From NCBI GenBank assembly GCA_035516965.1, contig DATIZR010000048.1:1-47735 (forward strand): a DNA stretch of 47,735 bases. Direction: 5' to 3'. This stretch comes from Nitrospirota bacterium (GTDB lineage: Bacteria > Nitrospirota > UBA9217). The notes under the pieces were generated by a model. It was not told the DNA's origin. It ran no database searches and saw nothing but the letters and a program-made list of their open reading frames with translations. The position numbers and the translations under genes are program-made. Shown here in pieces: positions 1 to 47,735 of this stretch (position 1 is the first letter of the stretch; every line of letters starts with the position of its first letter).

Positions 1-48
1 GAACAAACAGCCTGTCAAGGATCGCCCGCATTTGCACCCCGAAGAATA

Positions 49-375
49 TCATGACAACGCCTGGTTTTTGGGAGCCTGTCCGGTTTGGGCTTCTTTCTCT
101 TTCCTCTTTTTCCTCGACGAGCGCAGCAGGCGCATTGACGACAGAACGATCATGCCGAGGATCAAACCCGCCAGAACCGCGAGAAGGATGATGATGGCGA
201 GCGATGCTTCGAAATGCCAGGACAGGAAGGAGACGGCCACTGGCGTTGCATTCTGCACGGAAAAAACGACAACGATGGCAACTACGAATATGACGAGACC
301 GAGAACGATCATTGCTCCCCCCTTGGCAGCTTTTAAAATGGAAACAAATCTGGACCGCACAGAGACGATCTCCAT
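49..375 (-). CDS. LapA-domain (DUF1049) small membrane protein
   Basis: A 108-residue protein with two hydrophobic segments, about residues 20-42 and 57-80, joined by a short loop, and a basic, charged C-terminal tail (SSRKKRKEKE). The loop reads SVQNATPVAVSFLSWHFE, which is the typical LapA/DUF1049 pattern of a first helix ending in F-x-x-Q-N followed by V-x-x-L. LapA proteins of E. coli act with LapB at the inner membrane in control of lipopolysaccharide synthesis; that role here is inferred from the family only. The start is supported by GGGAGA just upstream. No clear operon partner is visible on the left edge. Confidence 0.75.
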   Translation of the reverse strand: MEIVSVRSRFVSILKAAKGGAMIVLGLVIFVVAIVVVFSVQNATPVAVSFLSWHFEASLAIIILLAVLAGLILGMIVLSSMRLLRSSRKKRKEKEAQTGQAPKNQALS

Positions 376-484
376 GATCTCCCTGGTTGTTTATGTTCTT
401 TTTTTATAGAACTATACGGGGTTATCGCGCCTGTCAGTGCGCTGATGATAATCAGCTGCCCTGTGCCTTTCTGGCGACTGTCCT

Positions 485-700
485 TCATTCCTCCAGCCGG
501 TAACCCAGCCGCTCGATGCTGTCCTTCGTGATCTTTGCCAGCTTCTCCTCTTCGATCGTGTTTTCATCGAACGTCACCGCGACCCTGCCTTGTTCGACGT
601 CAATGGACTCGACCCCGTCCATTCCACCTATGAACCGGTGCAGCGCGAGAGAGCACTCGGCGCAGAGATTATTACGTATCGAGAACAGTGCTGTTTTCAT
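485..700 (-). CDS. Heavy-metal-associated (HMA) domain protein, copper-chaperone-like
   Basis: A 71-residue single-domain protein of the ferredoxin-like HMA fold. The metal-binding C-x-x-C sits near the N-terminus in NNLCAECS, and the rest follows the family pattern (GMDGVESIDVEQGRVAVTF, then a helix and GYRLEE). Such proteins carry Cu(I) or other soft metals to P-type ATPases or regulators. The usual M-x-C-x-x-C methionine is replaced by N-L, so metal preference is uncertain. A GGAGGGG ribosome-binding site lies just upstream of the ATG. No metal ATPase is next to it in this window, but two cupredoxins are encoded elsewhere in it. Confidence 0.75.
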   Translation of the reverse strand: MKTALFSIRNNLCAECSLALHRFIGGMDGVESIDVEQGRVAVTFDENTIEEEKLAKITKDSIERLGYRLEE

Positions 701-824
701 CGAGGTTCCCCTCCTCCCCCGTTACCATCTCCCGGGGTATCTTGTCCGCCTCCTTGTATCTTTCTCTAATAATTTACCACAATATTACTGAATCAGGTTA
801 GAAACGACACTGTTCCTTCGATGG

Positions 825-3257
825 CTAATCCCGAACCGGCCCCCCGTTATCCCTTCCGGAGGGGCCTTTCCATGTCCATTCCCTGATCTCCGGCATATCC
901 TCTCCGTATCGGGTGATATACTCCCGGTGGTCGACCAGCTTGTCGCGGATCGTCTGCTTGGCATAGGCCGCAATGCGGGAGAGTCCGGGAACCCGGTCGA
1001 CAGCATCTCCTGCGAGGTGAAAACGGTCCAGATCGTTTCGCACGACCATGTCGAAGGGCGTGGTCGTGGTCCCCTCCTCCTTATATCCCCGAACGTGCAG
1101 GTTTTTGTGGTTCGTCCTTCGATAGGTCAGGCGGTGGATAAGCCAGGGGTAGCCGTGGTAAGCGAAGATGATGGGTTTGTCGATCGTAAACAGCGCGTCA
1201 AAGTCCCTGTCCGACAGGCCGTGGGGATGCTCTTCATGGGGTTGAAGGGTCATGAGGTCGACCACGTTGACCACCCGGATCCTGAGCTTCGGCGCGTGGA
1301 AGCGGAGCAGTTCCACGGCGGCCAGGGTCTCGAGCGTGGGCACGTCACCGCAGCAGGCCATGACAACGTCCGGCTCATTGCCGCGGTCATTGCTCGCCCA
1401 CTCCCAGATCCCGATGCCCGAAGTACAGTGCTTGACCGCGGATTCCATGTCGAGCCACTGCTGCTGGGGCTGTTTCCCGGCAACGATCACATTGATGTAG
1501 TTCCTGCTCCTCAGGCAGTGGTCCGTAACGGACAGGAGCGTATTCGCATCGGGAGGGAGGTACACGCGTATGATGTCCGCTTTCTTGTTCACCGCCATGT
1601 CGATGAACCCCGGGTCCTGGTGGCTGAACCCGTTGTGGTCCTGGCGCCAGACATGGGAGGTGAGAAGATAGTTCAGGGAAGAAATGGGCCTTCGCCACGG
1701 GATCTCGTTCCTCGTGACCTTCAGCCACTTGGCATGCTGGTTGAACATGGAGTCGACGACATGGATGAACGCCTCGTAACACGAGAAGAGGCCGTGGCGT
1801 CCGGTCAGGAGGTATCCTTCGAGCCAGCCCTGGCAGGTATGCTCGCTCAGTATCTCCATGACACGGCCGTCGGGGGCGAGGCTCTCGTCGTAGGGCAGCT
1901 TCTCCGCCATCCACGCCCGGTCCGTGGCCTCAAAAAGCGCGCCGAGGCGGTTGGAGGTCGTCTCGTCGGGCCCCATGACCCGGAAATTCCTGCTGTCCTT
2001 GTTCAGCTTCATGATGTCCCGCAGGAATGTGCCCATGATCCTGGTGGCCTCCGCAGTGACAAGGCCCGGCCCCGGGACATCCACAGCGTAGTCATGGAAG
2101 TCGGGCATGGTTAATTCCTGGAGCAGAAGACCGCCGTTCGCATGGGGGTTGGCGCCCATGCGGCGTGTCCCTTCGGGAGCGAGGTCGGCGAGCTCCGGGA
2201 GCAGCCTGCCGTCGGCGTCAAAAAGCTCTTCCGGCCTGTAGCTCTTCATCCATGTTTCGAGCAGTTTCACGTGTTCCGGTTTCGTCGCCATTTCAGCGAA
2301 AGGGACCTGATGCGACCGCCAGAACCCTTCCGTTTTTTTCCCGTCGACTTCTTTCGGACCCGTCCATCCCTTGGGCGTTCGCAGGATGATCATGGGCCAT
2401 TGCGGACGCGCCGCTTTCCCGCTGTTGCGGGCCTCTTTTTGTATCGACCGGATCTCGGCGATCACCGTATCGAGTGTCTCGGCCATGCTTTGATGCATCG
2501 GTCCCGGGTCCGATCCTTCGACAAAATACGGTTTATAGCCGTAGCCTACGAACAGGTCCTCCAGCTCCTCACGGCTGATCCTCGCCAGTACGGCGGGGTT
2601 CGCGATCTTGTAGCCGTTCAAATGCAGGATGGGCAGCACGGCTCCGTCGGTAGCCGGGTTCAGGAACTTGTTGGAATGCCATGCCGCGGCGAGCGGCCCG
2701 GTCTCCGCCTCGCCGTCGCCCACCACGCAGGCCGCGATGAGCCCGGGGTTGTCGAAAACAGCGCCATGGGCGTGGGACAGCGAATAACCGAGTTCGCCTC
2801 CTTCATGGATGGAGCCCGGGGTCTCCGGGGCTGCGTGGCTCGGGATCCCGCCGGGGAACGAGAACTGCTTGAAGAGCTTTTGCATTCCCGCGCCATCACG
2901 AGTGATGTGGGGATAGAATTCGCTGTACGTTCCCTCCAGATAGGTGTTAGCCACCATGCCGGGTCCGCCATGACCGGGCCCACAGACGAAGATGACATTG
3001 AGATCACGTTCCCTGATCACGCGATTGAGGTGTACATAGATGAAATTGAGCCCCGGCGTCGTGCCCCAGTGCCCCAGGAGCCGCGGCTTGATGTGCTCCA
3101 GCTTCAACGGCTCCCTCAGCAGGGGATTGTCGTAGAGATAGATCTGGCCCACGGAAAGGTAGTTCGCCGCGCGCCAGTAGGCGTGCATCCTGTCCAGGAG
3201 CGCTTTCGGCGGCGATGATTGGGCAGAAGTTGGCTTCGGTGCCGGATCCTTCTTCAT
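825..3257 (-). CDS. xfp: Phosphoketolase (xylulose-5-phosphate/fructose-6-phosphate)
   Basis: Thiamine-diphosphate enzyme that splits xylulose-5-P or fructose-6-P with phosphate into acetyl phosphate plus glyceraldehyde-3-P or erythrose-4-P. The protein is 810 residues, normal for the family. Visible signatures are [19 protein letters not shown] (about 93-111), the phosphoketolase motif [15 protein letters not shown] (152-165) and the TPP/metal motif [11 protein letters not shown] (180-190). I place the start at the MKKDP methionine because GGGGAGG lies 6 nt upstream; an in-frame upstream ATG exists at 3284. This start overlaps the acetate kinase stop as ATGA, so the two are probably translationally coupled, and the acetyl phosphate made here is the acetate kinase substrate. 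Whether it prefers X5P or F6P cannot be read from the sequence. Confidence 0.95.
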
Positions 3258-4462
3258 GCGTGCCTCCCCTCTATCGCGATGCAATGTGCGGTGTGCCGCG
3301 CGATCATCAGCTCTTCATTCGTCTTCATGACCCGGACCGTTACAAGGCCGTCTGCCCGGGAAATGACCGGGGCTTGTTCGCTGTTTCGCTCCGTATCAAG
3401 CCGGATGCCCAGGAAACCAAGGTCATTGCAGATGCGCTCACGAATCGAAGGAGCATTCTCCCCGATGCCTCCGGTGAAGACGAGCGTGTCGAGCCCGCCC
3501 AGCACTGCAGCGAGAGCACCGAGGAACTTTTTCGCCGTATAGCAGAAGAGCTCCACGGCCTCTGCGGCGCCCCGATTCGACGGCTCTGCCTTGAGCAGTT
3601 CAGCCATGTCAGCGCTCATTGCCGAAACGCCGTAGAGCCCCGACTCCCTGTTCACCATGCGGTTCAAAGCGGATGCGTCCATCCCCTTTTCCTTGAGCAG
3701 GTAAACGATCACGCCGGGGTCGAGGTCTCCGGAGCGGGTGCTCATGGCCAGGCCGCCCGCGGGAGTGAACCCCATGGTCGTGTCCGCGCTCTTCCCGTTC
3801 CTGAATGCCCCCATGCTTGCCCCGTTCCCCAGATGGGCGATGATCACTCTGCCGTCCGCCGCCTCCGCTCCAGAGATGTTCCCCAGCTCCTTCAGGATAT
3901 ACTCGTAGGACAGACCGTGGAAACCGTAGCGCACCACGCCGAGCCGCCGTACCTCCCCGGGCAGGGCATAACGCTGCGCAACGTCGGGCATGTTCCGGTG
4001 AAATGCGGTGTCGAAGCACGCGACCTGGTCCAGTTCGGGGTAGGAGCGCCCGAATGTCCTGATCGCGGCGATCTCCTGCGGCAGGTGATCGGGGGCAAGG
4101 GGAACGAGCGCATCAAGGGCCTCGAGCAGAGCGGCATCTACGCGGTGCGGCCTGACATAGGCGCTTCCGCCGTGCACGATCCTGTGCCCTATTGCCGATA
4201 ACTTCTGGCCGGCCTCGTTGCCGACAAGCCAATCGATCGCTTCCCGGAGCGCCTCCCCATGGTCTCGCAGGTTGAGTGTCTTCTCGGTCATGGTCTTGCC
4301 GGCCGCATCCCTGATGCGGAACAGGCCCGTCGACAAACCGATGCCCTCGAGGCTTCCGGACAAGACCCGGGCTTCATTGCTTCCCATGCGGTACCGGGAG
4401 AACTTGATGCTTGAGGAACCGCTGTTGATCGTGAGTATGTCCATCGGGCCATGACCGGTCAT
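3254..4462 (-). CDS. ackA: Acetate kinase
   Basis: Converts acetyl phosphate and ADP to acetate and ATP. The 402-residue length is standard, and the family motifs are present in order: NSGSSSIKF near the N-terminus, [56 protein letters not shown] and [13 protein letters not shown]. It sits 22 nt after the aldolase gene and overlaps the phosphoketolase start by ATGA, giving a fba-ackA-xfp operon for substrate-level phosphorylation. The start could instead be the second methionine (MDILTINSG, at 4444), which matches the usual ackA N-terminus more closely; neither ATG has a strong ribosome-binding site. Confidence 0.95.
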
Positions 4463-4484
4463 GTCTGCATCGAGTTCTGCTGGC

Positions 4485-5510
4485 TCAGGCCTTCTGCTCC
4501 ATCTCCGGCGCGTAGGTGCCGAGGCGCGCGAGGCCGTTCAGCCTGGCGCGCTGATAGAAAGTCTTCTGCGCGGCCGCCGCGTTCTCCTTTTTGCCGGCCC
4601 ACGCATGCAGGGCGGTCTCCTGCAGGGCTCTCCCGTAGGAGAACGAAAGCTCCCAGGGTGAATTCGGGAAAAAGGCGTTCATGGCGTTCAGGTTGGCCGT
4701 TGCTTCCATGGGCCCCTGGCCGCCGGACAGGAAATTGATGCTCGGCACCGCCGCGGGCACCGTACGGCGGAGAACCTTGACCGTCGCCGCAGCAACGTGC
4801 TCGGGCCTTGCCTTGGGAGGATGCCCCTTGCCCGGCAGAACCATGTTCGGCTTGAGCACGGTATATTCCAGGATCACCCGGTGCCGGTGCAGGGCATGGA
4901 ACACCGCGTGCAGCACCGCCTCGGTGACATCAAAGCAGCGCTCCAGGGTGTGGTCGCCGTCGATCAGCACCTCCGGCTCGACGATGGGAACAAAACCCTC
5001 CTCCTGGCAGACGGCTGCGTAGCGTGCCAGCATTTCCGCATTCACCTCGATGCCGAGCTGCGTGGGGTTCTGAGCGCCGATGGAATAGACCTCGCGCCAC
5101 TTGGCAAAACGCGCCCCCTGGGCCTTGTATGTTCTGAGGCGCTCGGCCAGTCCGTCCAGGCCCTGGGTGACCTCGTCACCCGGAGCGTGGGCCAGGGGGA
5201 TCTTCCCCTTGTCCACCTTGATGCCGGGCACGATGCCCTGGCGGGACAGCACCTCGGGCAGGGGCGCGCCGTCATCCGCAGCCTGGCCCAGGGTCTCCTC
5301 GAACAGGATGACGCCGCTGATGTATTCCGCGGCGCCGGGCGTGGTGAACAGAAGCGAGCGATAGGAGCGCCGGTTGGCCTCGGTGGATTCGACGCTGATG
5401 GCCTTGAACCTTTTGGCGATGGTCGGATCGCTCTCGTCGGCGGCAAGGATGCCCTTGCCTTTCTGCACCAGGTGCGAGATTGTTGACTGCAGTTCGTCTT
5501 CGTTATTCAT
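4485..5510 (-). CDS. Class I fructose-bisphosphate aldolase
   Basis: A 341-residue Schiff-base aldolase that cleaves or forms fructose-1,6-bisphosphate. Class I features seen are GKGILAADESDPTIAKRF near the N-terminus, SYRSLLFTTPG, the phosphate-handling NFLSGGQGPMEAT near the C-terminus, and LKPNMVLPGKG, whose Lys is the expected Schiff-base residue. No class II zinc motif is present. AGGAGG lies 7 nt before the ATG. It is the first gene of the minus-strand operon with ackA and xfp, so it links triose and hexose phosphates to the phosphoketolase branch. The promoter is not obvious in the gap upstream. Confidence 0.93.
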   Translation of the reverse strand: MNNEDELQSTISHLVQKGKGILAADESDPTIAKRFKAISVESTEANRRSYRSLLFTTPGAAEYISGVILFEETLGQAADDGAPLPEVLSRQGIVPGIKVDKGKIPLAHAPGDEVTQGLDGLAERLRTYKAQGARFAKWREVYSIGAQNPTQLGIEVNAEMLARYAAVCQEEGFVPIVEPEVLIDGDHTLERCFDVTEAVLHAVFHALHRHRVILEYTVLKPNMVLPGKGHPPKARPEHVAAATVKVLRRTVPAAVPSINFLSGGQGPMEATANLNAMNAFFPNSPWELSFSYGRALQETALHAWAGKKENAAAAQKTFYQRARLNGLARLGTYAPEMEQKA

Positions 5511-5551
5511 GGCAATTCCTCCTTCTCTCGTATCGTGTACTGTTCATACTT

Positions 5552-5573
5552 AACCACAGAGTCACCAGAGAGG
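5552..5573. repeat. Short ~10-bp-period intergenic repeat (upstream of aldolase)
   Basis: AACCACAGAGTCACCAGAGA with ACCACAGAG and CACCAGAGAG in tandem. The same ACCACAGAG core appears at 18695-18703 between gatA and gatB. Confidence 0.45.
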
Positions 5574-5787
5574 ATTTGAATCCAAGGGATAATCGCATTC
5601 CTGGAAATAGTCTCACCCTCGGTGCACTCTCTTTAATAGCTCTTTACGCTCTTATACCGTTTCTCAAAATAATCGGTGAGAGCACAGAGCATGTCGGTAA
5701 AAAGCAGCCTTTTCGTGTGAGAATGAACCCGAACATTCCTCAAGACGCTCTGTGGTTTCATCTTTTATCAACTATTTTTCATAGAAC

Positions 5788-5807
5788 TTTTGACAATATT
5801 TTGACAG
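5788..5807 (-). promoter_or_regulatory. 11-bp-period direct repeat, Pho-box-like
   Basis: Read on the minus strand, 5807 to 5790 is CTGTCA-AAATA-TTGTCA-A. Two TGTCA half-sites 11 bp apart resemble a PhoB box; by hand count 13 of 18 positions match CTGTCATAAATCTGTCAC. It lies about 280 nt before the aldolase-ackA-xfp operon, which consumes inorganic phosphate. No clear -10 element follows at the right distance, so the call is weak. Confidence 0.25.
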
Positions 5808-5838
5808 TACCTTGCATCGTGTATCACCCCGTCCGTGC

Positions 5839-6510
5839 TCAGCCGGGGAACGCGGACAGGTCGAAGGTTGCGAGATCGCCGATCCGTTCAAGCGTGATCT
5901 GGGGACGCGGATAACGGGAAACGGTATCTGGATCGAGCGCATAGCGTCCCTGCCGGGGGAACACCGTTGTCAACCGGTCGCCCCAGACCCGCTTCATTGC
6001 CTCGAGTATGCGCAGCTTGTCATCGATCATGACGTAGTGCCGCGCGGGGTAGCGCCGTTCGACATCGGCAAGCATCTGCTCTTTGTGGACGTAGATCAGA
6101 ACCCGGCCCTCGACAGCTTCCCACAGGCCTGACCGCTGCACCTTGCGCGGCTGAAACACCACGTCGCCGTCGGAGAGTATGACCGTTCTCCCCCGCGTCC
6201 GGACGTGTTCGATGGCCGCGATAGCGCCGGGGAACAGGCGGTCAACGAAGGGATAATCCATCAGAAAGGAGGACATCGTCAATAGCCGGGGATCGCAGAG
6301 GTCCTCGAGACGGTAGCGCTGCAGGGCGCCCAGATAGTCCGCGTAACCCAGCTCGGACCGCAGCTCTTCGAAGAGTGAGAAGTACCGGTCCCTGCTTGCG
6401 GCCCCGAACTCTCTTTCAAGGTGGACCCGCAGATCCTGTTCTACCCGGTCGTTGTCAAGCAGCGTATTATCGACATCGAACAGGAAGACGACCTCGTTCC
6501 GGGACATCAT
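5839..6510 (-). CDS. HAD-superfamily hydrolase
   Basis: A 223-residue haloacid-dehalogenase-type phosphohydrolase. Motif I is FLFDVDNTLLDND at residues 9-21 (nucleophile Asp, then general acid Asp), motif II is VILSDGDVVF with Ser, and the acidic motif IV is MIDDKLRIL. The helical segment between motif I and II fits a cap domain. Substrate is not evident. The gene starts with two consecutive ATG codons; GAGG lies 8 nt before the first. It is followed after the intergenic gap by the aldolase operon on the same strand, and preceded by the cupredoxin gene 49 nt upstream, so the two may be co-transcribed. Confidence 0.85.
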   Translation of the reverse strand: MMSRNEVVFLFDVDNTLLDNDRVEQDLRVHLEREFGAASRDRYFSLFEELRSELGYADYLGALQRYRLEDLCDPRLLTMSSFLMDYPFVDRLFPGAIAAIEHVRTRGRTVILSDGDVVFQPRKVQRSGLWEAVEGRVLIYVHKEQMLADVERRYPARHYVMIDDKLRILEAMKRVWGDRLTTVFPRQGRYALDPDTVSRYPRPQITLERIGDLATFDLSAFPG

Positions 6511-6559
6511 GACGTTGCCTCGCGACAGAATGCTTCAGAACGTTCTTTTCCTGAAGGCA

Positions 6560-6976
6560 CTATCCGGTTACTTCCAGCACTCCCTCCATGCCCTTTGCCC
6601 GGTGGGTCCAGAAAAGGAACCGTTTGTCGCAGTAAAATTCGTACTTCCCGGCCTTTGTCGGCGTAAACTTGATTGTCTTCGGGTCGGTGCTGAGCTCCAC
6701 CTTGAAATCGATCCCGGCCTCGGGCGCGTGGAGAACAATGTCATGCGGCACGAAACCCGATTCTTTCCGTATGATGATCTCCACCGGAACGTTCACCTTC
6801 ACGATGATATCATTCGGCTTAAAAAAATAGCTGCCACCCAGCATTTCGACTTTCTGGCTGCCGCTGCTGTCGATAACGGCCTTGTAGACCACCCTTGTCT
6901 CATCACCCCATGCCCCTGACTGGACGAAGGCTGCCGCGAGAGCGATCAGCGTTGTTATTATAATGCTCTTCTTCAT
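6560..6976 (-). CDS. Secreted cupredoxin-like protein (copy 1)
   Basis: A 138-residue protein with a signal peptide (MKKSIIITTLIALAAAFVQS) and one cupredoxin-type beta-barrel. Likely copper ligands are His in FVPHDI, then Cys, His and Met in YCDKRFLFWTHRAKGM. The Cys-His spacing is eight residues, longer than in azurin or plastocyanin, so this may not be a standard type 1 copper site. The start was chosen for AGGAGG 9 nt upstream; an in-frame ATG exists at 7027 but would hide the signal peptide. A close relative lies at 42012-42437. Probably periplasmic electron carrier or copper-binding protein; partner unknown. Confidence 0.8.
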   Translation of the reverse strand: MKKSIIITTLIALAAAFVQSGAWGDETRVVYKAVIDSSGSQKVEMLGGSYFFKPNDIIVKVNVPVEIIIRKESGFVPHDIVLHAPEAGIDFKVELSTDPKTIKFTPTKAGKYEFYCDKRFLFWTHRAKGMEGVLEVTG

Positions 6977-6998
6977 AACAATATTCCTCCTCATACTT

Positions 6999-7027
6999 AG
7001 GGTATCTCCCGGCAGGAGCACTGTCAA
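6999..7027 (-). promoter_or_regulatory. Sigma70-type promoter for cupredoxin copy 1
   Basis: On the minus strand a consensus TTGACA (7027-7022) is followed after 17 nt by TACCCT (7004-6999). Transcription would start near 6992, leaving a leader of about 16 nt that holds the AGGAGG site. The -10 is a poor match. Confidence 0.45.
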
Positions 7028-7038
7028 GACGTCCGGCC

Positions 7039-7078
7039 TTCATTTCAAGACAACCTTAGTAGCACAAGTTGAAATGAA
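7039..7078. promoter_or_regulatory. Perfect 10-bp inverted repeat, candidate operator
   Basis: TTCATTTCAA at 7039-7048 and its exact reverse complement TTGAAATGAA at 7069-7078, with 20 nt between. Centre-to-centre distance is 30 bp, close to three helical turns, as for a dimeric regulator contacting one face of the DNA. It lies between the divergent cupredoxin and htrA promoters. The regulator is unknown. Confidence 0.4.
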
Positions 7079-7132
7079 TGATCCAACGGGCCCACCCAAT
7101 TAACTTTTCCTGAATGTAAGAGTCTAATATTT

Positions 7133-7141
7133 TGCTAGAAT
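7133..7141 (+). promoter_or_regulatory. Extended -10 promoter for htrA
   Basis: TGC followed by TAGAAT (7136-7141) is an extended -10 element. No good -35 is present 17 nt upstream. Transcription would start near 7148, about 47 nt before the htrA ATG and upstream of its AGGAGG site. Confidence 0.45.
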
Positions 7142-7194
7142 GATCTGTGTAGACAATGAGGTCATTTGCATATTCTTTATTTAGGAGGTCATCA

Positions 7195-8655
7195 ATGAAG
7201 ATTCAGAAGGGACGTGCAACAGTATTCGTTCAGGTTCTTTCCCTGGCCCTCGCGTTCGTGCTCGCAACAGCGCTGTCGGCAGCCGGCGTGGCGACGGCCA
7301 AGGAAAAGGCCATATCGCAGGAATCCGTAAAAATGCTCGGCAACCTGAGCAATGCCCTGTCGGAAGTCGCCGAGGCGGTCCGCCCGGCGGTCGTGAACAT
7401 ATCAACGACCTCGATCGAGACCATGGAGGACAACCCCTTCGGCGACATGTTCAACGATCCTTTTTTCAGGCACTTTTTCGGCGACCAGTTCGGGCACCCC
7501 GGGCAGAAGCGAAAATTCAAATCATCTGCCCTCGGCTCCGGCGTGATCGTATCGGAGAACGGCTATATCCTGACGAACAACCACGTGGTCAAGGGCGCGG
7601 AAGATATCAAGGTCATCCTCTATGACAAGCGTGAGTTCACCGGCAAGGTCGTCGGCACCGACCCGCGGACGGACCTTGCCGTCATCAAGATCAATGCGAA
7701 AGACCTGCCGACCCTTTCCTTCGGGGATTCGGCAAGGCTGAAGACTGGCGATGTCGTCCTGGCGATCGGCAACCCCTTCGGCCTGAACCAGACCATCACG
7801 ATGGGCATCGTAAGCGCAGTCGGCCGGTCGAACATCGGGCTCGCCGATTTTGAGGACTTCATCCAGACCGATGCCGCCATCAATCCGGGCAACTCCGGAG
7901 GAGCGCTGGTGAACGGAAGTGGAGAACTTATCGGGATCAACACGGCGATCTTCTCGACCAGCGGCGGCTACATGGGGATCGGGTTCGCCATTCCCTCGGA
8001 CATGGCCAAGACAGTCATGGACAGCATCATCAAGCACGGCAAGGTGGTTCGCGGCTGGCTCGGCGTGAGCATCCAGAACCTTACCCCTGAGCTCTCGAAG
8101 TCCCTGGGGATCAAGGAGACCGAGGGTGCCCTGATCTCGGGTGTAGAGAGCGGCAGCCCGGCCGACAAGGCGGGCCTCAAGCGGGGCGATCTTATCATTG
8201 CCATGGACGGGAAAAAGGTCACTGATGTTACGAACCTCAGGAACAGGGTCGCAGCAGCGGCACCGGGAACGAAGGTCGATTTCAGGATCATCCGTGAGGG
8301 CAAGGAGCTGACCCTGCCAGTAACGCTCGGAGAGTACAAAGAGAAAAAGATCATAAAAAAGACGGAGTACCAGAACGCGCTGCGGGGCGTGACGGTCCAG
8401 GAACTTACCCCAAGCCTGCGGGACAAACTGAACCTTCCGGAGGGACAGACCGGCGTGGTCGTCACTGATGTCAGTGCGGACAGTCCGGCCCAGGAGCTGC
8501 TGCAGGCCAATGATGTGATCCTGGAAGTGAACCGTAAATCTATCCAGAGCGCACAGGAGTATGAGGAGGTCGTATCGAAGATCGGAGAAAAGGACACCGT
8601 TTTGCTGCTGATCTCCCGCGAGGGCGGGTCGATCTATCTCACGATCAAGCCGTGA
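7195..8655 (+). CDS. Periplasmic serine protease HtrA/DegP family
   Basis: A 486-residue ATP-independent protease-chaperone for misfolded envelope proteins. A signal peptide covers about residues 1-35. The trypsin-like domain carries the triad His130 (TNNHVV), Asp160 (RTDLAV) and Ser234 (GNSGGAL). Two PDZ domains follow; the first begins near VRGWLGVSIQNL and the second near LRGVTVQEL. The start at 7195 is set by AGGAGG seven to eight nt upstream; an in-frame ATG at 7156 lacks such a site. The acidic, Phe-rich loop DNPFGDMFNDPFFRHFFG before the catalytic domain is the usual DegP/DegQ LA-type region. It is followed by an M16 protease on the same strand, suggesting a shared envelope quality-control role. 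Confidence 0.95.
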   Translation: MKIQKGRATVFVQVLSLALAFVLATALSAAGVATAKEKAISQESVKMLGNLSNALSEVAEAVRPAVVNISTTSIETMEDNPFGDMFNDPFFRHFFGDQFGHPGQKRKFKSSALGSGVIVSENGYILTNNHVVKGAEDIKVILYDKREFTGKVVGTDPRTDLAVIKINAKDLPTLSFGDSARLKTGDVVLAIGNPFGLNQTITMGIVSAVGRSNIGLADFEDFIQTDAAINPGNSGGALVNGSGELIGINTAIFSTSGGYMGIGFAIPSDMAKTVMDSIIKHGKVVRGWLGVSIQNLTPELSKSLGIKETEGALISGVESGSPADKAGLKRGDLIIAMDGKKVTDVTNLRNRVAAAAPGTKVDFRIIREGKELTLPVTLGEYKEKKIIKKTEYQNALRGVTVQELTPSLRDKLNLPEGQTGVVVTDVSADSPAQELLQANDVILEVNRKSIQSAQEYEEVVSKIGEKDTVLLLISREGGSIYLTIKP

Positions 8656-8684
8656 GGCGACACGTAAGCCTCTTCTAGATAAGT

Positions 8685-8750
8685 CTGAATTCCCTTTCGC
8701 CCGGTCAAGCCGGTTCGGGCAACACGTTGTTCTTCCGAAAGGGAGTTCAG
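8685..8750 (+). promoter_or_regulatory. 15-bp inverted repeat abutting the M16 ribosome-binding site
   Basis: CTGAATTCCCTTTCG (8685-8699) pairs with CGAAAGGGAGTTCAG (8736-8750) with one G-U pair and no mismatch in RNA. The 36-nt loop contains a smaller CCGG/CCGG element. The right arm ends directly before GGAGG (8751-8755), the ribosome-binding site of the M16 gene. There is no U-tract after the stem, so it is not an ordinary terminator for htrA. Confidence 0.55.
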
Positions 8751-8759
8751 GGAGGTTAT

Positions 8760-11429
8760 ATGAGAAAAGCTCGGTTCTGTTTCCCCCTCGTCGTAGTTCT
8801 GTGCCTGCTGCTGGCGTCTATGCCTGCGCAGGCAGGAGCGCAGACGGACGTTCTGCGTGCAACGCTGGAGAATGGCCTTCGGGTGGTAATTGTGCCGAAC
8901 AGGCTGGCGCCGGTGGTCGCCACGGAAGTGAATTATCTCGTGGGTTCCGATGAAGCGCCGGAAGGCTTCCCCGGTATGGCCCACGCCCAGGAGCACATGC
9001 TGTTCCGCGGCAGCCCCGGGCTGTCCGCAGAACAGCTCGTGAACATCATGGCCCTGATGGGCGGTGATTTCAACGCCGATACGCAGCAAAATGTGACCCA
9101 GTATTTCCTTACGGTGCCGAAGGATGATCTTGACGTCGCGCTGAACGTGGAAGCGGTGCGCATGCGTGGCGTCCTCGACTCTGAAGAGCTTTGGGCGCAG
9201 GAGCGAGGCGCGATCGAACAGGAGGTGGCACAGGACCTTTCGAATCCCGAGTATGTCTTTTCCATGAGGCTTCTCGAGAATATGTTCGCCAATACGCCCT
9301 ATGCCCACGACGCCCTGGGCACGCGACCCTCGTTCGAAAGGACGACAGGCGCGATGCTCAAGGCGTTCCACGATACCTGGTACGCACCGAACAATGCCAT
9401 CCTCATCGTCGCGGGGGATGTCGACCCGGCGAAGACCCTGGATAAGGTGAAAGAGCTGTTTGGACCAATCCCCTCCCGGACCGTGCCTCCCCGGCCGGAC
9501 ATTCATCTTCAGACGCTCAGGCCGGCTTCGATCAATCTCGATACCGACCTTCCTTACGGCCTAGCCGTCGTAGCGTTTCGCCTGCCCGGCTTTGACAGCC
9601 CCGACCACGCCGCCGGGGAGATCCTTGCTGATGTTCTGGACAGCCAGCGGGGGTACCTCTATTCACTGGTTACCGAAGGGAAGGCCCTCTTCACGGGGTT
9701 TGATGGAGGGGCGCTTCCGAAGGCTGCTTACGGTTATGCCACGGCCGCGTTCCCTCCGGGCGGGGACGGCTCCGCCCTCATAGCCACGATCAAGAACATC
9801 ATCGCCGGATACGTGAAGAACGGCGTACCGGCCGACATTGTTGAAGCCTCCAAGCGCCACGAAATCACGGACGCTGAATTTCAGTCCAATTCCATCTCCG
9901 GGCTCGCCTCGGTTTGGTCGCAGGCGCTGGCTGTCGAAGGCCGCTCCTCTCCGGAGGACGACATTGAGGCTATCAAAAAAGTGTCTGTCGAAGATGTGAA
10001 CCGCGTTCTGAGGGAATACCTCGTGAACGACACGGCGATCACGGCCATTCTCACGCCGCGACCTTCGGGGATCCCCGTATCATCGGGCGGGTTTGGAGGC
10101 AAGGAGTCCTTTGCCCCGAAAGAAGCCTCGCTCGCGAGCCTTCCCGCGTGGGCGAAAGGGGTAGAATCATTGCCCTCCATTCCGGCGTCAAACGTCAAAC
10201 CCGCGCTCTTTACGCTGTCCAACGGCATCAGCCTCATCGTTCAACCGGAAAATGTGAGCCCGACGGTAACGGTCATGGGACAGATCAAGAACAAGCCGGA
10301 GCTTGAAGAACCCGCGGGAAAGGAAGGTGTTGCCGAGGTCCTGGCAAGCCTCTTCTCCTACGGCACGACATCCCTCGACCGGATCGCGCTCCAGAAGGCG
10401 CAGGACGATATCGGGGCAAACATCTCCGCTGGCACGAGCTTTTCGCTCAAGGTTCTCTCCGATCGGTTCGACCGGGGCATGGAACTGCTCGCCGACAACC
10501 TGCTGCACCCTGCGCTTCCCGAGGCCGCCTTCGCGGTCGTGCGCCAGGAAAAAATGAGCTCGCTCCAGGGCCGTTTGAAGAGCCCTGCCTATCTTTCACA
10601 GCGAACTCTCCGCGAAGGCCTCTATCCCGTGAAAGATCCGTCGCTCCGGCAGGCCCTGCCCGAAACGGTCGGCGGGCTGACGTTGACGGATGTCAGGACT
10701 TATTATGAGAAGGCGTTTCGTCCTGACCTGACGACCATCGTGATCATAGGCCGCATAACGCCTGCACAGGCCAGGGCTGCGGTTGAAAAATATTTCGGCG
10801 CGTGGCGTTCTCAAGGCCGGAAGCCCGCAACCGATCTGCCGCCGGTGCCCTCCAACAGGCCTTCTGCCGCCACGGTGCCTGATGCGAGCAGGGTACAGGA
10901 CCAGGTAACGCTTGCCGAAACGATCGGCATCACCCGCTCCCATCCCGACTATTACAAGCTTATGCTCGGCAATCACGTTTTGTCCGGCGCGTTCTATGCT
11001 TCACGGCTGTACCACGACCTGCGGGAGCAGGCCGGTCTGGTCTACACGGTGGAGTCTTTTCTCGATGCGGACAAAACACGCTCGCTTTTCGGCGTATTCT
11101 TTGCCTGCGATCCCCCGAATGTCGACAAGGCACGGGCCATGATCGAGCGGAACCTCCGTAAAATGCAGACAGACCCGGTAACGGAAGCTGAATTGCGGCG
11201 GGCCAAGATCTTACTGATAAAACAGCTGCCCCTCTCGGAAGCCAGCATGGACAGCATCGCCGGGGGAATGCTTTCCCGTTCCCAGGAAGACCTGCCGCTC
11301 GACGAGCCGGTCCGCGCGGCCGCGCAGTATCTGAAATTTACCGATAAAGAGGTGCAAAAAGCCTTTGCCCAATGGATCCGGCCGGCGGGATTTGTGCAAG
11401 TCACCATGGGGTCGAACCCGGTAAAGTAA
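8760..11429 (+). CDS. Secreted M16-family zinc metalloprotease
   Basis: An 889-residue two-half M16 peptidase (pitrilysin/processing-peptidase type). A signal peptide spans about residues 1-26 (ending near PAQAGA). The inverted zinc motif HxxEH is HAQEH at 75-79, and the third ligand is probably Glu155 in ERGAIEQE. The second half, from about residue 480, repeats the fold but has no HxxEH (the matching place reads GKEGVAEVL), so it is the usual inactive half that closes the chamber. The protein is probably periplasmic and degrades peptides. The start is fixed by GGGAGG 4 nt upstream; it lies about 100 nt after htrA. Confidence 0.92.
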   Translation: MRKARFCFPLVVVLCLLLASMPAQAGAQTDVLRATLENGLRVVIVPNRLAPVVATEVNYLVGSDEAPEGFPGMAHAQEHMLFRGSPGLSAEQLVNIMALMGGDFNADTQQNVTQYFLTVPKDDLDVALNVEAVRMRGVLDSEELWAQERGAIEQEVAQDLSNPEYVFSMRLLENMFANTPYAHDALGTRPSFERTTGAMLKAFHDTWYAPNNAILIVAGDVDPAKTLDKVKELFGPIPSRTVPPRPDIHLQTLRPASINLDTDLPYGLAVVAFRLPGFDSPDHAAGEILADVLDSQRGYLYSLVTEGKALFTGFDGGALPKAAYGYATAAFPPGGDGSALIATIKNIIAGYVKNGVPADIVEASKRHEITDAEFQSNSISGLASVWSQALAVEGRSSPEDDIEAIKKVSVEDVNRVLREYLVNDTAITAILTPRPSGIPVSSGGFGGKESFAPKEASLASLPAWAKGVESLPSIPASNVKPALFTLSNGISLIVQPENVSPTVTVMGQIKNKPELEEPAGKEGVAEVLASLFSYGTTSLDRIALQKAQDDIGANISAGTSFSLKVLSDRFDRGMELLADNLLHPALPEAAFAVVRQEKMSSLQGRLKSPAYLSQRTLREGLYPVKDPSLRQALPETVGGLTLTDVRTYYEKAFRPDLTTIVIIGRITPAQARAAVEKYFGAWRSQGRKPATDLPPVPSNRPSAATVPDASRVQDQVTLAETIGITRSHPDYYKLMLGNHVLSGAFYASRLYHDLREQAGLVYTVESFLDADKTRSLFGVFFACDPPNVDKARAMIERNLRKMQTDPVTEAELRRAKILLIKQLPLSEASMDSIAGGMLSRSQEDLPLDEPVRAAAQYLKFTDKEVQKAFAQWIRPAGFVQVTMGSNPVK

Positions 11430-11436
11430 CTGACCT

Positions 11437-11455
11437 GACCCTGCGGGGCAGGGTC
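11437..11455 (+). terminator. Hairpin after the M16 gene, possible terminator
   Basis: GACCCTGC and GCAGGGTC form a perfect 8-bp stem around a GGG loop, eight nt after the M16 stop codon. The bases that follow (GCTTCCTC) are only partly T-rich, so termination may be weak or Rho-assisted. Confidence 0.4.
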
Positions 11456-11525
11456 GCTTCCTCGCGGGATCACCCGGGAGCATTCTCTGGATGAGCGGGT
11501 AAAACAACCTGGCGCGAGAAAAAAC

Positions 11526-11553
11526 TTGCTATTTATGCCGGAATCGGTATAAT
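11526..11553 (+). promoter_or_regulatory. Sigma70-type promoter for the DEAD-box helicase gene
   Basis: TTGCTA (11526-11531), 16-nt spacer, then a consensus TATAAT (11548-11553). The predicted start near 11560 would give a leader of almost 350 nt before the helicase ATG at 11908. Confidence 0.65.
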
Positions 11554-11559
11554 GCCTCG

Positions 11560-11907
11560 ACTGTTAAAACATTGGCGGGATATGAAGCTCCTGAAATCCC
11601 ATCCTATCCCCGCCTTCGAACTCCATCGATCCCTGACCCCCCCTTGCTTTCAGTCCCCTTCTGAAATAGCGGCAGCATGCATGGTTGGCGAACGATGACG
11701 TTACCAGCGGTCGCATCCGTGCTCATGCCGTCCTTGTTCAGGGATACAGGTGTATCCCTGCGGCCCGCACACTAACCACTAACCCGCTTTACCGCACGAA
11801 ACGAACGTTCACGCAGTGTTGCCGTGAACGCACGGGACCGGTTCCCCGCGCGACGACGGATGCGCCGGTCGTTTTGGCTGATCAGCGGCTTTCTTGAAAG
11901 GACTAGA
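11560..11907 (+). promoter_or_regulatory. Long structured 5' leader of the DEAD-box helicase mRNA
   Basis: No gene is supported in this stretch. It contains three inverted repeats: CAGGGATAC/GTATCCCTG around an AGGT loop at 11739-11760; CGTTCACG/CGTGAACG around a 9-nt loop at 11806-11830; and GACCGG/CCGGTC at 11836-11870, followed by GTTTTGG. Long structured leaders are typical of cold-shock DEAD-box helicase genes such as E. coli csdA. Whether this leader regulates is inference. Confidence 0.5.
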
Positions 11908-13227
<1,320 letters not shown>

Positions 13228-13286
13228 TCCGGGAAGCAACACCCTGCGCACAGGCACCATGCTCCGGAAAAAGAGGGCCAAGGGGC

Positions 13287-13315
13287 TTGCACAGACACGG
13301 AACGTATGCTAATCT
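13287..13315 (+). promoter_or_regulatory. Possible promoter for the RRM protein gene
   Basis: TTGCAC (13287-13292), 17-nt spacer, then TAATCT (13310-13315) preceded by TGC, i.e. an extended -10. Matches to consensus are modest, so this is a weak call. Confidence 0.3.
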
Positions 13316-13409
13316 AGCTTAAAGGGCAACTTTTGTTCACCGAACAGGGAACCGGAAAACGTTGCGTTTTGGGGTCTACCCTGCGGAAAATCCAGGGAGG
13401 GATGGAGAG

Positions 13410-13769
13410 ATGGCCAAGAAGCTTTATGTAGGAAATTTGTCGTACAGCACGACGGAAGAGGATCTGCGAGAAGCCTTCTCCAAGATCGGCGAAGTTTCGT
13501 CGGTCAAGCTCATCGTAGACCCGACAAACGGCAGGTCAAAAGGGTTCGGTTTCGTCGAAATGGGTTCCGATGATGACGGTGACAAGGCAATTACCGCCCT
13601 GAACGGCACTTCGTTGATGGAACGGACGATCACGGTAAATGAAGCGAGACCCCAGCGTGAGCGAAGCGGCGGGGGTGGCGGCTACGGTGGTGGTGGAGGC
13701 GGCGGCAGAGACCGGCGGGGCGGCAGCGGAGGCGGCTTCGGCGGGGGACGGAACAAGAACTGGAGGTAA
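13410..13769 (+). CDS. Glycine-rich RRM RNA-binding protein
   Basis: A 119-residue protein with one RNA-recognition motif: RNP2 LYVGNL at 5-10 and RNP1 KGFGFVEM at 44-51, both with the aromatic residues that stack on RNA. The C-terminal third, about residues 85-119, is Gly/Arg-rich (GGGGGYGGGGGG, GGSGGGFGGGRN). This is the architecture of cyanobacterial Rbp proteins and related bacterial RRM proteins. GGAGAG directly upstream supports the ATG at 13410 over the in-frame ATG at 13362. A decayed bS21 gene begins at its 3' end, the same order as cyanobacterial rbp-rpsU. Confidence 0.92.
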   Translation: MAKKLYVGNLSYSTTEEDLREAFSKIGEVSSVKLIVDPTNGRSKGFGFVEMGSDDDGDKAITALNGTSLMERTITVNEARPQRERSGGGGGYGGGGGGGRDRRGGSGGGFGGGRNKNWR

Positions 13770-13913
13770 GGGTCGAGGGCAAGAATGTTGAAAAAGCGCC
13801 CGGACACTTAAACGCACACTCCAGACCGACGGCATCTTCCGGGAACTGAAAAGCAAGCGCTTCGCGGCAATCGTCCTTCCAGCGGGGAGCAGCAACGATA
13901 TGAAGCTTCCTGA
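13760..13913 (+). pseudogene. rpsU: Decayed ribosomal protein bS21 gene
   Basis: Starting at a CTG where an ATG would be expected (13760), the frame reads EVRVEGKNVEKA, and after the loss of one base around 13799 the next frame continues RTLKRTLQTDGIFRELKSKRF to 13863. Joined, this is a good bS21 N-terminal two thirds (pattern EVRV-x-N-x-EKALR-x-LKR...GIF-x-ELK-x-RRF). The expected FYEKPS region is only visible in a third frame (NRPSSGEQQRYE, stop at 13911-13913). Lost start, a single-base gap and a second frame break point to a pseudogene; assembly error could explain one but hardly all. It overlaps the last codons of the RRM gene. Confidence 0.65.
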
Positions 13914-13976
13914 CCATCTCCTTTGATAGAATCTCCCGGGAAGTCCGGGTAACGTACGATGAATTGAGTTATAAAG

Positions 13977-14001
13977 AAGGGTCGGCTCTCTGCCGACCCT
14001 T
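13977..14001 (+). terminator. Intrinsic terminator after the RRM/rpsU region
   Basis: AAGGGTCGGC and GCCGACCCTT form a 10-bp stem around a TCTCT loop, followed by TGCTGTTT. It ends transcription from the RRM gene and separates it from the dipeptidase promoter downstream. Confidence 0.85.
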
Positions 14002-14053
14002 TGCTGTTTAAACGCCTGTTGGTTTAGCGCATCGAGCGCGGGAAAACAATCCC

Positions 14054-14081
14054 TTGACATCAGGGAATGAAGACATACAAT
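14054..14081 (+). promoter_or_regulatory. Sigma70-type promoter for the M20 dipeptidase gene
   Basis: A consensus TTGACA (14054-14059), 16-nt spacer and TACAAT (14076-14081). Transcription would start near 14088, about 115 nt before the ATG at 14204. Confidence 0.7.
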
Positions 14082-14203
14082 AAGAGCGGTTTCACGATTC
14101 CAGAATGTGCCGCATCACGGCCATGCTGTATGCACGGTACCCCTCTTCCCCGAACTTGTTCCGATCATCGGATGTCGCAGTTACCAATAGGAGCGAGGTT
14201 TCT

Positions 14204-15601
14204 ATGAAGAACGAACAACTGAGCGCGGCCCTCGAACACTTCGCAAAGAATAAATCGGAACATGTGAAGGACCTGATCGACCTTGTCCGCATTCCGAGCA
14301 TCAGTTTTCCCGGCTATGACCCCGCGCCGCTCGTCCAGGGCGCCGAAGCGGTTGCGCGGCTCCTCTCCAGGAACGGCCTCACTGACGTACGCGTTCTCCC
14401 CGCAGGAACAGGTCATCCCTCGGTGCTCGGCCAATGGACGGAACAGAAGGGCAAGGCCACGATCCTGCTGTACGCCCATTACGATGTCCAGCCGATCGGC
14501 CGGGAACCGCTCTGGAAGTCGGGCGCTTTTCTGCCCGAAGTGCGGAACGGCCGACTCTATGGCAGGGGCTCGTCGGATGACAAGGGAGGCGTGGTCATGC
14601 ATGCCGCGGCCATCGGCTCCTTTCTCCGGTCAACGCGCTCCCTGCCCCTGAATGTCAAGGTGCTTGTCGAAGGCGAGGAAGAGGTCGGCTCCACGAATCT
14701 CGAGATGCTGCTCAAAAAGCATGGTGATCTCCTTGCCGCGGACGTCGTGCTGATCGCGGACAGTGAGAATTTCGACAGCGGCGTGCCGTCGCTCACCGCC
14801 TCCCTGCGGGGCATTGTCACCGTGAACGTGGAGGTCCGCTCGCTGGAATCGAGCGTCCATTCAGGCACCTGGGGAGGTCCGCTTCCGGACCCCGTTCTCG
14901 CCCTCGCCAGGATGCTCGCAAGCCTCGTGGACGACGAGGGACGGCCGGCTATCCCGGGTCTGATGGACAGGGTACGCCCGCTCTCGAGCGCTGAGCAATC
15001 TGACCTCGCTGCGCTCCCCTTTGATGAACGCCTGTACCGGAAGCAATCGAGAATGCTCGATACTGCGAAGCTCGTCGGCGGAGCAGGAACCGTGTATGAG
15101 AAGATGTGGCATCGCCCGTCCATCACCGTCAACGTGATCGAAGCAAGCAGCAGGAAGCAGGCCTCGAACATCGTGAATGACAGCGTCTATGCCCGCATCG
15201 GCATCAGGACCGTCCCCGACATGGACCCCTCTGAAACGCTCGAGCAGTTGAAGGGCCATCTGCTCCACCACGCGCCCTGGGGGGTGCAGGTCAGCATCGA
15301 GCCTGAAACGCCTTCGCGCTGGTGGTACTCCGATACGAAGGGCGATGTATTCGAGGCCGCGCTCAACGCGCTGGAGCGGGGTTATGGCAGAAAGCCGGCC
15401 GTCGTGGGAGCGGGAGGGTCCATTCCCTTTGTGCAGACCATTACGGACGCCCTCGGGGGGGTGCCCGCGCTTCTCTTCGGCGTCGGTGACCCGTACAGTG
15501 CGGCTCATTCCGAGAATGAGAGCCTGCTGCTCTCGGACTGGGAAAAGGGCTGCATGAGCCTGATCCATCTCTTTTCCGGCCTGGCGGATCTCAAGCGCTG
15601 A
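14204..15601 (+). CDS. M20-family dipeptidase (zinc peptidase)
   Basis: A 465-residue cytosolic peptidase of the M20 family, closest in layout to dipeptidases of the PepV/carnosinase type. Metal ligands are visible as His-x-Asp in LLYAHYDVQP, Asp in GRGSSDDKGG, Glu-Glu in VEGEEEVGS, Asp in LIADSENF and His near the C-terminus in SAAHSENE. The lid/dimerisation domain lies between the second and last motifs. The start at 14204 follows GAGG 7-8 nt upstream; the open frame extends further 5' but without a better site. The plus-strand neighbour 54 nt downstream is a PilZ protein, probably only co-transcribed. Confidence 0.9.
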   Translation: MKNEQLSAALEHFAKNKSEHVKDLIDLVRIPSISFPGYDPAPLVQGAEAVARLLSRNGLTDVRVLPAGTGHPSVLGQWTEQKGKATILLYAHYDVQPIGREPLWKSGAFLPEVRNGRLYGRGSSDDKGGVVMHAAAIGSFLRSTRSLPLNVKVLVEGEEEVGSTNLEMLLKKHGDLLAADVVLIADSENFDSGVPSLTASLRGIVTVNVEVRSLESSVHSGTWGGPLPDPVLALARMLASLVDDEGRPAIPGLMDRVRPLSSAEQSDLAALPFDERLYRKQSRMLDTAKLVGGAGTVYEKMWHRPSITVNVIEASSRKQASNIVNDSVYARIGIRTVPDMDPSETLEQLKGHLLHHAPWGVQVSIEPETPSRWWYSDTKGDVFEAALNALERGYGRKPAVVGAGGSIPFVQTITDALGGVPALLFGVGDPYSAAHSENESLLLSDWEKGCMSLIHLFSGLADLKR

Positions 15602-15655
15602 TACCCGGCAGCCTTTTGCCGCGTGAACATTCATCGGTTGTGAGGAATTCCTGAA

Positions 15656-16378
15656 ATGTCCGAAAAAAAATCCGTCCTGATCATCTGCCGCACGCCGGCA
15701 GGCCAGATGTACCTCGGCGTCCTGCTGAAGCGCATCTGGTACTCGCCGATCCTCGCGAAAACCGCTGAAGAAGGCGTGCGCCTGGCGCAGAATACCCGCT
15801 TTTCGCTGATCATTTATGACGGAGACGTCACCGGCCTGGAGCAGCGGGCTTCGATCATGCTCTTGAGGAGCGATGCCGCGGTGAAGGATCTGCCGCTCGT
15901 CGTATTCCTGACGAGCGAGAACACACCGGCCGACGATTCGCTCCTGTCGCTCGGCTGCACGGCGGTCCTCACCAAGCCGCTCGACCTGTCCATCGTCTAC
16001 GGCGTCCTCGGCCGTCTGACCGGCGAACAGCGCCACGCGCCGCGCATCCCCGCAAAGTTCATCGTGGAGATCAGGGAGGGAACCCCTGAAGCGCGACTGA
16101 TGTGTGTCGACCTTTCCGAGGGCGGTCTCTATCTGCGGTCGCACGAAAGCCTGCCGGAAGGTGCGGTGATCCATGTCCGTTTCACCCTGCCCCGCGATAC
16201 CGTGGTCATGGAACTGACCGCCCGGGTCGCCCGGGTGATCCCTCTTGGAACGCAGATCGATGCCGAGCCGGGTATCGGTCTCGAATTCGTGGACGCTCCG
16301 GAAGATTCCAGGCTCAGGATCCGGAACTTCGTGCAATGGGAAATGACGGGGGATCTGGAGTGGAAGGCGGATATCTGA
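15656..16378 (+). CDS. Pseudo-receiver/PilZ domain protein, probable c-di-GMP effector
   Basis: A 240-residue protein with an N-terminal response-regulator-like domain (1-120) and a C-terminal PilZ domain (125-235). The receiver keeps a central Asp (Asp55 or Asp57 in IIYDGDVTG) and Lys107 in LTKPLD, but the N-terminal acidic pair that binds magnesium is replaced by CR in VLIICRTPAG, so phosphorylation is doubtful. The PilZ domain has both c-di-GMP motifs: RHAPR (126-130) and DLSEGG (152-157). It should therefore bind c-di-GMP, and could act on pili, motility or secretion; a pilus-like operon is encoded further along the window. Confidence 0.85.
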   Translation: MSEKKSVLIICRTPAGQMYLGVLLKRIWYSPILAKTAEEGVRLAQNTRFSLIIYDGDVTGLEQRASIMLLRSDAAVKDLPLVVFLTSENTPADDSLLSLGCTAVLTKPLDLSIVYGVLGRLTGEQRHAPRIPAKFIVEIREGTPEARLMCVDLSEGGLYLRSHESLPEGAVIHVRFTLPRDTVVMELTARVARVIPLGTQIDAEPGIGLEFVDAPEDSRLRIRNFVQWEMTGDLEWKADI

Positions 16379-16431
16379 GCTCCTCTCGTGATGTCCGGGA
16401 CATTGTCTGGCATTAAACCTGTCGATCCAAC

Positions 16432-16472
16432 AAAAAAGCCGCCGGATGCATTCCGGCGGCTTCTGTTTTATT
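16432..16472. terminator. Bidirectional intrinsic terminator
   Basis: GCCGCCGGA (16438-16446) and TCCGGCGGC (16452-16460) form a perfect 9-bp stem around TGCAT. An A6 run precedes it and TTCTGTTTTA follows, so it works in both directions. It lies between the convergent PilZ gene (plus) and the PpiD-like gene (minus). Confidence 0.92.
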
Positions 16473-16488
16473 GTCGGTTCTCTTCTGA

Positions 16489-17184
16489 TTACGACCCCAT
16501 GGACCGTTCGTTTACGCTGATGGACGCCTTGCCCATCAGGCCCTTGACGAAGGCGTTCAACGCCTCACGCTTCTTTTCCGCTAAGTACGTCTGACCGAAC
16601 GCTTCCCTGTTCTTCTCGAAATCGCCCTTCTTCGCCTTGGGGTTCTTTGCGGCATAGGCCGAGCTCACCTCACTGTCCGTCACGGCGACCGCGTCTTCGA
16701 CCAGCCGCTCCAGCTTCATGCGAAGGAGATATTCACGCTGGCTCGCCTCGAATACGGCAGGCGTCATATTGATGTTCCTGAGCGCGTACTCGTAATTCCG
16801 CTGGTCGAACTTCCCCTGCTGGTTCGTGAACGCTGGGATCTGCATGATGTAGGATTGGATCTCGCTGTCGCTTACCTTCATCCCCATGCGCTCCGCCTCC
16901 TGCACGAGCAGCCTGGTCTGGATCAGCTCCTGCAGGGCCTGTTTTCTGAGCACCTGGGAAAAGCCCTCATTGAACTGGTCCTTCAGGATCCTGCGGTAAT
17001 TCTCGACCATGTTCTGGTAGACGCGGTTCACGTCGTCGGATCCGATCACATAGCCGTTCACCTTGGCCACCGTCCTGCCGCTGACTGACGATGGGTAGAT
17101 CCCGAAGAACAGGAACGTGACCGTGATGAGGACAACGATCGTCCACATGATCCATTTCATGTGTCTGTGCATTTGCTCAAGCAT
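16489..17184 (-). CDS. SurA/PpiD N-terminal-type membrane-anchored chaperone-like protein
   Basis: A 231-residue protein with one N-terminal membrane anchor (residues 9-28, MKWIMWTIVVLITVTFLFFG) and a helical SurA_N-type chaperone domain: VAKVNGYVIGSDDVNRVYQNM, then QELIQTRLLVQEAERMGMKVSD. The layout resembles PpiD, but there is no parvulin PPIase domain; the protein ends soon after the helical part. It probably helps folding of secreted proteins from the periplasmic face of the inner membrane. It is the last gene of the minus-strand run after gatB, 55 nt away, and ends at a strong terminator. Several ATG codons near the start are possible (17184, 17172, 17160). Confidence 0.75.
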   Translation of the reverse strand: MLEQMHRHMKWIMWTIVVLITVTFLFFGIYPSSVSGRTVAKVNGYVIGSDDVNRVYQNMVENYRRILKDQFNEGFSQVLRKQALQELIQTRLLVQEAERMGMKVSDSEIQSYIMQIPAFTNQQGKFDQRNYEYALRNINMTPAVFEASQREYLLRMKLERLVEDAVAVTDSEVSSAYAAKNPKAKKGDFEKNREAFGQTYLAEKKREALNAFVKGLMGKASISVNERSMGS

Positions 17185-17239
17185 TGCTCAACCCCCCACT
17201 CTCTGATAATATTTTGAAGTGTACCATTTCCCCTATTTG

Positions 17240-18670
17240 TTACCCGCTCAATTTATTCTTGAGCAGCTGGTTCACCATGTCCGGGTTCGCCTTGCCCTTG
17301 CTGGCTTTCATGACCTGCCCCACGAAGAATCCGAACAGCTTCTCCTTGCCGGCGCGGTAGTCAGCCGCCTGGCCGGGGTTGGCCTTGATCACTTCATCGA
17401 TGATCTTCTCGATCTCGCCGGTGTCCGATACCTGTACCAGTCCCTGTTCCCTGACGACCGCCTCCGCGTCCTTGCCGGACCGGTACATCTCCTCGAACAC
17501 GGTCTTTGCGATCTTGGTGCTGATCACGCCGTCGATGATCAGTTTGATCAGACCGGCGAGCCGTTCGGGCCTGATGGGGCAGTCCTCGATCTCCCTGCCA
17601 TCGGCATTCAGCAGCCGCATCAGCTCACCCATCATCCAGTTGGACACCACCTTGGGCTGGTTCGTGAGCTTCACGGCTTCCTCGAAGTAGCCGGCCAGGG
17701 CGCGGCTCTGGGTCAGCATGTAAGCGTCGTACTCGGGAAGGCCGTAGTCCTTCACGAAACGGCCGCGCTTGGCATCGGGCAGTTCGGGAATCGACGCCCG
17801 GATCTCCTCGATCAGTTCCTTCGCGATGACCACCGGGACGAGGTCGGGCTCCGGGAAATAGCGGTAGTCGTGCGCCTCCTCCTTGCTTCGCATCGAGAAG
17901 GTCACTCCCTTTGCCGAATCGTAGAGACGCGTCTCCTGGACCACCCGTCCGCCCTCATCCAGAACCTGGGCCTGCCGCTTGATCTCGTACTCGATCGCCT
18001 TCTGAACGAACTTGAAGGAGTTCACGTTCTTGATCTCCGCCCGGGTGCCGAACTCATGGGAGCCGGCGGGCCGGATCGAGACATTGGCGTCGCAGCGGAA
18101 GTTTCCCTTTTCCATGTCCGCGTCGGACACCTCGATGTAGCGCAGGATCGAGCGCAGTTTCTTCAGGTATTCCGATGCCTCCTCGGGCGTCCGGATGTCC
18201 GGCTCTGACACGATCTCCATCAGCGGCGTGCCGGCCCGGTTCAGGTCCACGAGGCTCGCCCCGCCCTCGGCCTGGTGCAGGTTCTTGCCCGCGTCCTCTT
18301 CGAGGTGTATGCGCGTGATGCCGATGCGCCTGACCTGTCCGTCGACCACGATCTCGACATGGCCCCGGCCGCAGACGGGCAGCTCATACTGCGAGATCTG
18401 GTAGCCCTTCGGAAGATCGGGGTAGAAATAGTTCTTGCGCGCGAAGCGGCTGAACGCGCTGATCGTGCAGTCCATGGCCAGGCCGGTCTTGACGATGTAC
18501 TCGAGGGCTTTCCGGTTCAGGACCGGCAGCACGCCGGGCATGCCGATGCACACCGGGCAGGTCCTCGTGTTCGCTTCCTCGCCGAACCGCGTCTCGCACC
18601 CGCAGAAGATCTTCGTCCTGGTCTGGAGCTGAGCGTGAACCTCAAGCCCGATCACTGCCTCATATTTCAT
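17240..18670 (-). CDS. gatB: Asp-tRNA(Asn)/Glu-tRNA(Gln) amidotransferase subunit B
   Basis: The 476-residue subunit binds mis-acylated tRNA and activates the glutamate or aspartate with ATP. It begins [15 protein letters not shown] and has CGCE...CPVCIGMPG (zinc-type cysteines), [23 protein letters not shown] and the C-terminal YqeY/tail domain ending [16 protein letters not shown]. The start at 18670 has AGGA about 7 nt upstream; the frame continues 17 codons further up without support. With gatA and gatC it forms GatCAB, which indicates that this organism makes Gln-tRNA(Gln) and/or Asn-tRNA(Asn) by transamidation. Confidence 0.96.
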
Positions 18671-18692
18671 AGCTGTTCCTTTCAATGCATTG

Positions 18693-18735
18693 AACCACAG
18701 AGGACGCAGAAAATTTCTCAATAACCATAGAGACG
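18693..18735. repeat. Short ~10-bp-period intergenic repeat (gatA-gatB gap)
   Basis: AACCACAGAGGACGCAGA (18693-18710) followed by AACCATAGAGACG (18723-18735). It has the same ACCACAGAG core as 5552-5573. Immediately beside it, ACTCCGAACTCGGCACTCCG (18747-18766) is another periodic stretch. The gap to gatA is otherwise empty. Confidence 0.5.
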
Positions 18736-18773
18736 ATTAAAATCGTAACTCCGAACTCGGCACTCCGAGCTCA

Positions 18774-20234
18774 TCACAGCTTCGGCTTTCTCCTGTGCCA
18801 CTCCGTGGCCTGCTCGTAGGCGTAGGCCGTGTGGATGACTGATTCCTCATCGAAATGCTTCCCCAGGATCTGGAGACCGATAGGGAGGTTCGCCGAAGTG
18901 AAACCGCAGGGGATCGAGATGCCTGGTATGCCGGCCAGGTTCACGCTGATCGTGAAGATGTCGGACAGGTACATCTGGAGAGGATCTGCCGACTTCTCCC
19001 CGATCTTGAACGCCGCGGTAGGCGCGGTCGGCGTCGCGATGACATCGACGGTCTTGAACGCCTCATCGAAATCGTGCTTGATCAGCGTTCGCACCTGCTG
19101 GCCTTTCTTGTAATAGGCGTCGTAGTAACCGGCTGACAGTGCATACGTCCCGAGCATGATCCTGCGCTTCACCTCTGGCCCAAACCCCTCGTCGCGGCTC
19201 CTCTTGTACATATCAAGGAGGTCTTTGGGCGATGCGGCGCGATAGCCGTACTTCACCCCGTCATACCGCGCGAGGTTCGAGCTCGCCTCGGAGGTAGCGA
19301 GGATATAATAGGTTGCCACGGCGTACCGGGTGTTCGGCAGCGACACATCAACAATCGCGGCGCCCAGGCTTTCCAGGGTCTTGACCGCCTGCCGCACCGC
19401 GCGCTCGACCTCCGGGTCCATGCCGTCGATGAAATACTCCCGGGGGAGCCCCACCTTCAGGCCTTTCACGTCCCTCTTGAGCGCCTTTGTGAAGTCCGGC
19501 TTCGCGATATCGGCCGAGGTGGAATCCTTCGGATCATGGCCGGCAATGACGTTCATGAGGATCGCCGTGTCACTGACGTCCTTGGTGATCGGGCCGATCT
19601 GGTCCAAAGATGAAGCGAAGGCCACCAGACCATAGCGCGAAACTCGGCCGTACGTAGGCTTCAGGCCGACCACGCCGCAGCATGCAGCAGGCTGCCTGAT
19701 CGAGCCTCCCGTATCAGACCCCAGCGAGCCGATGCACTCATCAGCGGCCGTAGCGGCAGCCGAGCCGCCGCTCGACCCTCCCGGGATCCTCGCGAGGTCC
19801 CAGGGGTTCTTCGTGATAAAAAAGCCAGAGTTCTCCGTGGAGGATCCCATGGCGAACTCGTCCATGTTCGGCTTGCCGCACAGGACGGCTCCCGCTTCTT
19901 TCAACCGGGCGACGACGGTTGCGTCGTAGGGCGGAACGAAATTGCCGAGGATCTTCGAGGCGCACGTGGTCTTGATCCCCGCCGTGCACATGTTGTCCTT
20001 GACCGCGATCGGGATGCCCTGGAGCGGCGATGCCACGACTCCGGCTTTCATCCGCTTATCCGCGGCCGCCGCATGGGCGCGGGCTTCTTCAGCCGTCACC
20101 GTGATATAGGCCTTGACCCTGTCATCAACGGAAGCTATTCTGCTCAGGACCGACTCGGTGATGGCAGCCGATGTCGTCTCTCCCTTCTTCAGCATCTCGT
20201 GCAGCTCATGGATCGTGCGCTGGCAAAGCTCCAT
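18774..20234 (-). CDS. gatA: Asp-tRNA(Asn)/Glu-tRNA(Gln) amidotransferase subunit A
   Basis: A 486-residue amidase-signature glutaminase that supplies ammonia to GatB. The Ser-cis-Ser-Lys triad is Lys79 (AVKDNMC), Ser154 (PGGSSGGS) and Ser178 ([10 protein letters not shown]), the same numbering as in the well-studied S. aureus enzyme. The start codon shares one base with the panD stop (TAATG), so translation is probably coupled to panD. Length and order of motifs are normal. Confidence 0.97.
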
Positions 20235-20587
20235 TATTTCTCCCTCACCCGGTTGTTCTCGTCCACCAGGACGATCTTCGGCTGATAGGTCTTGAGTTCG
20301 TCCTCGTTGAAATATTCGTAGCAGAAGACGATGATCTTGTCTCCCTTCACGCCTTTCCGTGCCGTCGGGCCGTTCAGGACCATCTCGCCGGACCCGCGCT
20401 TCCCGGGGATCACGTAGGTTTCGAACCGTTCTCCGTTGTTCAGGTTCGAGACGCTCACCTGTTCATACGGGAGAATGCCGGCCGTTTCCAGCAGCACGGG
20501 ATCGACGGTCAGGCTCCCCTCATACTCGAGGTTCGCGTCCGTCACGGCTGCCCGGTGGATCTTGGATCGAAGCATCAGTCTGAACAT
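20234..20587 (-). CDS. panD: Aspartate 1-decarboxylase (pyruvoyl enzyme)
   Basis: Makes beta-alanine from aspartate for pantothenate and coenzyme A. The 117-residue proenzyme has the self-cleavage site Gly24-Ser25 ([10 protein letters not shown]), after which Ser25 becomes the pyruvoyl group, plus Lys9 and the [12 protein letters not shown] segment of the active site. GAGGAAAAC precedes the ATG. It is placed between gatC and gatA, splitting the gatCAB genes, and its stop overlaps gatA. Both pathways draw on aspartate, but this arrangement may be only convenience of transcription. Confidence 0.95.
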
Positions 20588-20616
20588 GTTTTCCTCTTTA
20601 CCGTCTCTTCCATTTT

Positions 20617-20637
20617 GACACAGATTAACACGGATAA
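20617..20637. repeat. Short ~10-bp-period intergenic repeat (gatC-panD gap)
   Basis: GACACAGATTAACACGGATA is a tandem dimer of ACACNGATNA with 10-bp period. It belongs to the same style of element as those at 21033-21053 and 21097-21117. No gene is visible in the 137-nt gap. Confidence 0.5.
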
Positions 20638-20724
20638 TAAATTATGATGCATCTGAAAATAAGCACCAGAGACACCTCACCTATCCTGTCAGTATTCATC
20701 ACGGTCACGCTGTTTTTCCCGCGA

Positions 20725-21012
20725 CTACTCGATTATCTTCGGCACGCGGTAGTGCCCCGAGGCCTTGTCCGGCGCGTTCTCCAGCGCCTTTTCCTGGGGA
20801 AGACTCTCGACGGGCACGTCTTCGCGCATGACGTTGCTTATGTCCAGCACATGCGACGTCGGCTCAACGCCCTTCGTGTCAATCTCGTTCAGCTGTTCCA
20901 CATAGGTCAGGATGTTCGAGAGCTGGTCCGTGAAGAGGTCCCTGGCCTGCTCCGAAAGCTCAAGCCTGGCAAGCTTGGCAACGTGCTCCACTTCCTTTTT
21001 TGTGATTTTCAT
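20725..21012 (-). CDS. gatC: Asp-tRNA(Asn)/Glu-tRNA(Gln) amidotransferase subunit C
   Basis: A 95-residue GatC: MKITKKEVEHVAKLARLELSE at the start, then a helix-rich middle (LSNILTYVEQLNEID) and the extended C-terminal part (LRED-like VMREDVPVESLPQEKAL, HYRVPKIIE) that wraps the GatA-GatB interface. AGGAG lies 7 nt before the ATG. It is the first of the gatC-panD-gatA-gatB series. Confidence 0.95.
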   Translation of the reverse strand: MKITKKEVEHVAKLARLELSEQARDLFTDQLSNILTYVEQLNEIDTKGVEPTSHVLDISNVMREDVPVESLPQEKALENAPDKASGHYRVPKIIE

Positions 21013-21032
21013 GAAGATCTCCTATAAGCATT

Positions 21033-21117
21033 GACGCTGATTCACGCTGATAGAAGATATGATTCAAATAGTTTGATCAGATCATTCATAGCTTTTATCA
21101 GTGTCCATCAGTGTCTA
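21033..21117. repeat. Inverted pair of ~10-bp-period repeats between uvrD and gatC
   Basis: GACGCTGATTCACGCTGATA (21033-21052) and, in the opposite orientation, TATCAGTGTCCATCAGTGTC (21096-21115). Each is a tandem dimer with 10-bp period. The two arms are complementary at 16 of 20 positions plus two G-T, so RNA could fold into a 20-bp imperfect hairpin with a loop of about 43 nt. The loop is A+T-rich. Confidence 0.6.
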
Positions 21118-21119
21118 AA

Positions 21120-23360
21120 TCAAATGACTTCCAGCTTCGCGTACTTGACTGCCAGCGTCTTCACGCCGTGTCCCGGAAAACTGACGCTGATCTTGATATC
21201 ATCGCCAGACCCTTCCGACCGCTGGACCGTCCCGATCCCGAACGTCGAGTGCTTTACGACGGCGCCCCGGTAATAGCGGCTGCTGCCGTCCTGCTTCTTG
21301 GCCGCCCCGGCGAACGTATCCGTCACAGGTACCTGCTTTTCGGGAATGACCGCGTCGGTCCAGCGCGGCCGGTCCCTGCCGATGGAGCGTTCGAACTCGT
21401 ATTCCCCCGTTTTCTCCAGGGCCTCTTCGGGCATTTCCTGCAGGAAACGGGACACCAGGTTGGCCTGGGGATATCCATAGAGACGCCGCTCGGCGGCATG
21501 GGTGATGATCAGGCGCTCCTTTGCCCTCGTGATGCCCACGTAGCACAGCCTGCGCTCTTCTTCGAGCTCCTCTTCGTTCTCCGCGGAGCGCGAGTGCGGG
21601 AACAGGCCCTCTTCCATGCCCGCCAGGAAGACGACGCTGAACTCGAGGCCCTTGGCATTATGGAGCGTCATGAGGGTCACGGAATCCGACCTGCCCCGCC
21701 TGCCCTCGGCGTCGGCCTGCTCTTCAGCATCGGTTATGAGAGCAACCTGGTCCAGAAACGCGGCAAGCGATGCGTCCCGGTTCTGTTCCTGGAAGTCCTC
21801 GGTCGCGGTCAGGAGCTCATTCAGGTTCTCGAGCCGGATCCGTGATTCAACGCTCTTCTCCTGTTCCAGCGCGGCAGCGTACCCGCTCTCGTGGATCACG
21901 CGGCGGACAAGGTCGGTAATGGTCATCGTTCCCAGGTCGGCACGGACCCGCTCCATCATCGCCGTGAACTCGCGCAGTTTCCGTCTCGCGGCCGGGGTGA
22001 TGGGAGCGCTGTCCGGGTTGCATGCCGCCTGATAGAGGCCGATGCCCGCTGCGGCAGCCGCGGCCTCCAGTTTTTCGATCGTCGTATCACCGATGCCGCG
22101 CGCCGGGACGTTCACGATACGGCGAAAGCCGACCAGATCCGCGGGATTCTGCAGGACCCGGAGATAGGCGATCACGTCCTTGATCTCCCTGCGGTCGTAG
22201 AAGCGCATGCCGCCGAAGATCCTGTAGGGGATGCCGCGGTTCCTGAGCTCGTCCTCCAGGGCGCGCGACTGTGCATTGGTGCGGTAGAGCACCGCCATCT
22301 CGCGGAGGCTCCTGCCTTCCTCGACCTGCTGCTGCACCGTCCGGAAGATGAAACGCGCTTCGTCCTTCTCGTCCTGCGCCTTGTAGACCAGGATCTTGTC
22401 GCCGCCCCGTTTCCGGGTCCAGAGCTCCTTCGGTTTCCTGCCCAGGTTCCGCGAAACCACGGCCCCGGCCGCTCCCAGGATGTTCTGCGTCGACCGGTAG
22501 TTCTGTTCAAGTTTGATCACCCGCGCTTCGGGGTAGTCCTTTTCGAAGTTCAGGATGTTGGATATATCGGCGCCCCGGAACCGGTAGATGCTCTGGTCGT
22601 CGTCGCCAACCACGCACAAGTTCTTCCGCACCGCGGTCAACAGGCGCACGAGCCGGTACTGGGCATGGTTCGTGTCCTGGTATTCGTCGATCAGAATATG
22701 GTGGAACAGGTTCTGAAAATAAGTGAGCACGTCCGGGTGCCGTTCGAAAAGCCGCACTGTCAGCATGAGGAGATCGTCGAAGTCCAGGCTGCCCGACTCC
22801 CTGAGCTTTTCCTCGTACAGCGCGTACACCCGCGAGACGGCGTCATCGAACCCGAAGCCGGCGCTCGTCTTCTGGAACTGCTCCGCGTCGGTCAGGTTGT
22901 TCTTGAGCGCACTGATCTTCGCGCCGATGGCCCGCGGCTGGTAGCGTTCGGTGTCGACCCGCAGGTCAGAGGCGCACGCCTTGATGAGCGAGGAACGGTC
23001 CGTCTCGTCGTAAATGATGAAGTGCTTCTTGTAACCCATCCGGTCGATGTACTGCCGGAGGATCCTGACACAGGCCGAATGAAAGGTGCTGATCCAGAGC
23101 CCGCCGTAACCGACCCCCCGCCCGAGCGGAATGTCGATCATCCGCTCAAGCCGCTCACGCATTTCGTTCGCGGCCTTGTTCGTGAAGGTCACCGCAAGGA
23201 TATTGTAGGGATCAACGCCGCGCTCGCGGATCAGGTGCGCGATCCGGCAGGTGATGACGCGCGTCTTCCCGCTGCCGGCGCCGGCGAGGATCAGGAGCGG
23301 TCCATCTCCGTACAATACCGCTTCACGCTGGGGCGGGTTTAAATTTTCCAGGTAATCCAT
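21120..23360 (-). CDS. UvrD/PcrA-type superfamily 1 DNA helicase
   Basis: A 746-residue 3'-5' helicase. Motifs seen: LNPPQREAV (Q motif), AGAGSGKTR at 27-34, TFTNKAANEMRER, STFHSACVRIL, DEYQDTN, VGDDDQSIYRFRGAD, LEQNYRS, and C-terminal LMTLHNAKGLEFSVVFLAG and VGITRAKERL. The C-terminal ~60 residues form a PcrA-like Tudor domain (VVKHSTFGIGTV). Functions of the family are nucleotide excision repair and removal of RecA or RNA polymerase from DNA. I chose the ATG at 23360, giving MDYLENLNPPQ as in PcrA/UvrD; the frame remains open to 23603, where it enters a terminator hairpin, so the upstream part is not coding. The ribosome-binding site is weak. Confidence 0.92.
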   Translation of the reverse strand: MDYLENLNPPQREAVLYGDGPLLILAGAGSGKTRVITCRIAHLIRERGVDPYNILAVTFTNKAANEMRERLERMIDIPLGRGVGYGGLWISTFHSACVRILRQYIDRMGYKKHFIIYDETDRSSLIKACASDLRVDTERYQPRAIGAKISALKNNLTDAEQFQKTSAGFGFDDAVSRVYALYEEKLRESGSLDFDDLLMLTVRLFERHPDVLTYFQNLFHHILIDEYQDTNHAQYRLVRLLTAVRKNLCVVGDDDQSIYRFRGADISNILNFEKDYPEARVIKLEQNYRSTQNILGAAGAVVSRNLGRKPKELWTRKRGGDKILVYKAQDEKDEARFIFRTVQQQVEEGRSLREMAVLYRTNAQSRALEDELRNRGIPYRIFGGMRFYDRREIKDVIAYLRVLQNPADLVGFRRIVNVPARGIGDTTIEKLEAAAAAAGIGLYQAACNPDSAPITPAARRKLREFTAMMERVRADLGTMTITDLVRRVIHESGYAAALEQEKSVESRIRLENLNELLTATEDFQEQNRDASLAAFLDQVALITDAEEQADAEGRRGRSDSVTLMTLHNAKGLEFSVVFLAGMEEGLFPHSRSAENEEELEEERRLCYVGITRAKERLIITHAAERRLYGYPQANLVSRFLQEMPEEALEKTGEYEFERSIGRDRPRWTDAVIPEKQVPVTDTFAGAAKKQDGSSRYYRGAVVKHSTFGIGTVQRSEGSGDDIKISVSFPGHGVKTLAVKYAKLEVI

Positions 23361-23580
23361 GATAAGGCGCAGTTCTCTGCCTGAACCGGAAGCTCCGGCG
23401 AAGTCAAGCGGAGGCTGTTCCCCGCCGTGACTACGCTTGAAAATCCGGAGCGGGTACATCGCGGATGACCGCTCCAGCCTCCGGGTCAGGAGATGCATTA
23501 TAATGATATTCCGGTGATAAATCAACAGGAAAGACATTTCCTTGCGAAGGATATAAGTGGAGGAAAACCGGCGGAGGCTG

Positions 23581-23630
23581 AAAAAAACAGAGAAGGCACT
23601 CAAAACAATGAGTGCCTTCTCTGTTCAACT
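23581..23630 (-). terminator. Strong intrinsic terminator after the chemoreceptor gene
   Basis: A perfect 17-bp inverted repeat, AACAGAGAAGGCACTCA (23586-23602) and TGAGTGCCTTCTCTGTT (23609-23625), around a 6-nt loop. On the minus strand it is followed by a run of T (complement of the A7 at 23581-23587). It ends the chrA-sulfotransferase-phnD-mcp direction of transcription and isolates uvrD. Confidence 0.93.
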
Positions 23631-23664
23631 CTTTGCGGCATTTCAGGGCGATTGTTCCGAGGGC

Positions 23665-25242
23665 TCAGAACTTCTCAAATTCCCTGTCCCGTTCATCCAT
23701 CGACCTGCCGTTTCCGGGATGCCCCAAATCGAACTTCACGCCTGAGAATATCGGCCCTCGCTTCACTGCGGGCGCCTCCCCGTGTACCGGCGGTGCTATT
23801 CTGACCCTGGACGCCGGGTCCTTCCGCATATCATCACCGGCCGTGGCCACCGTCGTTCTCCCCGCGTCTACCCTGAAGAAGGCGGTGGTCTGCAGAAGCT
23901 GGGCGGCCTGGGACGACAGTTCTTCGGCCATGGAGGCCATCTCCTCCGCCGATCCCGCGTTCTGCTGGATCACGTGATTGAGCTGCTGGATGGCGCTGTT
24001 GATCTGGTCCGCACCCGATGCCTGCTCCTTGCTCGACGCACTGATCTCCTGCACGAGCTCCGAGGTCTTCTGGATATCGGGAACGAGTTTGGAAAGCATG
24101 GATCCGGCTTTTTCCGCAACATCAACGCTGGACCGGGAAAGTCTGCTGATCTCAGCAGCCGCGATCTGGCTTCGTTCGGCAAGTTTGCGTACCTCCGCCG
24201 CGACCACGGCAAACCCCTTCCCATGCTCGCCCGCGCGGGCCGCCTCGATCGCCGCATTGAGGGCCAGCAGGTTCGTCTGCCGAGCGATCTCCTCGATGAT
24301 CGATATCTTTTCCGCAATATCCTTCATGGCAGCCACCGCTTCGGCCACGGCCTTTCCGCTCTCCTGTGCATCGTCAGCGCTTTTCAGTGCTATCTTTTCC
24401 GTCTGCATGGCATTATCGGCATTCTGCCTGATGGTTGCATTCATCTCTTCAACGGAGGACGAGGCCTCTTCTGCGGAGGCTGCCTGTTCCGTGCTTCCCT
24501 GCGACATCTGTTCAGAGCCCGCGTTGATCGTCTGGCTGCCGGATGCCACTCCCGCGGCCGCAGCCTTCACGTCTCCTACGACGGTCCTCAGCTTCTCAAC
24601 CATCGATCCGATCGAAGCGGACAGCATCCCGATCTCGTCGCCCGATTCAGCCTCCGGGGTTATCGTAAGGTCTCCCGACGAGACCTGATCGACAACGGCA
24701 TTCAGCCGGTCGATGGGTTTGACCGCGAGGATGCGGAAAAGCAGATAGATGATGGCCGAGACCGCGAGCATGGTCGCGAGGGACAGCGAGGTCAGGATCG
24801 TCTGCGATTGCCGCAGCGCCCGGTTGATATCCCGGGTCGAATAGCCGATCTTGACAAGACCGATCTTCTCGCTCTGCTGGAGTATGGGGCTGGTATATTC
24901 AAGAACGTCGGCGGTGTCCCTGTTCTCTTTTTTCTGGCGCGTGAGCTCTTTCCCCTCCTTGTCGAGAATGACCGCATAGATGATGTCGTCGTCTCCTTCG
25001 GAAACATACCGTACATGGTTCTCGAGAAAAGAGAGGTTGTAGCTCAGGATCGGTTCGGCAGAAATGGCTGCGAGGAACCTCGCCACATTCTCCCCCTTGT
25101 CCTTGAGGTCGGAAACGAGCACGTTCTTTTCATGTATGCTGATGATCGTTCCCATGGCCGTAAAGACCAGAAGAAGCGCCAGCAGAATGCTGACCAGAAA
25201 TTTTCTGGTTAACGTCCATTTTTTGAAATCGTTCCTGTCCAT
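23665..25242 (-). CDS. Methyl-accepting chemotaxis protein
   Basis: A 525-residue transmembrane chemoreceptor. TM1 is about residues 14-34 ([20 protein letters not shown]), a short periplasmic domain of roughly 130 residues follows, TM2 is [15 protein letters not shown], then HAMP and a cytoplasmic coiled coil. The conserved hairpin tip is present ([18 protein letters not shown], then [18 protein letters not shown]). The small periplasmic domain includes [13 protein letters not shown], as in single-Cache-like sensors. No C-terminal CheR/CheB tether pentapeptide is seen. GAGGAG upstream supports the ATG at 25242. It lies 89 nt after a PhnD-like periplasmic binding protein, a possible ligand-bearing partner. 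Confidence 0.93.
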
Positions 25243-25331
25243 GACTGCTCCTCTCCTGTTCGCCGGTCGTTGTTGTCCGGCTTCCGCGCTCGCGCCGGGC
25301 AATGCTCTCTTTCCTGCGAAGGGACGTCCGG

Positions 25332-26195
25332 CTACATGCTGCCGGATATCTTTGTCGCCTTCCGCAGGTCATCATATTCCTTGTCAGCAATGGGGATGAA
25401 CCCGGTGAGCCGGGCCGGGCCCAGGATGGCTTCATTATTCGGATCGTTCGGCTTCAGCTTGAGCAGGGCGGCTTTGATCTTCGTCGCCGTTTCTGCTTTC
25501 AGCTTCGGAGTGGCGAATAACGGCCAGTTCGGAACATAGTCGGTATACCCCACGATCCTGATCTGGGAAATATCGACCTTGTCCTTCACCTTTTCCAGTT
25601 CGTCCTCGCGGATCCCGCCGGCATCGGCGGTCCGGTCGAACACGGACTGAACGACCTTATCGTGCCTCTTGGCGAAGGGCAGGACAGTGATGTCCTTCTT
25701 CGTGTCGAAGCCGGCCTTGTTCAGGAGCAGAAGCTGGAACAGGTAGCCCGCGGGAGAATCCTTGTCCATGAAAACGAATTTCTTCCCCTTGAGGTCCGTG
25801 ATGCGCTCTATCCCGCTGTCCTTTCTCACGATGATGATCCCCCGGAGCCTGGTGCCGCTTTTCACCTCCGATGACAAGGCGAGTGGCTCGATATTCACCT
25901 TGTCTTTGATCTCGACGTAGAGCAGGGGGTTCGCGAAGCCGATGTCCATCTGGCCGTTTTTTGCCGCCTCCTTGAATGCCGGAAAGTCCTTCGGGACTAC
26001 AATGCTCACTTTTTCCCCGGTTTCTTTTGCCAGGTATTCGGCCAGCGGCGTATACATCCTATGCAATTCGGACGCGCTTAGACGAGGCACCGTCCCAAGC
26101 TTGATCTCGGCGGACGCGATCCCGGCCATGACCACAACAGCTCCCACGCTTAAAAGTACCGGTGTTACGACTACTTGCATCACCCAGTTCTTCAT
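25332..26195 (-). CDS. PhnD-like periplasmic oxyanion-binding protein
   Basis: A 287-residue periplasmic binding protein of the phosphate/phosphonate/phosphite (PhnD) class. A signal peptide ends near [11 protein letters not shown]. Family features are [23 protein letters not shown], the [10 protein letters not shown] segment, [16 protein letters not shown] (ligand-binding Ser/Gly loop) and [20 protein letters not shown] lies 5 nt before the ATG. No permease or ATPase gene follows; instead a chemoreceptor gene does, and a sulfotransferase precedes it by 85 nt. The ligand could be phosphonate, phosphite, sulfate-like or another oxyanion. A sensing rather than uptake role is inferred from context. 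Confidence 0.85.
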
Positions 26196-26280
26196 TGTTC
26201 CTCCTTAGATTATGGAATTGCAATTTTACATCGGCATGTACACGGCATGCCCCAACGTTGTCATCTTCCTCAATTCCCGA

Positions 26281-27357
26281 TCATGCTCTGTTCCCGCCTG
26301 AATGACCGGATTTTAGCAGCCTGTCCTCGGGCAGGGACAGCGCCACGTGCGGGAACGCCTTTCGTTCCCCTATCGATTTGATCAGCCCCGCCTGCAGGTC
26401 CCGCCGTATGAGGTCGGCCGGGTCGATCAGCTTCAGCACTTTTTCTTTCATCCCCGCATTTTCAGCATCGAACGATTTTATTTCCGCATTCGTGAACCGC
26501 ACCTGTTCTCCTCTGGGGATAAAGATGCGGTCATAACCCAGGGCGTCGAGAATATGGCCGGCCACGGCTTCGAATATCCTGATATCCTCTTCCCTGGCCT
26601 CCCGCAGGAATTTGCGATTGTTGTTCTGCATTACGGGGTTGACGACATTGCCCCAGAGTTCGCTGGAGGACGCCGCTCTCTTAGCTTCCTCGGTTCGATA
26701 ATAGTCCAGCATGGCATCGCGAAAGGGCAGGCCGAGATAATCACAGATGTCCTGAGCCGTTCTCTGCGGGTCTCCGGTCAGTTCTTCGTAGCTGATATCC
26801 AGAAACCTGCCCGGTTCCATCTCCTTCCGGATCTGCAGTGCCAGTTCCTGGGTGGCCGCCCATTCACGGGCAATATGGTAGAAGTGCTTCTCGCCGACGA
26901 CGGCCTTATGAAAGGAAACAGCGACATCCCGCCCGTCGCGGTACAAATAGATGTATTTGGGCTTGTGAAAATAGCTCTCTATCTGGGATACATACTTGAT
27001 GTTCGCCAGGCTCTTGCAGCACCAGGTCGCTGCTCCCTTGGCCTCGGCGCACTTGTCATAGACCGCACCGTGGAGCGCCACCGGGCTGCGTTCGCGGCAG
27101 TGACGGGCAATTGCGTCCCGGTCAAGTTTGACCCCCTCCCAGGGGACCGGGTTCAGTTCCACGAGCCGGCACACATCCTCTACGAGCTGGGCAAAGTTCG
27201 AGTCCTGGCTCAAGTCTCCATAAACGGACACAAGCGGCATGATCCGCTGCAGGATATGCGGCGGGTGCGGTGCGGCAATCTCCGGCAGCTGGTTCAGCAT
27301 CAAACGGAGCAGGTTCGAACCCGACCTCTGAGTTCCGATCATAAAAATGGGCATCAT
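26281..27357 (-). CDS. PAPS-dependent sulfotransferase family protein (copy 1)
   Basis: A 358-residue P-loop-like sulfotransferase. The 5'-phosphosulfate loop is FMIGTQRSGSNLL (residues 5-17), and the 3'-phosphate region is YIYLYRDGRDVAVSF (135-149) with the conserved Arg-Asp and Ser. The family moves a sulfuryl group from PAPS to an alcohol, amine or sugar; the acceptor is unknown. No signal peptide, so cytosolic. GGAGG precedes two consecutive ATG codons. It lies 69 nt after a CHR transporter gene. A second protein, about 70% identical by eye, is encoded at 45178-46200 in the same position relative to another CHR transporter. Confidence 0.88.
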   Translation of the reverse strand: MMPIFMIGTQRSGSNLLRLMLNQLPEIAAPHPPHILQRIMPLVSVYGDLSQDSNFAQLVEDVCRLVELNPVPWEGVKLDRDAIARHCRERSPVALHGAVYDKCAEAKGAATWCCKSLANIKYVSQIESYFHKPKYIYLYRDGRDVAVSFHKAVVGEKHFYHIAREWAATQELALQIRKEMEPGRFLDISYEELTGDPQRTAQDICDYLGLPFRDAMLDYYRTEEAKRAASSSELWGNVVNPVMQNNNRKFLREAREEDIRIFEAVAGHILDALGYDRIFIPRGEQVRFTNAEIKSFDAENAGMKEKVLKLIDPADLIRRDLQAGLIKSIGERKAFPHVALSLPEDRLLKSGHSGGNRA

Positions 27358-27426
27358 GGTAAAACCTCCCTCCCTGCCGACGCAGGTCCTCGCCTGTATG
27401 CTGCGTACCGCGGTCGCTGCAAAAAC

Positions 27427-28659
27427 TTAATACAAGAGCAGACCCATGGCTCCCGCTGCGGGGATGATCCAGGCGGTCTCTACCTTAAAACGAAGGAGAG
27501 CGACGAGAGACAGACAGAAGATCAGGATCGTTACCCTGTTCATGGGCGCCGTGCGGGCTACCGTGACCGCTGCAGCCGCGATCATGCCGATGACGGCAGA
27601 CCGTATGCCGCGCAACGAGGCTTTGATCATATCCGAGCGCTTGACCCTGTCCATGAACCGGGTGCAGAGCAGCATGACAATGGCCGGGGGTGTGAAGATA
27701 CCAAGCGTTGCCGCAGCAGCGCCGCCCAGACCGGACACCTTGTATCCGATGAAGGCCGCACTGATCAAGATAGGGCCCGGCGTCACCTGCCCCATCGCGA
27801 TGGCATCAACGAACTCCTGGCGGGTTACCCATCCATAACCATCCACCACGATGCGCTGGATCAGGGGAATGAACACGTAACCGCCGCCGAAGAGCAGGAT
27901 GCTCATGGCTCCGAAGACTATCAGCAGCTTCGCGGCCGCGGGCAGAACCACAACAGAGGCGGCAGAGAGCGGGGCGGCCCATGCGTCTAACCGCGTACCC
28001 GCTCCGGGGTCGGTCGCTTTCGTTTTGTTGATCGGCCTACGGGCATCCCCTTGTCCCGCTCCTCCCCGGGGCAGGTGAAACAGCAGCCATCCCGTGAAAC
28101 CGCTTGTCACGATGATGCCGACCGTAATCAGGAAACCACCCACGCCGAGCAAAAGACCGGCTGCAGCCAGGGCAATGACCGACTCGGTCGTTCCCTTGAT
28201 CGCCTTTGTCGCCATGTTACCTGCTGTCACGAAAATAACGGCGGTAACGGCGGGGATAAAACCCTGGAACGCTTTGTTGACGGCCGGCATATGACCGAAC
28301 GTGAAATAAGCATAACTGAGGGCAAGGACAAGCAGAAATGCAGGAAGGATTACCGCCCCTGCGCTCACGAGTGCGCCGGTGGCTCCGCGAGCCCGGTAGC
28401 CCACATAGGCCACAACATTCACCGCAACAGGGCCGGGCAGGACCGAGGCCAGTGAAACGCCATCCAGCATATCCTCGTGGGTGATCATTTTTTTTCGCTC
28501 GACTGCATAGTTCTGCACTACGGATATGAGCGCCATGAATCCACCGAAAGCAGTAAGCCCGATCTTGATAAATGTGAAGAACAGTGAGCACAGCGATGCT
28601 TCACTGGTGCTGCCAGAGCAGACGCGAGTCATGACCTTGTTGTCACGAGGTTCATCCAA
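27427..28659 (-). CDS. CHR-family (chromate/sulfate) transporter, two-domain (copy 1)
   Basis: A 410-residue membrane protein with two homologous halves. The N-half has IKIGLTAFGGFMAL and SVLPGPVAVNVVAYVGYRARG, and the C-half LLFGGGYVFIPLIQ and QVTPGPILISAAFIGYKVSG; FGG and PGP are the CHR-family hallmarks. A charged linker (about residues 195-225) separates them. The family includes ChrA chromate pumps and SrpC-type proteins tied to sulfate limitation; chromate resistance should not be assumed here because the partner genes are a sulfotransferase and a PAPS-making enzyme. The N-half motif has one Gly fewer than copy 2. AGGA lies about 10 nt before the ATG. Confidence 0.88.
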   Translation of the reverse strand: MDEPRDNKVMTRVCSGSTSEASLCSLFFTFIKIGLTAFGGFMALISVVQNYAVERKKMITHEDMLDGVSLASVLPGPVAVNVVAYVGYRARGATGALVSAGAVILPAFLLVLALSYAYFTFGHMPAVNKAFQGFIPAVTAVIFVTAGNMATKAIKGTTESVIALAAAGLLLGVGGFLITVGIIVTSGFTGWLLFHLPRGGAGQGDARRPINKTKATDPGAGTRLDAWAAPLSAASVVVLPAAAKLLIVFGAMSILLFGGGYVFIPLIQRIVVDGYGWVTRQEFVDAIAMGQVTPGPILISAAFIGYKVSGLGGAAAATLGIFTPPAIVMLLCTRFMDRVKRSDMIKASLRGIRSAVIGMIAAAAVTVARTAPMNRVTILIFCLSLVALLRFKVETAWIIPAAGAMGLLLY

Positions 28660-29390
28660 GTTGTTTCCTGCTTTCCATATTCTTTATACTGCAGATGCGG
28701 CCAACGAATGTTCTCACAGCGCCGGATTGAACGATTACGTTGCAAATCGCGAGCCACCTGTTTACACCACGCTGAAGAGAGCTGCGTTTACGGACTTATT
28801 TGCGCCTTTCTGCAACACACGCCTCTAACGTCGACGCTGTCAATGAATGATTTTCCGATGGATGTGGCTGATGTTATGGCGTTTTTTTGAGGCGGGTTTG
28901 AAATGCTTTTTTAATTGGCTGGTCGTCTTAGCAAAAAGCACTAGTTCCGATTGTACGGTCAGGAACGAACATTGAGGGCTTATGACTGACAGGCTTTGTC
29001 CAGATTACGACTTATCCATTAATAATTTCATAATCCGGCAAGCAGCATTCTTTCGCAAGTTGTTATAAATAAAAGCATAAAAACAAGTCCGATTTTGGAC
29101 AGGAATGCTATCTGGAGTGACAATAACTGACGTAAAGGAACCAGGAATTCGTCTCAATGACTACCCTATTATTATCTTAATCAGGGTATTGGCAGAAATT
29201 AATTAAAAATGGCCATTGGTATAGATCCTGCAAACAAACGAGTAATATCAGGGAAGCTTTCTTAAGTCCAAAGTGGATCACGGCAATTACCGGGCTTAAA
29301 AAGAGTTGCTCAAATGTATCCTCGTCTCTGGAAAGCACTGTTACAGACGACTCAAGGGGGTTTATATTCTCATGCTCAGGAGGATCAATC
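28660..29390. other. Long low-G+C intergenic region between chrA copy 1 and sat-cysC
   Basis: About 730 nt between divergent genes, clearly richer in A+T than the neighbours. Short open frames on both strands lack recognisable motifs and ribosome-binding sites, and I do not call them. The region must carry promoters for both directions; a candidate for the plus strand is at 29340-29368, and TATAAA at 28688-28683 on the minus strand could serve chrA. It may contain degraded sequence, but I could not identify its origin. Confidence 0.5.
29340..29368 (+). promoter_or_regulatory. Candidate sigma70 promoter for sat-cysC
   Basis: GTTACA (29340-29345), 17-nt spacer, TATATT (29363-29368). The leader would be only about 15 nt and would just include the AGGAGG site before the ATG. 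Confidence 0.4.
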
Positions 29391-31181
29391 ATGGCCAGGA
29401 TTGAGAAATCGCCGACAGTTCACTTGATCGCTCCCTACGGCGGCAGGCTCGTTGATCTACACGCTGCTGCCGAAGAACGACTTCGACTGATTCGCAAGGC
29501 AAAAGGATTGCCGTCAATCCAGATTTCATTCCGGTCAATGTGCGACCTCCATCTGCTCGCCATGGGAGCATTCTCCCCCCTGGACCGGTTCATGGGCGAG
29601 AAGGATTATCAGTCCGTAGTGCGTGAGATGAGGCTGTCCGACGGCAGGCTTTTCCCGATCCCCATCACCCTGCCTGTGGACACGATTCAGGGACTCGAGG
29701 AAGGCAAAGGACTGGTCCTCCGAAGCCCGACAAACGAAATGCTCGCCATCATGTCGCTTGAAGAGATTTTCTCCTGGGACAGGGAGGCGGAAAATCGCAT
29801 GGTGCTCGGCACTACGGATTCACGCCATCCGCTCGTATGCGAAATGCACCAATGGGGCCGCTACTGCCTTTCAGGCCCGCTCACGGTGATCAGCATGCCC
29901 CGATACGGCGACTTCCCCGATCACCGAAGAACGCCTGCGGAAGTGCGCGGCATGCTCGAAGCCATGGGCAGGGAGAACGTGATCGCTTACCAGCCCCGCC
30001 ATCCCATGCACCGCGCCCACGAGGTGCTGACGAAATCGGCCGCCGAGGAGGTAGACGGGTCTCTGCTGATCCATCCCGTGATCGGAGCAACCGGGAACAA
30101 TGACGCTGGACACTACGCCCGGGTGCGCTGCTACAAGGAATTGATCGAGAAATATTTCGATCGAGGGAAAACCCTGTTAAACCTGCTCCCCCTTGCGATT
30201 CGCATGGCGGGGCCGAGGGCCGGCATCTGGCACGGGATCATCAACAGGAATTACGGCGCCAATTACTTCATCATCGGCCGCGACCCCCACGGCCCGGGCA
30301 GAGACTCCGCCGGCCGGGACTTTTACATCTCGCGGCAGGTGCAGGATCTGTTCCATGCCCACGAGCACGAGATCGGGGTTGGCATGATCCCCCACAAGGA
30401 AATGGTCTATCTGCCCGAAGGGAACCATTACGTTTCATCGGACCGTGCCGTGAGCAGCCCGGCGCAGTTCATCCGGGTGTCGGCCACGAACGTCATCGAG
30501 GAATCCCTGTTCCAGGGAAAACGGCTGCCAGAATGGTTCACCTGTCCGGAAGTGGCGCAGATTCTTTTCGAGGCCTATCCTCCGAAAACGCGCCAGGGCT
30601 TCTGCGTCTGGCTGACGGGCCTGCCCAGCTCGGGAAAATCAACGATCGCTGAATGCCTCACCCCCCTGCTCATGGCTGCGGGCAGGAAGGTGACGATCCT
30701 TGACGGGGACGTGGTAAGAACCCATCTCACGAAGGGGCTGGGCTTCAGCAGGGAGGACCGGGTCACGAACATCCTCAGGGTGGGATTTGTTGCCTCCGAA
30801 GTGGTCCGCCATGAGGGCGTCGCCGTCTGCGCGCTGATCAGCCCCTATGCCTCTGCCAGGGACCAGGTGCGGTCGATGGTAGGAACCGGGCGCTTCATCG
30901 AGGTCTTCGTGGACACGCCCGTGGACGTGTGCGCCGTGCGGGACGTGAAAGGCATGTACGCCATGGCGAGACAGGGCAGGATAACGGGCTTCACCGGTGT
31001 CGATGACGATTATGAACCACCGCGCTCGCCGGAGCTCTGCATCGATACCGTTTCGTCGACGCCCGTGGAGGGCGCGCAGCGGATCATGCATGAGCTGACT
31101 CATATGGGATTTCTTGCCGATGACGAGGGGAACAAACACCGCACGGGCCGGAAGGGCGCTTCCCACGAGTTGAAGGCGTAA
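29391..31181 (+). CDS. Bifunctional ATP sulfurylase/APS kinase
   Basis: A 596-residue fusion that makes PAPS from sulfate and two ATP. The sulfurylase part (1-395) has the nucleotide motif QPRHPMHRAHE (201-211), LLNLLPLAIRMAGPR and GRDPHGPGR (296-304). The third residue after Gln-x-Arg is His where most sulfurylases have Asn. The APS kinase part (from about 403) has Walker A GLPSSGKST (410-418), LDGDVVRTHLTKGLGFS, ISPYASARDQVR and GFTGVDDDYEPP, all intact. AGGAGG lies 7 nt before the ATG. It is divergent from the CHR transporter-sulfotransferase pair and supplies that enzyme's cosubstrate; fusions of this order are known, for example in Aquifex. The kinase domain suggests PAPS synthesis rather than dissimilatory sulfur oxidation. 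Confidence 0.93.
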   Translation: MARIEKSPTVHLIAPYGGRLVDLHAAAEERLRLIRKAKGLPSIQISFRSMCDLHLLAMGAFSPLDRFMGEKDYQSVVREMRLSDGRLFPIPITLPVDTIQGLEEGKGLVLRSPTNEMLAIMSLEEIFSWDREAENRMVLGTTDSRHPLVCEMHQWGRYCLSGPLTVISMPRYGDFPDHRRTPAEVRGMLEAMGRENVIAYQPRHPMHRAHEVLTKSAAEEVDGSLLIHPVIGATGNNDAGHYARVRCYKELIEKYFDRGKTLLNLLPLAIRMAGPRAGIWHGIINRNYGANYFIIGRDPHGPGRDSAGRDFYISRQVQDLFHAHEHEIGVGMIPHKEMVYLPEGNHYVSSDRAVSSPAQFIRVSATNVIEESLFQGKRLPEWFTCPEVAQILFEAYPPKTRQGFCVWLTGLPSSGKSTIAECLTPLLMAAGRKVTILDGDVVRTHLTKGLGFSREDRVTNILRVGFVASEVVRHEGVAVCALISPYASARDQVRSMVGTGRFIEVFVDTPVDVCAVRDVKGMYAMARQGRITGFTGVDDDYEPPRSPELCIDTVSSTPVEGAQRIMHELTHMGFLADDEGNKHRTGRKGASHELKA

Positions 31182-31332
31182 TCCTGCGGAGACGGCTCAA
31201 CGGAAACCGGGAGCCCGGGGATCAGCGAAGGAGCGATATAAACCCTGCGGTTGAGGACCGGGCAGACCCGCTCCTACCCCACCTTTTCATTCCCCATTAT
31301 CATTTTTAGCGGCGCATTCTTCGCGAAGCAGT

Positions 31333-33162
31333 CTACTCCACCGTTACGCTCTTCGCCAGATTTCTTGGCTGGTCCACATCGGCCCCGCGAAGCACCGCAA
31401 TGTGGTACGCGAGCAGTTGGAGCGGAATGGTCATGAGGATCGGCATGAGGAGCTGGTTCGTAATAGGAACGGAAATGGCATGAGCTACGCGCCCGGCGAC
31501 CTCAGTGTCCCCCTCGGTGGTCACCGCGATCACGATGCCGCCGCGCGCCTTCACCTCTTCGATATTGGCCTGGATCTTCTCGTAAACGCCGTTCTTTCCC
31601 GCAAGCACGACCACCGGCAGGTTCTCGTCGATCAGCGCAATGGGACCATGCTTCATTTCTCCGGCCGGATAGCCCTCGGCGTGGATATAGGAAATCTCCT
31701 TCAGCTTGAGCGCGCCTTCCAGTGCGATCGGGAAGTTCGGCCCACGGCCGAGATACAGGAAATCATTTGCCTTGAAATAGCGTTTCGCAATCTGCTCAAT
31801 GCCCTCGTTCGACTCGAGGCAGCGCTCCACCAGTGCCGGGATATGAACCAGGTCCTCGATCTTCTTCTTAAGCGCTTCCGCCGAGAGCGTTCCGCGGATG
31901 CTGGCGAAAAATAGTCCGAACAGGTACAGCGCTGTTAGCTGAGCCGTGAAAGCCTTGGTCGAGGCGACGCCGATCTCGGGGCCGGCGTGCGTATAGACCA
32001 CGCCGTCGGCCTCGCGACTCGCCGTGGACCCTACCACATTGCAGACGGCGATGACCGTCGCTCCTTTCTGTTTCGCTTCGCGCATCGCCGCGAGCGTGTC
32101 GGCGGTCTCTCCCGACTGGGTGATTGCAATGAAGAGGTTGTCCCTGGCAACGAGCGGGCAGCGGTAGCGGAATTCCGAACCGATGTCCACCTCGGTTGGC
32201 ATGCAGGCCAGCTCTTCGACCATGTATTTGCCCACCAGCGCCGCATGCCACGACGTCCCGCACGCAACGATGAATATCTTCTTTACTGCGGCCAGCCGCT
32301 CGCGCGTGAGGCCTATCTCCTCCAGGTGGATCGTTCCGGACTCCTGGGACACCCTGCCCCGGATGGTGTCCATGATGGCGCGCGGCTGTTCGTAGATCTC
32401 CTTCAGCATGAAGTGGCGGTACCCGCCCTTCTCGGCCATGACCGGGTTCCACAGGACGCGCGTTATCTCGCGAGAAAGCTCCCTGCCCGACAAGTCGGTT
32501 ATCTTCACGCCTTCATTGGACAGGATGGCCATCTCATCATCGTTCAGGAACAGCATGTCACGGGTGCGGTGCAGGACCGCCGGGATGTCCGAAGCAAGGA
32601 AAAACTCGCCCTGGCCGAGCCCGACAACGAGCGGGCTGCCCTTCCGGGCGCCGACCACGACGTCCGGGCTTCGCTCATCGATAACGGCGATCGCATAGGC
32701 GCCCCGCAGTCTGGCGGCGGCCTCCCGCACGGCCTGTTCCAGCGGGATTCTCTTCCCGGCGATGCTGTCGATAAGGTGTGCGATCACTTCCGTGTCCGTT
32801 TCGGACAGAAAGATCCTTCCCTCTGCAGAAAGCTCCATTTTGAGCTCGGTGTAGTTCTCGATGATGCCATTATGGACCACGACAACGCTGCCCGCGCGGT
32901 GGGGATGGGCGTTCTCTTCGGACGGCCTGCCGTGGGTCGCCCAGCGGACGTGCCCGACGCCGACGGTGCCGTTCAACATCTCGCCGCGCAGGAGCGTCTC
33001 GAGATTCTGCAGCTTGCCAACAGCCCTGCGGACAGCGAGCTTCCCGTTCTCAAGAACGGCGATCCCCGACGAGTCGTAGCCACGGTACTCGAGCTTCTTG
33101 AGCCCCTCGATCAGGATCGGGACCGCCGGGTCCCTGCCGATATAACCGATAATGCCGCACAT
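31333..33162 (-). CDS. glmS: Glutamine-fructose-6-phosphate aminotransferase
   Basis: A 609-residue enzyme making glucosamine-6-P from fructose-6-P and glutamine, the entry to amino-sugar and cell-wall synthesis. The N-terminal glutaminase begins [10 protein letters not shown] with the catalytic Cys right after Met1; two SIS isomerase domains follow ([45 protein letters not shown]), and the end is the usual LAKSVTVE. No glmS ribozyme-like leader is evident in the 84-nt gap to glmU. It is convergent with sat-cysC and follows glmU on the same strand. Confidence 0.97.
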
Positions 33163-33246
33163 GGATCATCATGCTCCGTTCGAAATTTCAGACGGGAACT
33201 GGCAAATTGAAAGAGAAGCTCCTTCACTCTTCACTCTGCAATGTAT

Positions 33247-34632
33247 TCAGTCCTTCTTCTGTTTCAACTTCCTTCTCCGGCTTGCAAAGCCTTCGCGGAC
33301 GGCCTGGGGGACCCTGCTGATGGCCAGGGCATCCGGAGGGACGTCTTTGGTTATCGTCGCACCCGCGGCCACGACCGCGCCTTTGCCGATCCGCACCGGC
33401 GCCACGAGCTGTGCGTCACTGCCGACGAAAACGCCGTCCTCGATCACCGTCCGGTATTTCTGGAACCCGTCGTAGTTGCAGGTGATCACCCCGGCCCCTA
33501 TGTTCACGTCACTGCCGACGGTCGCATCGCCGATATAGGAAAGGTGGTTCGCCTTGCTCCCTTTCCCGATGATCGACTTCTTGACCTCGACGAAGTTCCC
33601 GATCCGCGCGCGCTCGCTGATGACCGCTCCCGGCCGGAGGTGGGCGAAGGGGCCGACTGCCGCTTCCGACTCAATCTCGCTTTCCTCGATGATCGAGCAG
33701 TCCTTGACCGTGACCCTGTCCCCGATCACGCTGTCCGCGATGCGCGATCCGGGGTACACGGTGCAGCGCTCGCCGATCCGGCTCTTTCCCTCGATCCGGA
33801 CATTCCCGTAGAGGACCGTGTCGCGGCCAAGCACGACGTCGCTTCCGATGAACGTGCTGTCCGGGTCGACCAGCGTGACGCCCGCCAGCATCCAGGCCGT
33901 GTTCACGCGGTCCCGCAGGACGGCCTCTGCGACGCTCAGGTCCTTCCTCGTGTTCACTCCCAGAACCTCGCGCGGATCGTCGCACACGAGCGCCGAGACT
34001 CTGCGCTGCTTCCTGCGCGCCAAAGCGATGGCGTCGGGAAGGTAGTATTCTCCCTGGGCATTGTTCCGGTCAAGCCGGTCAAGCGCATCAGAGAGAAAGG
34101 ATCTATCGAAACAGTAGATGCCTGCGTTCACTTCCGTGATCTTCCGCTGGCGTGCGGTCGCGTCCTTTTCTTCGACGACCTTCATGACTCCGGATGATCC
34201 CCTCACGACCCGTCCGTACCCGTAGGGGTTTTCGACTCGCGCCGTGATGAGCGTGATCGCCGAGCGCGTTTTCACGTGGAGCTCTGCGAGATCACGGAGC
34301 GTCCCGGAGGTCAGGAGCGGCGTGTCGGCGCAAAGGATCATGACAGGTCCGTTCGCCCGGTCGATCGCTTGCCTCGCCTGCAGTACGGCGTGCCCCGTGC
34401 CGAGCTGCTCCTGCTGCAGGACGATCTCGGCGCCTTGCGCTTCGACAGCGGCGGTGACCTGTTCGGCCTGATGCCCGACGATAACGACAACCCTCTCAGG
34501 ACCGATGCCGTTCGCGGCGTTCAACGCATGCGCGACCAGGGGACGGCCGGCAAGCGGGTGAAGGGCTTTCGCAAGGCCGGACTTCATGCGGGTTCCGAGG
34601 CCGGCGGCAAGAATGAGGACGGTCGGCTTCAT
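33247..34632 (-). CDS. glmU: Bifunctional N-acetylglucosamine-1-P uridyltransferase/GlcN-1-P acetyltransferase
   Basis: A 461-residue enzyme giving UDP-GlcNAc. The N-terminal pyrophosphorylase starts with LAAGLGTRMKS, and the C-terminal half is a left-handed beta-helix of hexapeptide repeats (for example IGNFVEVKKS, IGDATVGSDVNIGAG) with the catalytic His in ANHLSYIGDA. Its start overlaps the stop of the DUF502 gene downstream only on the other side: the DUF502 stop and this ATG share ATGA, so coupling is likely. With glmS next door, three of the UDP-GlcNAc steps are covered. Confidence 0.97.
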   Translation of the reverse strand: MKPTVLILAAGLGTRMKSGLAKALHPLAGRPLVAHALNAANGIGPERVVVIVGHQAEQVTAAVEAQGAEIVLQQEQLGTGHAVLQARQAIDRANGPVMILCADTPLLTSGTLRDLAELHVKTRSAITLITARVENPYGYGRVVRGSSGVMKVVEEKDATARQRKITEVNAGIYCFDRSFLSDALDRLDRNNAQGEYYLPDAIALARRKQRRVSALVCDDPREVLGVNTRKDLSVAEAVLRDRVNTAWMLAGVTLVDPDSTFIGSDVVLGRDTVLYGNVRIEGKSRIGERCTVYPGSRIADSVIGDRVTVKDCSIIEESEIESEAAVGPFAHLRPGAVISERARIGNFVEVKKSIIGKGSKANHLSYIGDATVGSDVNIGAGVITCNYDGFQKYRTVIEDGVFVGSDAQLVAPVRIGKGAVVAAGATITKDVPPDALAISRVPQAVREGFASRRRKLKQKKD

Positions 34633-35294
34633 GATGATATCTCCGGGCGTTTTTTCAGGCCATCAGTGTCGTCCTTGGGATGGGAGCGTTTCATCTTCTG
34701 CACATCGGCGTCGCGGAGAGGTACGAGCCCGAGCGATATGATGAATCTCATTCCCTGCTCGACGGTCATATCGAGCTGGATGACCTCCGGCTCGGGAAGG
34801 ACCAGGAGAAACCCCGCTGTTGGGTTCGGCGTGGTCGGGACGAACACGGTCACGAACGTGCCGTTCAACTTCAGATGCTCGCCGGGCACTTCTCCGGTCA
34901 TGAATCCGATGCTGTAGCATCCCCTGCGCGGATACTCCACGAGAGCAACACCGTGAAAGTTCTGCTTCAGGGAAAACGTCTCCATGACCTGCTTTACCGT
35001 AAAGTAGACACCGCGCACCAGGGGGACCTTGTGCAGCAGTTCGTCGCTCAGCCGGACGATGCGGCTGCCCAGATAATTGGCGGACAGCATGCCGACCGCG
35101 ACAACGACCACGATCAGGGTGAGAATGCCCAGCCCGGGAAATTTCAAGCCGATAAGATCCCGCGGGAGGTCGCCTAGGATGCCGTCGATCACGCTGAGCA
35201 GGGCCGAAAGCACGTAGTAGGTCGCCCAGATCGGCAGCAGGACGAGCAGCCCCGTCAGGAAGTATTTTCTGAAGAAATATTTGATTTTTTTCAC
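34629..35294 (-). CDS. DUF502 family membrane protein
   Basis: A protein of 221 residues with two membrane helices (LTGLLVLLPIWATYYVL near the start and GILTLIVVVVAVGMLSANYLG) and a soluble C-terminal domain with the DUF502 patterns PLVRGVYFTVKQVMETF, GFMTGEV and VFVPTTPNPTAGFLLVLP. Function of the family is unknown. The open frame can be extended to a TTG at 35330, but that TTG lies inside a -35 element, so I chose the GTG at 35294 (giving MKKIKYFFRKYFLTG), typical for the family. There is no ribosome-binding site; the promoter would start transcription about on this GTG. The stop overlaps the glmU start (ATGA). Confidence 0.8.
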   Translation of the reverse strand: MKKIKYFFRKYFLTGLLVLLPIWATYYVLSALLSVIDGILGDLPRDLIGLKFPGLGILTLIVVVVAVGMLSANYLGSRIVRLSDELLHKVPLVRGVYFTVKQVMETFSLKQNFHGVALVEYPRRGCYSIGFMTGEVPGEHLKLNGTFVTVFVPTTPNPTAGFLLVLPEPEVIQLDMTVEQGMRFIISLGLVPLRDADVQKMKRSHPKDDTDGLKKRPEISS

Positions 35295-35301
35295 GAAATA
35301 A

Positions 35302-35330
35302 ATATTACTGGTTTTATGCTGTTGTTGCAA
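35302..35330 (-). promoter_or_regulatory. Sigma70 promoter giving a leaderless DUF502-glmU mRNA
   Basis: On the minus strand TTGCAA (35330-35325), 17-nt spacer, TAATAT (35307-35302). Seven bases then separate the -10 from the GTG at 35294, so the start of transcription should fall at or next to the start codon. Confidence 0.5.
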
Positions 35331-35396
35331 GCTTTTTTTAGGATGGACGGCGTCAACCTACTGGTCGGTGACTTCCGAAACGGCGGCACTAGGCAG

Positions 35397-35418
35397 AAAA
35401 AAAGCCTTACCGGAAGGC
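35397..35418 (-). terminator. Intrinsic terminator of the pilus-like operon
   Basis: On the minus strand GCCTT-CCGGT-AAGGC followed by seven T. The stem is only 5 bp, but the U-tract is good and it sits about 140 nt after the last pseudopilin gene. Confidence 0.6.
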
Positions 35419-35557
35419 GAAGGCCCGTGCAAGGATCGCATGCTACTCGCTTCGGAGGAAGACAATAGATTGGAAAAGTCAGGAGAATGATTTCTTTGAG
35501 GCTGCCCCCGGAAGAAGCGTTCGTCAAAAGAACGCGCACGGAGACGAACGAGACAGT

Positions 35558-35986
35558 TCACCACGTGTTGTAGGCGGTGCCGTCCGTAGCAACGAGCGGG
35601 CTGGCGCTGTGCACATCGAAGATCCCACCCTCGCTCCCCTCGGCAGGAGCAACCGTGATCCAGTCGGCAGCGTTCGTGAAGGGGTCCTTCGGCAGGCTGC
35701 GCATATAGCTCTTCGCGGGGTCCTGCGTGCTGGTCAGGTCCGCGAGCTGGTCAGGGTATTTTCCATAGTCTGCGTAGTACTGATCGATGGCCTCACGCAG
35801 GGAGAACAGGTTCTCCTTCAGCACCGCCTCCCGCGCCCTGACGATGGACTGCCTGAGGCTCGGCTGGGCAATGGTGAGGAGAATGCCCATGATCGCCATG
35901 ACGATCAGCAGCTCCATCATGGTGAACCCGCGCTGGGAGGAGATGCCGGCGGCCGGGGTCCCGGCCCTTCCGTTATTCACTGTCAC
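35558..35986 (-). CDS. Type II secretion/type IV pseudopilin, GspG-like (second)
   Basis: A prepilin of about 142 residues with cleavage site QRG|FTMMELLIVMAIMGIL: Gly-1, Phe+1, Glu+5 and a 20-residue hydrophobic helix. The soluble part is GspG-like (DQYYADYGKYPDQLADL, SLPKDPF, then DVHSASPLVATDGT, resembling the C-terminal DG-rich end of major pseudopilins). I chose the GTG at 35986, which is 17 nt after the previous gene's stop and follows GGGGGCAGAC; the open frame overlaps the previous gene further upstream but that part has no leader features. Last gene of the operon. Confidence 0.85.
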   Translation of the reverse strand: MTVNNGRAGTPAAGISSQRGFTMMELLIVMAIMGILLTIAQPSLRQSIVRAREAVLKENLFSLREAIDQYYADYGKYPDQLADLTSTQDPAKSYMRSLPKDPFTNAADWITVAPAEGSEGGIFDVHSASPLVATDGTAYNTW

Positions 35987-36002
35987 GTCTGCCCCCGGAC
36001 AA

Positions 36003-36539
36003 TCACCAGGTACTGTATTTCGTGCCATCGATTGCCACTGCCTCGCTCTTGGAATAAACGTCGAACACGTTCCCCCCGCCCCATTGGGTGGAATCGGGTT
36101 CATCCCGGTATGACCTGAGCCCCCAGTTGGCATTCTCGCCGTCCTCGGGGGGGGTCATGGGATCCTTTGGTATCCGCCTCAGGTACTTCTTCGTCTTGTC
36201 CACGGCGTTTGCCAGCCGCAGGGGCTTTGTCAGCTGTTCGAGGGATTCCGGGTAGTAATCCTGGTCCGCCTTGCAGTAGTCCGTCGACAGCTTGACCCCC
36301 TTCGTCGCGATGCAGTCGGCGCGAAATGCATCGATCGCGTTCCTGATGGTCCGCAGGTCGCTGCGCAGTTCCATTTCCCTCGTCCGCTTCACGGTCATGC
36401 GCGAGACGGGCATGACCGCAGAAGCCAGGATTCCGACGATGGCTATGACCACGATCAGTTCCACCAGCGTGATGCCCCGCTGCGCCGATGCCGTTCGAAC
36501 GGGGAATGACCTGCATATGCCCGAATCCCGATTCGTCAT
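36003..36539 (-). CDS. Type II secretion/type IV pseudopilin, GspG-like (first)
   Basis: A 178-residue prepilin with a 21- or 22-residue leader and cleavage site QRG|ITLVELIVVIAIVGIL (Glu+5 present). The soluble domain has two cysteines (CIATKGV, TDYCKADQ), likely a disulfide, and RRIPKDPMTPPEDG, then a GG-rich end close to the second pseudopilin (NVFDVYSKSEAVAIDGT against IFDVHSASPLVATDGT). The two C-termini are alike, pointing to a duplication. It follows the secretin by 19 nt. Confidence 0.87.
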   Translation of the reverse strand: MTNRDSGICRSFPVRTASAQRGITLVELIVVIAIVGILASAVMPVSRMTVKRTREMELRSDLRTIRNAIDAFRADCIATKGVKLSTDYCKADQDYYPESLEQLTKPLRLANAVDKTKKYLRRIPKDPMTPPEDGENANWGLRSYRDEPDSTQWGGGNVFDVYSKSEAVAIDGTKYSTW

Positions 36540-36558
36540 ACAGCGACTGTCGACCCCG

Positions 36559-38865
36559 CTACTTCACGACCGCCCTGGCACCCTTGAGATCGGTCTTGAT
36601 GGGCTCCCGGTTGAAATTCCCCAGTTTTGCGTTCTTGAAAATAATATTGGCCGTGCCCGCTGATTTTCCCTGGAATATGATCGTGCAGAGGCTGCCTGAA
36701 CCTTCGACCCCCCCCACGTCGCCGATGCGGGTCATGTAGATGTCCACGGTGCCGGCCTTGATGTTATTCGAGAAAAGGAAAGACGTCTGCTGACCGTCCT
36801 TCTTCAGAAACCCGTTTTCGCTCGCCGCCTTGAACTCCACGACTTTGGGATCGTAACCGAGCGTGACAATCGCACCGTACAGGTTCTTCACGTTGCTGAC
36901 GGAGAGGTCGTACCTCAGATCCTGACCCAGGGGGGACGCGGACTCACCGGGTTTGATCTCCAGCGAGGCCGGTACTGCCTGATCCGCAGCCACCGGTTTA
37001 GCCGGCTCGCCTGCTGCCGGAGGCTGCCGCTGCGCCATGGAGTCAAGCACCGCCGCCTTGTCTAAGGGCTTTTCCGCCGATTTCGAGCTCTTCCCCGTGC
37101 TCACGAACAGCGGTTTCGTGTCGTAGGCCTCTTCCGTGCCCGACCAGAAGTTCAGCGCATCCTTGTCGGGAAGCTCCATGGTGCGCACGATGCTCGGCGT
37201 GATCGACATCAGGATATCGGTCTTGATCGTGCCGTTGCTCGTATTTGAAAAAAGCTTGCCCAGGATCGGGATGTCCCCGAGGATGGGGAGCTTCACCGTG
37301 CTTTTGCGGTCCTCGTCCTGGATAAGGCCTCCGATGATCACGCTCTCGCCGTCGCGCAGGTTGACCACGGTCTCAGTGTTGCGCGTGCCAAACTTGTACT
37401 GTTTCTGGCCGTTGCCGAAATCGATGGCGTCTTCGAGCGTGCTGACCTCCATGCCCATCTTGAGCGTGACCGTGTTGTTGAGATGGACGTTCGGCTCGAT
37501 GTTCACCTTGATGCCCACGTCCTTGTACTCGAACGTGGACGTTACGGCCACTGTCGCCGTCGATTGGATCGTCGAGGTCTGGACTGGAATTCGCTCTCCG
37601 ATGTGGAACTTCGCTTGTTTGCCGTTCAGCACCCTCACCCGGGGGTTCGCCAGCGTCTGCGCATCGGAATCCTGCTTGAGCAGGTTCAGTACCAGTCCCG
37701 GCAGGGTCAGTATGATATTGTCCCCCGTAATATTCCTGAGGTTTGCTAGAGTGATCTGTGAGCTGCCCTGCGTCTGGTTGGTCCCCTGTACAGTAGCGGT
37801 CGCCGACCCTGGATTGAGGTTCCAGCCGTACTGGATGGAATTGCTGCGCGCGATCTCGAGCACCTCGACATCGAGGACGACCTCCGCCTCCTTGAGATCA
37901 TTCGCGTTGATGATCTTTTCCACGAGCTTGATCTTCTCCGGCGTGTCCCGGACGGTGATCGAGTTCTGGACCTCGTTCACGTAGATCTTCTTCACGTCGA
38001 GCATGGATCTGAGCAGGTTCACCGCCTCCTTCGATTTGACGTTGGTCAGGTAGAAGGTCTTGACCAGAAGGTCCTGATACTGGTCCAGCTTGGCCTTGCT
38101 CTTGGGTATGATGATGATCGTATCGGCGCTGATCTTCTTCATGAACAGTTTGTTGGTGGAGAGCAGGAGATTGAGCGCGTACTGGAACGATACGTCCTTG
38201 ACGAAAACGGTGACGTTCTGCGCCCGCACGTCCTCGTCGAACATGATATTGATGCCCGCAAGCTTCGACAGGACCTCGAACACTTCCTTGATGTTGGTGT
38301 TCTTGAAATTCAGCGTGATCGGCTTGTCCGAGGCCAGGGTAAGCGCTTCATCGGGCTCCGTCTCGGACTTTGTTTTTTGAAGCTTCGCGAGCGAATCGAA
38401 GTACTTTGCGTTTTCGGGATCGAGCTCGACCGCGAGGTTCAACTCGTTGATCGCATCGTTCAAGCGGTTCAGTTCCTGGAAGGTGAGTGCCGTGCGGTAA
38501 TGATCCTCGGCCTGTTTCATGTTCAGCACCGACTTGAGGGCGCCCTGGACGGCCGCGCTCGTGGGGTTCAGGTACATGGCCTGCTGCAGTTCGACGATGG
38601 CCTGGTCCAGCTTGCGTTCTTTCAGAAACGAACGTGCCTTCTTATAATGCTGGTTGGCGGCGGTCTCCTGGGCCCGCAGCAGGGCCGAACGGTATTCGAT
38701 GTTCTGAGGATCGGTCTTGTTGGCGTCGCGGTATTCCTTGACGGCCAGGTCCCATTCTCCGTTATGGGCGAAGCTTTCGCCCCGCTGGAATGCACGGGAA
38801 CCGGCGCAGCCCGCGAGCGACAGGGCGGCAAGCGCGACCACGCACAGTAGGATGGCCCTTTTCAT
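36559..38865 (-). CDS. Lipoprotein secretin (PilQ/GspD) with TPR and cohesin domains
   Basis: A 768-residue outer-membrane secretin. It is a lipoprotein (lipobox SLAGC at about residue 20). Tetratricopeptide-type helices follow (about 25-170, FAHNGEWDLAVKEYRDANKTD and similar). Then come the STN/N0 domain (ITLNFKNTNIKEVFEVLSKL), N1-type repeats with KTFYLTNVKSKEAVNLL, and the secretin beta-barrel domain ending with LPILGDIPILGKLF. The C-terminal 130 residues form a cohesin-type domain (GYDPKVVEF, GSGSLCTIIFQGKSAGTANI). The usual PilQ has AMIN domains and no such tail. AGGAGG supports the ATG at 38865. It lies between PilP-like and pseudopilin genes, so it should be the exit pore of that machine. 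Confidence 0.9.
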   Translation of the reverse strand: MKRAILLCVVALAALSLAGCAGSRAFQRGESFAHNGEWDLAVKEYRDANKTDPQNIEYRSALLRAQETAANQHYKKARSFLKERKLDQAIVELQQAMYLNPTSAAVQGALKSVLNMKQAEDHYRTALTFQELNRLNDAINELNLAVELDPENAKYFDSLAKLQKTKSETEPDEALTLASDKPITLNFKNTNIKEVFEVLSKLAGINIMFDEDVRAQNVTVFVKDVSFQYALNLLLSTNKLFMKKISADTIIIIPKSKAKLDQYQDLLVKTFYLTNVKSKEAVNLLRSMLDVKKIYVNEVQNSITVRDTPEKIKLVEKIINANDLKEAEVVLDVEVLEIARSNSIQYGWNLNPGSATATVQGTNQTQGSSQITLANLRNITGDNIILTLPGLVLNLLKQDSDAQTLANPRVRVLNGKQAKFHIGERIPVQTSTIQSTATVAVTSTFEYKDVGIKVNIEPNVHLNNTVTLKMGMEVSTLEDAIDFGNGQKQYKFGTRNTETVVNLRDGESVIIGGLIQDEDRKSTVKLPILGDIPILGKLFSNTSNGTIKTDILMSITPSIVRTMELPDKDALNFWSGTEEAYDTKPLFVSTGKSSKSAEKPLDKAAVLDSMAQRQPPAAGEPAKPVAADQAVPASLEIKPGESASPLGQDLRYDLSVSNVKNLYGAIVTLGYDPKVVEFKAASENGFLKKDGQQTSFLFSNNIKAGTVDIYMTRIGDVGGVEGSGSLCTIIFQGKSAGTANIIFKNAKLGNFNREPIKTDLKGARAVVK

Positions 38866-38884
38866 TAGCTCCCTCCTTGCCATG

Positions 38885-39496
38885 TTACCGCTGCTTCGGG
38901 GCAGCTCCGGACTGGTCGGCCCCGCCCGAAAGCTCGACCCGGACTTCCACGCGGGTGACCGTATCCTGCAGGACCACGTGTTCCTTGCCGGCCTCTTTCA
39001 CACGGTAGTTCTTCAGGACCGACTCTCCGCTCCGGACGATAAAGAGCTCTCCGTCCTTGGAGAGGAACAGGCTACTGTCCTTCTCCGTAAGGTATCCGAG
39101 AAAGCGGAACTTCGAGAGGTCGGCCCGGGCAGCTTCCGCCGCGATCTCTTCCGGTGTCTTTTCCGGGACTGGCGGCGAAACAGGCACGGTCGGCGTGGGT
39201 GCCGTTTTGATAACCGGCTTTATCCTGCTCGCCGGGTTCTCCATCCGGAAGAAGTCCCTGACCATGCCGGGGTACTTCTCCTCGCGCCGGACGAGGAACA
39301 GCAGCAGGGGGTCCGGTGCGGACGACGGCGACTGCCCCCCCCCGCGCACTGATGTCGTCGCCACCGCTCCTCGGACATAGATCAGGGGAGCGGTGCGGGG
39401 TTTCCCCGCCGTCAGGACCCGGTACCCGATCAGGATCATGAGCAGGGCGAGCAACCCAGCCAGCAGTTTCTTCTGATTTTCCGGAGTCAGCGTCAT
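38885..39496 (-). CDS. PilP/GspC-like inner-membrane assembly protein
   Basis: A 203-residue protein with one N-terminal membrane helix (LLAGLLALLMILIGYRVL), a Pro-rich linker (TAPTPTVPVSPPVPEKTPEE) and a small C-terminal beta domain with FRFLGYLTEKDSSLFLSKDGELFIVRSGES, which fits the PilP/GspC homology region that contacts the secretin. Position between PilO and the secretin agrees. Specific PilP similarity is low, so I call it by domain and context. Confidence 0.72.
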   Translation of the reverse strand: MTLTPENQKKLLAGLLALLMILIGYRVLTAGKPRTAPLIYVRGAVATTSVRGGGQSPSSAPDPLLLFLVRREEKYPGMVRDFFRMENPASRIKPVIKTAPTPTVPVSPPVPEKTPEEIAAEAARADLSKFRFLGYLTEKDSSLFLSKDGELFIVRSGESVLKNYRVKEAGKEHVVLQDTVTRVEVRVELSGGADQSGAAPKQR

Positions 39497-39508
39497 ATCA
39501 GTCGCCCA

Positions 39509-40051
39509 TCACTGGCCCTTCACGTAGGTCACCAGCTTCAGCTGCATCCGCACGAGACCCTTGTCCCCTTCGAGCTTGAGGTCCTGGATGCCGACAGGCC
39601 GGTCCGATGTCTCGATTTCGTAGACGAACCGCTTGATATCGGCATACCTGCCCTCAGCCGGGAACGCAAAGGAGAGGATGGCCAGTTCTTCGCCGCTTCG
39701 CTTCGGGATATCATAGGTGATCGCAGACACGGTCAGGTTCAGCCGCCGCGCGGACTGAACAAGGTCCTTGACCAGGATCGGCATGTCCTTCTGGGTCGGG
39801 ATGCCTGCCCGGATGCCTGTCAGCTCTTTTTTCTGTTTCTCGAACAAGATGGCCTCGGTGCGCCTTTTTCTGAGCTCGCCGTACCTCGCCTCCAGCGACC
39901 GGATCCCGTTGATGTACGGAACAACGAGGAACGCATAGAGTAACAGGTCGGCGATCAGAAGCGCGGCGCAGACAAGGACCGCCTTCTGCAGCCGTCTATT
40001 TGCCCGGAGCCACTCCGGAAGCGTTATGTTCCTGATAGAGAGCGACGACAT
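39509..40051 (-). CDS. pilO: PilO-like pilus assembly protein
   Basis: A 180-residue bitopic protein: cytoplasmic N-terminus with WLRANRRLQK, one membrane helix (VLVCAALLIADLLLYAFLVVPY), a coiled coil (LEARYGELRKRRTEAILFEKQKKEL) and a ferredoxin-like domain. This is the PilO/GspM layout; it dimerises with PilN in the inner-membrane alignment complex. The ATG at 40051 makes a 56-nt overlap with pilN; AAGGG lies about 12 nt upstream. No later ATG gives the N-terminal segment. Confidence 0.82.
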   Translation of the reverse strand: MSSLSIRNITLPEWLRANRRLQKAVLVCAALLIADLLLYAFLVVPYINGIRSLEARYGELRKRRTEAILFEKQKKELTGIRAGIPTQKDMPILVKDLVQSARRLNLTVSAITYDIPKRSGEELAILSFAFPAEGRYADIKRFVYEIETSDRPVGIQDLKLEGDKGLVRMQLKLVTYVKGQ

Positions 40052-40538
40052 TGAACGATATGATCCCTTTCTCGACCGACTGATGTCGCAGATAGGCTTC
40101 CTTGAACACCAGGGACCGCTCCAGGCCGATCATGAGGTTCCTGAGCGCTTCCGGCGACTGAGCTGTTGCCTCGAGGACGAGTTGGCGCTCCCGGGGATTG
40201 TAATCCACTTTATTTACCGCGACACCGGAGGGGAAAACCCGCTCGATCTGGGTGAAGAGGCGTGTCCACGAGAAGCGCCGCGCATCCATGAGCGCTGACA
40301 TGGACGAAAGGTCCTTGATGATCCGGTCCCGCTCGGCCAGCAGTGGTTTGATCTGTTCCTCGGATGACAGGATCTCCCGCACCTTACCGTCTATGTCCCG
40401 GGTGTGCAGGCGAAGTGCCAGTGAGGTCCAGACAATCGCCACGACGCCTGCTGCAAGCAGCACGCTCGCCGCGACGAGCCCGGTCCGGAGCCTGTCCATG
40501 AGCGGATAATCCCTGCTCGCGAAATTGATCGAGATCAT
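39996..40538 (-). CDS. pilN: PilN-like pilus assembly protein
   Basis: A 180-residue protein beginning MISINFASRDYPL, the cytoplasmic PilN peptide (I-N-L/F pattern) that binds PilM, then one membrane helix (LVAASVLLAAGVVAIVWTSLAL), a coiled coil and a GspL-type C-terminal domain. The start overlaps the pilM stop by ATGA, so translation is coupled. Confidence 0.85.
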   Translation of the reverse strand: MISINFASRDYPLMDRLRTGLVAASVLLAAGVVAIVWTSLALRLHTRDIDGKVREILSSEEQIKPLLAERDRIIKDLSSMSALMDARRFSWTRLFTQIERVFPSGVAVNKVDYNPRERQLVLEATAQSPEALRNLMIGLERSLVFKEAYLRHQSVEKGIISFNVVALYQEHNASGVAPGK

Positions 40539-41458
40539 GCCGGAATCCCCGCCCCTAGGGCCGCGGCCATTTCCGTCGGCGCCTCTACGCCGTGGGGAAG
40601 GACCACTGCGGGAGAGAGAGCCTCGACCGCGAGCGCATGCTGCGATTTCAGCTCCTGCTCCAGCACCTCCCCGATCCTGGCGTCCCCGGTCAGATAGAGA
40701 TATCCCAGTTCGGATTGCTGCGACCGGTCGCGGTGGGTGTAAAAATGGAGGGAGTCCTCGATCTCGCGCAGCAGCCGGGCCGTGATTTCATCACCGCCGC
40801 TCCGCTTCAGATCCTTGGAGCGGTAGAAGCGGACGCCCCCCTTTTCCGCGATGATCGTCGAGAACGAATCGGTGTGCACGTGCGTGAGGGCGAAGGAGCC
40901 GGACCTGGCATTCATATAAGGGGCATAAAAGTTCAGTGCAGAAAGCGACGAGATCCCCATTGACCAGGGCTCCACGTCCAGCCCGAGAAAGAGGTCCTCA
41001 TACTGGGCGAGAACGGCCTTCTTGGCAACGCAGGCAAGAACGGTAATCCCCGGCCCGCGCCGGAGGATCTGGTGCCTGAGAACCGTTTCCGCGAGATCGA
41101 AGGCCGCTGTTTTTTCGAGCCTCCAGCGTATCAGCCGATCGCGCTCAACAGCCTTCGGCGGAAGTTCATCGAACTCAAGCGTCTGGATCCGGAATATCTG
41201 GTCTGGAAGACAGACCGACGCGCGGCAGGGCTTCGGGAGAGACGGACCGGCGCAGCGTTTGATTGCCTCGGTTAGTCGGTCCGGGTCGGCGATATTCAGT
41301 GCGGAATAGGACTCCGTCAAAACTCCCGGTGGAAGGTCCTCTTGGATGGCCGAGCTAACCCTCAGGGAACCGCCGTAGCCGGAGAGCGCCGCGACCCGCA
41401 CCGCCGACGACGTCAGTTCGATGCCTAACCGCGGATTTCTGTTCAGAAACCATAGCAT
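40535..41458 (-). CDS. pilM: PilM-like actin-fold pilus assembly protein
   Basis: A 307-residue cytoplasmic ATPase-fold protein of the PilM/FtsA type. It starts with RLGIELTSSAVRVAALSG (phosphate-1 loop region) and has SFALTHVHTDSFSTIIAEKGGVRFYRSKDL (phosphate-2 region) and LYLTGDARIGEVLEQEL (adenosine region). It anchors PilN from the cytoplasm. It opens the operon. There is no ribosome-binding site before the ATG; the promoter suggests a leader of only a few bases. No PilB/PilT ATPase or PilC gene is in this window. Confidence 0.88.
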   Translation of the reverse strand: MLWFLNRNPRLGIELTSSAVRVAALSGYGGSLRVSSAIQEDLPPGVLTESYSALNIADPDRLTEAIKRCAGPSLPKPCRASVCLPDQIFRIQTLEFDELPPKAVERDRLIRWRLEKTAAFDLAETVLRHQILRRGPGITVLACVAKKAVLAQYEDLFLGLDVEPWSMGISSLSALNFYAPYMNARSGSFALTHVHTDSFSTIIAEKGGVRFYRSKDLKRSGGDEITARLLREIEDSLHFYTHRDRSQQSELGYLYLTGDARIGEVLEQELKSQHALAVEALSPAVVLPHGVEAPTEMAAALGAGIPA

Positions 41459-41468
41459 TGATCGTATA

Positions 41469-41497
41469 TATTAACAAGGTGGTAGAGGGATGTCAAT
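41469..41497 (-). promoter_or_regulatory. Sigma70 promoter for the pilM operon
   Basis: On the minus strand a consensus TTGACA (41497-41492), 17-nt spacer, TAATAT (41474-41469). Ten bases separate the -10 from the pilM ATG, so the leader should be about 2-4 nt. The -35 overlaps the stop codon of the upstream gene. Confidence 0.7.
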
Positions 41498-41940
41498 TAA
41501 AACAACGCGCCTAGGCCGAGAAACACCTGGACGGGATAGACGGACAAGATGGCTATGCCAATCGCGAAATGCGGTGTACGCGAAGCCGATTCCTGACCCC
41601 TGATGGTGCGGGATATGGCAACGCTCGCGATCATGAGAAGAACAAGGACAGTGCCCAGGAAGAGGTGCGGAGGATATTCAAATATCTTTCCGGTATCGAG
41701 CATGACGAGGATGATCCCGTAGACATACCCGAGAACGGCCAGAACCGCGTAAAGAGGACCGCCTTTCCGGTGCTGCCTGATCGCCGGGAAGGGCAGCGGC
41801 GCCCTGGCTTTGCGCGCTTTCCTGATCTTTATCCCAAGCCATGCCTGGTGCCAGAACAGAAGCATCACGAGAAAATTATAAGTCCCGTGAGCGAGCCGGA
41901 GTGAAACAAGCAGTTGCCTGTCGATGAGCGGATATTGCAT
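41497..41940 (-). CDS. Four-helix membrane protein, DUF4079/cytochrome b561-like
   Basis: About 147 residues with four membrane helices: LRLAHGTYNFLVMLLFWHQAWLG (two His), GPLYAVLAVLGYVYGIILVML, PPHLFLGTVLVLLMIASVAI and PHFAIGIAILSVYPVQVFLGL. The spacing of histidines in the helices resembles DUF4079 and b561-type haem proteins. Haem binding is an inference. The ATG at 41940 has no clear ribosome-binding site, and the frame extends to a TTG at 41961. It sits between the second cupredoxin gene and the pilM operon on the same strand, so a link with copper/electron transfer is possible. Confidence 0.6.
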   Translation of the reverse strand: MQYPLIDRQLLVSLRLAHGTYNFLVMLLFWHQAWLGIKIRKARKARAPLPFPAIRQHRKGGPLYAVLAVLGYVYGIILVMLDTGKIFEYPPHLFLGTVLVLLMIASVAISRTIRGQESASRTPHFAIGIAILSVYPVQVFLGLGALF

Positions 41941-42011
41941 GGGAGAACAGGGGACGGACAATACGCGGAAATCACAGTTTCCTTACCGTGTCTGTCCCCA
42001 TTTTTATGATT

Positions 42012-42437
42012 TTACTGGACAACCTCGATGAAACCGTCCATGCCCCTGTCCTTATGGCTCTTGAAGAACAGGAAGCGCTCGTCACACTCCATTTCATATT
42101 TGCCTGTCTTCGTCGGCGTGAACTTGACGGTCATGGCCTCTTTGTCGCTCAGCTTGACCTTGAAATCGATCCCTGCCTCAGGAGCTTTCACCAGGATGTC
42201 ATGAGGCACGTACCCTTTGGTTTTTTTTACGGACAGTTCCACCGGCACGTTGACCTTTACCACGATATAGTTCGGATCGAAAAAATACTCGCCGCCCGTG
42301 ATATCCACATGCTGGACCCCGTCAGGACCGACCGTGGCGACGAATCGTTTCTCTTTCATGCCCTCCTCCCCATGGGCGGCCAGTGCGAACAGCAGAAGGT
42401 ACGCGAATACCATGGTGGATGATCTGATGTATTTCAT
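42012..42437 (-). CDS. Secreted cupredoxin-like protein (copy 2)
   Basis: A 141-residue paralogue of the protein at 6560-6976. It has a signal peptide (MKYIRSSTMVFAYLLLFALAAHG), the shared VVKVNVPVEL and YVPHDILVKAPEAGIDFKV segments, and likely ligands His (VPHD), Cys, His and Met in ECDERFLFFKSHKDRGM. Here nine residues separate Cys from His. GGGGAG lies about 10 nt before the ATG. It is divergent from phoB. Periplasmic copper/electron-transfer function is inferred. Confidence 0.8.
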   Translation of the reverse strand: MKYIRSSTMVFAYLLLFALAAHGEEGMKEKRFVATVGPDGVQHVDITGGEYFFDPNYIVVKVNVPVELSVKKTKGYVPHDILVKAPEAGIDFKVKLSDKEAMTVKFTPTKTGKYEMECDERFLFFKSHKDRGMDGFIEVVQ

Positions 42438-42475
42438 GTCTGTTGTCTCCCCCTTTCGCTGGAAATTCTAAGCTG

Positions 42476-42506
42476 ATTATAGCATCAATGTACCGGCATC
42501 GGTCAA
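42476..42506 (-). promoter_or_regulatory. Promoter for cupredoxin copy 2
   Basis: On the minus strand a consensus TATAAT (42481-42476) with an extended -10 TGC directly upstream, and TTGACC (42506-42501) at a long 19-nt spacing. The leader would be about 32 nt. Confidence 0.6.
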
Positions 42507-42535
42507 TAATTTGTGATGTTATCATGAGATTTTTA

Positions 42536-42544
42536 TGGTATATT
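42536..42544 (+). promoter_or_regulatory. Extended -10 promoter for phoB-phoR
   Basis: TGG followed by TATATT (42539-42544). No -35 is evident. About 22 nt upstream, CGGTCAATAATTTGTGAT (42500-42517) resembles a degenerate Pho box (12 of 18 by hand count). Confidence 0.4.
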
Positions 42545-42575
42545 TTCCTCTGATCATCCGGCACTTAATTTCATT

Positions 42576-43280
42576 ATGATCCAGCGTGCTATGGAACCGA
42601 AAAAAATCCTTGTCGTTGACGACGAACCCGACCTGATCGAGCTGGTGTCCTACAACCTGAAAAAGGAAGGCTACAAGGTCTCCACCGCGGCTGACGGAGA
42701 AGAGGCGCTCGAAAAGCTGCGTAAAGGCGGCTTTGACCTTGTCATCCTCGACCTCATGCTCCCCGGCGTTCAGGGTGTCGAGGTCTGCAGGATGCTCAGG
42801 AACAACCCGAAGACCGAATCCCTGCCAGTCATCATGCTCACCGCGAAGGGCGACGTGTCGGACAAGATCAGAGGACTCGAGACCGGCGCCGATGATTATA
42901 TGACCAAGCCATTCAGCCCGAAGGAGCTCCTTGCCCGGGTTAAGGCGCTGCTCCGGAGGACCGGCGAGGGCGGCGCCCGGGACAAGGTCATACGCATCGG
43001 CGACCTCACGATCAACACCGAAACCGTTGCGGTCTCCAGGGGAGCCGAAGCACTCCACCTGAGCGCGACGGAATTCAAGCTCCTCCTCTTCCTTGCAGAG
43101 CGAAAGGGCCGCGTGTTCAGCAGGGACCAGCTGCTCGACGCCGTGTGGAAGGACGAGACCTATGTCGAGCCGAGGACGGTCGATGTCCACATCCGGCGTC
43201 TCCGGACCCAGATCGAGACCGACCCGTCGAACCCCGCTCACATCAAGACACGACGGGGCGTTGGCTATTATGTCGAATAG
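42576..43280 (+). CDS. phoB: OmpR/PhoB-family response regulator
   Basis: A 234-residue regulator with a receiver domain (ILVVDDEPDL acidic pocket, phospho-acceptor Asp in DLVILDLMLPG, Lys in MTKPFSPKELLARV) and a C-terminal winged helix (LSATEFKLLLFLAERKGRVF, then VDVHIRRLRTQIE, GVGYYV). Sequence and pairing with a PAS-containing kinase fit PhoB, the phosphate-starvation regulator, but OmpR-family identity cannot be settled by eye. A second ATG at 42591 is an alternative start; neither has a good ribosome-binding site. It overlaps the kinase gene by 11 nt. Confidence 0.85.
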   Translation: MIQRAMEPKKILVVDDEPDLIELVSYNLKKEGYKVSTAADGEEALEKLRKGGFDLVILDLMLPGVQGVEVCRMLRNNPKTESLPVIMLTAKGDVSDKIRGLETGADDYMTKPFSPKELLARVKALLRRTGEGGARDKVIRIGDLTINTETVAVSRGAEALHLSATEFKLLLFLAERKGRVFSRDQLLDAVWKDETYVEPRTVDVHIRRLRTQIETDPSNPAHIKTRRGVGYYVE

Positions 43281-45021
43281 CGGTAAGGGCGGCATTTTCA
43301 GGCGGATGTTCGTGATCTATGCAGTGATCATGATCCTCGCCGTGATTGGCGTCGAGCTGTCAGTGACCAGTGCCGTTCGGGACACCTACATCTCCCATCT
43401 CCGGGACAATCTCGCTGTTCAGGCAGACCTCGTATCCGACACCCTCTCATTCCGCTCCCTGTCACCTCTCGACGATGCGTGCAGGCAGTTGAAACAGCGC
43501 ATGGGAGCCCGCGTCACCATCATTAACACGGACGGCAGGGTCCTGGGCGACTCGGACAGCGATTCACGGACCATGGACAACCATGCTCACCGCCAGGAGA
43601 TCCAGCAGGCCATGCTGAATGGCATTGGCATGGCCGTGCGATTCAGCAATACCCTAAAATATGACTTCCTGTACGTCGCGGTCAAGATATCCCGCGGTGG
43701 TGCTGATGCGGGATTTATCCGGCTGAGCATCCCCCTTGCGGACGTGGATGCCGCCGTCAATTTCCTGAGGCTCAAGATCCTGGCCATCGTGCTCTCGATC
43801 CTTGTCGCAGCGGCCCTGTTCTCGTTCTGGCAAATGGACCATATACGGAGGCTGACGCGCCAGATCCGCGATTTCGCCGGGTCCATGGCCAGCGGGGAAG
43901 TGGGGAAGAAGCTCTTCCTGCACCAGGAAGGCGAGTTTGACGAGATCGCCGCGAGCCTCAACGCCATGTCCGAGGAACTGAAGAACAGCATCGCCAGCCA
44001 TGAAGAGGAGCAGCACCGCCTGAACATGGTCCTGAGGAACATCCCGGACGCCCTTTTCATCATCAACGCGAAGGGCATGATAACGCTGTCCAGCGTGGCG
44101 GCCAGGACCCTGTTCGGGGAAACGGCCCTCACCGGCAGGCCGTTCATTGAGGTTGTCCGTAACAGCGAGTTCCTGTTGCTCATGGAAACCGTGCGGAAGG
44201 AGGAGCGGTCGGCCAGCGCGGAACTGCGCATCGACTCGCCGCTCGAACAGTACTGTGTGGTCCAGGTCTCTCCCCTTTTCTATCATGAACGGGAGCTGTC
44301 GGGTTTCGTCGCCATTTTCCACGACATCACCCAGCTCAGGAAACTGGAGCAGACCAGAAAAGATTTCGTCGCAAACATCTCCCACGAGATCAGGACCCCG
44401 ATCACGGCCATCCAGGGTTTTGCCGACACGCTCCTCGAGGGAGCCCTCGATGATCGCCAGAACGCTCTCAAGTTCCTCCAGACCATCAAGGCGAACAGCG
44501 AACGGATCAACAGCCTCGTGGAAGACCTGATGACCATTTCCAAGCTCGAACTGGGCGTGATCAGGATCGAAAAGTCTCGGGTCGATATCCGGGAGGTCGT
44601 TGACCATGTCCTGGCGACCCTGAGCGACAAGGCTGTTGCCAAGGGCCTGTCCGTCGGTGCGCGTCTGATGACGGAACCGGCTGCGATCGATGCAGATCGT
44701 GACCGGTTGATCCAGGTCCTGAGCAACCTGGTGGACAACGCCATCAAGTTCACGGAACAGGGCGGAGTGACTATCGGCGATGAGATGCATGGAGGGAAGC
44801 TGGTGCTGTTCGTCGAGGACACGGGCATCGGTATTGAAGCCAGACATGTCCCCCGGCTGGGTGAGCGCTTCTACCGGGTCGACCCCGGCCGTTCACGCAA
44901 CATGGGCGGCACCGGCCTCGGTCTCGCGATCGTGAAGCACCTCGTGAAGGCGCACGGGTGGGACCTGCAGATAGAAAGCACGCCCGGGAAAGGGACCAGG
45001 GCAAGAATCGTCACCGGCTGA
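43270..45021 (+). CDS. phoR: PhoR-like sensor histidine kinase
   Basis: A 583-residue kinase. TM1 is about residues 13-33 (VIYAVIMILAVIGVELSV), a periplasmic sensing domain of about 130 residues follows, TM2 is ILAIVLSILVAAALFSFWQM, then HAMP, a PAS domain (NIPDALFIINAKGMITLSS), the dimerisation box FVANISHEIRTPITAIQGF with the phospho-His, and the ATPase domain (N box NLVDNAIKF, G1 DTGIGIEA, G2 GGTGLGLAIVKHLV). The start at 43270 lies inside the end of phoB; the frame is open further upstream only as a shadow of phoB. Identical in layout to PhoR; a phosphate role is inferred. Confidence 0.87.
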   Translation: MSNSGKGGIFRRMFVIYAVIMILAVIGVELSVTSAVRDTYISHLRDNLAVQADLVSDTLSFRSLSPLDDACRQLKQRMGARVTIINTDGRVLGDSDSDSRTMDNHAHRQEIQQAMLNGIGMAVRFSNTLKYDFLYVAVKISRGGADAGFIRLSIPLADVDAAVNFLRLKILAIVLSILVAAALFSFWQMDHIRRLTRQIRDFAGSMASGEVGKKLFLHQEGEFDEIAASLNAMSEELKNSIASHEEEQHRLNMVLRNIPDALFIINAKGMITLSSVAARTLFGETALTGRPFIEVVRNSEFLLLMETVRKEERSASAELRIDSPLEQYCVVQVSPLFYHERELSGFVAIFHDITQLRKLEQTRKDFVANISHEIRTPITAIQGFADTLLEGALDDRQNALKFLQTIKANSERINSLVEDLMTISKLELGVIRIEKSRVDIREVVDHVLATLSDKAVAKGLSVGARLMTEPAAIDADRDRLIQVLSNLVDNAIKFTEQGGVTIGDEMHGGKLVLFVEDTGIGIEARHVPRLGERFYRVDPGRSRNMGGTGLGLAIVKHLVKAHGWDLQIESTPGKGTRARIVTG

Positions 45022-45177
45022 TCCTGCGCTGCTCACGCCCTTTCCTAGAAGACAAACCGACAGCTGCATTCGCCACGAGCCTGCAGTAAATCCACATCAC
45101 GACGGGCACTTCCCTGTTCTCGAGGTATCCCCGCAGGCCGAGAGGGGCAAGATGCCGGCTGTCATCCCGGAATGCGC

Positions 45178-46200
45178 CTATTCTCTCGTGAGAGAGGCAG
45201 CGTGGCGGGTCTTGATTTCTCTCAGGAGGCCTGCCTGAAGGTCCCGGCGCAGGAGGTCGGCCGGGTCCACGCCTTTTCGGGAGTCCTCCTTCAGACGGTT
45301 GTTCTCTTCGTCGAATGCCGCAAGGTCATAGCCCGTGAACATCATCTCTTTATCTTCCCGCACATAGGTCCGTTCATATCCCAGCGCGTCGAGTACGCGG
45401 CCTGCGACCGACTCGAAGATGCGTATGTCCCGTTCGCTGGCTTCCCGGAGGAACTTCCGGCTGTTGTTGCTCAGGACCGGCTTTGTCACATTGCTCCACA
45501 GGTCGCTCGAGGAAGCTGCGCGTTTCGCTTCGTCGGTGCCGTGGTAGTCGAGCATGGACTCGCGGTAGGGTACGCCCAGGAATGCGCAGATCCTCCGTGC
45601 GGTCGCCCCGGGGTTTCCACTCAGCTCCTCGTAGCTCACGCCGAGGAAGCGGGCAGGATCGATGGTGCGCTGGTACTTTAATGCCAGATCCTGGGTCGCT
45701 GCCCATTCTTTTGCAATATGGTAAAAGTGTTTCTCTCCAACTACGGCCTTCCGGAACGAGAGGGCCACGTCGCGGCCGTCGCGGTATAGGTAGATGTAAC
45801 GGGGATCGCGGAAGTATGCCTCTATCTGGGGCACATAATGGATGTTCGCAAGGCTCTTGCAGCACCAGGTCGCTGCTCCTTTGGCTTCGGCGCAGACGTC
45901 GTATACGGCGCCATGGATCGCCACAAGGCTGTGCTCCCGGCACCGCCCGGCGACATCACTCCTGTCCAGCCGGACCCCTTCCCACGCCACGGGGTTGAGC
46001 TCCACCAGGCGGCAGACGTCCTCCACGAGCTGCATGAAATCATCACGCCGGGAGAGGTCTCCGTAGCTTGCGACAAGCGGCATCATGCGCTGCAGGATAT
46101 GCGGCGGATGGGGCGCCGCAATCTCCGGGAGCTGGTTCAGCATGAGTCGCAGCAGGTTCGAGCCGGACCGTTGGGTGCCTATCATGAATATGGGTCTCAT
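45178..46200 (-). CDS. PAPS-dependent sulfotransferase family protein (copy 2)
   Basis: A 340-residue sulfotransferase closely related to copy 1 along its whole length. The 5'-phosphosulfate loop FMIGTQRSGSNLL and the 3'-phosphate region YIYLYRDGRDVALSF are both intact, as are long shared blocks such as EIAAPHPPHILQR and ATWCCKSLANI. AGGAGG supports the ATG at 46200. The 135-nt gap to the CHR transporter gene upstream holds a small hairpin (ACACAC-AGAA-GTGTGT, 46234-46249). The gene is convergent with phoR. Acceptor unknown. Confidence 0.88.
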   Translation of the reverse strand: MRPIFMIGTQRSGSNLLRLMLNQLPEIAAPHPPHILQRMMPLVASYGDLSRRDDFMQLVEDVCRLVELNPVAWEGVRLDRSDVAGRCREHSLVAIHGAVYDVCAEAKGAATWCCKSLANIHYVPQIEAYFRDPRYIYLYRDGRDVALSFRKAVVGEKHFYHIAKEWAATQDLALKYQRTIDPARFLGVSYEELSGNPGATARRICAFLGVPYRESMLDYHGTDEAKRAASSSDLWSNVTKPVLSNNSRKFLREASERDIRIFESVAGRVLDALGYERTYVREDKEMMFTGYDLAAFDEENNRLKEDSRKGVDPADLLRRDLQAGLLREIKTRHAASLTRE

Positions 46201-46335
46201 GGCGATATCCTCCTGAATTGGTCGTTGTACATGACACACAGAAGTGTGTTCACATGCTTCTGCATATTGCCAGGAACACTGGCCGCTCGTTGACCGGGCT
46301 CCGTGCTCCCTCGCTCCCGTGGCGAATCCCAGGCG

Positions 46336-47580
46336 TCAATACAGCAGCAGTCCGGCGATCCCCGCAGCAGGGATGATCCAAACGACCTCCACCTTGAAGC
46401 GGAGCAGAGCGGCCAGCACCGCTGCAAAGATCACGAGCGACACCCAATTGTGCTGGGACGTCCGCCCGACGACGACGGCGGCCGCAGCGATCATGCCGAT
46501 GACCGCCGGCCGGATGCCCCGGAGACACGCCTTGATGGTATCCGATTTTTTGATCCGTTCGAAAAACCCGGTGCAGATTACCATCACGATCGCCGGCGGA
46601 GTAAAGATGCCGGCCGTTGCCGCCGCGGCTCCCGAGATCCCGGCCACCTTGTAGCCTATGAAGGCGGCACTGATCAGGATGGGCCCAGGCATTACCTGCC
46701 CGAGGGCGATACCATCGATGAACTCTTGGCGAGTGACCCACCCGTACCCGTCGACCACGGACTGCTGGATCAGGGGGATGAACACATACCCGCCGCCGAA
46801 AAGCAGCACGCTCATGCCGGCAAAGGTGATGAAAAGCTTGGCCGCGAGCGTCATGTTCAGGCCCAGCAACGGCGCTGCGCCCGCCCAAATCGCCGGGAGC
46901 GGCTTCGCCGCGGGAGGACCTTGTGCATCGCCGTCGTTCCTCCCGCCGCTGGCTCCTGCTTTCCGGACGCTGGCCGGATTCTCCGGGAAAGAGGCTGATG
47001 ACGAAGCGGGGCGGAACAGGAACCATCCGGCAATCCCTCCGCCCGCAATGATAGACACCGTGATAAAGAAACCACCGACGCCGAGCAGAAGAAGGAAAGC
47101 CGCAAGCGCAATGACGACTTCGGCAGCGCCCTTGATGGTCTTGGTGCTCATGTTCCATGCAGCGGTCGCGATGATAGCGGCGATCGCGGGCAGGAAGCCC
47201 TTGAAGAGTTTACCCACGACCGGCATCTGACCATAGTTGAAATAGGCATAGCTCAGGCCGACCATAAGCAGAAACGACGGAAGGACCACGCCGAGGACGC
47301 TTGCGAGCGCGCCGCGCCAGCCTCGCACCTTGTGACCCACGAAGGCCACGACGTTCACCGCGACCGGCCCGGGCAGGATGGTAGCAAGCGAAATGCCGTC
47401 GAGCATGTCCTCCTGCTTGAGCCACTGCCTGCGTTCCACGGCGTAGTTCTGCACGACCGAAATGAGCGCCATGAAACCGCCGCCGAAAGCCGTACTTCCG
47501 ATCTTCAGGAATGTCAGGAACAGTTCCCCGATCGATACTTTCCGGTCGGGGGTTGAAATAGTCACCGCTAATGTCTCCAT
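46336..47580 (-). CDS. CHR-family (chromate/sulfate) transporter, two-domain (copy 2)
   Basis: A 414-residue paralogue of the protein at 27427-28659. The N-half has IGSTAFGGGFMAL and ATILPGPVAVNVVAFVGHKVRG and the C-half LLFGGGYVFIPLIQ and QVMPGPILISAAFIGYKVAG. The hydrophilic linker in the middle differs most from copy 1. AGGGGA lies about 8 nt before the ATG. It starts 15 nt after the stop of the partial gene at the window edge, so the two are probably one operon with the sulfotransferase downstream. Confidence 0.9.
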   Translation of the reverse strand: METLAVTISTPDRKVSIGELFLTFLKIGSTAFGGGFMALISVVQNYAVERRQWLKQEDMLDGISLATILPGPVAVNVVAFVGHKVRGWRGALASVLGVVLPSFLLMVGLSYAYFNYGQMPVVGKLFKGFLPAIAAIIATAAWNMSTKTIKGAAEVVIALAAFLLLLGVGGFFITVSIIAGGGIAGWFLFRPASSSASFPENPASVRKAGASGGRNDGDAQGPPAAKPLPAIWAGAAPLLGLNMTLAAKLFITFAGMSVLLFGGGYVFIPLIQQSVVDGYGWVTRQEFIDGIALGQVMPGPILISAAFIGYKVAGISGAAAATAGIFTPPAIVMVICTGFFERIKKSDTIKACLRGIRPAVIGMIAAAAVVVGRTSQHNWVSLVIFAAVLAALLRFKVEVVWIIPAAGIAGLLLY

Positions 47581-47595
47581 GGTCGTATCCCCTAG

Positions 47596-47735
47596 TTATT
47601 GATGGGCCGGGAGCCGGTAGCCCAGAGATTCCCCGATGACCGCCCCGCTGACCGGTGATTCCCGCTCTACGAATCCCTGCTCTTCCAGGAATGCGATGAT
47701 CGCGCGGGCGCTCGCTTCGGGGGAGTCACTCGTGG
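47596..47735 (-). CDS. C-terminal fragment of a gene, probable APS kinase (partial)
   Basis: The window cuts this minus-strand frame; only 45 codons before the TAA (47598-47596) are present. They read TSDSPEASARAIIAFLEEQG and then continue about 25 more residues to LPAHQ. The first part matches the last helix of adenylyl-sulfate kinases, which end in a pattern like T-x-x-SPE-x-A-x-x-I-x-x-LE-x-x-G. An ATP sulfurylase/APS kinase fusion would also end so. The tail beyond this helix is unusual. Fifteen nt separate it from the CHR transporter gene. The identification rests on a short stretch, so it is a suggestion. Confidence 0.4.
   Translation of the reverse strand, partial: TSDSPEASARAIIAFLEEQGFVERESPVSGAVIGESLGYRLPAHQ

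Follow-up and report, generated by a model that had tools for sequence, protein, structure and literature searches.

The right edge of this contig raises the question of which gene ends there, just ahead of a CHR transporter gene, and which pathway such neighbours might serve. The window, meaning the whole stretch of 47,735 nucleotides that was analysed, is one entire contig (C48) from a draft genome of 3.8 Mb that is 97.7% complete. At its right edge the minus strand encodes TSDSPEASARAIIAFLEEQG, in a frame that runs from 47733 down to a TAA at 47598-47596, and the peptide of this frame, TSDSPEASARAIIAFLEEQGFVERESPVSGAVIGESLGYRLPAHQ, has 45 residues mapping to C48:47599-47733. A gap of 15 nt separates the stop from the ATG (47580) of the transporter gene, chrA copy 2. 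Both the position of the frame (47596-47735) and this spacing had been given correctly in a preliminary description of this DNA, which took the fragment for the end of an APS kinase.

The last 141 bases of C48 are found again, with 100% identity, at the end of another contig, C97, and occur nowhere else in the genome. On C97 the frame stays open for 597 codons (14594-16387, locus L004). This recurrence, the length of the open frame and the family scores of its product argue that the edge frame did not arise by chance, and positions 47596-47735 of the minus strand thus hold the 3' end, 45 codons and the TAA, of the second copy of a fusion gene for an ATP-sulfurylase-like/APS kinase protein. As the link between the two contigs consists of a 141-base overlap of the kind typical of assembly-graph neighbours, they could in principle have been wrongly linked, in which case chrA copy 2 would not be preceded by the fusion gene in the genome. 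Such an error is exceedingly improbable, because the sequence is common to just these two contig ends, the reading frame runs unbroken across the overlap and four related genomes show a matching order within single contigs. Thus, cysQ, the fusion gene (sat/cysC, or satC), chrA and a sulfotransferase gene lie on one contig in G007, satC-chrA-sulfotransferase in G005 and G011, and satC-chrA in G013. Conservation of this order in members of the same Nitrospirota family validates the join.

A Pfam search of the complete copy-2 product revealed PUA_2, ATP-sulfurylase and APS_kinase domains. The identification of the fragment as an APS kinase end was borne out by the score of the APS_kinase domain (PF01583, 205.1 bits against a cut-off of 21.1), by TIGR00455 (204.4 against 138.7) and by the match to PRK05537, the bifunctional SAT/APS kinase family (691.4 bits against 669). 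A Walker A motif and a GFTGIDD-like motif, which had been expected beyond 47735, are indeed present as GLPSSGKST and GFTGVDD, and together with LLDGDVVR they make the kinase motifs intact. The C-terminal domain is hence predicted to be an APS kinase, converting APS to PAPS.

The gene order of copy 2 is cysQ - sat/cysC - chrA - sulfotransferase, with all four genes co-directional. cysQ (C97 13815-14624) lies upstream of the fusion gene, with an overlap of 31 nt, and its product is the only one in the genome to exceed the cut-off of TIGR01331 (286.1 bits against 228.8). chrA copy 2 (46336-47580, minus strand) encodes a CHR transporter of 414 amino acids (PF02417, 299.3 bits; TIGR00937, 257.8 against 171.7), in which PF02417 matches two stretches, giving the two Chromate_transp domains found in the long-chain CHR superfamily. 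The sulfotransferase gene follows at 45178-46200 on the minus strand (PF13469, 115.5 bits), with its start placed at ATG 46200, an upstream GTG at 46239 being possible as well. Its product contains the 5'-PSB motif GTQRSGSNLLR and the 3'-PB motif YRDGRDVALSF, and the PAPS-binding motifs RSGSNLLR and RDGRDVA.SF are invariant across 11 aligned sulfotransferases. By fold search with a model of pLDDT 70, the nearest solved structures, those of tyrosylprotein and of olefin-synthase/curacin sulfotransferases, share about 20% identity with it, too little to name the acceptor. Scans for promoters and terminators gave nothing convincing. The earlier proposal of an operon comprising an APS kinase, a CHR transporter and a sulfotransferase therefore holds as to the tight, co-directional arrangement of the kinase gene with chrA and the sulfotransferase gene, but the kinase is part of an ATP-sulfurylase-like fusion rather than a stand-alone enzyme, and the operon begins one gene earlier, with cysQ.

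The window contains another such set of genes. The copy-1 fusion gene (29391-31181, plus strand, 596 amino acids; PRK05537, 754.7 bits) is divergent from chrA copy 1 (27427-28659, minus strand, assigned by profile searches, with an uncertain start codon), and sulfotransferase copy 1 (26281-27357, minus strand) is about 70% identical to copy 2. Copy 2, with all its genes in one direction, is therefore the tighter arrangement, as had been supposed, while the edge gene adds a second PAPS enzyme of the kind already encoded by copy 1 rather than a new kind. A recent duplication within the genome is not favoured, as copy 1 groups with G007 in the trees and copy 2 does not, which would make the two fusion copies old paralogues or separate acquisitions.

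The N-terminal half of the fusion departs from known ATP sulfurylases at its active site. Its closest solved relative, the Aquifex aeolicus SAT/APS kinase 2gks, has the same domain order and length, is the sister group of the window's fusion clade in the tree (100/97) and is 66-72% identical in the kinase half. However, 2gks retains QTRN, GRDHASPG and SGTEIR, which members of the window's clade do not. In the alignment, QTRNPMHRVHE of 2gks corresponds to QPRH[PL]MHRAHE in the clade, the Asn of QxRN being replaced by His in all members whose N-domain was read, GRDHA is changed to GRDPH (GSDPH in copy 2), and the Arg of SGTEIR to Ile or Val. Against the canonical QxRN...HxxH and GRDHA, copy 2 reads QPRHLMHRAH and GSDPH, and copy 1 reads QPRHPMHRAH and GRDPH; both window fusions thus lack canonical QxRN and GRDHA and keep HxxH. 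The more divergent fusions of G006 and G040 have GRDR instead of GRDPH. As far as the sequence goes, the window's fusions thus combine a degenerate sulfurylase site with intact kinase motifs, as does the Thiobacillus denitrificans type of two-domain APS kinase. Enzymes of this architecture whose sulfurylase-like domain is inactive have been described from T. denitrificans and Entamoeba (PMC13213808). By analogy, the N-terminal domain is likely to be catalytically dead or weak, with a structural or regulatory role. Some residual sulfurylase activity is possible, since the Gln, the Arg and both His of QxRxxxHxxH are kept and the domain is still conserved, with 59-72% identity to copy 1 within the clade.

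The T. denitrificans protein Tbd_0210 (PDB 3cr8) resembles the window's fusion in joining a degenerate sulfurylase domain to a kinase domain, which is active in Tbd_0210, and ATP sulfurylase activity was reported to be absent from it (Gay et al. 2009, as cited in PMC13213808). It differs in the residues that were lost (QARQ, HxxQ) and belongs to another, strongly supported clade. This clade, which also includes Gammaproteobacterial fusions with QPRH, is separate from that of the window whether the tree is built from the full-length protein (support 100/100), the N-domain or the kinase, so the altered site has at least two origins. The full-length and per-domain trees also exclude a shared origin of QPRH with the Gammaproteobacterial fusions, among which L064, L065 and L066 carry QPRHLMHRxH in the other clade, as would be expected of a parallel change at the sulfurylase site. 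Most outgroup fusions keep the canonical sulfurylase residues, and those of Acidimicrobiia and Chloroflexi, 51-56% identical, have canonical motifs, and the 6 kb inspected around them contain no CHR homologue. Separately, a fusion on plasmid p1 of Desulfolutivibrio sulfodismutans (L143 6953-8677) is a two-domain APS kinase with the very degenerate site QEATPLHRMHR, possibly a further case of decay in a sulfur-respiring organism.

If the sulfurylase half is impaired, APS would have to come from elsewhere. Contig C90 encodes a canonical single-domain Sat (QTRNPMHRSH, GRDHAGVG), adjoining aprBA and qmo-like genes, the aprBA and qmo names being assigned by reading the sequences rather than by family search. 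Among genomes with altered fusions, 12 of 15 contain a second ATP sulfurylase (none was detected in G011, G400 and G403), as compared to 0 of 6 genomes in which the fusion is canonical or nearly so (Fisher p 0.0015, uncorrected for the relatedness of the genomes). All second ATP sulfurylases checked have QxRN and GRDHAG motifs, and nine of them adjoin homologues of the C90 aprB and aprA. An exception to this pattern is a Nitrospiraceae UBA2166 fusion (L061 6001-7728), which is partly altered (QTRHPLYRVHE, GQDYASP) and is nevertheless the sole ATP sulfurylase found in its genome. These observations bear on whether the fusion might be a normal bifunctional PAPS synthetase, with both domains active and producing PAPS from sulfate without the dissimilatory Sat, as in A. 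aeolicus. Passing the cut-offs of PRK05537 and of TIGR00339 (ATP sulfurylase domain) would fit this explanation, as would the kinship to 2gks and the retained Gln, Arg and HxxH, yet it has to contend with the replacement of Asn by His in QxRN, of GRDHA by GRDPH or GSDPH and with the loss of the Arg of SGTxxR, at positions that most outgroups keep, as well as with the canonical Sat that almost every genome with an altered fusion possesses, and it is therefore considered unlikely.

A two-domain APS kinase that depends on APS made by another enzyme is thus the preferred reading, and its PAPS probably serves sulfation, since a search of this draft genome (97.7% complete) for the PAPS reductase family found no member, while all 14 control genomes were positive. 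The pathway would begin with the canonical dissimilatory Sat beside aprBA, which would supply APS for conversion to PAPS by the two-domain APS kinase. The sulfotransferase would use PAPS to sulfate an acceptor, CysQ would dispose of the PAP that is formed, and the CHR protein would move an oxyanion linked to the pathway, either sulfate inward or the sulfated product outward. We estimate a probability of roughly 70% that the edge frame encodes the C-terminal end of such a two-domain APS kinase, whose gene follows cysQ in a four-gene sulfation operon with this pathway.

The association of chrA with sulfotransferase genes extends well beyond the window. When loci were defined by full-length sulfotransferases sharing 50% identity or more with copy 1, chrA adjoins the sulfotransferase gene, in either order, in 11/11 loci from 10 genomes of three Nitrospirota families. 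Conversely, of the chrA genes at least 50% identical to chrA copy 2, 11/12 adjoin that sulfotransferase gene, and the exception, in G013, is located at a contig end. The module CHR proteins differ from other CHR proteins in forming a subclade of their own, with at most 37% identity to the next-best ones of Nitrospirota, and in having a sulfotransferase partner wherever the contig extends far enough. Outside Nitrospirota, two conjugative plasmids, of Serratia sp. JSRIV004 and JSRIV002, carry satC-tauE-ST-cysQ-chrA in a row (ST, sulfotransferase; L142 6997-13038), with transposase genes on both sides. This module shares sat/cysC, the sulfotransferase (54%), cysQ (46%) and chrA (51%) with that of the window, but differs in its gene order, its plasmid location, an additional TauE/SafE exporter gene and a canonical sulfurylase site in sat/cysC. 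Searches for the module on phages found none, and in E. coli cysQ only was found. A Synechocystis paper naming both chrA and a sulfotransferase lists genes that are unlinked there. Each protein of the module belongs to a known family, and no published account of their combination with CHR was found in the open-access literature.

Such a transporter might also suggest that the module acts chiefly in oxyanion tolerance, with CHR exporting chromate or a comparable anion, while the genes for PAPS synthesis and the sulfotransferase would help to replace the sulfur lost along with it. The transporter scores above the cut-off of TIGR00937, a model for chromate efflux, the module also occurs on a plasmid among transposons, and chromate/sulfate antiport was proposed as the activity of CHR proteins (Nies 1998, as cited in PMC8940164). 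On the other hand, neither chrB, a chromate reductase nor any other resistance gene was seen beside the module, chromate efflux offers no obvious place for a sulfotransferase and CysQ, and CHR and sulfotransferase genes remain neighbours even in genomes whose PAPS genes lie apart from them, which makes a tolerance function quite improbable.

With sulfation retained as the preferred function, a wider proposal, held tentatively and at less than even odds, is that the module is a partly mobile, undescribed one pairing a dedicated CHR transporter with a PAPS sulfotransferase, and that in sulfur-respiring lineages PAPS synthetases that were once bifunctional repeatedly became APS kinases fed by the dissimilatory Sat/AprBA pathway. 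If true, this would give CHR proteins a role beyond chromate efflux. Few CHR transporters have a known physiological substrate, and the recurrence of CHR with a sulfotransferase, CysQ and APS kinase, both in Nitrospirota and on a plasmid of Serratia, points to sulfation. The findings also suggest a link of sulfate respiration to sulfation, in which the dissimilatory Sat provides spare APS and the sulfurylase half decays. Because such decay arose on two or more occasions through similar residue changes, this idea is open to enzyme assay.

The surroundings of copy 1 may hint at sensing. Directly after sulfotransferase copy 1 lies a gene for a PhnD-like periplasmic anion-binding protein (25332-26195, minus strand; PF12974, 223 bits), followed by one for a methyl-accepting chemotaxis protein (23665-25302, minus strand). 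A chemotaxis receptor gene also adjoins the module in G006, G007, G008 and G011. PhnD-like domains, either free-standing or joined to a histidine kinase, are encoded within a few genes of it in 6/10 Nitrospirota module genomes (outside the source genome, in G004, G006, G007, G153 and G253), and the source genome has just six PhnD-like proteins above the family cut-off. Since PhnD-like sensor domains were reported for tetrathionate and thiosulfate (PMC5408782), it is a reasonable guess, by analogy, that the protein beside the module senses a sulfur oxyanion. Elsewhere in the genome, an island on C93 (60961-69998; L050 8962-17999) contains a single-domain APS kinase gene with several sulfotransferase- and glycosyltransferase-like genes, possibly a second sulfation locus, which may lie in a flagellar region.
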